From Thermodesulfovibrionales bacterium (lineage in GTDB: Bacteria; Nitrospirota; Thermodesulfovibrionia; Thermodesulfovibrionales; UBA9159), in the NCBI GenBank assembly GCA_035686305.1, contig DASRZP010000051.1, positions 1-46,429 on the forward strand: a stretch of 46,429 nucleotides of DNA. Direction: 5' to 3'. The notes beneath the pieces were generated by a model, which was given only the letters and a program-made list of their open reading frames with translations, had not been told where the DNA came from and did no database searches. Position numbers and translations under genes: made by a program. This document shows, piece by piece, positions 1 to 46,429 of this stretch. The number at the start of each line of letters is the position of its first letter. Position 1 is the stretch's first letter.

Positions 1-2
1 TT

Positions 3-1046
3 AACCTCGGCGCCTTTAATCACTACATAAATGTTCCGCTCCTGCAGCAATGGGCAGGGAAATCCATGGATATCAGGGGCATCATCGACCGTGCAGTTAG
101 GCGGTTGGTCGTACCTTTTTTCGGCAATCAGCCTGGGTACAGTATTGCGGTTCGGTTCAGGCGGATGGTGAGGGTCGAGGCGTTCCTTATCGTAGTCGTC
201 CTGCTTTGTGCAGCGGCGCTCCGCCACGAGGTACCCGCCCGCCACTATCTTCACCTCCAGCACACAAAAATGGAGCATGCACAGCAGGCGCCTGAGCCGG
301 TCGTGAGCCTTCAGACGAAACCTGAAAGAATTGCTGTGGGAATCCCTGTGGCGATGACCGTCCTGATCGAAGATCGTGACGGAAAACCTCTTGAAGGACT
401 CGAAGTCTCACATGAGAGGATACTCCACGCCATCGTCATCGGCAAGGATCTTAACGTCTTTGCCCATATCCACCCCGAGGACATTGGCCGCATCACTCGT
501 GAGATGAGGAAGAAGGCGACCTTCCCCCTGAGCTTTACCTTTCCGAAGGCCGGGGAATATCTCATTGGCATAGACTTCGCCGTCGCTGGTCAGACACATA
601 GCAAGAGCTTTTCTCTCAATGTCGCGGGTGAGCCGGCAATGGGAGGGCCTAAGGTCGATTTCTCGAAAACTAAGGATTTTGGAGAGTATCGCGTCACCCT
701 GACGACCCCTGAGAAGGTAAAGGCGGGCGAAGAAACAAGACTTGCATACTTCATTGAAAGGAACGGGGAGGCAGTGAAAGATCTCAATCCTTACCTCGGA
801 GCTGCAATGCACCTTGCTGTTGTACCCACTGACCTCAAGCTCTTTATCCATGCCCACGGGATCACGCCGGGGGAACCTCACCATCACATGGACCATATGG
901 ATATGCATGCCCATCCCCCCAAGAGGTTTGGCCCTGAGATCGATGCAGACGTCATCTTTCCCGTCAAGGGTATCTATAAGATATTCAGCCAGGTTGAACA
1001 CAAGGGAAAGGTCCTCCTCTTCGACTTCATGGTGAACGTGGAGTAG
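3..1046 (+). CDS. CopD-like membrane protein with His/Met-rich C-terminal domain (5' end outside window)
   Basis: The reading frame is open to the left edge without a stop, so the gene starts upstream. The first ATG in view (66) is probably internal. The residues encoded before it (NLGAFNHYINVPLL) and the following segment (RFRRMVRVEAFLIVVVLLC, a transmembrane helix near 850-210 bp from the start of the window's frame, about bases 150-215) resemble the last helices of the copper-resistance CopD membrane domain. After the helix comes an extracytoplasmic region of about 270 residues with FAHIHPED and, near bases 850-915, a cluster of His and Met residues (HAHG, HHHMDHMDMHAH) that looks suited to binding copper or another soft metal. 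Inference: a membrane protein for copper handling with a fused metal-binding domain. The secreted YtkA-like protein downstream fits an envelope role. The metal is not shown by the sequence. Confidence 0.7.
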   Translation, partial: NLGAFNHYINVPLLQQWAGKSMDIRGIIDRAVRRLVVPFFGNQPGYSIAVRFRRMVRVEAFLIVVVLLCAAALRHEVPARHYLHLQHTKMEHAQQAPEPVVSLQTKPERIAVGIPVAMTVLIEDRDGKPLEGLEVSHERILHAIVIGKDLNVFAHIHPEDIGRITREMRKKATFPLSFTFPKAGEYLIGIDFAVAGQTHSKSFSLNVAGEPAMGGPKVDFSKTKDFGEYRVTLTTPEKVKAGEETRLAYFIERNGEAVKDLNPYLGAAMHLAVVPTDLKLFIHAHGITPGEPHHHMDHMDMHAHPPKRFGPEIDADVIFPVKGIYKIFSQVEHKGKVLLFDFMVNVE

Positions 1047-1073
1047 CCGGTTCACGGCTTTGGCCATCAATCC

Positions 1074-1102
1074 TTGTAGTAGCCCGGTTTATCTGGTAAA
1101 AT
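1074..1102 (+). promoter_or_regulatory. putative sigma70 promoter for the YtkA-like gene
   Basis: TTGTAG at 1074-1079 and TAAAAT at 1097-1102 are separated by 17 bases. The -10 matches the consensus at five of six positions, the -35 only at three. It lies about 30 bases before the start codon of the following gene and in the short gap after the CopD-like stop codon. Confidence 0.4.
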
Positions 1103-1132
1103 GCTCTGAAAAGACAGGGTAGAGGAGGTCCT

Positions 1133-1624
1133 ATGGATATGAAGAGGAGTGCCTTGCTTGCTGCTGTATTGTGTCTATTTACGGTCTCTGTCGCCAGTGC
1201 AACGCATACCGGCGACGGCGGTTCTGATGGGAAGAAGGCGAGATTTACAAAACACTTCAACGAAACGCTTTTCCAGATTTCCGAGAAGGGTGAGTTTAGT
1301 GTCGAGGTCCTGCTGGACGACAAGGAATACCCTAAACTCGGCAAGAATGTAATCGGTATTGTGATCCATAACAAGCACGATCAGGATGTAGAAGGCGCCG
1401 ATATTACGCTTTCCCTTCTCAGCGATGGCCAGGATGTCACAGGGTCACCGTTTGTCAAGGAAAAGGGAGACGGGTTGTACACCGTCGCAGACCTTGATCT
1501 CTCCAAGGAGAGGAAAGGGGAACTGAGGGTCAAGATCAGGCAGAAGGAGGTCCAGGATACTGCCGTCTTTGTTCTTCCCTCGGCATTGAAGGAACGTTTT
1601 CCTGCAGGCAGATATACTGAATGA
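1133..1624 (+). CDS. secreted YtkA/FixH-like domain protein
   Basis: The 163-residue product starts with an apparent signal peptide (MDMKRSALLAAVLCLFTVSV, cleavage near SASA/VASA-THTG). The rest forms a single beta-rich domain. Features such as NVIGIVIHNKHDQDVEGADI and KEKGDGLYTVADLDL resemble the YtkA-like fold, an immunoglobulin-like domain of secreted or membrane-attached proteins often found near metal and respiratory genes. A strong Shine-Dalgarno AGGAGGT lies at 1123-1129. Either ATG 1133 or ATG 1139 could be the start; spacing is 4 and 10 bases. No catalytic motif is visible. Placement after a CopD-like gene suggests a periplasmic copper or redox role, which is inference. Confidence 0.6.
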   Translation: MDMKRSALLAAVLCLFTVSVASATHTGDGGSDGKKARFTKHFNETLFQISEKGEFSVEVLLDDKEYPKLGKNVIGIVIHNKHDQDVEGADITLSLLSDGQDVTGSPFVKEKGDGLYTVADLDLSKERKGELRVKIRQKEVQDTAVFVLPSALKERFPAGRYTE

Positions 1625-1660
1625 AGCGATGGCCGACAAGGGGAGAAAAGAGTCCTGATA

Positions 1661-1689
1661 TTGACAAGAGAGTAATTTTGTACTAAACT
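1661..1689 (+). promoter_or_regulatory. promoter of the pyr operon
   Basis: A perfect -35 hexamer TTGACA (1661-1666) is followed after 17 bases by TAAACT (1684-1689, four of six). It lies about 145 bases before pyrR and leads into the attenuator leader described next. Transcription probably begins near 1696. Confidence 0.7.
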
Positions 1690-1726
1690 TCAGGCAACAC
1701 ATCCGGGAAATGCCTTGTAGTTATTC

Positions 1727-1759
1727 GCCTTTAAGATAGCCCGGTGAGGCTAAAAAGGC
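1727..1759 (+). promoter_or_regulatory. PyrR-binding RNA hairpin (anti-antiterminator)
   Basis: Bases 1738-1751 (AGCCCGGTGAGGCT) match the known PyrR binding-loop consensus ARUCCNGNGAGGYU at 13 of 14 positions. They sit at the top of a two-part stem: GCCTTT (1727-1732) pairs with AAAGGC (1754-1759), and TAGCC (1737-1741) pairs with GGCTA (1748-1752), with an asymmetric purine bulge between them. This is the architecture bound by PyrR with UMP. Binding would stabilise this hairpin and favour the downstream terminator. The segment GGTGAGGCT (1743-1751) can alternatively pair with AGCC-GT-TCACC at 1790-1800, which would exclude the hairpin; I did not identify the complete antiterminator. Confidence 0.75.
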
Positions 1760-1802
1760 AAAGGAGTCAGCGTGAGCTGCAAACAATACAGCCGTTCACC
1801 AC

Positions 1803-1835
1803 ACCTTCTCCATGACCTCTGGGGAAGGTTTTTTT
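1803..1835 (+). terminator. pyr leader intrinsic terminator (attenuator)
   Basis: A nine-base-pair stem, ACCTTCTCC (1803-1811) with GGGGAAGGT (1821-1829), encloses a nine-base loop and is followed at once by seven T residues (1829-1835). It ends directly before the pyrR ATG at 1836. The 3' arm, GGGGAAGG, is also the only good Shine-Dalgarno for pyrR, so the folded hairpin would hide the ribosome site as well as end transcription. Confidence 0.8.
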
Positions 1836-2408
1836 ATGTCTGATGCCATGGCAAAAGAACTTCTGAACAAGAAAGAGATCGACCGGGCCATAATGAGGAT
1901 GGCCCATGAGATCATCGAGAAGAATAAAGGTACGGAAAACATTTGCCTCGTGGGGATTCAGCGCGGAGGGGTACACCTTGCTCGGAGGCTTTCCGAGAAC
2001 ATAGGGGAGATTGAGCATGTGAGCATCCCTGTCGGGTCCCTTGATATCTCCTTTTACCGCGATGATCTGAGCATCCGGAAGGAGCACCCCTTTGTCCGGA
2101 AGACCGATGTCCCCTGCGACATTACGGGCAAGAAGGTCATCCTCGTTGACGATGTTCTTTTCACCGGGCGGTCGATCAGGGCCGCAATGGATGCGCTCAT
2201 GGACATTGGGAGGCCCTCCGCCATCCAGCTTGCTGTCCTGATAGACAGGGGCCATCGGGAACTTCCGATAAAGGCTGACTATGTCGGGAAGAATATCCCG
2301 ACTGCCCTCGATGAAACGGTCAGATTGCACCTGGAAGAGGAAGGCGCGGAGGAACGGGTGATCATCGTCCATTCTTCGGGAACTGAAGGGGAGGCCCATG
2401 ATAAGTAA
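1836..2408 (+). CDS. pyrR: PyrR bifunctional pyr operon regulator / uracil phosphoribosyltransferase
   Basis: PyrR senses UMP/PRPP, binds the pyr leader RNA and often has uracil phosphoribosyltransferase activity. The 190-residue product has the phosphoribosyltransferase PRPP loop [13 protein letters not shown] at about residues 101-113 and the PyrR-typical LDISFYRDD near 69-77. I chose ATG 1836 ([10 protein letters not shown]) because GGGGAAGG lies seven bases upstream and homologues begin similarly. An in-frame ATG at 1812 lies inside the terminator loop and lacks a ribosome site. The gene heads the pyr operon and overlaps pyrB by 11 bases, as expected for a cytosolic autoregulator of pyrimidine synthesis. 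The matching RNA target sits in its own leader. Confidence 0.93.
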
Positions 2409-3324
2409 TCTGAGGTCCAAGGACCTCCTCGGCATAAAGGACCTGAATGCCGAGGAGATACATCTCATCCTCGACACGGCCTCGGGTTTCAGGGATGTTC
2501 TTGGAAGGGACATCAAAAAGGTCCCTGCCCTGCGCGGCAAGACCGTGGTGAATCTCTTTTTTGAGCCGTCGACAAGGACAAAGACCTCCTTCGAACTGGC
2601 AGAAAAAAGATTGAGCACCGATGTCCTGAACTTCTCCGTGCCGACGAGCAGTGTTGTGAAGGGGGAAACGCTCTATGACACGATAAAAACGATTGAAGCC
2701 TATGGAGTGGATTTTGTGGTGATACGTCATTCCTGCAGCGGGACCCCTCACTTCATCGCGAGGAACGTAGACGCGTCGGTTATCAATGCAGGTGATGGCG
2801 TGCACGAACATCCTACGCAGGCCCTCCTTGATGCCTTTACGATCAAAGAAAAGAAGGGAGCTTTCCCTGGTCTCGAGGTTGCGATCGTCGGCGATATACT
2901 CCATAGCAGGGTGGCGAAGTCGAATATTTCCGCCCTTGCTAAACTCGGAGCAAAGGTGAGACTCATAGCCCCTCCGACGCTCCTGCCGTCCTGCATCCCG
3001 GAAGGTGCAGCGGTGTATCACGCTATGGATGAAGGGTTGAAGGGCGTTGATGTTGTGATGATGCTGAGGATCCAGATGGAACGGCAGGGGAAGGGCTTCT
3101 TTCCCTCTACCGGTGAATTTTTCAAGCTCTGGGGGTTGACGAGGGAGAGAGTGGCACTTGCCAAGGCTGATGCCATTGTCATGCACCCCGGTCCCATGAA
3201 CAGGGGTGTTGAGATAGCATCTGATGTTGCCGACTCTCCCCAGTCCGTAATACGCGAGCAGGTTACGAACGGCATTGCCGTGAGAATGGCTGTGATGTAT
3301 CTCCTCGGTGGGGCGCGGGGGTAG
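2398..3324 (+). CDS. pyrB: aspartate carbamoyltransferase catalytic subunit
   Basis: Catalyses carbamoyl phosphate + L-aspartate to N-carbamoyl-aspartate, the committed step of pyrimidine synthesis in the cytosol. The 308-residue chain has the carbamoyl-phosphate site [15 protein letters not shown] (STRT at 58-61), the [12 protein letters not shown] segment in the middle and [10 protein letters not shown] starting at about residue 263. Length is normal for the catalytic chain. No pyrI regulatory-subunit gene is present, so feedback control likely falls to PyrR attenuation. It overlaps the end of pyrR by 11 bases and is four bases from the pyrC start, which points to translational coupling. 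Confidence 0.96.
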
Positions 3325-3328
3325 GACC

Positions 3329-4675
3329 ATGAGAGACGACCAAGGCATAACAATCATCATCAGGAATGGTCACATAATCGATCCTTCTCAGGGGATCGAC
3401 GGTATAGGAGATATCTCTATCGAGAATGGGAAGGTTACAGAAATCAGAATGGGAGCGAATCCTCTGCACTCCCCTCAGCCTCTTCAGAAGGGCGGTAAGG
3501 GGGAACCTCATGCGGGTGGCTCGGGAATCCATACGATCGATGCAACGGGTCTCTATGTCTTGCCAGGTCTCGTCGATATGCACACTCATTTGAGGGAGCC
3601 GGGCTTTGAACACAAAGAGACGATAAGGACAGGGACGCTGGCTGCGTTGAGAGGCGGATTTACCTCGGTCTGCTGTATGCCCAACACAAAACCGGTGAAC
3701 GACAATGAGACCGTTACCGAATTTATCCTGCGGAAGACTTACGCCGAGGGGGCATGTTATGTCTATCCCATCGGAGCGATCACGAAAGGTCAGAAAGGCG
3801 AGGAGCTTGCGGAGATGGGAATGATGCGGGAGGCAGGATGCGTCGCCTTTTCTGATGATGGCTTTCCGGTCATGAACAGCCTGATCATGAGGAGGGCCCT
3901 CGAATACTCAAGGGTCTTTCATGTGCCGATCATCGCCCATAGTGAGGATCTCACCCTTTCCGACGGCGGTGTCATGAACGAGGGAGTGGTCTCTGCGGCC
4001 ATGGGGTTGAAAGGGATCCCGTCGGCAGCTGAGGAAGTGATGATCTCGCGGGACATCGCTCTGGCTGAATTGACGGGCGGCAGGCTCCATATCGCCCATG
4101 TCTCGACAAGGGGCTCTGTGAGGCTCATACGACAGGCAAAGGAGAGAGGCATCCCTGTTACTGCCGAGACATGCCCACACTATTTCAGCCTAACTGAAGA
4201 GGCCGTCAGCGGATATGAGACAAAGGCAAAGGTGAACCCCCCTTTAAGGACGAGGCAGGACCTAGATGCTATGAAAGAAGGGCTGAAGGACGGTACCATC
4301 GATGTTATCGCAACAGACCACGCACCCCATCACAGGGACGAGAAACTTCTGGAATTCGACAAGGCAACCTCAGGCATATCGGGCCTTGAGACGGCCCTTT
4401 CCCTGAGCCTGAGGCTCGTGGAAGAAGGCGTCTTCACCCTTTCTCAGCTTGTCGAGAAAATGGCCTGGAACCCTTCAAAGATCCTGAATATCAGAAAGGG
4501 GTCGCTGGCAGCCGGTTCCGATGCGGATATCGTCATCGTCGACAGAAACAAGGGGTTCATTGTCGAGCCTGAGTGGTTCGTCTCAAAGGGCAAGAACTCG
4601 CCCTTCGGGGGATGGGTGCTGAAGGGTCTGCCGGTCAAGGTTATCGTCAAAGGAAAGATTTCGGAGGTTTCATGA
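3329..4675 (+). CDS. pyrC: dihydroorotase, class I
   Basis: Zn-dependent amidohydrolase that cyclises N-carbamoyl-aspartate to dihydroorotate. The metal-binding HTHLREPG lies at about residues 85-92; later motifs are [27 protein letters not shown] and ATDHAPHH, the usual class I order. ATG 3329 follows the pyrB stop by four bases and has GGGGGTAGG upstream; an in-frame GTG at 3308 would lie inside pyrB. The product is 448 residues, about 20 longer than typical. The extra length sits between the first beta strands and the HTH motif (about residues 42-66), where the DNA is an imperfect palindrome (see repeat at 3470). The rest is intact, so the enzyme is probably active. Confidence 0.95.
3470..3504 (+). 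repeat. in-frame palindromic insert in pyrC
   Basis: The stretch begins TCCCCTCAGCC and ends with GGCGGTAAGGGGGA, with CTTCAGAAG at its centre, so the two arms are imperfectly complementary. It encodes the low-complexity [13 protein letters not shown] inside pyrC, where dihydroorotases normally have only a short connection. Palindromes of this kind encoding 'SP..KGG.GG' peptides occur as dispersed repeats in many bacterial genomes; that this is one of them is inference from appearance. Confidence 0.5.
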
Positions 4676-5841
4676 CGAGGGCATTGCTTGTCTTATCGGA
4701 CGGAACAATTTTTGAGGGACTGAGTTTCGGGGCCGAGGGTGAGGCTATCGGCGAGGTCGTCTTCAACACCTCCATGACGGGATACCAGGAGATCCTTACC
4801 GACCCTTCGTACAAAGGCCAGATGGTCGCGATGACCTATTCCCAGATCGGTAATTATGGGATCAATACAGAAGATGTCGAATCTGCCGGCGGCCCCAAAG
4901 TGGAAGGGTTCATCGTCAGGGAATGTCCTGATTTCCCGAGCAGCTGGAGGGCGACGCTGTCGCTGAGTCAGTATCTCAGGGACAACGGGGTTGTCGGGAT
5001 AGAGGGAATCGATACGAGGGCGTTGACGAGGCATCTGAGGAACCATGGTGCGCAGATGGGAATCCTTTCGACTACAGACCCCGATCCTGCGCATCTTTTG
5101 TCAAGGGTCAGAAGACATCCGGGGATCTCCGCCCTCGATCTCGTAAAGGAGGTGACGACAAAAGAACAGTATTCATGGACTGAAGGGTGCTGGAGATGGT
5201 GCAGCAAAGAGGTGAGGGATTTGGCGTCGGAGATCGGCAACAAGGAAAAAACCGATCATCGGTCCCTGCCCCCTAGACCCTATCGTGTCGTCGTTTATGA
5301 TTTCGGCATCAAGTTCAACATCCTGAGGAACCTCGTTGAGGCAGGTTTTGACGTGACCGTCGTCCCTGCGGAGACGCCTGCAGAAGAGGTCCTCGAGATG
5401 AATCCCGACGGCATAATCCTGAGCAACGGGCCCGGCGACCCTGAAACAGTGACCTATGCGATCGAGAATGCGAGGAGACTCATCGGCAAGAAGCCTATAT
5501 TCGGCATCTGCCTCGGCCATCAGATACTCGGGCTTGCCATGGGAGGAAGGACGTACAAACTCAAGTTCGGCCATCACGGCGGCAACCATCCTGTTAAGGA
5601 TTTGTCAACGGCAAGGATCGAGATAACCTCGCAGAACCACAACTATTGCGTGGACATTGCGAGCCTCAGGGGAAAGGCGAAGCTCACTCATAAGAACCTC
5701 TATGACGGCACCGAAGAAGGAATGGTGCATGTGGAGTTTCCGCTCTTCTCGGTGCAGCACCATCCCGAGGCAGGGCCGGGGCCGAACGACTCAGCCCATC
5801 TCTTCAGAAGGTTCCGGGAGATGATCGGAGGGAAGACATGA
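4672..5841 (+). CDS. carA: carbamoyl-phosphate synthase small subunit
   Basis: Glutaminase subunit that feeds ammonia to CarB for carbamoyl phosphate, shared by pyrimidine and arginine synthesis. The N-terminal half has [20 protein letters not shown]; the C-terminal class I glutamine amidotransferase domain has [12 protein letters not shown] (nucleophile Cys) and the [11 protein letters not shown] His/Glu pair. ATG 4672 overlaps the pyrC TGA in ATGA form and has GGAGG four bases upstream of it, giving 389 residues, normal for CarA. An upstream GTG in the same frame would reach far into pyrC and was not used. Separated from carB by about 1 kb, unlike the usual adjacent carAB. Confidence 0.96.
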
Positions 5842-5964
5842 TGAAAGAGGTCACGTCGGACATCTACCATCTTCTCCATCCGAAGATGGCCTTCTACTTC
5901 GGCGGCAGGTCGTAGGATCCGGAATGTCATCGTGACAAACTCCATGACGGGAACAAAAGCATGA
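5841..5964 (+). pseudogene. short remnant of a flavin-reductase-like gene
   Basis: Immediately after carA, starting with an ATG that overlaps its stop, a 24-codon frame encodes [20 protein letters not shown] and ends at TAG 5913-5915. In the +1 frame the next bases (5920-5961) encode RNVIVTNSMTGTKA. Together these resemble the beginning of flavin reductase / FMN-binding split-barrel proteins ('..YHLLHP....NVMT.S..').Only about 40 codons remain, split by a frame shift and a stop. The identification rests on short similarity and should be treated as tentative. Confidence 0.35.
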
Positions 5965-6569
5965 GTTACGACCTCATGATAAAGGACGATACTCTCATAC
6001 TGAGAACGTCTTCCTTCAGGGCAGAGAAGGGGAGCGTCCTTCACAGCGGCATTTATAACCGCGAGCTTGCGTCGAGTCTGGCAGCAGGCGGCGTTCTGAT
6101 GCTCCTTGGATTTTTTTTTGCCGCGAGCGGTAAAATAACGGTTGTCCATCTTGTGTCAGGGGCCGCGGTATTTGCCGTTCTCTTCCTTGTTTCCAGGAGG
6201 TTCCTATTCCGCGAGGTAATTCTTGAGGCCCTTTTTGACAGAGTGAACGACAGGATAGATACCTCGGTGCGGAAGATCGTCGGCAGTGTCAGACAGGTCC
6301 ATAAGATGTCAGAGCTCTCGGGTATCTGTCTGGACCATGTGACGGTTCAGCCTGAAAATCCCGACGGGATCCGTGTTGTTGAGAAGATCGCCCTGCAGCA
6401 CGGCACGGTGATCCCGGGGTTTGGAAAGATCAAGGAATTCCATGTGGTGCAGCTCGATTTTTCCGGCGAGCGGGTCAGTATTTTCAGTTCGGGAAAGAAA
6501 GAGGAGGCAGAGGCACTCATCGCCAGGTTAAAGGGGTTTGTCAGTGATTCACCGAACAGGGGAGCATGA
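5961..6569 (+). CDS. predicted membrane protein of unknown function, inserted between carA and carB
   Basis: I do not recognise a family. The 202-residue product has a charged N-terminus of about 35 residues, then two close transmembrane helices (about residues 37-55, LAAGGVLMLLGFFFAASG, and 60-78, VVHLVSGAAVFAVLFLVS), then a soluble C-terminal region of about 120 residues with alternating hydrophobic and charged residues (VRKIVGSVRQVHKMSELSG, a possible amphipathic helix). Topology predicts both ends in the cytosol. It lies within the pyrimidine operon, in the same direction, and abuts the next small gene with no gap, so it is probably co-transcribed with carAB. There is no visible catalytic motif. 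Confidence 0.65.
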   Translation: MSYDLMIKDDTLILRTSSFRAEKGSVLHSGIYNRELASSLAAGGVLMLLGFFFAASGKITVVHLVSGAAVFAVLFLVSRRFLFREVILEALFDRVNDRIDTSVRKIVGSVRQVHKMSELSGICLDHVTVQPENPDGIRVVEKIALQHGTVIPGFGKIKEFHVVQLDFSGERVSIFSSGKKEEAEALIARLKGFVSDSPNRGA

Positions 6570-6845
6570 ATGAGTCTCGTCTATGATGAGCTTATTATCG
6601 CGACAAAACGGGAGATAGCGGTCTGTGAAGATGCGATAAAGAACGTGAGGAAGACCCTTGCCCACATGGAAGGCAGATATGCGATGGGCACTCCTGCATT
6701 TATCGAAAAGATGAAGAACAGTGACATGGGCGGCAATGCCGATTATGAACTCTGGTATTCGAGTTTTCTTGGGTTAGGGCGCTGGGAAGAGAGGTTGGAA
6801 GGCCTAAGGGAGATCCTCCGGATGCATTTCGGATCGATGAGGTGA
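6570..6845 (+). CDS. small helical protein of unknown function
   Basis: A 91-residue product predicted to be mostly helical: [20 protein letters not shown] and [20 protein letters not shown] suggest a short coiled coil, followed by a Trp-rich stretch ([20 protein letters not shown]). The ATG directly follows the stop codon of the upstream membrane-protein gene, and GGGGAGC just before it can serve as ribosome site. The stop overlaps the region just before carB. Because it pairs so tightly with the membrane gene, the two may act together. No function can be assigned. Confidence 0.6.
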
Positions 6846-6847
6846 AC

Positions 6848-9800
6848 GTGCCGAAGAGGGATGACATAAAAAAGATACTGTTGATCGGCTCCGGTCCGAT
6901 TGTCATCGGACAGGCATGCGAGTTTGACTATTCCGGTACCCAGGCGTGCAAGGCGTTGAGGGAAGAGGGCTACAAGGTGGTGCTCGTCAATTCAAACCCG
7001 GCGACGATCATGACCGACCCTGAGACGGCAGACGCAGTCTATATCGAGCCTCTCACAGCAGAGATTATGGAACTCATCATAAAGAAGGAGAGGCCTGACG
7101 CCCTTCTTCCGACGATGGGAGGACAGACCGCCCTCAATCTCGCCGTCGAACTCGCAGAGACGGGCATTCTCGAGAAATACGACGTGGAACTGATCGGCGC
7201 GAAGCTCCATGCCATCAAGAAGGCCGAAGACAGGGAACTCTTCAAGGAGGCGATGGAGAAGATCGGCTTTGAAGTCCCTCGAAGCGCATATATCGCGAGT
7301 ATGAAGGAAGGGCTAGAGGCCATAGAATCAATCGGTTTCCCCGCTATCCTGAGACCGTCCTTCACCCTTGGAGGCACGGGCGGAGGCATCGCATACAACA
7401 GGGAGGAGTACACGGACCTTCTCGAAAAGGGTCTGAAACTCAGCCCTGTCCACCAGATCTTGGTGGAAGAATCGGTACTCGGCTGGAAGGAGTTCGAACT
7501 CGAGGTGATGCGCGATACGAGAGACAATGTCGTCATCATCTGTTCCATAGAGAATTTTGATCCCATGGGAGTGCATACGGGAGATTCGATAACCGTCGCT
7601 CCTGCACAGACGCTCACCGACAGGGAATATCAGCGGATGCGTGACGCCTCTATCGCCATCATCCGTGAGATCGGCGTTGACACCGGGGGTTCGAACATCC
7701 AGTTTGCCCTTAACCCCCGGAATGGGAGGATGATGGTCATCGAGATGAACCCGAGGGTTTCGAGGAGCTCTGCCCTTGCGAGCAAGGCAACGGGCTTCCC
7801 CATCGCGAAGATCGCGGCAAAGCTTGCGGTAGGTCTCACGCTTGATGAGATTCCGAATGACATCACGAAGGAGACGCCTGCCTCCTTTGAACCGGCGATC
7901 GATTACGTCGTGACGAAGATCCCAAGGTTCACCTTCGAAAAATTCCCTGAGGCAGACCCGACGCTCACAACGCAGATGAAATCGGTGGGAGAGGCCATGT
8001 CCATCGGCAGGACCTTCAAGGAGTCCCTCCAGAAGGCGTTGAGAAGCCTTGAGACCGGCAACTACGGGTTGGAGGAAGTGAAGGTCGGCACCGGTGAACT
8101 GAAATCAAAGCTCAAGATACCCCATTCCGAAAGGATATGGTATGCTGCACAGGCGCTCAGAAAAGGCATGTCTGTGGATGATGTCCACGGGCTCACGTGG
8201 ATCGATCCCTGGTTCCTCACGATGATGGAACAGATCATCGGGATGGAAGAAGAGATGAAGAAGGCTGCGTTGTGCAGTCAGGATTCACATCCTTCCCCGT
8301 CGTCCCCGGAGGCTGTCAATCCTCAAGTCTTGCGCGGAGCCAAGGAGTATGGCTTCTCCGACCGGCGTATCGCTCAGCTCATGGGACTGACGGAGAAGGA
8401 TATCAGAAGCCTGAGGAATCAATGGGGGATACGGCCGGTTTATAAAATGGTCGACACCTGTGCCGCAGAGTTCGAGGCATACACGCCCTATCTCTATTCA
8501 ACGTATGAGAAGGCCTTCTCTCCGGCTGCAGAGCGCAGCATGCAGCGTGCAGGAGCGGATCAGAAATCCGAAATCATGCCTCGTGCGTCTGTCGAGTCCG
8601 AGGCAAATCCGACGGACAGGAAAAAGGTCGTCATCCTCGGATCCGGGCCGAACAGGATCGGCCAGGGCATCGAATTTGATTATTGCTGCGTCCATGCTGT
8701 CTTCGCCCTGAAATCGTTGAAATACGAGACGATCATGATCAATTGTAACCCCGAGACCGTGAGCACCGATTACGATACGGCTGACAGGCTCTATTTTGAA
8801 CCCCTCACCATCGAGGACGTGCTGAGCATCGTTGAAACCGAAAAGCCTGAGGGTGTGATCGTCCAGTTCGGAGGACAGACGCCCCTCAAGCTTGCGGTGC
8901 CTCTTGAGAGGGAAGGGGTCAGGATCCTCGGCACTTCTCCCGATTCGATTGACAGGGCTGAGGACAGGAAGAGGTTTAAGGAGCTCCTCCACAAGCTCAG
9001 ACTGAGGCAGCCCGAAAGCGACACCGTGGCATCGCCTGAAGAGGCGGTTGCAGTCGCCCAAAGGATAGGCTATCCTGTCATGGTAAGGCCGTCCTATGTC
9101 CTCGGAGGAAGGGCGATGGAGATCGTTTATGATGAACGGTCGCTCAATGACTACATGATGAGGGCGGTGAAGGCCTCGCCTGAGCATCCTGTGCTCGTCG
9201 ATAAATACCTCGAAGACGCCATCGAGGTTGACGTGGATGCGATATCCGACGGCAGTGACGTTGTGATCGGCGGGGTTATGGAACATATCGAGGAGGCCGG
9301 CATCCATTCAGGAGACTCTGCATGCTCGCTGCCTCCTTACTCGCTCGGGACCGATATCGTGGAGGAGATCAAGGCCCAGACAAGGGCCCTTGCGCGGGAA
9401 TTGAATGTCATTGGACTCATGAACGTACAGTTTGCGGTGAAGGACGGCGACATCTATATCCTCGAAGTGAACCCTCGGGGTTCGAGAACCGTCCCCTTTG
9501 TCTCCAAGGCCACGGGAGTTCCCCTGGCAAAGCTCGCTGCAAAGATCATGGGCGGAAAAACGCTGAAGGAACTCGGTTTCACATCGGAAAGAGAGATGAA
9601 TTATATCGCTGTCAAGGAGGCTGTCTTTCCCTTCGACAGGTTCCATGGTGTCGATACGATCCTCGGACCGGAGATGAAATCGACGGGTGAGGTGATGGGG
9701 ATAGACGAGAATTTCGGTCTTGCCTATGCAAAGGCCCAGGAGTCCTCGGATAATAAACTTCCGCTCTCCGGCAAGATATTCGTCAGCGTAAAGGACAAGG

Positions 9801-10186
9801 ATAAACCGGGCATATGCCACATCGTCCGGAGGTTCCAGGAGATGGGGTTCGATGTCATTGCGACAAGAGGAACGGCCGAGCATCTCCTGAAGAAAGGTAT
9901 CGAGGTCGGTATTATCAATAAGGTGACGGAAGGAAGGCCCCACATTGTGGACCTCATAAAGAACAAAGAGATAAGCTTCGTGATCAACACGGTGACCGGC
10001 GCACAGGCGCAGAGGGATTCTTTTTCCATACGGCAGAGCTCTCTTCAGCACCACGTCCCTTTTACAACGACCCTGTCCGGCGCCAACGCCGTTGTGAATG
10101 CCATCGAAAGGCTGCTCAGGGGAAAGATCACGATAAAATCCCTGAAGGAATACCATACCATGACCGTACCATGCAATCCTCAATGA
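6848..10186 (+). CDS. carB: carbamoyl-phosphate synthase large subunit
   Basis: ATP-grasp synthetase that makes carbamoyl phosphate from bicarbonate, CarA-derived ammonia and two ATP. Two homologous halves are visible: [20 protein letters not shown] near the start and [20 protein letters not shown] near residue 594. The C-terminal methylglyoxal-synthase-like regulatory domain begins about [16 protein letters not shown] 6848 gives [10 protein letters not shown], matching the usual CarB N-terminus, with GAGG at 6839-6842 as ribosome site; a GTG two codons earlier is less likely. At 1112 residues it is longer than the usual 1070 or so, because of low-complexity linkers after the first half (HPSPSSPEA, and about 30 residues before the second half from AFSPAAERS to ANPTD). 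All substrate motifs look intact. Confidence 0.96.
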
Positions 10187-10250
10187 GTTACAGATTGTCT
10201 CTCGTTATCCCTGTATCCTAAGGCATAACCAATAAGAAGAAGGAGGTCCT

Positions 10251-11465
10251 ATGGCATCGATCAAGAGAATCGGAGTTATCACAAGCGGCGGTGATTGCGG
10301 CGGACTGAATGCCGTCATCAAGGGCGTGGCCCGCGGCGCGTACGACCTGGGGATCGAGTCGGTCGTCATTCCGAACGGCTACGCAGGATTATACAACCTC
10401 GTGGAATTCGAAAATGTCGTTCTCCTCAATGCGGACCGGGTAAGCCGCATCGAGGCGTCCCTCGCCGGCTCGGAGGCTGGACATTCGAGGGTAAAGATCA
10501 GCAAGATCGAAGACCCGAACAAGTATGAAAGGATAAAGGAGGGTCTAAAAAAGTTCGGGATCGACGCGCTCATCATCAGCGGCGGCGATGATACCGGAAG
10601 CGTTGTCGTCGACCTTGCTTCCCAGGGGATCCCCTGTATCCATGTCCCGAAGACCATGGACCTCGACCTTCAGCCTTACAGCGTTGGAGGCGATTCGGCA
10701 ATTAACCGGATAGCGGTATTTACGCGGGACCTGAAGACCACTGGTCTGAGCCATAACCGCATCCTCGTGATCGAGGTCTTCGGAAGGTATGTCGGACATA
10801 CCGCCCTGCGCGGTGGAATAGGCGCTGAGGCAGACTGCATCCTTATCCCTGAGGTGCCCGTGGACTTCGATATTGTCTATGAACACATGAAGGCCACGTA
10901 CTTTGCCAGGGTGGTGAGGAGCGATGTGAAGGCAGGCACGTACATTATTGTGGTTGCCGAGGGTCTCAAGAATGCAAGCGGTGAGATGCTCTTTGACGAG
11001 TCGGCGGGAGTCGATGCCTTTGGCCACAAAAAGCTCGCGGGCGCGGGGAGGTACGTCAGACAGCAGCTCGAAAAGAGGCTGAAGAACGACCCCGAGGTGG
11101 TCGAATTCATGAGAAAGACAGGAATGCATGTGCCCGGCATTTATGTAATCCCCGAGGTAAGGGAGGTGACGCCGGGACATCTCGTTCGCTCCGGGGGATC
11201 TTCTGCCTACGATGTAAATTTCGGCTATAGGGTAGGGGCTGGAGCAGTCTTCCTCTTGCTCGAGGGGAAAAGCGGCAATACCGTTGTCGATGTTGACGGC
11301 CGGAGAATCTACTATATGGCGACAGCAGAGGCGATACGGCGCAGGGAAGTGGATATCGAGGAACTCGCCCTCTTTGAGAGCCTCGGTACCTGCTTCGGAA
11401 GAAAACCGGTGAAGTATGATCATGAGATGATCGAGGTGAAGGGGCAGGTGCAGAGGCATCTGTAG
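10251..11465 (+). CDS. 6-phosphofructokinase, PPi-type active site with altered TIDND motif
   Basis: Phosphorylates fructose 6-phosphate in glycolysis, or runs reversibly with pyrophosphate. The 404-residue protein has the donor loop GGDCGGLNAVIKG (13-25), GGDDT (111-115), PKTMDLD (133-139) and the fructose-phosphate segment SHNRILVIEVFGRYVGH. Asp in GGDDT and Lys in PKT are features of PPi-dependent enzymes; ATP enzymes usually have GGDGS and PGT. The usual TIDND catalytic loop is TMDLD here: both Asp remain (137, 139) but Asn is Leu. AGGAGGT lies four bases before ATG 10251. It follows carB by 64 bases in the same direction and could be on the same transcript, though no terminator or promoter is clear in the gap. 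Confidence 0.88.
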   Translation: MASIKRIGVITSGGDCGGLNAVIKGVARGAYDLGIESVVIPNGYAGLYNLVEFENVVLLNADRVSRIEASLAGSEAGHSRVKISKIEDPNKYERIKEGLKKFGIDALIISGGDDTGSVVVDLASQGIPCIHVPKTMDLDLQPYSVGGDSAINRIAVFTRDLKTTGLSHNRILVIEVFGRYVGHTALRGGIGAEADCILIPEVPVDFDIVYEHMKATYFARVVRSDVKAGTYIIVVAEGLKNASGEMLFDESAGVDAFGHKKLAGAGRYVRQQLEKRLKNDPEVVEFMRKTGMHVPGIYVIPEVREVTPGHLVRSGGSSAYDVNFGYRVGAGAVFLLLEGKSGNTVVDVDGRRIYYMATAEAIRRREVDIEELALFESLGTCFGRKPVKYDHEMIEVKGQVQRHL

Positions 11466-11540
11466 TGTCGAGAGAACGGGAGGCTCTTGGGAGGGGAATC
11501 TCGGCTTTCCGGTCATTCTCAGGATCCTCGCGAGAGAAAG

Positions 11541-12029
11541 ATGGACCTTGGAAGTGTGACGAAGATTCAAAGATCATATGAATACGTGAATGACTTTCTC
11601 TATTTTGTGGTGCGTCCCGTCACCGAGGGAGAAAAGCAGGCATGGGTCTATTGTTCGGGTGTGAACATTTCCCGTTTTTCTCCCATCACGAAAGGGAGGC
11701 ATGGAATAGGAAATCCTTCCGTGCGGGCGCTTCAGAACGTCAATCACGGTGTCAGGTCTCTGGCACTATCGAAAGGGGCAAGGCCAAGGGCTCTTCGGGG
11801 CAATGACTGCGCAGGCATTACCCCTCCGAAGGATACCTGGTATACAGAGCTCCTGCTGATAGAAAATGCGTCAGAGTCATTCCCTCATGAAATGATCGAC
11901 TACTGCGTCAGAGACCTGCTCACAAGAATTTTCAGGGCCTGCCTCCTCGAACTTAAGCTGCCTGATAAGTTGCTGAAGCCTGATGAACTGCAGGTCTTTC
12001 TCGAAGACCTCTGTGTGAAATACGGTTAG
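11541..12029 (+). CDS. hypothetical protein
   Basis: A 162-residue soluble protein that I do not recognise. ATG 11541 (MDLGSVTKIQRSYEYVN) is preceded by GAGAGAAAG; a TTG at 11487 in the same frame would add 18 residues unlike the rest. The middle has a basic, Gly/Asn-rich stretch (SPITKGRHGIGNPSVRALQN) and the C-terminal third is helical with Leu-rich repeats of charge (LELKLPDKLLKPDELQVFLE). Cys residues are scattered without a metal-site spacing. It sits between the glycolytic gene and a restriction-modification locus, so it may belong to either unit. Confidence 0.5.
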   Translation: MDLGSVTKIQRSYEYVNDFLYFVVRPVTEGEKQAWVYCSGVNISRFSPITKGRHGIGNPSVRALQNVNHGVRSLALSKGARPRALRGNDCAGITPPKDTWYTELLLIENASESFPHEMIDYCVRDLLTRIFRACLLELKLPDKLLKPDELQVFLEDLCVKYG

Positions 12030-12067
12030 GCAAAAAAACACTTCATTCAAAAAGAGGCGAAGATTCT

Positions 12068-14134
12068 TTGACGACGTCCCTCAATAAGCCAAAACTCGAC
12101 AACCTCGCCGATGAAATCTGGAAATCTGCCGAGCGCCTGCGCGGCAAATTCAAAGCCTACGAATACCAAAACGTCGTCCTGCCTATAATCGTGATCCGCC
12201 GTCTTGAGTGCGTTCTGATTAAATGGCGGGAGGACAAAGCAACCGAAGTCCTCGCCAAGCGGCCAAAGCTAACCGCGAAGGAGCTTGCGAAGCTGGTGAA
12301 AGGTCTGGAGACGAGCACGGCGCCGTTTTCAAACAAGACCGATTGGACACTGCGCCGGGTCTACGAGGAAGATCATACGCTGCTTGAAGAGAACTTCCGT
12401 GCTTATATCAACGGTTTCTCAAAGAATGTTGACGATATAATCGAGCACTTCAATTATCGGGCCACCATCGGTCAGATGGTGAAGAACAACCGCCTCGCTC
12501 CGATCCTCAACCAGTACAAGGAACTGGAACTCGGCCCCGACAAGCTCTCGCCGCTTGAGATGGGCTACATATATGAGGAACTGCTTCGGCGCTTCTCGGA
12601 ACAGAGTGGCGAGGAGGCCGGAGAGCACTTCACGCCGCGCGAGGTGATCCGTCTTATGGTGGAGCTGCTCGACATCCCGATCCCCGACAGGCACCTCTCC
12701 ATCTATGATCCAGCCTGCGGGACCGGCGGCATGCTGTCTGTAGCGAAGGAACATCTGCTCGACCGCGCTGCCACTCCAGAAGAAAAGGCGAACATTGAGA
12801 AGTTTGTCACAGTTCACGGTCAGGAGATGTCACCGACCAACTACGCTATCTGTCAGGCAGACCCTCTGATCAAGGACGACAAACAGGCTAAGGTGTATCT
12901 CGGCAACTCACTTATCCCACACGATCCGCACAGCAAGGAGCCGGGGGACCAGTTGCCCGAATCCAAGTTCCGGTTTGACTTCATGCTATCCAATCCACCC
13001 TTCGGCGTGACCTGGGGCGGCAAGGATGGTTACGAAGCCGAAGCGCGCAAGCTGGAGAAGACACGTTACCGGGCCGGGATGCCTCGCGTGAACGACGGTG
13101 CGCTGCTTTTTCTGCAGACTATGCTTGCCAAGATGAAGGAGCCGGAAAAGGGCGCAAGCCGCATTGCTATCATCTTTAGCGGCTCGCCGCTTTCAAACGG
13201 CGATTGCGGTTCCGGCGAGAGCGAGATCCGCCGCTGGATTCTGGAGAACGACTGGCTCGACGCGATTGTCATGCTCCCCGACCAGCTCTTTTACAACACC
13301 GGTATTTTCACTTATGTTTGGCTCCTGCGAAACGACAAGCCAGCCGAACACAAGGGCCGCGTGATGCTGATCGATGCGCGCCAACAGTTTGAGAAGGAGC
13401 CGAAGTCATTTGGCAACAAGAGAAACCGTAGCACCGACGCGCACCGCGCCTGGATCGAAGAACGCTACCGCGACGGATGGAAGAATGGATATTCGGATGA
13501 AAACGTGAAGCTTTTCCAGCGGGAGGATTTTGCCTATCACAAAGTGAGCGTCGTCTTCTGGCAGTTCGACGAAAACGATCAACCGGCGACAATAACCGAG
13601 CCTTATGAAAAGGCCTTCACCGCCGCGAACCTGAAGAAGGAGCAGGAGTTTTACGAAAGCGAATTGACGTTCAGAGTTGCCTTGTCATTTCCGCAAGCAA
13701 AGCGCGTCGGGAATCCTTCTGAAAAAGCTAGAGGCATGAAGAAAGATTCCGGACAAGCCGGAATGACAGAATCAAAGACTGAAACAGAAACGAGGACAAT
13801 CACATTTACTCTCTCGCCTAAGGATAACGCCGCAAAGAAGTTCAAAGAGCTGATGAAAGATTCTCCAGAAATCCTCTCAGTGGAATGGACGCGCCGTCAT
13901 TACGTGAAGGACGACGAGTACATCCAACACGGCGAAGATATCGAAGCTTTCCTGAAACGTGAGATCGCAAAACCTATCATCCGCTGGCAGGACAGTCCGC
14001 AGCTCGGGTATGAAATTCTTCCGAACAAATATTTTTACCGATATCAGCCGCCCACACCAGCGAAGGAATTACTCGAAGAGTTCTGGAGGCTGGAAAAAGA
14101 AGCGGAGAAGATGCTGGAGGGATTGGCAGAATGA
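12068..14134 (+). CDS. hsdM: type I restriction-modification DNA methyltransferase subunit
   Basis: N6-adenine methyltransferase of type I systems; uses S-adenosylmethionine and is targeted by HsdS. An N-terminal helical domain (RLRGKFKAYEYQNVVLPII) precedes the catalytic domain with GEHFTPREVIRLMVELLD, the AdoMet loop YDPACGTGGML (about 212-222) and the catalytic SNPPFG (about 307-312). The start is TTG 12068; no ATG fits, and GAGG lies 11 bases upstream. Total 688 residues. Residues about 539-567 are encoded by an inserted palindromic repeat in a surface-loop position, so activity may persist. It overlaps the DUF1016 nuclease gene by four bases. No hsdR is present in the window. Confidence 0.93.
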   Translation: MTTSLNKPKLDNLADEIWKSAERLRGKFKAYEYQNVVLPIIVIRRLECVLIKWREDKATEVLAKRPKLTAKELAKLVKGLETSTAPFSNKTDWTLRRVYEEDHTLLEENFRAYINGFSKNVDDIIEHFNYRATIGQMVKNNRLAPILNQYKELELGPDKLSPLEMGYIYEELLRRFSEQSGEEAGEHFTPREVIRLMVELLDIPIPDRHLSIYDPACGTGGMLSVAKEHLLDRAATPEEKANIEKFVTVHGQEMSPTNYAICQADPLIKDDKQAKVYLGNSLIPHDPHSKEPGDQLPESKFRFDFMLSNPPFGVTWGGKDGYEAEARKLEKTRYRAGMPRVNDGALLFLQTMLAKMKEPEKGASRIAIIFSGSPLSNGDCGSGESEIRRWILENDWLDAIVMLPDQLFYNTGIFTYVWLLRNDKPAEHKGRVMLIDARQQFEKEPKSFGNKRNRSTDAHRAWIEERYRDGWKNGYSDENVKLFQREDFAYHKVSVVFWQFDENDQPATITEPYEKAFTAANLKKEQEFYESELTFRVALSFPQAKRVGNPSEKARGMKKDSGQAGMTESKTETETRTITFTLSPKDNAAKKFKELMKDSPEILSVEWTRRHYVKDDEYIQHGEDIEAFLKREIAKPIIRWQDSPQLGYEILPNKYFYRYQPPTPAKELLEEFWRLEKEAEKMLEGLAE
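13682..13768 (+). repeat. in-frame palindromic repeat element inside hsdM
   Basis: The element opens with TTGTCATTTCCGCAAGC and closes with GACAAGCCGGAATGACAG; the ends are inverted copies of TGTCATT-CCG with minor mismatch. The interior carries GGGAATCCTTCTGAAAAAGC and GAAAGATTCCGG, also partly complementary, so the 87 bases can fold into a long hairpin. Its length is a multiple of three and it encodes a Lys/Arg/Ser-rich peptide (SFPQAKRVGNPSEKARGMKK and on) between conserved HsdM segments. This is the look of a mobile REP/MITE-like repeat that has landed in a gene without breaking the frame. Confidence 0.7.
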
Positions 14135-15258
14135 AAAAAGCCGGGGACAGCACCATATTGACCGCGTCGGAATACCGGCGGTTTATTTCGGATTTAAAGA
14201 CACGGATCACGGCAGCCCGTATTTCGGCAGCCCGATCCGTGAACCGTGATTTGATCCTGCTCTATTGGGACATTGGACGGGCGATTGTAGAAAAGCAGGA
14301 ACTGCTTGGATGGGGGGAGTCTGTGATTGAATTGCTTGCCAGGGATTTGCAAGCGGCTTTCCCCGGCGCCAAAGGTTTTTCTTCGCAGAACCTTTGGCGC
14401 ATGAAACAGTTTTATGTGACACATACATCTGAAGAATTTCTCGCACAAGTTGTGAGAGAGTTGGGGAAGAAGCAATCTGGTGTATTGAAAGGTGAAAAAC
14501 TCGCACAGGTTGTGCGAGAATTAGCCGCAGCTGTTCCGTGGGGCCATCATGTCTTCCTTTTGGGGCGTATCAAGTCAGCGTCTGAGCTATTCTACTATCT
14601 CCGTGCAACCGCGCAATTCGGCTGGTCGCGCAATGTCCTGCTGAACCAGATCAAGGCTGGAGCTTATGAACGCGCGAAGATAGAGAAAAAGACGCACAAT
14701 TTTCCTGCCGTGCTGCCGGAATATCTGACTGAACAGGCTGACGAGATGCTCAAAAGCTCTTACAATCTCGAATTCCTCGGCATCCGGCGTGAGATAAGAG
14801 AGCGGGAACTCGAAGACCGTCTCATAGAACGTCTGAGGGACTTCATCCTTGAACTCGGCTACGGGTTCTGCTTTGTCGGACGACAGCATCGTCTTGCCCT
14901 CGGCAACAAGGAGTATTTCATCGACCTGTTGTTCTATCACCGATTTCTCAAGGCGCTGGTGGCCTTTGAGCTGAAAGTCGGCCCCTTCGAGCCTGAGTTT
15001 GCCGGAAAGATGGACTTCTACCTGAACCTTCTCAACGACAAGGAGCGCGGCCCTGGTGATAAGCCCTCTATCGGCATTATCCTCTGCGCTGAGAAGGACG
15101 ACGTGGAGGTGGAATATGCCCTGAAGAGCAAGACAAATCCGATTGGAGTGGCTGCGTATCATTTGCAGTCGAAGCTGCCCGGTGAGCTGAAAGGCAAATT
15201 ACCGACGGCCAAACAGCTTGCCGGAGTCGTGCGGGCGGAGATGGAGGTACGGAAATGA
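14131..15258 (+). CDS. DUF1016 (YhcG-type) PDDEXK nuclease-domain protein
   Basis: The 375-residue protein has the N-terminal helical YhcG/DUF1016 domain (NRDLILLYWDIGRAIVEKQ, GFSSQNLWRMKQFY) and a C-terminal PD-(D/E)xK nuclease core with Asp265 (EYFIDLLFYHR), Glu280 and Lys282 (VAFELK). Such proteins are common inside type I restriction-modification loci; their exact job is poorly known. It shares four bases (ATGA) with hsdM at the front and four with hsdS at the back, so the three proteins are made in coupled fashion. Two copies of AQVVREL lie 20 residues apart (about 104-130). With no hsdR here, this nuclease could be the cleaving partner, which is a hypothesis only. Confidence 0.85.
   Translation: MKKAGDSTILTASEYRRFISDLKTRITAARISAARSVNRDLILLYWDIGRAIVEKQELLGWGESVIELLARDLQAAFPGAKGFSSQNLWRMKQFYVTHTSEEFLAQVVRELGKKQSGVLKGEKLAQVVRELAAAVPWGHHVFLLGRIKSASELFYYLRATAQFGWSRNVLLNQIKAGAYERAKIEKKTHNFPAVLPEYLTEQADEMLKSSYNLEFLGIRREIRERELEDRLIERLRDFILELGYGFCFVGRQHRLALGNKEYFIDLLFYHRFLKALVAFELKVGPFEPEFAGKMDFYLNLLNDKERGPGDKPSIGIILCAEKDDVEVEYALKSKTNPIGVAAYHLQSKLPGELKGKLPTAKQLAGVVRAEMEVRK
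14440..14518 (+). repeat. two 19-bp palindrome copies 60 bp apart inside the DUF1016 gene
   Basis: CTCGCACA-GGT-TGTGCGAG at 14500-14518 is a perfect inverted repeat. A near copy, CTCGCACA-AGT-TGTGAGAG, starts at 14440, exactly 60 bases earlier. Both are read in the same frame and encode the repeated peptide LAQVVREL. It may reflect a local duplication within the gene. Confidence 0.5.
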
Positions 15259-16025
15259 ACGATACCCTCGACTCCTTATTCAAGACGCTTCCACAGAATT
15301 GGAGGCAATGTCGTCTGAAATCTGTTGCGAACATTCGTTACGGTCTAGGTCAGTCACCATCTCAGCTCGCATCGGGCGTGGCGATGGTTCGGGCGACAGA
15401 TGTTGATGCCAGGACGATTCGGACAGAGAATCTTCTCCGCGTTGATCCTGATGAATTGCCGCTGGACAGAAACCCCTACCTCAAGGCAGGCGAAATCATT
15501 GTCGTACGCAGCGGTGCATATACGGGAGATTCGGCAATTGTACCTCCAGCCTTGGAAGGTGCGGTAGCTGGATACGATATGGTGGCAACTGTGACACGCG
15601 CTCTGCCACAGTTCGTGGCCTATGGACTATTGAGCAAATACGTCTTAGAGGATCAGCTCCGGCTGTTGACCCTTCGTGCAGCTCAGCCACACCTGAACGC
15701 TGAGGAACTTGGGAGTATCGTCTTGGCAATCCCTGCAAGTCGCCAAGAGCAAAAGCGCATCGCGGCGTATCTGGACGCGAGTTGCGCGGCGATTGACGCG
15801 GCGGTGGCTGCCAAGCAGCGGCAGATCGAGACGCTGGAAGTGTTGCTAAAAACAACGATCGCCTCTGCAGTTACTCAGGGGCTGAGTCGCACTGTCACCC
15901 GAAGAGATTCTGGAGTGAATTGGTTTGGCCAAGTTCCTAAACACTGGGGCCGCGAGCATCTTAAACGATTCGCAGCACGCATTCAGACGGGTGCACATCA
16001 TCTTCAATCGTACGAGCTACTATAG
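15255..16025 (+). CDS. hsdS: truncated type I restriction specificity subunit
   Basis: HsdS directs HsdM to its DNA sequence through two target-recognition domains (TRDs). Here the 256-residue product has a first TRD (about 1-165, WRQCRLKSVANIRYGLG, GEIIVVRSGAYTGDSAIV), the central conserved helical region (QEQKRIAAYLDASCAAIDAA..) and only the beginning of the second TRD (NWFGQVPKHWGREHLKRFAA) before TAG at 16023. Family members are usually 380-450 residues. No continuation is recognisable in the next 175 bases in any frame. A half-length subunit could in principle pair with itself, as described for truncated EcoDXXI HsdS; otherwise the system is dead. Confidence 0.8.
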   Translation: MNDTLDSLFKTLPQNWRQCRLKSVANIRYGLGQSPSQLASGVAMVRATDVDARTIRTENLLRVDPDELPLDRNPYLKAGEIIVVRSGAYTGDSAIVPPALEGAVAGYDMVATVTRALPQFVAYGLLSKYVLEDQLRLLTLRAAQPHLNAEELGSIVLAIPASRQEQKRIAAYLDASCAAIDAAVAAKQRQIETLEVLLKTTIASAVTQGLSRTVTRRDSGVNWFGQVPKHWGREHLKRFAARIQTGAHHLQSYELL

Positions 16026-16084
16026 CTTTCTCGAAAATAGTGCATTGTAGTGTGATTGAAATAGGGTTATGAAGATTGATCAAG

Positions 16085-16107
16085 TTCCAGACCGGCTTAT
16101 TCTGGAA
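16085..16107. repeat. 7-bp inverted repeat upstream of the DUF1186 gene
   Basis: TTCCAGA (16085-16091) and TCTGGAA (16101-16107) flank a nine-base loop. It lies between the truncated hsdS and the DUF1186 gene, without a T-run after it, so it is more operator- or hairpin-like than a terminator. Confidence 0.3.
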
Positions 16108-16200
16108 GCGAATGTGACTATGGAGCGATAAAATTATTGGAACAGATAAGCAGGGAGTCAAGCGCCGCAGAAACATTCAAGATGGAAAAAGGAAAAAAAC

Positions 16201-17076
16201 ATGGAGAATGAGACTATACAAGATCAGATTCATGAGATAATGAGTGCCTTGGACTTTTACGACGGGGTCTACGAGCGTGAGGCGGTTGAGAAGGCTGTCG
16301 CGCTTAAAGAAGAGCTTACCCCGGGTCTGATAGACCACCTGAAGATGCTGCTGACAGATTATGAAAAGTACGAGGCGGATGATCACTATGCCCATGTTTA
16401 CGCCATGATATTGCTTGGACATTTCCGGCAGCAGGCGGCTCATGATGTAATCATGGACATCATATCTCTGCCGGAGCATGTTGTAGACAACTTCTTCGGC
16501 GATATGATTACCGAGGATTTCCACTGGATAATGTATGCAACCTGCGGAGGCAATCTTGAACGCATTAAGCAACTGGTGCTCGACAGGAACGCCTATGAAT
16601 ATTGCAGGGGCGCTGCAATGCAGGCTCTTGTGCATGCGGTTGTGGACGGCGTGTTTGAACGGGCCGCCGCCCTGGAATTCTTCAGTACTCTTTTTGACGG
16701 CGACGAAGCGGAGCCCGGCTCCTATTTCTGGAATGAAGCCGCATCGACAGTCCGCGATCTCTTTCCTTCAGAGCTGATGCCTGTTATCGAAAAAGCTTAT
16801 GAAAACGGCCTGATCTGGCCCGGATATATATCGCATGATAATTTTCTGAGAACCCTTACCGTCGGCAAAGAAAGAACTCTTAAGGAAGCAAAGACCAAGT
16901 TAGATGAGAAACTTTCACAAGAGATTCACTCACGCCTTTCCTGGTGGGCATGTTTCAGCGAAAACGAATCTCCGGCGATTACACGGATGACGAAAGCCGA
17001 TGCTAAGAGGGCCGAGAAAAAGAAGAAGAACAAGCGGAAGTTGGTCAAGAAGTCCAGGAAGAAGAACAGGCGCTAA
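16201..17076 (+). CDS. DUF1186 domain protein with basic tail
   Basis: The 291-residue protein matches the DUF1186 pattern: YAHVYAMILLGHFRQQAAHD, then LPEHVVDNFFGDMITEDFHW and a helical-repeat region (YCRGAAMQALVHAVVDGVFE, LFPSELMPVIEKAYENGLI). The fold is probably HEAT-like. Many members end in a SEC-C zinc motif; here the last 35 residues are instead strongly basic (RAEKKKKNKRKLVKKSRKKN), which could bind nucleic acid. ATG 16201 follows AAGGA by seven bases. Function of the family is unknown. It lies between a restriction-modification remnant and a toxin-antitoxin pair, so a defence link is possible but unproven. Confidence 0.7.
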   Translation: MENETIQDQIHEIMSALDFYDGVYEREAVEKAVALKEELTPGLIDHLKMLLTDYEKYEADDHYAHVYAMILLGHFRQQAAHDVIMDIISLPEHVVDNFFGDMITEDFHWIMYATCGGNLERIKQLVLDRNAYEYCRGAAMQALVHAVVDGVFERAAALEFFSTLFDGDEAEPGSYFWNEAASTVRDLFPSELMPVIEKAYENGLIWPGYISHDNFLRTLTVGKERTLKEAKTKLDEKLSQEIHSRLSWWACFSENESPAITRMTKADAKRAEKKKKNKRKLVKKSRKKNRR

Positions 17077-17086
17077 CTCGTCGAGA

Positions 17087-17118
17087 AAGTGCTATAATTA
17101 AAAAGTGCTATAATTAAA
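17087..17118 (+). promoter_or_regulatory. tandem 16-bp duplication carrying two extended -10 elements
   Basis: AAGTGCTATAATTAAA occurs twice in direct succession (17087 and 17103). Each copy contains a perfect extended -10, TGCTATAAT, with TATAAT at 17093-17098 and 17109-17114. No good -35 lies at the right spacing, which extended -10 promoters can do without. It directly precedes the antitoxin gene, whose frame opens at 17114, and is the likely promoter of the pair. Confidence 0.6.
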
Positions 17119-17121
17119 TAG

Positions 17122-17233
17122 ATGCTCATCGAACAATAGGGAAAAACTCCTCAACGCAATCATCTATTTTCTCAGCAATACGAAGTATTGCGGCAAGACT
17201 AAGCTTTTTAAGCTCCTTTACTACCTCGATTTC
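17122..17233 (+). pseudogene. frame-broken N-terminal part of the antitoxin gene
   Basis: ATG 17122 opens MLIEQ and stops at TAG 17137. In the neighbouring frame, from 17138 onward, 32 codons encode REKLLNAIIYFLSNTKYCGK and KLFKLLYYLDF, which run straight into the antitoxin frame at 17234. One surplus base at about 17137 explains both. Confidence 0.6.
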
Positions 17234-17683
17234 ATGCACTTCAGGGAAACCGGTAGGTCGGTCACCGGCCTTGATTACTATGCCTGGCAGTTTGGTCCGT
17301 TTCCCAAGGCTCTGTCAGATGATATAAGCACTCCTCCGGCTGACCTGAAGGAGAAGATTTCCATTCAGTGCGCACAGGCCGACAATAATAGCTTTACTTG
17401 CATGAAGCCGCGCAAGAAATTTGATGATACTTTTTTTACGAAAAGAGAACTAAAAATGCTTGAAAATGTGGCTTTTATGTTTAAGGAAGCCAAGGCCGAA
17501 GATATGGTTGAAGCATCGCATCTACCCAGCCATCCGTGGGATAAGACAATACATAGCAAGGGAGAAAAGGCGAAGATAGACTATACTCTCGCACTCGATG
17601 ACTCGGATGCATCACTGTCTCTCGAAGAAGTGCTCGAAAGGCTGAAAGATAAAGAGGAACTGAAAAAAGCCTTTAATGGATAG
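17234..17683 (+). CDS. SocA/Panacea (DUF4065)-like antitoxin, N-terminus displaced by a frame break
   Basis: The product resembles the Panacea/SocA antitoxin domain: GRSVTGLDYYAWQFGPFPKA after a helical start, then an acidic, Lys-rich C-terminal part. The first canonical start in frame is ATG 17234, giving 149 residues, but the frame is open back to 17114 and the upstream codons clearly belong to the domain (NREKLLNAIIYFLSNTKYC, GKTKLFKLLYYLDF). No ATG, GTG or TTG exists in that stretch. ATG 17122 would reach it if one base near 17137 were removed. So the gene is either broken by one inserted base, or the base is a sequence error. Its stop overlaps the partner gene by eight bases. Confidence 0.75.
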   Translation: MHFRETGRSVTGLDYYAWQFGPFPKALSDDISTPPADLKEKISIQCAQADNNSFTCMKPRKKFDDTFFTKRELKMLENVAFMFKEAKAEDMVEASHLPSHPWDKTIHSKGEKAKIDYTLALDDSDASLSLEEVLERLKDKEELKKAFNG

Positions 17684-17963
17684 AGGCACGATTCTTTATC
17701 ACAGGGCTTTCGAGTTCAAGGATGGAGAAATCGGCCAAAAGTTATTGATTGTTCTGAATACCCCCCAAAATGATGCGCCCTACCTTTGCTGCAAGACGAC
17801 CTCGAAAATGAAATATGGCATTGAGAAAGAAGGCTGCCATAGCAGCAAGAATATCTATGTCTTGAATCCGAGTCCGCAGGGTTTCAAGGAAAAGACATGG
17901 ATCCAGTTTCATGAGATCTACGAGTTCGACAGCCGCCTATTCGGCAAGCTCATTCCGAGGTGA
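17676..17963 (+). CDS. toxin-like partner of the antitoxin, C-terminus cut by a frame break
   Basis: A 95-residue product beginning MDRGTILYHRAFEFKDGEIG and LLIVLN, a pattern like the first strands of MazF/PemK-type SH3-barrel toxins ('RG.I.....F.DG....R..LVL'). It continues with CCKTTSKMKYG and WIQFHEIYEFDSRLFGK. The gene overlaps the antitoxin stop by eight bases, as in toxin-antitoxin operons, and proteins of this type occur next to SocA/Panacea antitoxins. It stops early at TGA 17961; sequence for the rest of the protein follows in shifted frames to 18068 (separate entry). The toxin assignment is inference from context and weak similarity; the family is not one I can name. Confidence 0.6.
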   Translation: MDRGTILYHRAFEFKDGEIGQKLLIVLNTPQNDAPYLCCKTTSKMKYGIEKEGCHSSKNIYVLNPSPQGFKEKTWIQFHEIYEFDSRLFGKLIPR

Positions 17964-18068
17964 GCTTGATGTAAAGGGAAAACTTCCGGTCAAATTGTTA
18001 AGGCCATTGTAAATTGCGTGAAGAAGTCGGAAGATATTTCAAAATTTCATCTGTCGCTATTAAAATGA
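17964..18068 (+). pseudogene. out-of-frame remainder of the toxin-like gene
   Basis: After the early stop, the +1 frame reads GELDVKGKLP (about 17961-17991). The original frame then resumes without stops as GQIVKAIVNCVKKSEDISKF and HLSLLK, ending at TGA 18066-18068. Two opposite single-base shifts, near 17960 and near 17992, would restore a protein of about 130 residues. The coding character of the tail (helix with KAIVNC..KSEDIS) makes a true gene end at 17963 unlikely. Confidence 0.55.
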
Positions 18069-18121
18069 AAGGGCGGCAGCCTTGAATCCCCCGGATGACG
18101 CCGACTTACTGACACCAGCAC

Positions 18122-18922
18122 TTACAGGAGCTTCAGCTCTTCCGCGTATTGTCTGAATAATGCCAGCCCCTTCCTGTGCTCTTCACCGAAATCATACGAT
18201 AGCCCCTGCCAGTAAGAGACAAGCTCGTCCTCTGAGAGGATGTCCTTTGACGGGAATTCCCTTGCGATTGCCTTCAGGCTCTTCAGTCCTCTCTTCTTCG
18301 CAGCATCGAGGTCTTTCCTGAACTGCTCAAAAAGGAGCCGCTTCTTATCGCAGCAATCCTTTCGTGCCATCCAGAGGGCAAAGACCGAAGGAAGCCCCGT
18401 CGCTTTATACCAGATGTCCCCGAGATCATTGATATAGAGCCGGGGCCATCTGAGGGCTTCCCGCAATGCATCGTCCCCGATGAGGAGATAAGCGGGATAA
18501 GATTCAATTCCCTTTGCGAGGGGCTCATTCGTGGACTTCAGATGGCAGGTGAGGTCATAAAATTTCCTCAGGATGATATCGAGCAGGGCGACAGAAGTCG
18601 CTGACTGTGAAGAGGTGAGGATCGTGAAACCATCGAGTGTTTCGATCGGTCTCCTGCTGAAGAGGAGGATGCTGCCGACGGGGCCGAAGGAACTGACCGA
18701 ATGTCCGTCTATGAGGGTGTAGATCTCCTCGTGCCTCAGATACTCGATGGATGAGGAGGGGCTGATGTCTATCGAGCCCTCTCGTAGGAGCGTGTTGAGA
18801 TGTGAGGGAACGCCTTCGATGAACTCATAGGCTGAAGCACTGTCAGTCTTTTCGAGTACGGAGAAGAGGGGAAAGAGATTCGCAAAGTCGATTCTTCCTA
18901 TCCTTAAGTGCTGCTTTGTCAA
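18122..18922 (-). CDS. mqnA: chorismate dehydratase, futalosine menaquinone pathway
   Basis: MqnA dehydrates chorismate to 3-enolpyruvoyl-benzoate, the first step of the futalosine route to menaquinone. The 266-residue protein has the family's start IGRIDFANLFPLFSVLE, the central SSIEYLRHEEIYTLIDG and SVSSFGPVGSILLFSRRPIE, and the helical tail SYDFGEEHRKGLALFRQYAEE. The fold is that of periplasmic-binding proteins but the enzyme is cytosolic. The start is TTG 18922 with GGGAG eight bases upstream; no ATG fits. It is the last gene of a minus-strand operon after GNAT, thiolase and GNAT genes. The other mqn genes are not in the window. Menaquinone use implies anaerobic or microaerobic respiration. 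Confidence 0.9.
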   Translation of the reverse strand: MTKQHLRIGRIDFANLFPLFSVLEKTDSASAYEFIEGVPSHLNTLLREGSIDISPSSSIEYLRHEEIYTLIDGHSVSSFGPVGSILLFSRRPIETLDGFTILTSSQSATSVALLDIILRKFYDLTCHLKSTNEPLAKGIESYPAYLLIGDDALREALRWPRLYINDLGDIWYKATGLPSVFALWMARKDCCDKKRLLFEQFRKDLDAAKKRGLKSLKAIAREFPSKDILSEDELVSYWQGLSYDFGEEHRKGLALFRQYAEELKLL

Positions 18923-18954
18923 AGGGGTATCTCCCGATGAAGCTCATTCGGCAA

Positions 18955-19518
18955 TCATTCATTAAGATGCTTCGTCATGAGGACGAGATCGGTCTCATTC
19001 CCGTCAAGATCAATGATGAATCCCTTGAGAACAGCCTCACGCTTAAATCCTAGTTTCTCAAAGAGGCTGAAGGCCTCGTGCAACTCTGGCGCCATCTCGA
19101 TGCTGAGCAGCTCGATCCCCAGCTCTTTTGCGATATCGACGATATCCTGGGCGAGTCTTGTTCCGAGGCCTTTTCCGCGGTAATTGAGATCAGTCGTCAG
19201 TCGAATCTCTCCCTGGTGCCTTGTCCAACCAACGGGGCTGAAGTGAAGCGTGGCGTCGCCGACGATCTTCCCATTGTCCGTGGCGATGATCGGAAGGACG
19301 TTGTCATAGTCCAGAAGGTATATCCAGTTCTCTATCACCTTAGGGTCTGCAACATCCTCCTTGAGGCACGCCCGTTCTTTGAGGGGCAGATCCTTGAAAA
19401 AATCCGCAAGGGCCATCTCATCAGCTTTGCGAAGAGGCCGAAAAGTCACCTCGCTGTTGTCATCGAGAAGGACCTTCTTTGGGTAGGTATTGATCAGTAT
19501 TTCGACGAGTCTGTCCAT
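18955..19518 (-). CDS. GNAT family N-acetyltransferase (copy 1)
   Basis: A 187-residue acyl-CoA-dependent transferase. The GNAT core is visible: VTFRPLRKADEMALADFF at the start, PIIATDNGKIVGDATLHF, then the acetyl-CoA loop LNYRGKGLGTRLAQDIVD (Q/R-x-x-G-x-G/A) and FEKLGFKREAVLKGFIIDL near the end. ATG 19518 follows AAGGAG with good spacing; a longer frame upstream runs into the thiolase gene and was not used. It lies 32 bases upstream of mqnA and 56 bases after the thiolase. It is clearly paralogous to the GNAT gene at the head of the operon. The substrate is unknown. Confidence 0.85.
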   Translation of the reverse strand: MDRLVEILINTYPKKVLLDDNSEVTFRPLRKADEMALADFFKDLPLKERACLKEDVADPKVIENWIYLLDYDNVLPIIATDNGKIVGDATLHFSPVGWTRHQGEIRLTTDLNYRGKGLGTRLAQDIVDIAKELGIELLSIEMAPELHEAFSLFEKLGFKREAVLKGFIIDLDGNETDLVLMTKHLNE

Positions 19519-19574
19519 GTTCGTCTCCTTAAGGCCGAATGTATTCAGAGAGGGCTCGTCACCGGCGCCTGGCC

Positions 19575-20768
19575 TCAGTAATACCACCCTCGTTCTACGA
19601 TCATCGCAAACCCCATGCCGCCGCCGACGCAGAGGGCGGCCAGCCCGACCTTAACATCACGTTTCTCCATCTCATAGAGAAGGGTCGTGAGAATTCGTGA
19701 TCCGCTGCATCCGATGGGATGTCCCAGGGCTATGGCGCCGCCGTTGACGTTCACCTTGTCGGGATCGATCTGGAGACTATTGACACATGCCAGAGCCTGA
19801 GCTGCGAAGGCCTCGTTGAGTTCAGCGAGATCAACCTCTTTTCCCAGTTCTCCCTTTACTTTAGCAACGGCGCCCTGGACGGCAAAAATAGGACCGATAC
19901 CCATGAGTTCTGGTTCACAGCCCCTGGCATCATAAGAGACGATCTTCGCCAGCGGCTTTATTCCCAGCTTATACGCCTTGTCGGCAGACATGATGACGAG
20001 CGCTGCAGCACCGTCATTCACTCCCGAAGAGTTTCCCGCCGTCACCGTCCCCTTCTTGTCAAAAGCCGGTTTCAGCTTGGCGAGTTTTTCGGCTGTTGTC
20101 CCAAATTTGGGGTACTCGTCCGTATCAAAGGGTATGGGATCTCCCTTCTTCTGTGGTACCATCACCGGAACGATCTCATCTTTGAACCGGCCTGATGTGA
20201 TCGCCTTCTCAGCCTTTGCCTGGCTTATTGCTGCGTACTCGTCCTGTGCCTCACGGCTGATGTTGAACTTCTTCGCCACGTTTTCTGCGGTAATGCCCAT
20301 GTGAGTATCACTGAAAGAGCACCAGAGACCGTCGCGAATCATGATGTCGAGGACCTGGCTATGTCCCATCCTGAGTCCCCACCGGGATTGTGTCAGGACA
20401 TAGGGGGCCTGGCTCATATTCTCCATGCCGCCTGCCACGACGATATCTGCATCACCGGCCTTGATCTTTTGCGTCGCTGTTATGACAGCCTCCATGCCCG
20501 AACCGCAAACGACGTTCACCGTCAAAGCCGGAGTATACTGGGCAACTCCTCCATTGATGGCAGCCTGACGCGCAGGATTCTGGCCTAATCCTGCCTGCAA
20601 GACATTCCCCATGACCACAAGATCGACTTTGTCGGTACTGACCCGCGCTCGCCTGAGGGCTTCCCTTATGACGATGCCTCCCAACTCAACAGCAGGCACG
20701 TCCTTTAACGTCCCCCCGAAGCTCCCGATAGCTGTCCGAACAGCGCTGGCGATCACCACATTGCGCAT
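19575..20768 (-). CDS. acetyl-CoA acetyltransferase (thiolase)
   Basis: Condenses two acetyl-CoA or cleaves a 3-ketoacyl-CoA. All catalytic residues of thiolases are in place in the 397-residue chain: nucleophile Cys88 ([11 protein letters not shown]), His350 ([12 protein letters not shown]) and Cys380 (LCVGGGMG), plus [10 protein letters not shown] 20768 has GAAGGAGG upstream; earlier in-frame starts would overlap the preceding gene. Length is that of biosynthetic-type thiolases (PhaA/AtoB). No partner genes of beta-oxidation or polyhydroxybutyrate synthesis are nearby; instead two related GNAT genes flank it, so its physiological partner is unclear. Confidence 0.93.
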
Positions 20769-20778
20769 AGAGCCTCCT

Positions 20779-21339
20779 TCACCCTCCGGTCGATGTCTTC
20801 GATGCCAATTCTTTGACCATGATCGCAATATCTGCATAGTTCTGATGAATATCCTTGACATAGTTCCTAAGAGTCGCAATACGGTCAAATCCTGATCTTT
20901 CGAAAGCCTTGATCACGCCGGCCCTTGCGGTGACGATCCTTGCGACCAGCTTCTTCAGACCGGACTCTGAAGCAATCTGAGAGATCTCATCAAAGAGCAG
21001 TCCTCCGAGACCGCGATTCTGAAAGGCCGGATCGATCACGACCCTCACCTCACCGACGTGGCGGCCCCACCCAAAGGTCTGCCGGTGGAGTGTTGAGCCT
21101 GCCACGAGTTTCCCGTCATGTTCAGCAATGATCGGCACGGTCTTTTCATAGTTGAGGTCACGCATCCATCCCGCGATGATTTTCCTGTTCGTCACGTCGT
21201 TTCTCAGATATCGCCTGGCCTCTTCAGGCAGAGAACTGAAGAACATGTAGACATCATTCTCATCATCCCTCGTCATGGGCCTCAACGTGATGACCGCGCC
21301 GTCCTTCAATGTGACTTTCTTGGGGAATCCTTCCAGCAT
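20779..21339 (-). CDS. GNAT family N-acetyltransferase (copy 2)
   Basis: A 186-residue acetyltransferase with the GNAT order: [38 protein letters not shown], the acetyl-CoA loop [18 protein letters not shown] and [19 protein letters not shown]. It aligns along its full length with the GNAT protein encoded at 18955-19518, for example in VPIIA..DGK and in the DxxNR/PxFxNRGLG region, so the two are paralogues. AAGGAG lies nine bases before ATG 21339. First gene of the minus-strand operon, ten bases from the thiolase. Substrate unknown; small molecules or protein N-termini are both possible. Confidence 0.87.
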
Positions 21340-21403
21340 TTCATATCTCCTTCAAAAGAGAATCTCTGCCTCAAAGTCCGTAAGAGAAAAGAGTACCGTC
21401 CTT

Positions 21404-21417
21404 CGGCAGTGCTGCCG
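21404..21417. repeat. perfect short palindrome in the leader of the GNAT-thiolase operon
   Basis: CGGCAG-TG-CTGCCG (21404-21417) is perfectly self-complementary. It lies between the minus-strand promoter at 21502-21530 and the first gene start, so it is either an operator or an RNA hairpin in a leader of about 155 bases. Confidence 0.4.
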
Positions 21418-21501
21418 TCTTCGGATCATTCATGAGATCGACCGCCTCACGTCCTCTTTTCAGAGAATGTTGGCTCTATGAGGGCGTCTTTGTTTGATTC
21501 A

Positions 21502-21530
21502 AAAATATCAGGAAAAGACCTGTTTGTCAA
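21502..21530 (-). promoter_or_regulatory. promoter of the minus-strand GNAT-thiolase-GNAT-mqnA operon
   Basis: On the minus strand a perfect TTGACA (21525-21530) is followed after 17 bases by TATTTT (21502-21507), preceded by TGA to form an extended -10. Transcription should begin near 21495, giving a leader of about 155 bases before ATG 21339. Confidence 0.65.
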
Positions 21531-21710
21531 GGTGACACTTTCATGAATTCTGGTTATTCAGGGTTATCCATGGAAATTCCTGTGACGTGATGCGAGTCAA
21601 AGGAGCCCTCCATTTGATTATCTTATAGATTCGATGAAAATTATTAAGTGGCAAAAAAGAAGGGATTGGTGATATGTTGAAATCAAGGAGTGAAGCATTA
21701 AGGAGAAGAG

Positions 21711-21749
21711 ATGTTTAGAGTGAAACCAAGAAAGAGGAGGACATCATGA
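21711..21749 (+). CDS. 12-codon basic mini-ORF coupled to the DUF1059 gene
   Basis: ATG 21711 has a strong ribosome site (AAGGAGAAGAG directly before it). The frame encodes MFRVKPRKRRTS and stops at TGA 21747-21749, overlapping the DUF1059 ATG in ATGA form. The arrangement suggests a leader peptide that couples translation, but so short a frame could also be chance. Confidence 0.3.
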   Translation: MFRVKPRKRRTS

Positions 21750-21919
21750 AGACGTTACTATGTAAGGATGTCGGCGTAAATTGCGACTTCGTGGCGCGCG
21801 GCAGGACGGATGCCGAGGTCCTGAATAAAGCATCAGAGCATGCGAGAAAGGATCACGGTATCAAGAAGGTCACTAAGGATTACCTTGATTCTTGGCGCAA
21901 GAAGATTCACGAAGCGTAG
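21746..21919 (+). CDS. DUF1059 small protein
   Basis: A 57-residue protein too short for most gene finders. MKTLLCKDVGVNCDFVARG matches the DUF1059 family signature (two conserved Cys in C-x-D-V-G-x-x-C-D-F), followed by TDAEVLNKASEHARKDHGI, which is also typical. These small proteins are annotated as possible metal binders; their role is unknown. AGAGGAGG ends five bases before ATG 21746. It is flanked by non-coding DNA of about 360 bases before (to 21339, with the divergent promoter) and 300 bases after. Confidence 0.75.
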   Translation: MKTLLCKDVGVNCDFVARGRTDAEVLNKASEHARKDHGIKKVTKDYLDSWRKKIHEA

Positions 21920-22161
21920 CGCTGATCGCACCAAAGGGAAAAGGCTGAGGAACGGTGTGAAGCGATACACTCCGCTTCATATCAGTTCCTTATCCTTGTT
22001 GTCCTCCCCATTCTTCCGACTGCCCTGAAAGTCATCCTCAGGGCGGGAACGCTGCTAACGCAGTTTATCTGAATTCCGCCCTCCCTTCGGTCTTGGTTAC
22101 TCAATACATGATGTGGTACCCACAAAGTGGGTTACAACAATATTTAGTGCAGTTTTTTCCC
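21920..22161. other. intergenic region before the dcw cluster: two hairpins, no gene seen
   Basis: I see no convincing gene here. GCCCTGA (22022-22028) pairs with TCAGGGC (22038-22044) around a nine-base loop, without a T-run. ACCCAC (22118-22123) pairs with GTGGGT (22127-22132) around AAA, 30 bases before the mraZ promoter; this compact palindrome looks like an operator. Confidence 0.4.
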
Positions 22162-22190
22162 TTGACAAGAGCGTTCCTTTCTTATATAGT
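22162..22190 (+). promoter_or_regulatory. promoter of the dcw (division and cell wall) cluster
   Basis: A perfect TTGACA (22162-22167) and, 17 bases on, TATAGT (22185-22190, five of six). It is the only strong promoter seen ahead of the 19-kb run of same-strand genes. Transcription is expected near 22197, inside the MraZ repeat array. Confidence 0.8.
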
Positions 22191-22193
22191 TTA

Positions 22194-22223
22194 GTGGTAA
22201 ATTGTGGTAATAAGTGGAAGGGG
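22194..22223 (+). promoter_or_regulatory. MraZ operator: three 10-bp repeats at the transcription start
   Basis: GTGG recurs at 22194, 22204 and 22214 with an exact 10-base period, the first two as GTGGTAA and the third as GTGGAAG. MraZ proteins are known to bind three or four such direct repeats (TGGGN-type in E. coli, GTGK-type in others) in front of their own gene. The array starts four bases after the -10, so bound MraZ would block initiation; the last repeat merges into the mraZ ribosome site. Confidence 0.7.
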
Positions 22224-22224
22224 A

Positions 22225-22683
22225 ATGATGCCTGCTTTTTCCGGTAAATATTATTACTCGGTGGATGAAAAGGGAAGACTCATGATCCCCGCTCCTTTCA
22301 GAGAAATCCTCACTACCCATTACAGCTCAAGATTATACATCATAACGAACGCGGCCTTTGACCGTTGCCTTCATCTCTACCCCTATGAAGAGTGGACAAA
22401 ACTTGAGGACAAGGTGAGGGCGCTCCCGAAGATGCTTGAAGAAGTCCGTTTCTTCATGCGTCGCGTCGTAGCCTCTGCACAGGAGTGTTCCTTTGACAAG
22501 CAGGGGAGACTCCTCATTCCCGCGACCCACAGGGAGGACGCGGGCATAAAGACTGATGTTGCTCTCATCGGCCAGATCGAGAAGATCGAGATATGGGACA
22601 GGAGAGAATGGAATGACGCTGTTGACCTGAGCAGGTTCGACCGAAAGACCGTTGAAGAACGCCTGGCGGCTTACGGCATTTAA
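22225..22683 (+). CDS. mraZ: MraZ transcriptional regulator of the dcw cluster
   Basis: MraZ is an AbrB-fold DNA-binding protein that represses the cluster it heads. Both halves of its internal duplication are visible: YYYSVDEKGRLMIPAPFRE near residue 10 and CSFDKQGRLLIPATHRE in the second half, each with the DxxGR motif. ATG 22225 (or the adjacent 22228) follows GGAAGGGG; a GTG at 22204 lies inside the operator repeats and was not used. Length 152, normal. The next gene, rsmH, starts immediately after the TAA. Its binding repeats sit just upstream (22194-22223), so autorepression is likely. Confidence 0.93.
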   Translation: MMPAFSGKYYYSVDEKGRLMIPAPFREILTTHYSSRLYIITNAAFDRCLHLYPYEEWTKLEDKVRALPKMLEEVRFFMRRVVASAQECSFDKQGRLLIPATHREDAGIKTDVALIGQIEKIEIWDRREWNDAVDLSRFDRKTVEERLAAYGI

Positions 22684-23556
22684 ATGATCGTCCACCTTCC
22701 CGTCATGGTGAAGGAAGTCATGGAAGTTCTCAACGTAAATCCTGGGGGGATATATGTTGACGCGACAGTCGGTTTGGGAGGACACGCAGAGAAGATACTC
22801 GGTCTCCTGCATGCCGGGGGAAGGATCGTCGGCATTGACAGGGATGAAAGGGCATTGAAGATGGCCCATGAAACACTCCGTGACGAAAGAGTTTTCCTCA
22901 TGAAGGGGAAGTTCTCAGAGATGGGAAGCCTGGTTAAGGAGACTGGCATCGAAAAGGTTGACGGCGTTCTTTTCGACTTCGGAGTCTCGATGATGCAGTT
23001 GAGAGACCCTGACAGGGGTTTCAGTTTCCACTCTGAAGAACGCCTCGATATGAGGATGGACAGAAGCCAAAGGCTGACAGCCGAGGAGATCGTGAATACC
23101 TATCCTGAAAAGACCATGGAAAGGATCCTTGAGGTTTACGGTGAGGAGCGGTTTGCAAGAAAGATCGCAAAGGCGATCGTAACCTACAGAATGAAGAAAA
23201 GAATCGTCACCTGCGCTGAGCTCGCAGGGATCGTGAGCACGGTTTACCGGAAGAGGGGAAAGATCCATCCCGCAACAAAGGCCTTCCAAGCCCTGCGGAT
23301 CGCCGTGAACAACGAGATAACCGAGATTATCCACGGACTCGAAGAGTCACTTGACCTGCTGAAACCGGGGGCAAGGCTCTGCACCATTTCCTACCATTCC
23401 CTTGAGGACGGGACCGTAAAGAATTTCCTTCGTGATTCCCAGAGGAACGGACTCGTGAGGGTCCTGACAAAAAAACCCTTGAGCCCTTCCTATGACGAGG
23501 TGCGTCTCAACCCGTCATCGAGAAGCGCAAAACTGAGAGGAGCCGAGAGACTATGA
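22684..23556 (+). CDS. rsmH: 16S rRNA (cytosine1402-N4)-methyltransferase
   Basis: RsmH (MraW) methylates N4 of C1402 in 16S rRNA. The 290-residue protein begins HLPVMVKEVMEVLNV and has the AdoMet loop DATVGLGGHAEKIL, FDFGVSMMQLRDPDRGFSF and the C-terminal ISYHSLEDGTVKNF typical of the family. It directly abuts mraZ with no gap and overlaps ftsL by four bases. Position between mraZ and ftsL is the conserved place for this gene in the dcw cluster. Confidence 0.96.
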   Translation: MIVHLPVMVKEVMEVLNVNPGGIYVDATVGLGGHAEKILGLLHAGGRIVGIDRDERALKMAHETLRDERVFLMKGKFSEMGSLVKETGIEKVDGVLFDFGVSMMQLRDPDRGFSFHSEERLDMRMDRSQRLTAEEIVNTYPEKTMERILEVYGEERFARKIAKAIVTYRMKKRIVTCAELAGIVSTVYRKRGKIHPATKAFQALRIAVNNEITEIIHGLEESLDLLKPGARLCTISYHSLEDGTVKNFLRDSQRNGLVRVLTKKPLSPSYDEVRLNPSSRSAKLRGAERL

Positions 23557-23942
23557 TGTATGTGAGTCGGAAAAGCATGGCATCCTATTTCATCGCCCCG
23601 TTGTGCATAGCCCTTCTCTTGTGCGGAGTCTTCGGCATCGTCTGGCTCAGGTCCAGTTTCATATCGATGGAGTACGGAATCAGCGAACTCGAAAAGGTGA
23701 GACTAGAAAAACTCAGGGAGACAAAGATGCTCATGGCTGAAAAGGCGGCCCTCCTCTCGATGCAGAAAGTTGAAAAGACGGCTGTGGCGACTCTCGGTCT
23801 TGTCTTTCCGAACAGGACGAAGGTCGTCGCTGTGAAGGAGAAGAGTTCAGGCCCTTTAAAGGCCTCTTATGAAGTAACACAATACGGAGCAAACAGTATC
23901 AGGAGCACTGAAACAGAGGGTACGAGCGGGGGGGCGCTCTGA
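23553..23942 (+). CDS. ftsL: cell division protein FtsL-like
   Basis: A 129-residue bitopic membrane protein: about 12 residues in the cytosol, one transmembrane helix (FIAPLCIALLLCGVFGIVWL), then a periplasmic coiled-coil stretch (SELEKVRLEKLRETKMLMAE). FtsL joins the FtsQLB complex and helps activate FtsWI. Sequence conservation of FtsL is low, so the call rests on size, topology and place between rsmH and ftsI. ATG 23553 overlaps the rsmH TGA; ATG 23556 is equally possible. Its TGA overlaps the proposed CTG start of ftsI. Confidence 0.8.
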   Translation: MMYVSRKSMASYFIAPLCIALLLCGVFGIVWLRSSFISMEYGISELEKVRLEKLRETKMLMAEKAALLSMQKVEKTAVATLGLVFPNRTKVVAVKEKSSGPLKASYEVTQYGANSIRSTETEGTSGGAL

Positions 23943-25630
23943 GAAAAAGGTCCGTTATCCTCAACACGGCGATATCGTTCTGCTTTTGCATCGTAATCCT
24001 GCGTCTCGCTGACATCATGTTGTTCAATCATGACCGGTTCGATCAAAAGGCCAAAGAGCAGCAACTGAAGAAAGAGGATATCCTGGTAAGGCGTGGGATT
24101 ATCTATGACAGGCGGGGCAGGGAAATAGCCGTCAATCTGGAACTGGAATCCCTGTACTGCGACCCCCTCGAGATCGATTCGCCCGAAGAGAGTGCCCGGA
24201 AAGTATCGGCGATTACTGGTAAACCACGGAATGTCATCCTCGACAAGCTCTCCTCGGACAAGCGCTTTGTCCTGGTCGAACGGAAGCTCGACCCCGGCAT
24301 AGCGAGGAAGATCAAGGATTCGAAGATCAAGGGGATCGATTTTGTCTCTGACGCCAAGAGGTTCTATCCGAAGGGTTCCCTTGCCTCCCATATCCTTGGA
24401 TTTGTGGATATCGACAACAACGGGATTGAGGGGGTTGAGCTCAAGTACAACGCGTACCTCAGAGGCAACGGGGGGAAGGTCGTTCTCGAGAGAGATGCGA
24501 GCGGCAGGACATTGTCTCAGGGTGTTGACATGGAGTCTAAAGGGAACAATCTGGTGCTGACGATCGATGAGGGCCTTCAATATATGGTCGAGACGGAACT
24601 CGACAGCGCGCTGAAACAATGGAGGGCCGCTGCTGCAACTGCCATCATGATGGACCCCTTTTCTGGGGAGATTCTCGCCCTCGCAAACAACCCTTCCTAT
24701 AACCCCAACCTGACTTCCGAAAGCAGGAGCTCAGAGAGGAGAAACAGGGCGATAACGGACTGCTACGAGCCCGGTTCCACATTCAAGATCATCGTCGGTA
24801 CTGCCGCCATTGAAGAGAAGCTTGTTGCCCTTGATTCTCCCTTTGACTGCAGCAGGGGGTCCGTCGAGATCGGCGGAAGGACGATCCATGACGCCCACAG
24901 ACACGGTCTCCTCACCTTTAAGGAGGTGATACAGAAGTCTTCCAACGTAGGATCGGTAATGATCGGCATGAGGCTTGGCAAAGAGAGGGTGTATAAGTAT
25001 GCAAAGGCCTACGGATTTGGTGACAAGACCGGTATTGACCTTCCGGGAGAGGTCTCAGGCTGGATCCGTGTTCCTGAAAGATGGTCAGGAGTCTCTCTCG
25101 GATCCATATCAATCGGTCAGGAGGTCGCTGTGACCCCCCTCCAGGTCCTCAGGGCTTATGCTGCCATAGGAAACGGAGGTTTACTGGTCAAGCCCCACGT
25201 CGTATCACGGGTCTTTTCTCCCTCTGGCAGGGAGATCTGGTCCTTCCAGCCTGAGTCGAAGAGGGCCATTTCACGGGAGACTGCAGAGACCTTCAGGGAT
25301 ATCCTGAAGACCGTTACGGAAGACGGCGGCACAGCCAAGAGCGCATCGGTGGACGGCAATTATGTCGCCGGTAAAACAGGCACCGCCCAGATCATCGATC
25401 CGCGGACCAAGAGATACTCTCGGGAGAAATACGTAAGCTCCTTTGTGGGCTTCGTGCCTGCAGACAATCCCAGGATCGCGATGATCATCGTCATCTACGA
25501 ACCGAAGGGCCAGATATACGGCGGAGTCGTAGCCGCTCCCGTTTTCAGGAAGATCGCTGAGAATGCCCTCTCCTATCTGAACGTGCCGAGGGAAAATGTT
25601 CAGAAGACCGCACAGGTGATCACAAAATGA
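23939..25630 (+). CDS. ftsI: division-specific peptidoglycan transpeptidase (PBP3-type), apparent CTG start
   Basis: Septal DD-transpeptidase working with FtsW. Motifs: SxxK at Ser280 (PGSTFKI), SxN at Ser334 (SSNVG) and KTG at 479 (GKTGTAQ), after an N-terminal PBP dimerisation domain (VRRGIIYDRRGREIAV). The membrane anchor RKRSVILNTAISFCFCIVIL lies upstream of the first ATG (24017). Between the ftsL end and 24017 the frame has no ATG, GTG or TTG. CTG 23939 overlaps the ftsL stop as CTGA, matching the ATGA overlaps elsewhere in the cluster, and follows a G-rich purine run. Starting at 24017 would lose the anchor. The CTG start gives 563 residues, normal for the family. Confidence 0.88.
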   Translation: MRKRSVILNTAISFCFCIVILRLADIMLFNHDRFDQKAKEQQLKKEDILVRRGIIYDRRGREIAVNLELESLYCDPLEIDSPEESARKVSAITGKPRNVILDKLSSDKRFVLVERKLDPGIARKIKDSKIKGIDFVSDAKRFYPKGSLASHILGFVDIDNNGIEGVELKYNAYLRGNGGKVVLERDASGRTLSQGVDMESKGNNLVLTIDEGLQYMVETELDSALKQWRAAAATAIMMDPFSGEILALANNPSYNPNLTSESRSSERRNRAITDCYEPGSTFKIIVGTAAIEEKLVALDSPFDCSRGSVEIGGRTIHDAHRHGLLTFKEVIQKSSNVGSVMIGMRLGKERVYKYAKAYGFGDKTGIDLPGEVSGWIRVPERWSGVSLGSISIGQEVAVTPLQVLRAYAAIGNGGLLVKPHVVSRVFSPSGREIWSFQPESKRAISRETAETFRDILKTVTEDGGTAKSASVDGNYVAGKTGTAQIIDPRTKRYSREKYVSSFVGFVPADNPRIAMIIVIYEPKGQIYGGVVAAPVFRKIAENALSYLNVPRENVQKTAQVITK

Positions 25631-27240
25631 GATTAGGAGAGATCCTTGACGGATGCGAATACAGCCTCGTGACGGACTCTGCGCCCGGAGTCGGGAGCTG
25701 CCAGTCTGCCGGCAACAAAAGCGATAAGGAATGCCTTGTCCTTGATACGGAGATATCGGGCATAGCCTATGACTCAAGAAGGGTAGAAGAGGGCTCCCTT
25801 TTTGCCGCTGTCAGGGGTGAGAACCTTGACGGCCACCGCTTTATCAGCCATGCCCTTGCCAGGGGTGCAGCAGCGGTGGTGGCCGAAAGGGACCCCAGAG
25901 AAGGGCATCATCTGCCCTTTTACATACGGGTGCCTGACAGCAGGAAGTTGCTTGCCTGTATCTCAAATAATTTTTATAGAAGACCGTCTGAGGAGGTCCC
26001 GGTCATCGGTGTGACAGGAACAAACGGGAAGACGACAACAACATACCTCATGAAATCCATCCTCGAGGCATGGGGAAAGGACGTCGGCCTCATCGGTACG
26101 ATCCGCTACCTTATCGGGGAAACCTCATACCCGGCATCCCATACAACTCCAGAGGCTCCCGAGTTCCAGGAACTCCTCCGCAGGATGATCTCGGCTGGAT
26201 GCAGGTATGTGGTCGCCGAGATCTCGTCCCATTCCCTTTCTCTCAAGAGGGTCGACTATACGAGGTTCAAGGCCGCGGTCTTTACGAATCTCACGAGAGA
26301 CCATCTCGATTTTCACGGGACCATGGACGACTATTTCGAGGCAAAGAAGAGGCTCTTTTCGGAACTGTTGCCAGAAGAGGGGATCGCCGTCATTAATGCC
26401 GATGATCTCTGGGGCGCAAGGCTTTTGCGGGAGATGGAGAAGAGGAATGTCGTCACCTACGGCATCATCTCGGAAGCCGACGTGACTGCGACGGGCATCG
26501 ATCACACCTTCTCCGGGACCTCCCTCACCATAATGGGGAAGGATGGAAAGAGATCAAGGATTGAATCACCGCTCCTCGGCACCGCCAATACGTACAACAT
26601 TCTTGCTGCTGCAGCGGCTGCCTTGGCAATGGATGTCCCGATCGACGCGATTCAAAAGGGCGTCAGGTCCGTATCATCCATTGATGGGAGGCTCGAGAAG
26701 ATTGACGAAGGCCAGGGTTTCCTCTGCATAGTCGATTACGCCCATACCCCGGATGCTCTGGAACGGCTTATCACTACTGCAAGGGAACTGATACTGCATG
26801 CAAGGGAACGGGGCCGGCTGCACGAAGTCTCAGAAGAAGAGACCGAACCTCGGGCCCAGGATGCGAAGCCCAGGATCATCACGGTCTTCGGCTGCGGCGG
26901 AAACAGAGACCGGGGGAAGCGACCCTTAATGGGAGGGATCGCCAGCAGACTCAGCGATGAGGTATTCATCACCTCTGACAATCCGAGAAAAGAAGACCCC
27001 CAGGAGATCATAAAAGAGATAGAATCGGGTATCATAGAGGACAACGTTTTTTCCGTTCCTGACAGAAGAGAGGCGATAACGATGGCTGTCGAAAGAGCCG
27101 GGCGAGGGGATATCGTTATTATCGCAGGAAAGGGACACGAGGAGTATCAGGAGATTGGAGAGAAGAGACATCGTTTCAGCGACCGCGAGGTTGTGAGTGA
27201 GGCGATCAGAAACAGGCTCAAGAGGATGCAGGATGGGTGA
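25627..27240 (+). CDS. murE: UDP-MurNAc-tripeptide synthetase, meso-DAP adding
   Basis: Adds meso-diaminopimelate to UDP-MurNAc-L-Ala-D-Glu. ATP loop [18 protein letters not shown] (about residues 126-143), HTTPEAPEFQ, and the DNPR motif (TSDNPRKEDPQEI) that selects meso-DAP rather than lysine. The 537-residue length exceeds the usual 480-500. Extra residues lie near the start (APGVGSCQSAGNKSDKECLV) and in the third domain (GRLHEVSEEETEPRAQDAK), both in loop positions. ATG 25627 overlaps the ftsI stop as ATGA. The DNPR motif supports a Gram-negative type wall. Confidence 0.95.
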   Translation: MRLGEILDGCEYSLVTDSAPGVGSCQSAGNKSDKECLVLDTEISGIAYDSRRVEEGSLFAAVRGENLDGHRFISHALARGAAAVVAERDPREGHHLPFYIRVPDSRKLLACISNNFYRRPSEEVPVIGVTGTNGKTTTTYLMKSILEAWGKDVGLIGTIRYLIGETSYPASHTTPEAPEFQELLRRMISAGCRYVVAEISSHSLSLKRVDYTRFKAAVFTNLTRDHLDFHGTMDDYFEAKKRLFSELLPEEGIAVINADDLWGARLLREMEKRNVVTYGIISEADVTATGIDHTFSGTSLTIMGKDGKRSRIESPLLGTANTYNILAAAAAALAMDVPIDAIQKGVRSVSSIDGRLEKIDEGQGFLCIVDYAHTPDALERLITTARELILHARERGRLHEVSEEETEPRAQDAKPRIITVFGCGGNRDRGKRPLMGGIASRLSDEVFITSDNPRKEDPQEIIKEIESGIIEDNVFSVPDRREAITMAVERAGRGDIVIIAGKGHEEYQEIGEKRHRFSDREVVSEAIRNRLKRMQDG

Positions 27241-28648
27241 GGCAGAAGCAATTACCGTGAGTGACATTCTTCAGGCGACGGCCGGAAGGCTGGTGAGCGG
27301 AGATCCCTGTTCGGTCTTCACGGGGATCTCGACTGACTCGAGGACCGTCAGAAGGGGAGAACTCTTTGTGCCCCTGAAGGGCGAGAGATTTGACGGACAC
27401 GATTTTCTGCCCGATGCCCTGAGGCAAGGAAACGGGGCCGTGGTCAGCGTCCCTATCGGACCTATGGAGGGGAAGGTCATCATTCTTGTGGAGGACACCC
27501 TCAAGGCACTTCAGGACATGGCTCATGAGAAGAGAGTAAGAAACCCCGTGACCGTTATCGGCGTGACCGGTACGAACGGAAAGACAACGACAAAGGAGCT
27601 CATAGCATCGATCATCGGGGTCAGTCACAGGGTTCTGAAGAACGAAGGAAACCTCAATAACCAGATTGGCCTCCCCTTAAGCCTCCTGAAACTGAGGGGC
27701 GATGAAGAGTTTGTCGTCCTCGAAATGGGCGCGAGCAGGAGGGGTGATATAACAGAGCTCTGCGATATAGCGCTTCCTGATGCAGGCGTCATAACAAATA
27801 TCGGGTTTGGACACCTTGAGGGTTTCGGGGATATCGGGGGCGTGAGAAACACAAAACTCGAGCTCTTTGACGCGGTAAAAACAATTGCCGTGAATGCCGA
27901 TGATGTTTTTCTCATGGAAGGAATCAACGTGAAGCTGGAGGGGCGTCATAAACCAGCCGTCATCACCTACGGTGTTTCAGGGAGGGCAGATGTCCTGGCA
28001 GAGGATATCACCTACGAAGAGAGCAGCTCCCTCTTTGCAATTCGTATGGCTCACGGGAGACGTATTGAGGTCAGCCTTCTCCTGCCGGGAAGGTTTAACA
28101 TCTGGAACGCCTTGGCTGCTGCGTCAATTTGTGAGGGCCTCGGGATCGGTCCCGAAGAGATCAAGGAAGGGATCGAATCCTTCTCAGGAGTCCCGATGCG
28201 TCTCGAAGTGAAAGAGCTCTCGGGAATGAGGATCATCAGCGACACCTATAATGCGAACCCCGTGTCCATGGAAGAGGCCATGAAAGAACTCGTCAGGTTA
28301 AGAAGGAGAAGGGCCATAGCCATCCTCGGTGATATGCTCGAACTCGGCCCGTACGCTGAAGAGGCACACAGGAGACTTGGTAGATGGATGGCCTCGCTTC
28401 CTGTCGACCTTTTCGTAGCTGTGGGACCGCTCATGTCGAAGGCAGCTGAGGAATTTCTTTCATCCCGCGGGCAGTTGTTGATCGTGCAGGATTCTTCCGA
28501 GGCAGCGGTAATCTTCCGTAACATCCGCAGAGAGGGGGATACGGTTCTCCTGAAGGGTTCGAGGGGGATGCGCATGGAAAAGGTTCTTGAGGAATTTCCT
28601 GAAACAGAGCTCGTAAGGACGGGAAGTGAGGCAAGGGATGCTCTATAG
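27233..28648 (+). CDS. murF: UDP-MurNAc-tripeptide D-alanyl-D-alanine ligase
   Basis: Ligates D-Ala-D-Ala, made by Ddl, to the MurE product. ATP loop [32 protein letters not shown] and [14 protein letters not shown] are the MurF signatures. ATG 27233 ([14 protein letters not shown]) overlaps the murE end by eight bases and has AGAGG upstream; a GTG at 27197 would lie deeper within murE. Product 471 residues, normal. Confidence 0.95.
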
Positions 28649-29720
28649 TCTCCTCTACGGCCTCCATACCTGGTTTTCACCTCTTAACGTATTCCGCTAT
28701 ATAACCTTCAGGACTGCCATATCGATCATAACCGCGATGCTCATCACCTTTGTCATCGGCCCCCGGGTGATCGAACGGCTGAGGGGGTTGAGCGTCACCC
28801 AGCAGATCAGAGATGATGGACCGCAGACCCATCTCGGCAAATCAGGGACGCCGACCATGGGGGGGATCCTCATCGTCCTCTCGATTGTGCTCACGGCTCT
28901 TCTGTGGGGGGATCTGAGAAACAGTTACATATGGGTCATGCTTGTGTCCACGGTGGGGTTTGGAGGGATCGGCCTTCTGGACGATTATCTCAAGGTCGTG
29001 AAGAGAAACCCGAAGGGACTCCGTGCGTGGTACAAGTTCGGATCTCAGCTGCTCATTGCTCTGCTCATAGGCCTGTTCCTTTACATGAACCCGAAAGACC
29101 CCTTTTCCGACGTCCTGAGCATCCCCTTTTTCAAGAAGTGGCTCTTTGATCTCGGCTGGTTCTACATCCCCTTCTCTGTTGTCGTGATCGTAGGCTCTTC
29201 GAATGCCGTAAACCTGACGGATGGTATCGACGGCCTTGCAATCGGTCTTGTTGCCATCGCCGTCCTCGCAAACGGCATCCTTGTCTATATCTCAGGGAAC
29301 AAGAATCTTGCAGGCTATCTTCAGGTCCTCTTCCTGCCGGGGACAGGAGAGTTGACGGTCTTCTGCGGCGCCATGCTCGGCGCAGCCCTGGGGTTCCTCT
29401 GGTACAACGCCTATCCCGCAGAGGTCTTCATGGGCGATGTCGGCTCCCTCGGTCTTGGCGGATCCCTCGGCACCCTGGCGGTGATAACGAAGCACGAGAT
29501 CGTCCTTGCCGTCGTGGGGGGGATCTTTGTCATAGAGACGCTGTCGGTTATCCTTCAAGTTGCTTCATTCAAGCTCCGGGGGAAACGGATTTTCAGGATG
29601 GCGCCGATCCACCACCATTTTGAACTCAAAGGATGGCCTGAGCCGAAGGTCATTGTGAGGTTCTGGATCGTAGGGATCATGCTGGCGCTCTTAAGTCTAA
29701 CTACGCTCAAGGTGAGGTGA
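28638..29720 (+). CDS. mraY: phospho-MurNAc-pentapeptide transferase
   Basis: Integral membrane enzyme that transfers phospho-MurNAc-pentapeptide to undecaprenyl phosphate, making lipid I. The 360-residue protein has about ten transmembrane helices and the family's [38 protein letters not shown] and the C-terminal [15 protein letters not shown] 28638 ([19 protein letters not shown]) matches homologue starts; it overlaps murF by 11 bases. Confidence 0.96.
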
Positions 29721-29722
29721 AC

Positions 29723-30799
29723 ATGAAACAGCTGTCGGTCATGAGTCGTCAACCGCTATCAATCGGGAGGAGATTGTCATTTATCCTGGTCCTTTTTCTC
29801 CTTGCCATCCATTGTCCGCTCACTTCTTCCTTTGGCGATGAAATTCGTTCGCGGGCCGCAATTGTTATGGAGGCATCAACAGGAAGGGTCCTCTACGGAA
29901 AGAACCCGAACCTGAAGCTGCCTCCGGCAAGTACGACGAAGCTCATGACAGCGATGGTGACCCTTGACAGGCTCGATCTCAATGACGTCGTCACCATCAG
30001 TGAAAAGGCGGCGGGTGTCTCTCCCATCAAGGCCAACTTCAGGCCGGGCGAAAGAGTCACGGTAAAGACCCTGCTCTATGCGGCCTTGCTCAGGTCTGCG
30101 AACGATGCGGCCTATGCACTTTCCGAGGCTGTCGCAGGCTCTGAGGAGAAGTTCGCCGAACTCATGAACGAGAAGGTCCTTGCCCTCGGAATGTCCGACA
30201 CGGTCTTTGCGAATGCCACCGGCCTGCCGGGAGGCAGGCAATACACGACGGTCCACGATCTCTCCCGTCTCATGAGGCACGCCCTGCGATACCCGACCGT
30301 GAGGGAAATCATCAATACTAAGGCAAGTCATATTGAGACGGAGGAAGGCAGGACTATATTCCTCAAGAACATCAACAAGCTTCTGTGGGAAGATGATGCG
30401 ATGGTCGGCGGCAAGACAGGATACACAAGGGCGGCGAAACATTGCTTTGTATGCGCAGGGTCCCAGGAGAATGAGACGATCATCGCCGCTATCCTGGGGG
30501 CTCCTTCCAGGGAGACGCTCTGGAAGGAATCAGAGGCGCTCCTGGCAAAGGGCTTTGCAGTCAGCAAGAGCCAGGAAGAGCCTGTCATCTATTTCACGCA
30601 ATCCGACTACAGGGCGGGTATCGAGAAGGCCTCTTACAGCGCCGGTTCTTCTGAGATCAAGAAAGTGTCATACAAGAAGACCGGCAGGAAGGGCACAAAG
30701 AAGGCAAAAAGAGGCAGGTCAAAGGGTCACGCCAAGAAACAGAAGAGATCGAAGAACAACGATATCGTGATGAAAGGTCCTGATGGAAGTAAAGGGTAA
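29723..30799 (+). CDS. D-alanyl-D-alanine carboxypeptidase (S11, DacA-like) with basic C-terminal tail
   Basis: Trims the terminal D-Ala from peptidoglycan pentapeptides in the periplasm. A signal peptide (RRLSFILVLFLLAIHCPLTS) precedes the S11 domain with SxxK (PPASTTKLMTA), SxN (LRSANDAAY) and KTG (VGGKTGYTRA). The last 50 or so residues are rich in Lys/Arg (KKTGRKGTKKAKRGRSKGH). PBP5-type enzymes usually end in an amphipathic membrane-anchor helix instead. ATG 29723 has GAGG five bases upstream. The gene lies between mraY and murD, where the dcw cluster normally has no carboxypeptidase; the stop overlaps murD by 17 bases, so it is a true member of the operon. Confidence 0.92.
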   Translation: MKQLSVMSRQPLSIGRRLSFILVLFLLAIHCPLTSSFGDEIRSRAAIVMEASTGRVLYGKNPNLKLPPASTTKLMTAMVTLDRLDLNDVVTISEKAAGVSPIKANFRPGERVTVKTLLYAALLRSANDAAYALSEAVAGSEEKFAELMNEKVLALGMSDTVFANATGLPGGRQYTTVHDLSRLMRHALRYPTVREIINTKASHIETEEGRTIFLKNINKLLWEDDAMVGGKTGYTRAAKHCFVCAGSQENETIIAAILGAPSRETLWKESEALLAKGFAVSKSQEEPVIYFTQSDYRAGIEKASYSAGSSEIKKVSYKKTGRKGTKKAKRGRSKGHAKKQKRSKNNDIVMKGPDGSKG

Positions 30800-32198
30800 G
30801 AAGATACTTGTCTTCGGTCTCGCGAGGAGCGGCGTCGGCGCCGCCAATCTCCTTGCGAGCCTTGGCGCCGATGTAACAGTAACCGACAAGAAGGGAAGAG
30901 AGGAGCTTCGGGAATATACCTCGCTTCTGGCTCCTTGCGTTCGTCTCTCCCTTGGGGGGTGCCCTTCGAGTCTGAACGGAACCGACATGATCGTCGTGAG
31001 CCCCGGTGTTCCCCTCTCTATTGATCCCCTTGTCAGGGCAAAAGACAGAGGGGTGAGGGTGATCGGCGAACTCGAGGTTGCCTACGAGATATCGAAGGAG
31101 TATTCGCCCTTCGGGATTCAACGTGCTGAATTTCTTGCGGTAACGGGAACGAACGGGAAGTCAACGACGACGGCCCTCCTAGACTGGATGCTGAGGAAGT
31201 CGGGATTTAAGACCCTCCTCGGAGGGAATATCGGAAATGCCTTGAGCGAGGAAATCCTCGGAATCGTCAGGAACCGGCAGGAGTCAGCGCTTGATTTCAT
31301 CGTTGCCGAGGTCTCGAGCTTTCAACTCGAGTCAATAGAGGAGTTCAGGCCAAAGGGCGCAACAATCCTCAATATCTCTCCCGATCATCTCGACAGGTAT
31401 CACTCTCTTACAGAGTACGCAGGGGCGAAGGCGAGGGTTTCCCTGAACCAGAGAGAAGGAGACTTTCTTCTTCTCAACGCCGATGACCCTTTGACAGGGG
31501 AGATTGTAAGGACGATGGAGACTCAGGGGGCCGGAGGCAAGGGAGGGCCAGAGGTCTTTTCTTTTAGCAGGAAAGAGAAGGTGAAGGGTGCATATCTTCA
31601 AGGCGGCCTTATCTCTTTTGACTTGCCTGAGGTGTCTCCGTCCTTCGCCCTTGATCCTTCATCCTTCGTGATTAAAGGTGTCCATAACCTGGAGAATGCC
31701 ATGGCCGCTTCGGCCATGGCTCTCCTTGCAGGGTGCGACCCTGCGGCCGTGGCTGAAGCATTGCGGGAGTTTCCTGGTCTTGAACACAGGATGGAGTTTG
31801 TAAGGGAGCTGGACGGCGTGAAGTATATCAACGATTCGAAGGGTACCAATGTCGGGGCTGTGATGAAATCGATCGAAGGGTTTCAGGAGCCCTTAATCCT
31901 CATAGGTGGAGGAAGGGACAAGGCAGGTGATTTTTCTTTATTGAGACCTCTCGTGCGGGAGAGGGTCAGGACGCTCATCCTGATCGGCGAGGCGTCTGAA
32001 AAGATGAAGGTAGCCCTTGGAGATGAGACAAGGACCATTCTCGCCTCAGACCTGAGGGAGGCTGTAGGCATCGCGCGGGACAATGCGCGGAGAGGCGATG
32101 TCGTCCTCCTTTCGCCTGCCTGTGCAAGTTTCGATATGTTCAGGGATTTTGAGGACAGGGGAAGACAGTTCAAAAAGATCGTGATGGAGCTGTCATAA
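30783..32198 (+). CDS. murD: UDP-MurNAc-L-alanine--D-glutamate ligase
   Basis: Adds D-Glu to UDP-MurNAc-L-Ala in the cytosol. The N-terminal nucleotide-sugar domain begins KKILVFGLARSGVGAANLLA; the ATP loop is VTGTNGKSTTTALLDWML, followed by ISPDHLDRYHS and YINDSKGTNVGAVMKSIEGF. 471 residues, slightly longer than usual because of loops (GAGGKGGPEVFS and nearby). ATG 30783 lies within the end of the carboxypeptidase gene and has AAAGG upstream. Confidence 0.95.
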   Translation: MEVKGKKILVFGLARSGVGAANLLASLGADVTVTDKKGREELREYTSLLAPCVRLSLGGCPSSLNGTDMIVVSPGVPLSIDPLVRAKDRGVRVIGELEVAYEISKEYSPFGIQRAEFLAVTGTNGKSTTTALLDWMLRKSGFKTLLGGNIGNALSEEILGIVRNRQESALDFIVAEVSSFQLESIEEFRPKGATILNISPDHLDRYHSLTEYAGAKARVSLNQREGDFLLLNADDPLTGEIVRTMETQGAGGKGGPEVFSFSRKEKVKGAYLQGGLISFDLPEVSPSFALDPSSFVIKGVHNLENAMAASAMALLAGCDPAAVAEALREFPGLEHRMEFVRELDGVKYINDSKGTNVGAVMKSIEGFQEPLILIGGGRDKAGDFSLLRPLVRERVRTLILIGEASEKMKVALGDETRTILASDLREAVGIARDNARRGDVVLLSPACASFDMFRDFEDRGRQFKKIVMELS

Positions 32199-32199
32199 G

Positions 32200-33423
32200 A
32201 TGCGGACGAAGAACACCTACGATAAGCTTCTCCTCCTGACAACCCTTCTGCTCATCGGTTTCGGGGCCCTCATGGTCTATAGCTCCACATCCGTTGTGAC
32301 TCCGGTCTTTGCGAGACGGAATATATCGCAGTTCTTCTATTTCAAGAGACATCTCTTTACGCTTCTCATTGGCATTGTTGTCCTCTATCTTGGTTCCCGG
32401 GCGAGTGTCCAGACCTTCAGGAAGATAGCGGTGCCGCTCCTGATCTTCTCCCTTATCCTTCTGATCCTCGTCTTTGTCCCGAAGATCGGTATCACTGCCG
32501 GCGGGGCGAGGAGGTGGATACGCCTCTGGCCTTCAACCTTTCAGCCCTCAGAGCTGGTGAAACTCGCGATGGTCCTCTTCCTCGCCAAGTACATGTCCGG
32601 CCCTACGTACCGGACCGACAACATCTATTCCTTTGTCGTGCCCATAGGAATCATGGTCGGTTTTCAGGGAGTCTTCTTGAAGCAACCTGATTTTGGCGCG
32701 ACCATGAGTCTCGGACTCATCACCTTTGCCATGCTGACCGTATCAGGCATGAGGCTGCGGTATCTGATGATGCCTTCGGTCCTCGTCATACCGGTCCTGA
32801 TCTATCTCCTCAAGGAGCCTTACAGGCTCAAGAGGATCGTCTCTTTTCTCGATCCCTGGAAAGATCCCCAGGGATCAGGCTTCCAGCTCGTTCAGTCCTT
32901 CATAGCCCTCGGGAGCGGAGGACTGTCAGGTGTCGGGCTGGGCGAGTCGAAACAGAAGTTGTCTTTCCTCCCGGAGTCCCATACCGATTTTATCTTTTCC
33001 CTCGTAGGTGAGGAACTGGGGTTCATCGGCGCTTCCATCCTTGTGGCGCTCTTTTGCTTTCTCTTTATCAGAGGAATCCAGATCGCAAACAGGGCCAAGG
33101 ATCCCTTTGTCCATTACCTGGCATCGGGCCTTTCGATGATGATAGCCCTCCAGGCCCTCATAAATTTCTTCGTGGCTACCGGCCTTGCCCCTACAAAGGG
33201 CCTTCCCCTTCCCTTCGTGAGCTACGGGGGATCGGCTCTCCTGGTCAATATGGCGGCCATAGGAATCCTCCTTAACCTGTCAAGGGGAGAAGAGGAACGG
33301 GAGATCGTGGACAAGAATAAGATATTAATAGAGAAGAAGAAGGCTTTGATGGCTGTTTATGGAAGGTCACGACCCTTCAGGGACGGAAGGGCTTTCTCAG
33401 GCGTCGGGAGGTCTCCCCGATGA
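32200..33423 (+). CDS. ftsW: septal peptidoglycan polymerase FtsW
   Basis: SEDS-family glycosyltransferase that polymerises septal glycan with FtsI. About ten transmembrane helices; signatures include ARRWIRLWPSTFQPSELVKL, SHTDFIFSLVGEELGFIG and LPFVSYGGSALLVNMAAIG. 407 residues with a short basic cytosolic tail. Starts one base after the murD stop and overlaps murG by four bases (ATGA). Confidence 0.95.
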   Translation: MRTKNTYDKLLLLTTLLLIGFGALMVYSSTSVVTPVFARRNISQFFYFKRHLFTLLIGIVVLYLGSRASVQTFRKIAVPLLIFSLILLILVFVPKIGITAGGARRWIRLWPSTFQPSELVKLAMVLFLAKYMSGPTYRTDNIYSFVVPIGIMVGFQGVFLKQPDFGATMSLGLITFAMLTVSGMRLRYLMMPSVLVIPVLIYLLKEPYRLKRIVSFLDPWKDPQGSGFQLVQSFIALGSGGLSGVGLGESKQKLSFLPESHTDFIFSLVGEELGFIGASILVALFCFLFIRGIQIANRAKDPFVHYLASGLSMMIALQALINFFVATGLAPTKGLPLPFVSYGGSALLVNMAAIGILLNLSRGEEEREIVDKNKILIEKKKALMAVYGRSRPFRDGRAFSGVGRSPR

Positions 33424-34595
33424 AGATTATTATAGCAGGAGGCGGGACGGGAGGTCATCTTTTCCCGGGAATCGCTATCGCAGAGGAACTGAAGAAGAGA
33501 GACGGGACAACGGAAGTGACTTTTGTGGGTACGGAGCGCGGCATTGAATCGTCGATCATCCCGAGAGAAGGGTATCCCATACGTTATCTCAGGGCAGAGG
33601 GTCTCGTGGGAAAGTCTCTGTTGAAAAAAGTCACAGGTGCGCTGAGGACGGTCTTTTCCCTGCATGAATCCTATTCTTTGTTAAAGAGGCTGAGACCGGA
33701 CGCAGTCATCGGTGTAGGCGGTTATGCATCATTCGGCCCTGTCCTTGCAGCCCGGTTCTTGTCCGTACCAACGCTCATAGCAGAACAGAATACGATCCCG
33801 GGACTTGCGAACAGGATTTTAGGAAAGATCGCCGACGCCGTCTGTGTCACCTATCATGAGAGCCTCTCCTTTTTCCCGAGGAACAAGACCTTTATAACCG
33901 GGAACCCTATCAGGAACAGGATCCTCTCGGGCGACAGAGAGGGAGCCTATGATCTCTTCAGTCTCGACCGGGGGAGATTCACGATCTTCGTCTTCGGCGG
34001 AAGCGCAGGCGCACGGACCATAAATAATGCGGTATGCGGTGCTTTTCCCTTTGTCAATGACATAAAAGACGGTATCCAGTTTCTCCATCAGACAGGCAAG
34101 GGAGATTACGAGACGGTCCGTGAGACATACCGGAAATGGGGATTCAGAGGGACCGTGACGCCTTTCATACACCAGATGCCCGAGGCCTACGCCGTTGCAG
34201 ACCTCGTTCTCTCAAGGGCCGGTGCAACGACCCTTGCAGAATTGACGGCCTTAGGCAGGCCCGCAATCCTCATACCCTATCCCTTTGCCGCAGCCCATCA
34301 TCAGGAGATGAATGCCGAGAGGCTTTCTGAAATGGGTGCGGTAAGGGTGATCCTCGACCACGAATTGGACGGTGAGACCCTGGCAAGGAACATCAGGGAT
34401 CTTTACAGCGACGCAGGCATGAGGTTCGAGATGCAGAGATCGAGCAGGTCCCTCGGAAGGCCTGATGCAGCACAGAAGGTCGTGGATATTTTGACAAGTC
34501 TCGTGAAGATGTTGGCGGCCGGAAGCGGGCGGCCAAGGCAGAAGGCATTTCAGCGGCATATGAGTAACCACGGAGACACTGAGGCCCTGAGGTAG
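33420..34595 (+). CDS. murG: UDP-GlcNAc transferase MurG (lipid II synthesis)
   Basis: Transfers GlcNAc to lipid I at the inner face of the membrane. Starts MKIIIAGGGTGGHLFPGIAI with the glycine-rich loop, then GVGGYASFGPVLAA, NTIPGLANRILG and SRAGATTLAELTALGRPAIL, the UDP-GlcNAc site. 391 residues; the last 25 or so (after LTSLVKMLAAG) extend past the usual end and are polar, with no visible motif. Followed by a 48-base gap before murC. Confidence 0.95.
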   Translation: MKIIIAGGGTGGHLFPGIAIAEELKKRDGTTEVTFVGTERGIESSIIPREGYPIRYLRAEGLVGKSLLKKVTGALRTVFSLHESYSLLKRLRPDAVIGVGGYASFGPVLAARFLSVPTLIAEQNTIPGLANRILGKIADAVCVTYHESLSFFPRNKTFITGNPIRNRILSGDREGAYDLFSLDRGRFTIFVFGGSAGARTINNAVCGAFPFVNDIKDGIQFLHQTGKGDYETVRETYRKWGFRGTVTPFIHQMPEAYAVADLVLSRAGATTLAELTALGRPAILIPYPFAAAHHQEMNAERLSEMGAVRVILDHELDGETLARNIRDLYSDAGMRFEMQRSSRSLGRPDAAQKVVDILTSLVKMLAAGSGRPRQKAFQRHMSNHGDTEALR

Positions 34596-34643
34596 GCCGG
34601 GGACAAGGGTTCGTGGCAGCGGTGAAGAACAGAGGGAGAAGAG

Positions 34644-36068
34644 ATGTTTGAGCGTTACAGGACCATTCACTTCGTCGGTATCGGCGGAATAGGCATGAGC
34701 GGCATCGCCGAGGTCCTGCACAATCTCGGATACGAAGTGACGGGCTCTGACCTGAAAGAGTCCGAGACGGTTGCAAGGCTCAGGGAACTCGGCATCAGGG
34801 TTTCTTTAGGACACAGGGCTGAAAATATCGATGATGCCCATGTCGTTGTCATCTCATCTGCGGTCTCTGATGAAAATCCTGAGGTCCTCGCAGCGCAGGC
34901 AAGGTCTGTCCCGGTAATCCCGAGGGCCGAGATGCTTGCCGAATTGGGCAGGTTGAAATACAGCGTGCTCATAGCCGGCGCGCATGGGAAGACGACAACG
35001 ACTTCCCTGATCGCCACAATACTCTCGCGCGGCGGCATTGATCCCACGATCATCATAGGGGGCAAGCTCAAATCAACGGGGAGCAATGCAAGGCTCGGAC
35101 AGGGAGACTTCATGGTAGCCGAGGCTGATGAGAGTGACGGCTCTTTCCTCAAGCTCTCACCGACGATCGCGGTAGTGACAAACATCGACCGGGAACATAT
35201 GGATTTCTTCAAGAATATGGATGCCCTGAAGGACGCCTTTGTCTCTTTTGTCAACAAAGTGCCTTTCTACGGATTGTCGATCCTCTGCATCGAGAACCGT
35301 TTTGTCAGGGAGATCCTGCCGAGAATTCACCGGAGGTACATCACCTACGGACTCTCTGAAGATGCCGACGTCATTGCCACCGGTATTCAACCGGGATTCA
35401 TGTCAATATCCTTTCAAGTCCGGTATAAAGGGAAGGACCTCGGCACCTTTTCTGTGCCGACGCCGGGGATCCACAATGTTCTGAACGCCCTCGCCAGCAT
35501 CGCCGTTGGCATCGAACTCAAGATGGAGACCGAAAAGATCAGGGGAGGGTTAAAAAGCTTCAGCGGGATCCAGAGAAGATTCGAATTAAAAGGCGAGGTC
35601 AGGGGTGTGAGGGTCTTTGATGATTATGGTCACCACCCTGCCGAGATAAAGGCTGCCTTGAAGGCTGCAAGGGAATCTCTGCTCAACGCTGAAGGCGGAA
35701 TGGGGCATGGTACATCGAGATCGGGAGAGAGAGGAAGGTTGGTCGTGCTCTTCCAGCCGCACCGGTACACACGGACGAGGGACCTCATGGACGAGTTCTC
35801 CGCTTCCTTTGGCGATGCCGATCTTCTCTATCTCATGGATATTTATGCTGCAGGTGAGAAGCCGATAGCAGGTGTCAGTTCTGTCCGGATGGCTCAGACA
35901 ATTGAGGCAGCGGGACAGGATGTGAGATATGTGGCTGACAGAGCGGCTCTTCTCAAAACCCTTTCAGAGAACCTCAGGCCAGAGGATGTCCTCTTCACGC
36001 TCGGCGCCGGGGATGTCTGGAAGGTTGGAGAAGAGTTGTTGAGAAGGATGCGGGAAGAAGGGAAATGA
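34644..36068 (+). CDS. murC: UDP-N-acetylmuramate--L-alanine ligase
   Basis: Adds the first L-Ala to UDP-MurNAc. HFVGIGGIGMSGIAEVLHNL at the start, ATP loop AGAHGKTTTTSLIATIL, EADESDGSFL and DDYGHHPAEIKAAL are diagnostic. 474 residues. A low-complexity Gly/Arg stretch (NAEGGMGHGTSRSGERGR) lengthens the loop before the FQPHRYTRTRDL motif. GAGGGAGAAGAG lies directly upstream of ATG 34644. Confidence 0.95.
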   Translation: MFERYRTIHFVGIGGIGMSGIAEVLHNLGYEVTGSDLKESETVARLRELGIRVSLGHRAENIDDAHVVVISSAVSDENPEVLAAQARSVPVIPRAEMLAELGRLKYSVLIAGAHGKTTTTSLIATILSRGGIDPTIIIGGKLKSTGSNARLGQGDFMVAEADESDGSFLKLSPTIAVVTNIDREHMDFFKNMDALKDAFVSFVNKVPFYGLSILCIENRFVREILPRIHRRYITYGLSEDADVIATGIQPGFMSISFQVRYKGKDLGTFSVPTPGIHNVLNALASIAVGIELKMETEKIRGGLKSFSGIQRRFELKGEVRGVRVFDDYGHHPAEIKAALKAARESLLNAEGGMGHGTSRSGERGRLVVLFQPHRYTRTRDLMDEFSASFGDADLLYLMDIYAAGEKPIAGVSSVRMAQTIEAAGQDVRYVADRAALLKTLSENLRPEDVLFTLGAGDVWKVGEELLRRMREEGK

Positions 36069-36107
36069 TCTTTTCGAGTCTTGCACCATCCTCGTGATTT
36101 GAACGAG

Positions 36108-37058
36108 ATGATTATGACGGAAGAGAGGAACAGTCTGAGAGAGATGCTGAGGCAGGAGAGGTTCAGAGGGGACGTGCTCTTTGATGAACCGATGAAGAAC
36201 CACACAACCCTGAGGATAGGTGGTAATGCCCAGGCTATGGTGACACCTCAGGATGTTATCTCTCTCAGAAATCTGCTCATGGAGGGGAGAGAGCGGAATA
36301 TCCCTGTGGTCGTTGTGGGAGGCTGCAGCAACCTGCTCGTAACCGATGGAGGGATTGAAGGCATTGTTGTCTCGGCGGCATCTCTTTGCCGCATCCTTGT
36401 CATTGAGGAGAAGGATGATGAGGTGAGGCTCTTTGTCGAGTCAGGTACACCGCTCCAGAAAATGGTCAATCTTTCGAAGGAGAAAGGATACGAAGGGTTG
36501 GAAGGGCTTGCAGGTATCCCCGGATCTGTGGGAGGTGCCGTCAGGGGAAACAGCGGTTCCTTCGGATATGAGATCGGAAACGTTATCGATGCGGTCAGTG
36601 TCATGAACCAGTACGGCAAGCTGTCGCTCCTCGATGCACGGAATCTGACTTTCAGATACCGGTCGATCGATATCCCTGACGAATGCATGATCCTCAGTGT
36701 AAACATGAGACTGAAAAAGGGCGATGCTCATGGTGTGGCAAAGAGTATTAACGATTTCCTCCTCGAAAAGAGAACGAAACAGCCCATAGGGGCATGGTCT
36801 GCGGGCTGCGTCTTTAAGAACCCCGAAGGGGCATACGCAGGAAAGCTCATCGATGAAGCCGGATGCAAGGGGATGAGACGGGGAGACGTAGAGGTGAGCG
36901 GTCTGCACGCAAACTTTTTCATCAACAGGGGCGAGGGGAGGGCCTCGGATTTCCTTGCCCTTATGGACGAGGTCAGGGAGAGGGTGATGAAGGCCTTTGG
37001 CATCGAGCTGGAGCGGGAGATCAAGATCGTAGGGAGAGATAGAGACCATGCAGACTGA
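36108..37058 (+). CDS. murB: UDP-N-acetylenolpyruvoylglucosamine reductase
   Basis: FAD enzyme that reduces enolpyruvyl-UDP-GlcNAc to UDP-MurNAc. FAD site VVVGGCSNLLVTDGGIEG and GIPGSVGGAVRGNSGSFGYE; catalytic region SAGCVFKNPEGAYAGKLIDE. The general acid position usually holds Ser (SAGSVF or GSFFKNP); here it is Cys, about residue 234. ATG 36108 or 36114 is preferred; TTG 36081 would extend it upstream without a better ribosome site. 316 residues, of the shorter type lacking the E. coli insertion. A 39-base gap separates it from murC. Confidence 0.93.
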   Translation: MIMTEERNSLREMLRQERFRGDVLFDEPMKNHTTLRIGGNAQAMVTPQDVISLRNLLMEGRERNIPVVVVGGCSNLLVTDGGIEGIVVSAASLCRILVIEEKDDEVRLFVESGTPLQKMVNLSKEKGYEGLEGLAGIPGSVGGAVRGNSGSFGYEIGNVIDAVSVMNQYGKLSLLDARNLTFRYRSIDIPDECMILSVNMRLKKGDAHGVAKSINDFLLEKRTKQPIGAWSAGCVFKNPEGAYAGKLIDEAGCKGMRRGDVEVSGLHANFFINRGEGRASDFLALMDEVRERVMKAFGIELEREIKIVGRDRDHAD

Positions 37059-37103
37059 GACGTGCAAGAGTGGGAGTCTGAAATCAGCTGTCACGGAAGA
37101 ATC

Positions 37104-38060
37104 ATGGCGGTGACGGACAAGCGGATCGGTGTATTGATGGGCGGTACCTCAACCGAAAGGGAGGTCTCGCTGAAGAGCGGAACGGCTGTCTTGAATGCAT
37201 TGAAGGGCCTCGGCTACGATGTCCATCCGATCGATGTCGGCCGTGACGTCTGCGAGGTCCTGAAGAGGGAGAGGATTGAGATTGCCTTTCTTGTCCTTCA
37301 CGGCGGCCACGGAGAGAACGGAGACCTACAGGGTCTCCTTGAGGTTATGGGGATCCCTTACACCGGCTCAGGGGTTCTTGCCTCTGCCCTCGCTATGGAC
37401 AAGGAGGCGGCAAAGAAGATCTTCCTTTACCACGGCATCCCTGTGCCGCCCTTCACAATGATGAGCAAGGGGGCTTTTGTCAAGGGGAAATCTGATATGG
37501 AGGAGAAGAAAATCCCGGCTTTAGCCTTTGGATTGCCATGGGTTGTCAAGCCCGCTTCTGAGGGCTCGAGCATAGGCGTAAGCATCATAAAGGATGAAGA
37601 TGCATTTCCTTCGGCGCTAGAGAATGCCTTCGTATTCGGTCACAGGGCGATCATCGAAAAATATGTCGAAGGCAGAGAGGTCCAGATAGGCATACTCGGC
37701 GAGAGAGTCCTTGGGGCGGTAGAGGTGAGACCGAAGGCGGGGTTTTACAATTACGAGGCGAAATATACCGCCGGTCTCACCGAGTATATCCTCCCGTCCG
37801 ATATACCGGCAGACACCCTTAAGAGGACCGAGGAGGTCGCGCTCGCAGCGCATCTGGCATTGGGATGCAGAGGCGTCACACGGGTTGATACGATCATTGA
37901 CGGAGCCGGCAACCCCAACGTCCTTGAGGTGAATACTATCCCGGGCATGACGGAGACGAGCCTTCTGCCGAAGATTGCGCAGCAGTCTGGTCTCTCTTTC
38001 CCGGCGCTCATGGAAGCCATTCTCGGAGAGACGATCATTGAGGGCAAGGGTGGGAGATGA
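37104..38060 (+). CDS. ddl: D-alanine--D-alanine ligase
   Basis: ATP-grasp ligase supplying D-Ala-D-Ala to Mur[21 protein letters not shown] at the start, [32 protein letters not shown] and [19 protein letters not shown] at the end. ATG 37104 ([10 protein letters not shown]) has GGAAG upstream; a GTG at 37062 would add 14 unlike residues. 318 residues, normal. Overlaps ftsQ by four bases (ATGA). Confidence 0.95.
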
Positions 38061-38830
38061 AAAGGATTTCGGGAAAGAAACAGGTGAAGCCCGTCCGTAA
38101 GCTCAGGCTTAAAGAACGATATCTTGTTCTGGGCGTCCTCATCCTCCTCGTGTGTGCAGGCATTGTCCTGAGCATCGCGATCTCCAGGGCAAGCTCTCGG
38201 GTCTTCCGGGTGAAGGAGATCCTCGTCACCGGCAACAGACATCTTTCGGATTCAGAGATCAGAACCATGGCCGGTGTGAAGATGGGTGACGGTCTCCTGA
38301 CGGTCTCGAAGAAGAAGGTATCAGAACGGATGCTCCGGTCCCCCTGGGTCAAGGCAGCAAGTGTGAGAAAGGATTTTCCCGACAGACTCATGATAAGGAT
38401 TTATGAAGCGACGCCCTTTGCGATCCTTGATAAGAAAGGACAATCCTTCCTCATCGATGAAAAGGGCGGTATCCTTGAGAAGATGAATGAAGACCCTGTC
38501 CCCTTCCTTCCGGTCATCACTGCCGATCCTGAAAAGATGCGCGAGAACTTCGTCGAGGCGATCAGGCTCGCAGGCGTCATAAAGGATAAAAAGATTGCCA
38601 CAGAGCGCGGACGCGTCGAGATTGTTGCGAACGGGAAGGGCCCCGAGGATCTGGCAGTCATCGTGGACAGCGTGGTCATCAAGATTGGGTTCGGGGACTA
38701 TGAGCAGAAACTCGAAAGACTCTTCGCCCTCGATGGTGAGATAAAGAAGCGCGCCGTCTCTGTTGATTACGTGGATCTCAGGTTCGCAAACAGGGTCGTC
38801 GTGAAGCCGATGAACGAGGTGATCAGGTGA
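38057..38830 (+). CDS. ftsQ: cell division protein FtsQ
   Basis: Bitopic division protein that organises the FtsQLB complex. A basic cytosolic N-terminus ([20 protein letters not shown]) precedes one transmembrane helix ([20 protein letters not shown]) and a periplasmic POTRA domain ([40 protein letters not shown]). 257 residues. Place between ddl and ftsA is conserved. Confidence 0.92.
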
Positions 38831-40056
38831 TGCCGGCAAGGGGAGGGACGGGCAAGACCGTTGTCGGCCTCGATGTCGGCACGACAAAAATATGCGCCAT
38901 TGTCGGGAAAGAGGAGATGGGTAAGGTCGAGATCGTGGCTGTTGGACTGTCGCCTTCAGCAGGGTTGAGAAAGGGTGTTGTCGTTGATATGGATCTCACC
39001 ACCGGTTCCATTGTAAAGGCGATCAGGGATGCATCGGACAAGGCGGGATTTCCCATCCGTTCTGTTTATGTCGGAATAGCAGGGGGACACATCAAGGGAT
39101 TCACCGGGAGCGGGGCGATTGCACTGAAGGACGGGATCGTGAAGGAAGAGGATGTCGAAAGGCTCATGGACTCTGCAGGCGCCGTGTATGTTCCTGTAGA
39201 AAGGGACGTACTCCACGTGATCTCGGCCGGTTACCGGCTCGATGGCCGCAACGGGATCATAGATCCTGTCGGCCTGGCCGGAACGAGGCTCGAGGCAAAT
39301 GTCCATATCGTTACCGGATCGGTGACATCAGTCCAGAACCTCGTCACCTGCTGCACGAAGGCAGGCGTCAGTATCCTGGATATCGTCCTTGAACCCCTGG
39401 CATCGGCAGAGGCCGTGCTCAGCAAAACAGAGAAGAAAAGAGGAGTTGTGCTCGTAGACATCGGGGGCGGCACAACGGACGTCGCCTTTTATCGGGACGG
39501 AGTGTTGCGCCACACGGCAGTCCTCTCAATCGGTGGAAACCATCTCACAAATGATATCGCCGTCGGCCTCAACGTCCCTGTTGAGGAGGCCGAGAAGATC
39601 AAGAAGGCTTACGGATATGCCACGGTCGGCATAACTGACAGGATGGAAGACCTGCCCGAGACGATCGAAATCAGCGATGGCGACGGAAAAGCTACGAAGG
39701 TTCCATTGCAGTATCTTGCCGGAATTATCCAGGCGCGATGCGAGGAATTTATCGGCCTGGTCAAGAAGGAGATGGAGCAAGTCTCGTACGGTATTGAGAG
39801 ATCGACAATTGTCCTGACCGGCGGCACATCTCTCCTGAGAGGGATCAAAGACCTGACAGAGGAGATATTCGGTCTTCCCGTAAAGATCGGCATGCCGGAA
39901 GGTGTTATGGACAGAGGCCTCGTTCACAGCCCCATCTATGCAACAGGGGTCGGCTTAGTCAGGTATGGCCTCGCCAATTATGCTCAGCCTGCGCTCGAAT
40001 CTTCGGCGATCATGGAGCGAATGAAAAAGTGGGTCAGCGGTTTTTTGAATAAATAA
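38830..40056 (+). CDS. ftsA: cell division protein FtsA
   Basis: Actin-like ATPase that tethers FtsZ to the membrane. VVGLDVGTTKICAIVG (phosphate 1), the SHS2 region VDMDLTTGSIVKAIRDA, VLVDIGGGTTDVAFYRDG (phosphate 2) and VLTGGTSLLRGIKDL (adenosine site). The C-terminal amphipathic membrane helix is visible (ERMKKWVSGFLNK). Starts at ATG 38830, overlapping the ftsQ stop; GTG 38827 is an alternative. 408 residues. Confidence 0.95.
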   Translation: MPARGGTGKTVVGLDVGTTKICAIVGKEEMGKVEIVAVGLSPSAGLRKGVVVDMDLTTGSIVKAIRDASDKAGFPIRSVYVGIAGGHIKGFTGSGAIALKDGIVKEEDVERLMDSAGAVYVPVERDVLHVISAGYRLDGRNGIIDPVGLAGTRLEANVHIVTGSVTSVQNLVTCCTKAGVSILDIVLEPLASAEAVLSKTEKKRGVVLVDIGGGTTDVAFYRDGVLRHTAVLSIGGNHLTNDIAVGLNVPVEEAEKIKKAYGYATVGITDRMEDLPETIEISDGDGKATKVPLQYLAGIIQARCEEFIGLVKKEMEQVSYGIERSTIVLTGGTSLLRGIKDLTEEIFGLPVKIGMPEGVMDRGLVHSPIYATGVGLVRYGLANYAQPALESSAIMERMKKWVSGFLNK

Positions 40057-40076
40057 GAGAGGAAGAGGAGGTATGC

Positions 40077-41243
40077 ATGTTCGAAATCGATGATGTAAAA
40101 GGGCAGACAGCAAGGATCAAGGTCGTAGGAGTGGGCGGGGCAGGAGGCAATGCTATCAACAACATGATCTCCTCAAATCTTCAGGGGGTAGACTTTGTCG
40201 CCGTAAACACAGACACCCAGGTCCTCGAGTCGTCCCTGGCGCCGATAAAGGTTCAGATCGGGGCATCCATAACAAGGGGGCTCGGCGCCGGTGCGGACCC
40301 GCAGATAGGGAGGCAGTCGGCCCTTGAGGACAGGAATGCCCTCGCCGAAGTGCTCGGAGGCTCCGATCTTGTCTTTATAACGGCAGGTATGGGCGGGGGC
40401 ACCGGCACCGGCGCTTCGCCCATCATTGCGGGCATCGCAAAGGAATTGGGCGCGCTGACCGTGGCGATCGTGACAAAGCCGTTCTTCTTTGAAGGTAAAC
40501 CGAGGGCTGCGAAGGCAGAAGAGGGGATAAAGGAACTCAAGGCTCATGTCGACACCCTCATCGTGATTCCTAATGACAGGATAGCCCTTGTTGTCGAGAA
40601 GAAGGTCTCTTTCCACAAAGGATTCGCCGCAACCGATGAGGTCCTTAAACAGGCTATTCAGGGCATATCCGATATCATCCTCACGCCGGGATTGATCAAC
40701 GTCGATTTTGCCGACGTGCGGGCAACGATGGAGGGGGCAGGCAGGGCTGTTATGGGCGTCGGCACCGGAAAGGGTGAAGGCGCTGCAGTGGAGGCTGCAA
40801 AAAAGGCGATTACAAATCCGTTGCTTGAGGATTCCTCCATAGAAGGGGCGAGGGGAATTCTCATCAATATTACCGGAGGCCCTGAACTCTCCATAGGTGA
40901 TGTCATGGAGGCAGCCTCGATCATTAACGATATGGCCCATGAAGGGGCAAAGATAACCTTCGGTACTGTCGTAAACCCCGACGCCGAAGATGAAGTAAAG
41001 ATTACGGTCATAGCAACGGGTTTTGACGAGAAAAAGGAGAAGGTCGAACTTCCACAGGTCAAGAAGTGGGCTCCGGTAAGGGAACCATTATCTTACCGGG
41101 GTTCTGAAAGGGTCCTCGCCAAGAACCTTGTTCCGAAGAACATCAGTTTTGACAGTCTGGGTGAGGGCTCTCACCTCATTCCTTATGAAGATCCCCTCGA
41201 TGTCCCCACCTTCCTGAGGAACGCACCTCAAAGGACGATGTAG
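40077..41243 (+). CDS. ftsZ: cell division GTPase FtsZ
   Basis: Tubulin-like GTPase that forms the Z ring. The 388-residue protein has VVGVGGAGGNAINNMI, the GTP loop ITAGMGGGTGTGASPIIAG, and a short linker ending in the conserved tail LDVPTFLRN that binds FtsA. AGAGGAGG lies just before ATG 40077. It ends the 19-kb dcw operon; 29 bases after its stop a GC-rich hairpin follows. Confidence 0.97.
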   Translation: MFEIDDVKGQTARIKVVGVGGAGGNAINNMISSNLQGVDFVAVNTDTQVLESSLAPIKVQIGASITRGLGAGADPQIGRQSALEDRNALAEVLGGSDLVFITAGMGGGTGTGASPIIAGIAKELGALTVAIVTKPFFFEGKPRAAKAEEGIKELKAHVDTLIVIPNDRIALVVEKKVSFHKGFAATDEVLKQAIQGISDIILTPGLINVDFADVRATMEGAGRAVMGVGTGKGEGAAVEAAKKAITNPLLEDSSIEGARGILINITGGPELSIGDVMEAASIINDMAHEGAKITFGTVVNPDAEDEVKITVIATGFDEKKEKVELPQVKKWAPVREPLSYRGSERVLAKNLVPKNISFDSLGEGSHLIPYEDPLDVPTFLRNAPQRTM

Positions 41244-41271
41244 CTTTTCCCTTTCCTTTCCCCCATCACAT

Positions 41272-41297
41272 GGGGCCTCCATCCCCCCGGAGGCCCC
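41272..41297 (+). terminator. GC-rich hairpin after ftsZ (terminator-like, no U-run)
   Basis: GGGGCCTCC (41272-41280) and GGAGGCCCC (41289-41297) form a perfect nine-base-pair stem around an eight-base loop. It lies 29 bases after the ftsZ stop and faces a converging gene, which suits a terminator. What follows is C/T-rich without a run of T, so efficiency is uncertain. Confidence 0.5.
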
Positions 41298-41583
41298 TCC
41301 CTCCTCTGTGATTATCCCGACCACATAATCCTAAGAACGGTCTGTCCTGGAGAGGCGCTTACGGTCCGCATAAGCTGACCAGCCAATAACCCCGAATCTT
41401 GCCTTCGAATCGGACGTCGACCGCGGCCGTGTGCAAGATGGGGGAAGTCACTTTCGGTAAAGTCCTTCTTGGAGTACCTCGTTGCGGAAATCTCATCGCG
41501 GGTACAGGGCTTCGATACATGCCTGCCTTACCACCGTTTGCAATGGTAGGGTTATGTTTAACGTGTCCAGAGATCCGTTGAGG
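41298..41583. other. non-coding stretch between converging ftsZ and HNH genes, origin unknown
   Basis: I find no recognisable gene. On the minus strand a frame is open from about 41555 to a stop near 41367 (ending VDVRFEGKIRGYWLVSLCGP) but it has no ribosome site and no family I know. TACCA (41533) pairs with TGGTA (41547) as a short hairpin. The composition is unlike the neighbouring coding DNA, and the region could be a relic of an inserted element. Confidence 0.3.
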
Positions 41584-41928
41584 CTATGTCTGTCCCCTGC
41601 CTTTCCCTTTCAGATAATCTCCAAGCAATCCCCTGCTGTGCTCGTCGTCGTGGCAGTAGATGCAAAGGTTCTCCCAGTTCGAACCGTCGGGGGGATTATT
41701 CCTGGGGTTTCCATCTTTATGGTGGACGGTCAAGAGATGACGGTCCTTGTGGTAGAACTCTCTTCCGCATTTTGCGCAGATCAGGCCGTGGACCTTCAGT
41801 GAGCGCTCCCGGTAATCGGTGGGAGTAAGGGTGCTCTCCTTCAATTCCCTGACGATTTCGGCAGCCGTCTTATCTCCTGCGGGTTTTTGCGACCGGGGTC
41901 TTCTGAATGGTATTCTTCTTCTGACCAT
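41584..41928 (-). CDS. HNH nuclease family protein (YajD-like)
   Basis: A 114-residue protein with a basic N-terminus (VRRRIPFRRPRSQKPAGDK) and a zinc HNH core: CAKCGREF, then LTVHHKDGNPRNNPPDGSNW and LCIYCHDDEHSRG. The paired CxxC motifs bind zinc, and the HH and later N/H form the beta-beta-alpha metal nuclease site. It resembles E. coli YajD, whose role is not established. ATG 41928 has AAGGAAC upstream. It follows the aldo/keto reductase gene by 42 bases on the same strand and may be co-transcribed. Confidence 0.87.
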   Translation of the reverse strand: MVRRRIPFRRPRSQKPAGDKTAAEIVRELKESTLTPTDYRERSLKVHGLICAKCGREFYHKDRHLLTVHHKDGNPRNNPPDGSNWENLCIYCHDDEHSRGLLGDYLKGKGRGQT

Positions 41929-41970
41929 GGTATCTGTTCCTTAAGTGCAGCATCCTCTCGGTTCGGCTGA

Positions 41971-42921
41971 TCAATAGGCGCTCTCTTTGTCCAGGAGTTC
42001 TATCGAAGAGCGGTCCAATGCAAGTTCAGGAGCCCCGGTGATATCCTTTAGTTGTTCGAGGCTTGTGGCACTTGCAATGGCGGCGGTAATGCCCGGACGT
42101 GCAATGAGCCAGGCAAGAGCGACACGTGCCGGAGTTGCATTACGGCTCTTTGCCACAAACTCCAGGGCCTGGAGGATCCGGAATCCCCTATCGTTCAGAT
42201 ATCTTCTGACGAATTCGCTTCGGACGCTCTTTGATAGATCATCTTCTGATCGATACTTGGCTGACAGAAACCCGCTGGCCAGCGAGAAGTAGGTGATCAC
42301 GCCCAATCCCTTTTCACGGCAGAAGGGCTCAAGCTTCGTCTCATAGTCGGCACGGTCATAGAGATTATAGAGGGGCTGGAGACTTTGGTAGCTCGGATAC
42401 CCCAGTCTTTCGCTCACCTGCAAAGCCTGAGAGAGCCGCTCTGCGCTGTAGTTCGAGGCGCCGATCGCCCTCACTTTCCCCTCCTTGGTCAATCGAGCAT
42501 ATGCCTCGAGGGTCTCTTCCAAGGGCGTTTCCGGATCATCGGTATGTGACTGATAGAGATCAATATAGTCTGTCTGGAGGCGTCGCAGCGAATCCTCTGC
42601 TGCACGGAGAATGTAGGACTTTGAGAGTCCCCTCTTCTTCGGCCCCATTTCCATGCCGACCTTCGTGGCGATGACGACCTTCTTCCGGTTCCCCCTTCGC
42701 TTCAGCCATTTCCCGATTATGGTCTCCGATTCCCCTCCCTTGTTGCCCGGAACCCACCTGGAGTAAGTATCTGCGGTATCGATAGCATTGAACCCTGACT
42801 CCACAAAGGCATCGAGCAACGTGAATGACGACGGCTCATCAACAGTCCATCCAAAGACGTTGCCCCCAAAAAAGAGCGGAGACACCTCCAATCCCGAATT
42901 TCCAAGCTTCCGCTTCTTCAT
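41971..42921 (-). CDS. aldo/keto reductase
   Basis: NADPH-dependent oxidoreductase of the AKR superfamily, probably cytosolic. The 316-residue TIM barrel has the catalytic set in order: FNAIDTADTYSRW (Asp, Tyr), VVIATKVG (Lys) and DLYQSHTDDP (His), plus AIGASNYSAERLSQAL and the cofactor region IARPGITAAIASATSLEQ. ATG 42921 (MKKRKLGNSGLEVSPLFFG) has GGAAGGA five bases upstream; a longer frame to 42999 is unlikely. Substrate cannot be told from sequence; the AKR11/12-like pattern is common in stress and sugar metabolism. Confidence 0.92.
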   Translation of the reverse strand: MKKRKLGNSGLEVSPLFFGGNVFGWTVDEPSSFTLLDAFVESGFNAIDTADTYSRWVPGNKGGESETIIGKWLKRRGNRKKVVIATKVGMEMGPKKRGLSKSYILRAAEDSLRRLQTDYIDLYQSHTDDPETPLEETLEAYARLTKEGKVRAIGASNYSAERLSQALQVSERLGYPSYQSLQPLYNLYDRADYETKLEPFCREKGLGVITYFSLASGFLSAKYRSEDDLSKSVRSEFVRRYLNDRGFRILQALEFVAKSRNATPARVALAWLIARPGITAAIASATSLEQLKDITGAPELALDRSSIELLDKESAY

Positions 42922-42950
42922 CGTGTCCTTCCCCGCACCCTTTTGTCTCC

Positions 42951-42979
42951 ATTGTATCACTCCCGAAAAACCCGGGCAA
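42951..42979 (-). promoter_or_regulatory. promoter of the aldo/keto reductase gene
   Basis: On the minus strand TACAAT (42951-42956) preceded by TGA makes an extended -10 (TGATACAAT). TTGCCC (42974-42979) at 17 bases is a weak -35. Transcription would start near 42944, about 23 bases before the ATG. Confidence 0.5.
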
Positions 42980-43179
42980 GTCAAAGAAATGTGGCCCACA
43001 AATTCTTAACCTTAATGGTTACAAAGAACAGTCAGGCAGGCATGGATGGGAGCCCTGTACATGCGATGAGATTCCAATGAGGTTTACGGACTGGCTCTTT
43101 CTTCATAATCCCTTCACAATAATCTTTTAGAAAATAGATACGGAAATCTTGAGGCTGTCGAAAATAAAGGAGGAGAGAG

Positions 43180-44646
43180 ATGATGGAGAAGAAACGCACA
43201 TTCGTTTATGGAGCCACACTGGTACTGATCGGGCTGATCATAGGACTCGGGATATCTTCAACCCTCAAGGTGCACTCGGTGGCCTTCACCGAGGAACCGA
43301 CGATATCAAAGGAGGCCGTTGATATCCTTTCAAAGACGGGACAGGCAATGGCAGAAGTCGCCGCAGCAGTGAAACCGGCGGTCGTCAATATCTCGTCCAC
43401 AAAAACCGTGCGAGTGCCGGGGTCTCAGTCTCCTTTCTTTGATGATCCTTTCTTCAGGAGATTCTTCGGCGATGAATTCGGCCACTTCGGGAGGCCGAGG
43501 GATTATAAACAGTCCGGTATCGGATCAGGGGTCATCGTGGATAAAGACGGCTATATCCTTACCAATAATCATGTGATTAAGGACGCCGATGAGATCAAGG
43601 TGAAATTATCGGACAAGAGAGAGTTCAAGGGAAAGGTGATTGGCACTGACCCGAAAACAGACCTCGCCGTGATCAAGATAGATTCGAACCATCTTCCGGT
43701 GATCAAACTGGGTGACTCAGAAAAATTGAAGGTCGGCGAAACGGTCATCGCGATCGGGAACCCCTTTGGGTTGAACCAGACTGTCACATCCGGTATCGTG
43801 AGCGCAACGGGCAGGGCGAATGTCGGCATTGCAGACTATGAAGATTTTATTCAGACCGACGCGGCGATCAACCCCGGCAACTCGGGTGGGGCGTTGGTGA
43901 ATGTGAAAGGCGAACTCGTGGGGATCAACACCGCCATCTTCAGCATGTCCGGAGGATATCAGGGAATCGGGTTTGCGGTCCCGAGCAGCATGGCGAAGGT
44001 TGTCATGGACAACCTCATTAAGAAAGGAAAGGTTGTGAGGGGCTGGCTTGGAGTTTCGATACAACCTGTCACTCCGGACCTTGCGAAGCAGTTTGGGATC
44101 AAAGACGACAAGGGCGTCCTCGTGGGAGACGTTGTTGAAAATAGCCCGGCTGAAAAGGCAGGTATCAAGAGGGGGGATGTCATCATAGAGTATGAGGGGA
44201 AGGATGTCAGCGATCCTTCAGGCTTGAGAAATAGTGTGGCAGGAACACCTCCGGGCAAACAGATCGCAATGAAGATCATCCGAGAAGGGAAGATGCAGAA
44301 GGTCAACGTCACGATTACGGAACTTCCCGCTGAAATGCAGCAACTTCAGGGGGAGGTCGAGAACCTTCTCAAGGGAGTCACCGTCCAAGGACTCACTCCT
44401 GAGTTGAGAAAGAGCCTTAATGTTCCCAAGAGAATAAACGGCGTTGTCGTAACCGACATTGAAGAGGGCAGCCGTGCCACGGGCTTTCTGATGCCGAAGG
44501 ATGTTATCATGGAGGTCAACAGGAAGAAGACAGCGAGTACAAAGGAATACGAGTCTGTTGTGTCAAAGATTCCATCTGGCCATGATATCCTGCTCCTTGT
44601 CTTCAGAAACGGATCGACAACCTATATACCTCTCTCGGCGCAGTAG
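43180..44646 (+). CDS. degP: HtrA/DegP-type periplasmic serine protease
   Basis: Quality-control protease of the envelope. An N-terminal membrane segment or signal (YGATLVLIGLIIGLGIS) precedes a trypsin-like domain with the triad His131 (LTNNHVI), Asp161 (KTDLAVIKID) and Ser235 (INPGNSGGAL). Two PDZ domains follow (GWLGVSIQPVTPDLAKQFG; second with VTDIEEGSRATGF). 488 residues. AAAGGAGGAG lies just before ATG 43180 (ATG 43183 also possible). Upstream, TTCACA (43113-43118) and TAGATA (43135-43140) are a possible weak promoter. The N-terminal helix lacks an obvious cleavage site, so it may remain anchored, as in DegS-like forms. Confidence 0.95.
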   Translation: MMEKKRTFVYGATLVLIGLIIGLGISSTLKVHSVAFTEEPTISKEAVDILSKTGQAMAEVAAAVKPAVVNISSTKTVRVPGSQSPFFDDPFFRRFFGDEFGHFGRPRDYKQSGIGSGVIVDKDGYILTNNHVIKDADEIKVKLSDKREFKGKVIGTDPKTDLAVIKIDSNHLPVIKLGDSEKLKVGETVIAIGNPFGLNQTVTSGIVSATGRANVGIADYEDFIQTDAAINPGNSGGALVNVKGELVGINTAIFSMSGGYQGIGFAVPSSMAKVVMDNLIKKGKVVRGWLGVSIQPVTPDLAKQFGIKDDKGVLVGDVVENSPAEKAGIKRGDVIIEYEGKDVSDPSGLRNSVAGTPPGKQIAMKIIREGKMQKVNVTITELPAEMQQLQGEVENLLKGVTVQGLTPELRKSLNVPKRINGVVVTDIEEGSRATGFLMPKDVIMEVNRKKTASTKEYESVVSKIPSGHDILLLVFRNGSTTYIPLSAQ

Positions 44647-44735
44647 CGGAAGAGACCTATAAAGTATCGGGGCGGGAAGACATCCTCAATACCGGCTGGG
44701 ACGGTCTCGTAGAGATTCTCGATAGAGGCGGCTAT

Positions 44736-45185
44736 GTGAGATATGACTTTAAAACAGCCACAAAGTTCCTCGATCTGAGCGCTGCACTCCTAGACGACTA
44801 TGACGGGGATCTGAACGTCGTGCATTCGGCTGCATCAGACTCCAGAGACCTTGAGGAGAGACTCAAGGCCCTCGCAAAGGGCATCGGAGACGTAACGGTC
44901 AACATATTCCTGAGAGAGATGAGAAGCATATGGGAGAAGGCCGAACCCTTTCCCTCTGAACTTGTGGTCACGGCGGCAAGATGTATGGGTATTCTTGCTT
45001 CGCATGGCAAGGACAGAGGGAAAATCCTGACATCTTTGAAGAAGGCATGGACTGACGAAGGAAGGACGATAAAGGTTTTTCCGGATTTCGAGGCGGCCCT
45101 TGTTAGGCTCGGCAAGGATTACTGCAGAAAGAGTCTTTGCGGCAGATGCCCGATGAAATGTGAATGCAAAGGAATAAAAGAATGA
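44736..45185 (+). CDS. HhH-GPD-like DNA-repair-type protein, 5' end missing
   Basis: The encoded protein has a helix-hairpin-helix segment (LAKGIGDVTVNIFLREMRSI) and a C-terminal Cys cluster (CRKSLCGRCPMKCEC) like the iron-sulfur loop of endonuclease III relatives, though its spacing (C-x4-C-x2-C-x3-C-x-C) is not the classical C-x6-C-x2-C-x5-C. The first canonical start is GTG 44736. The frame is open upstream to 44586, and codons from about 44649 read as the same family (EETYK, GREDILNTGWDGLVEILDRG) without any ATG, GTG or TTG. Homologues have about 60 more residues before this point. The front of the gene appears deleted at the degP stop. It may be non-functional. Confidence 0.6.
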   Translation: MRYDFKTATKFLDLSAALLDDYDGDLNVVHSAASDSRDLEERLKALAKGIGDVTVNIFLREMRSIWEKAEPFPSELVVTAARCMGILASHGKDRGKILTSLKKAWTDEGRTIKVFPDFEAALVRLGKDYCRKSLCGRCPMKCECKGIKE

Positions 45186-45194
45186 CGTACATGT

Positions 45195-45941
45195 CTATAT
45201 CTGCTCCGGCGGAATGTTATCCGGTCTATGGGCGACAAAATATGTGATATTCAATTTCCTGAGCCTTTCCTCGACGTGGGGATAGAGGATAATTTCCTCC
45301 ACCTCAAAGTCCTCAAAGCCGGTGTGAATATTCTTAAGCTTTCGTCTCAATGCCTTAATGTTCTCAGGAGGACTGAAACTTACCATACATGCGGGATGGC
45401 AGTTCACTCCATGCCGGATGAGATTTTCGAGGGCATTTATCTGCAGATCGAATCCTTCGGGCAGAGAGCCGGTGAGTCGAGAGAACTCTTCCCTGCATGT
45501 CCCCTTCAGGCTCACGCGAACATGGAGATTCCGGTATTTCGAAAGATCCCTCGCGCGGTCCTCGTTTTCACCTATGAGAACGCCGTTTGTTTCAAGAATA
45601 AAGAGAAACCTATTATCAATGAGAGCGAGGACGTTTACAAGATGCTCCCAGCCGATAGTCGGCTCATTCCCGCCGATACGCAAATGACTGAGACGCTTCT
45701 TCTCTGCAATCCCCATCAGTCTTTTTGCAACATCTTCCGGACGGTAAAACTCTCCGTGATCGAAGGGGTGCGACACCACCTTCCAGGCCCAGCAAAATAC
45801 GCATCGCAGGCAGCAACCCACGCAATCCGCGGTGGATATTCCGCCGTAGAAGCGCGAAGGTCTGAAACGGTAGTATTTTCTTAGACCATCCTTGCAGACT
45901 TCTTTCCTGGTCAATTCTGCAAGTTTGACCGGATCAAACAT
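45195..45941 (-). CDS. radical SAM protein
   Basis: A 248-residue S-adenosylmethionine radical enzyme. The 4Fe-4S motif CX3CX2C is Cys43, Cys47 and Cys50 within CCLRCVFCW; Cys40 and Cys44 add a dense Cys patch. RIGGNEPTIGWEHL corresponds to the GGE-type AdoMet region and LFILETNGVLIG to a later strand. No SPASM or auxiliary-cluster domain follows. ATG 45941 overlaps the end of the broken amrS by eight bases, so the two were one operon. It converges with the HhH gene at ten bases. Substrate is unknown. Confidence 0.85.
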   Translation of the reverse strand: MFDPVKLAELTRKEVCKDGLRKYYRFRPSRFYGGISTADCVGCCLRCVFCWAWKVVSHPFDHGEFYRPEDVAKRLMGIAEKKRLSHLRIGGNEPTIGWEHLVNVLALIDNRFLFILETNGVLIGENEDRARDLSKYRNLHVRVSLKGTCREEFSRLTGSLPEGFDLQINALENLIRHGVNCHPACMVSFSPPENIKALRRKLKNIHTGFEDFEVEEIILYPHVEERLRKLNITYFVAHRPDNIPPEQI

Positions 45942-46429
45942 CGGGAAATCTTCCAGGTATCACGGAGTCACATCCGGGACATTTGCCGCCTTTGATCTTA
46001 TGAGCGACAACGTCGAAAACATGTCTTTCAATGAGGAGTTCTCCACACGTATGACAATAGGTATTTTCACTCTTGTGACCAGGAACGTTTCCGATATAGA
46101 CATACCAGAGCCCTTCTCCTTTTCCGATCATCCACGCCTTTTCGAGGCGGGGGATAGGGAGTCAAGCGTGTATTCAAACCAGAGGGTGGGTTCATTGAAT
46201 GTCCATGAGATGCCGATGCATTTTGAAGCCATAGCCCGCTCTACTGATTCATCTGGAAGAAGATATTCTGAATACATGGACCCTTCTTTCCAGTGGGCTA
46301 TTTCCCAGTTCTGGCAGCCGGGGCATCTGAAGTTGCACCCCAGACTACCGAGAGAGAGCCATCTCGATCCCGGATAGAAATGGAAGACGGGTTTCTTCTC
46401 TATTGGATTTACTGAAAGCGATGATACCT
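45934..46429 (-). pseudogene. amrS: broken amrS (AmmeMemoRadiSam radical SAM gene), 5' end outside window
   Basis: Reading from the right edge on the minus strand, one frame encodes VNPIEKKPVFHFYPGSRWLS, the CX3CX2C site GCNFRCPGCQNWEIAHW, and GISWTFNEPTLWFEYTLDS, then ends at TGA (46128-46130). A second frame, overlapping, encodes the family's end: IPRLEKAWMIGKGEGLWYVY, IGNVPGHKSENTYCHTCG and the zinc-type Cys pairs to a stop at 45934. In intact AmrS proteins about 150 residues of barrel lie between these parts. They are missing, and the frame is shifted. The gene therefore has an internal deletion and cannot make the normal enzyme. Confidence 0.75.

Follow-up and report, generated by a model that had tools for sequence, protein, structure and literature searches.

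Truncated specificity subunits and DUF1016-family proteins have both been described in connection with type I systems. In NgoAV of Neisseria gonorrhoeae, an HsdS that ends at a stop near residue 201 is still active, its target being the palindromic sequence GCAN8TGC, which it methylates (PMC6789123), and a YhcG gene beside the type I cluster of Methanosarcina acetivorans was noted in 2005 (PMC1189080). The DUF1016/YhcG family is listed by PADLOC as a candidate defence protein, and in the part of the literature that our search spanned, Kosinski 2005 was the only paper found on DUF1016 in connection with type I operons, and none was found on DUF1016 inside hsdM-hsdS operons. Both systems bear on a three-gene operon in the stretch of DNA analysed here, a contig region of 46,429 nucleotides from a Thermodesulfovibrionales bacterium that we refer to as the window. 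NgoAV shares with this operon a truncated HsdS consisting of one target-recognition domain (TRD) and the central region, but has kept its other subunits and has proven palindromic methylation (PMC6789123), whereas methylation by the window locus is a possibility suggested by analogy. The M. acetivorans locus shares the association of YhcG/DUF1016 with a type I system, but is a single neighbourhood case (PMC1189080), whereas placement of the gene between hsdM and hsdS recurs in 17 related loci in our analysis. The features of the window locus are as follows.

hsdM, 12068..14134, plus strand: type I N6-adenine methyltransferase subunit, 688 aa, TTG start, ORF intact (Pfam PF12161 and PF02384; PADLOC PDLC03029 over 9-686; relatives 63-89% identical).
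DUF1016/YhcG gene, 14131..15258, plus strand: predicted PD-(D/E)xK nuclease, 375 aa, putative accessory of a type I locus (PF17761 and PF06250).
hsdS', truncated, 15255..16025, plus strand: TRD1, central helix and ~31 residues from the start of the second half; true hsdS sequence up to ~15993, with ~10 out-of-frame residues after it.
Remnant of a radC-like gene, 15994..16050, plus strand: last 18 codons (HIIFNRTSYYSFLENSAL) and stop, forming the deletion junction together with the end of hsdS'.
Palindromic repeat copy, in frame inside hsdM, 13683..13768, strand not assigned: inverted-repeat arms, with further copies in the genome.
Probable acquired island holding the operon, 11466..18121, between pfk and mqnA, which are adjacent in genome G004.

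All three ORFs of the operon lie on the plus strand and overlap by 4 bp of the ATGA type at both gene boundaries, in agreement with a preliminary description of this DNA. PADLOC labels the trio as a type I methyltransferase, PDC-S02 and type I specificity. Pfam matches comprise HsdM_N (E 3.5e-16) and N6_Mtase (E 6.4e-55) in HsdM, DUF1016_N (E 7e-39) and YhcG_C (E 5.4e-60) in the middle protein, and a single Methylase_S domain (E 3.6e-6) in HsdS', which covers only positions 16-253 of 434 of its best PADLOC specificity profile. HsdM, DUF1016 and the remaining half of HsdS look intact. The components of a complete type I system are only partly present: the locus has an HsdM with HsdM_N and N6_Mtase, and lacks a two-TRD HsdS and an HsdR of the same family. 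As the preliminary description had reported, no hsdR is found behind the trio or anywhere in the window. Type I systems are not expected to perform classical restriction without HsdR.

The middle gene had been described as a PD-(D/E)xK protein with intact D, E and K, and this proved correct. Its catalytic motif E241-D265-E280-x-K282 is complete, and E241, D265 and K282 are invariant among 19 homologues, with E or D at position 280. The combination of DUF1016_N, YhcG_C and the E-D-(E/D)xK residues places the protein in the DUF1016/YhcG nuclease family (PADLOC PDC-S02), for which we found no close solved structure. It has 7 private changes at strongly conserved positions, in the upper part of the range among 14 homologues, and its gene is the only DUF1016 gene found in its own genome. 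Plasmid searches showed DUF1016 to be common on plasmids.

The layout from which this operon could have been derived is provided by its relatives. Scanning species genomes with the window HsdM gave 182 relatives, of which the best 80, mostly 63-89% identical, were kept. These come from MAGs and isolates labelled Nitrospirota, delta-proteobacteria, Verrucomicrobia, Chloroflexi, beta/gamma-proteobacteria, Spirochaetes and others, a taxonomic spread indicating that the HsdM family is widely transferred. The common layout is hsdM, an optional DUF1016 gene, an hsdS of ~445 aa, 0-3 cargo genes, an hsdR of ~975 aa and often a radC-like gene of ~220 aa. Among the best 80 of the 182 relatives, 60 loci allow a judgement on HsdR, and 59 of them have it. 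Of the 21 loci without it, 20 have less than 5 kb of contig after hsdM, and in the remaining one, L091, hsdM itself is broken. In most loci of this HsdM family (L013-L092), a radC-like gene is paired with hsdR and lies directly behind it. Loci such as L015, L062, L036, L043 and L067 have the order hsdM-DUF1016-hsdS-hsdR-radC-like and share gene order and overlaps with the window, their HsdM being 76-83% and their DUF1016 64-74% identical. They differ in having a full-length hsdS, an hsdR and a radC-like gene, all of which the window locus would have lost by deletion.

The same survey bears on the role of the DUF1016 gene. The preliminary description had proposed either a decaying type I system or a compact methylase with a simple nuclease. 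The latter would be a restriction system by design, in which HsdM and a half-HsdS methylate DNA and DUF1016 replaces HsdR as the restriction nuclease. It is consistent with three intact, overlapping ORFs and with intact nuclease residues. However, among the best 80 of 182 relatives, DUF1016 is directly behind hsdM in 17 loci, and in 12 of these it accompanies hsdR rather than taking its place. The other five give no intact example without HsdR: four run off the contig within 2 kb, and the fifth, L022, is the only one of the 17 that lacks hsdR on a contig extending more than 2 kb further, and its hsdS is broken. Recurrent R-less hsdM-DUF1016-hsdS loci with an intact hsdS were thus not demonstrated among the 17 other loci. 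Since relatives carry DUF1016 together with HsdR, the protein is best regarded as a putative accessory of complete type I loci and not as a substitute for HsdR. The half-HsdS moreover appears to be a deletion product, with a radC remnant behind it. Taken together, a compact system by design is highly improbable and nothing suggests a purpose-built one, whereas the reading as a decaying type I system is supported by the radC remnant at the end of hsdS and by the relatives with hsdR and full-length hsdS, among them loci with DUF1016 in the same slot. As separate observations, more distant DUF1016 genes (31-33%) lie between hsdS and hsdR in 4 further loci, and L053 (3009-6616) combines a DUF1016 gene behind hsdM (up to 82% identical) with a second, distant one (32%) that follows hsdS.

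What remains of hsdS can be delimited closely. HsdS' is 64-81% identical to TRDs of relatives and aligns with residues 22-215 of 3okg and 8-201 of 5ybb. The structure alignment and a predicted model place a complete central helix at residues about 163-208; confidence in the AlphaFold models was modest (mean pLDDT 63.7 and 64.6), and they were used for secondary structure and rough fold only. The protein therefore has the complete TRD1 and central helix of an NgoAV-like half-HsdS, which bears out the earlier statement that one TRD and the central region are present. That account had missed that the protein continues for about 31 residues into the second half. Its residues ~216-246 resemble the start of this half in L017 (77% over 31 residues), L028 and L021, and the match ends at IQTG, at ~15993. 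Judged from these alignments, the start of a second half marks HsdS' as a truncated full-length HsdS. The protein has one TRD and one conserved region, lacking the C-terminal conserved region, and its last ~10 residues read out of frame through the radC remnant.

This remnant is the key to the origin of the truncation. A blastx search of the DNA beyond the hsdS homology against the ORFs of all relatives matched about 30 radC-like proteins, in every case at residues 203-220, the C-terminus, corresponding to window positions 15994-16047, which are followed by TAG. A radC-like profile built from 34 proteins and run against the six-frame window gave a single significant match, at the junction (19.0 bits, E 8.9e-5), compared with a best score of 7.9 bits in 20 shuffled control windows. 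The strand, reading frame, order, position and stop codon of the remnant are all consistent with a deletion from hsdS to radC, and both flanks of the gap are retained in order and strand, hsdS' to ~15993 and the radC-like C-terminus at 15994-16050. Comparison with four intact loci shows 4076-4129 bp to be missing.

Because the hsdS homology ends where the radC-like C-terminus begins, in the order of the relatives, one deletion would have fused hsdS' to 'radC and removed hsdR, and the trio is very probably the remainder of a horizontally acquired type I locus after a single internal deletion. The ancestral locus would have had the layout hsdM-DUF1016-hsdS-hsdR-radC-like, in which DUF1016 would act as an accessory nuclease accompanying the complete system. 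A single deletion of ~4.1 kb would then have joined hsdS codon ~246 to radC-like codon 203. It would have removed hsdR entirely, deprived hsdS of its second half and spared only the very end of the radC-like gene, and loss of HsdR would have ended classical translocation and restriction. Three points weigh against this reading: the radC remnant is only 18 residues long, about 2% of the draft genome is missing, which leaves a small chance of an hsdR elsewhere, and HsdM has no excess of private changes.

The junction could also be an artefact, if a full locus existed in the population or read set and hsdS was joined to radC by the assembler. The draft nature of the assembly (147 contigs) and a join within one locus, in the right order, are compatible with such an error. 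On the other hand, the skipped part is on no other contig, where it would usually be expected if sequenced, and no long repeat is evident at the junction, which shows only a possible 4-bp CACA identity, inferred from the relatives. We consider an artefact improbable.

An internal deletion also agrees with the rest of the genome, a 3.23 Mb draft that is 97.7% complete. Searching it with the HsdR of L015 gave no true counterpart of the window's family elsewhere in the assembly, so the search for an hsdR belonging to the trio that the preliminary description had proposed came out negative. The nearest sequence, an HsdR on contig C39, is 29% identical over about 200 residues. HSDR_N matches occur on C39, on C106 and, weakly, in a 131-aa frame on C4. 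A detached hsdR elsewhere in the genome was rejected as an explanation, since the C39 and C106 matches belong to other type I loci with their own hsdS. On C39, the HsdR (1017 aa) is encoded directly behind its hsdS, with hsdM present in the same locus, and C106 holds a 941-aa HsdR followed by an hsdS running off the contig. An invertible or split hsdS was likewise rejected, as no second half of the window hsdS was found elsewhere in the genome.

These other loci have features of their own. The C39 locus (L125, G000:C39:8000-24000) is apparently complete and has two extra genes between hsdM and hsdS, encoding a nucleotidyltransferase-like protein of 199 aa and a protein of 351 aa, by eye AbiE-like; its hsdR is followed by a metallopeptidase-like gene. 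The HsdS of this locus shares 43% identity with the window TRD1 in its second TRD, and the two half-sites may be alike. The hsdR-hsdS pair on C106 (L126) and an hsdM near the end of C129 (L127) could be one type I locus split across contigs.

Whether the products of a deleted locus retain a function is a separate question. One outcome of the deletion, rather than an alternative to it, would be an orphan methylase, in which two half-HsdS pair through their central helices and, together with two bound HsdM, methylate a bipartite palindrome made of two TRD1 half-sites. The complete TRD1 and central helix of HsdS', the intact HsdM and the activity of truncated NgoAV HsdS on a palindromic target (PMC6789123) are in favour of such an enzyme, as is the existence of a one-TRD HsdS in a complete locus, L013. 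This locus, from a Thermodesulfovibrionia MAG, is the closest by HsdM (89%), and its HsdS is also half length (249 aa). However, L013 still has hsdR, the radC-like gene and, in its HsdS, the C-terminal conserved region; it lacks DUF1016, and its TRD is different. As HsdS' is without that conserved region, a natural half-HsdS like that of L013 was rejected, and its absence counts against an orphan methylase as well. In addition, the ~31 residues of unfinished TRD2 and the ~10 out-of-frame residues could spoil folding or pairing. The second truncated, R-less locus, L022 (Candidatus Riflebacteria MAG), resembles the window in having hsdM-DUF1016-hsdS' with a truncated hsdS, but differs in its breakpoint: its hsdS is only 165 aa and is followed by other genes, and even the central helix is lost, as decay would predict, and a search for a radC remnant there gave nothing convincing. 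Overall, an orphan methylase is possible but doubtful, and the genes are more likely decaying passengers than a methylase with dimerised HsdS halves. It is very unlikely that the deletion created a methylase-plus-nuclease pair, in which palindromic methylation by a half-HsdS dimer would govern a DUF1016 nuclease that is no longer an accessory of HsdR.

HsdM carries 2 private changes at strongly conserved positions, mid-range among 71 homologues. With no excess of such changes, decay is not visible in this subunit, and one has to suppose either that the deletion happened recently or that the remnant is still in use. The repeat inside hsdM (arms TGTCATTTCCGC / GCCGGAATGACA) is in frame, adds about 30 aa in a variable loop and is missing from the HsdM rows of relatives displayed in the alignment. 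More than a dozen near full-length copies of this dispersed palindromic repeat are present in the genome, so hsdM has probably resided there for some time. The HsdM proteins of L019 and L031 have other insertions in the same loop, which seems tolerant of insertions. Plasmid searches found no close relative of this HsdM.

The surroundings of the operon suggest how it may have arrived. In G004 (L105), a genome of the same family, pfk is followed directly by mqnA in the same orientation as in the window. Since these genes are adjacent there, the 6.6 kb between them in the window is probably an acquired island, with one empty site seen. Besides the operon it holds a gene of unknown function, a DUF1186 gene and an antitoxin-like pair. 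The DUF1186 gene (16201-17076) is directly behind the operon and has a counterpart in only one of 20 relatives (G002, 50% identical). Positions 17234-17963 encode a Panacea/SocA-like antitoxin (149 aa) and then, with an 8-bp overlap, a 95-aa protein with no Pfam match; the two are a possible toxin-antitoxin pair.

The window locus derives by deletion from a system of a known kind and is a broken relic, or at most a DNA methylase left over from it. It can accordingly be dropped as a candidate for a compact, "hsdR-less" restriction system, a short radC remnant having betrayed the deleted genes. What the comparison documents in addition is a type I family that has been transferred widely. DUF1016 repeatedly occupies the slot between hsdM and hsdS in this family, and HsdR accompanies it in every intact locus that can be judged. 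For the DUF1016/PDC-S02 family, this makes a role as an add-on to type I systems more likely than one as a replacement nuclease.
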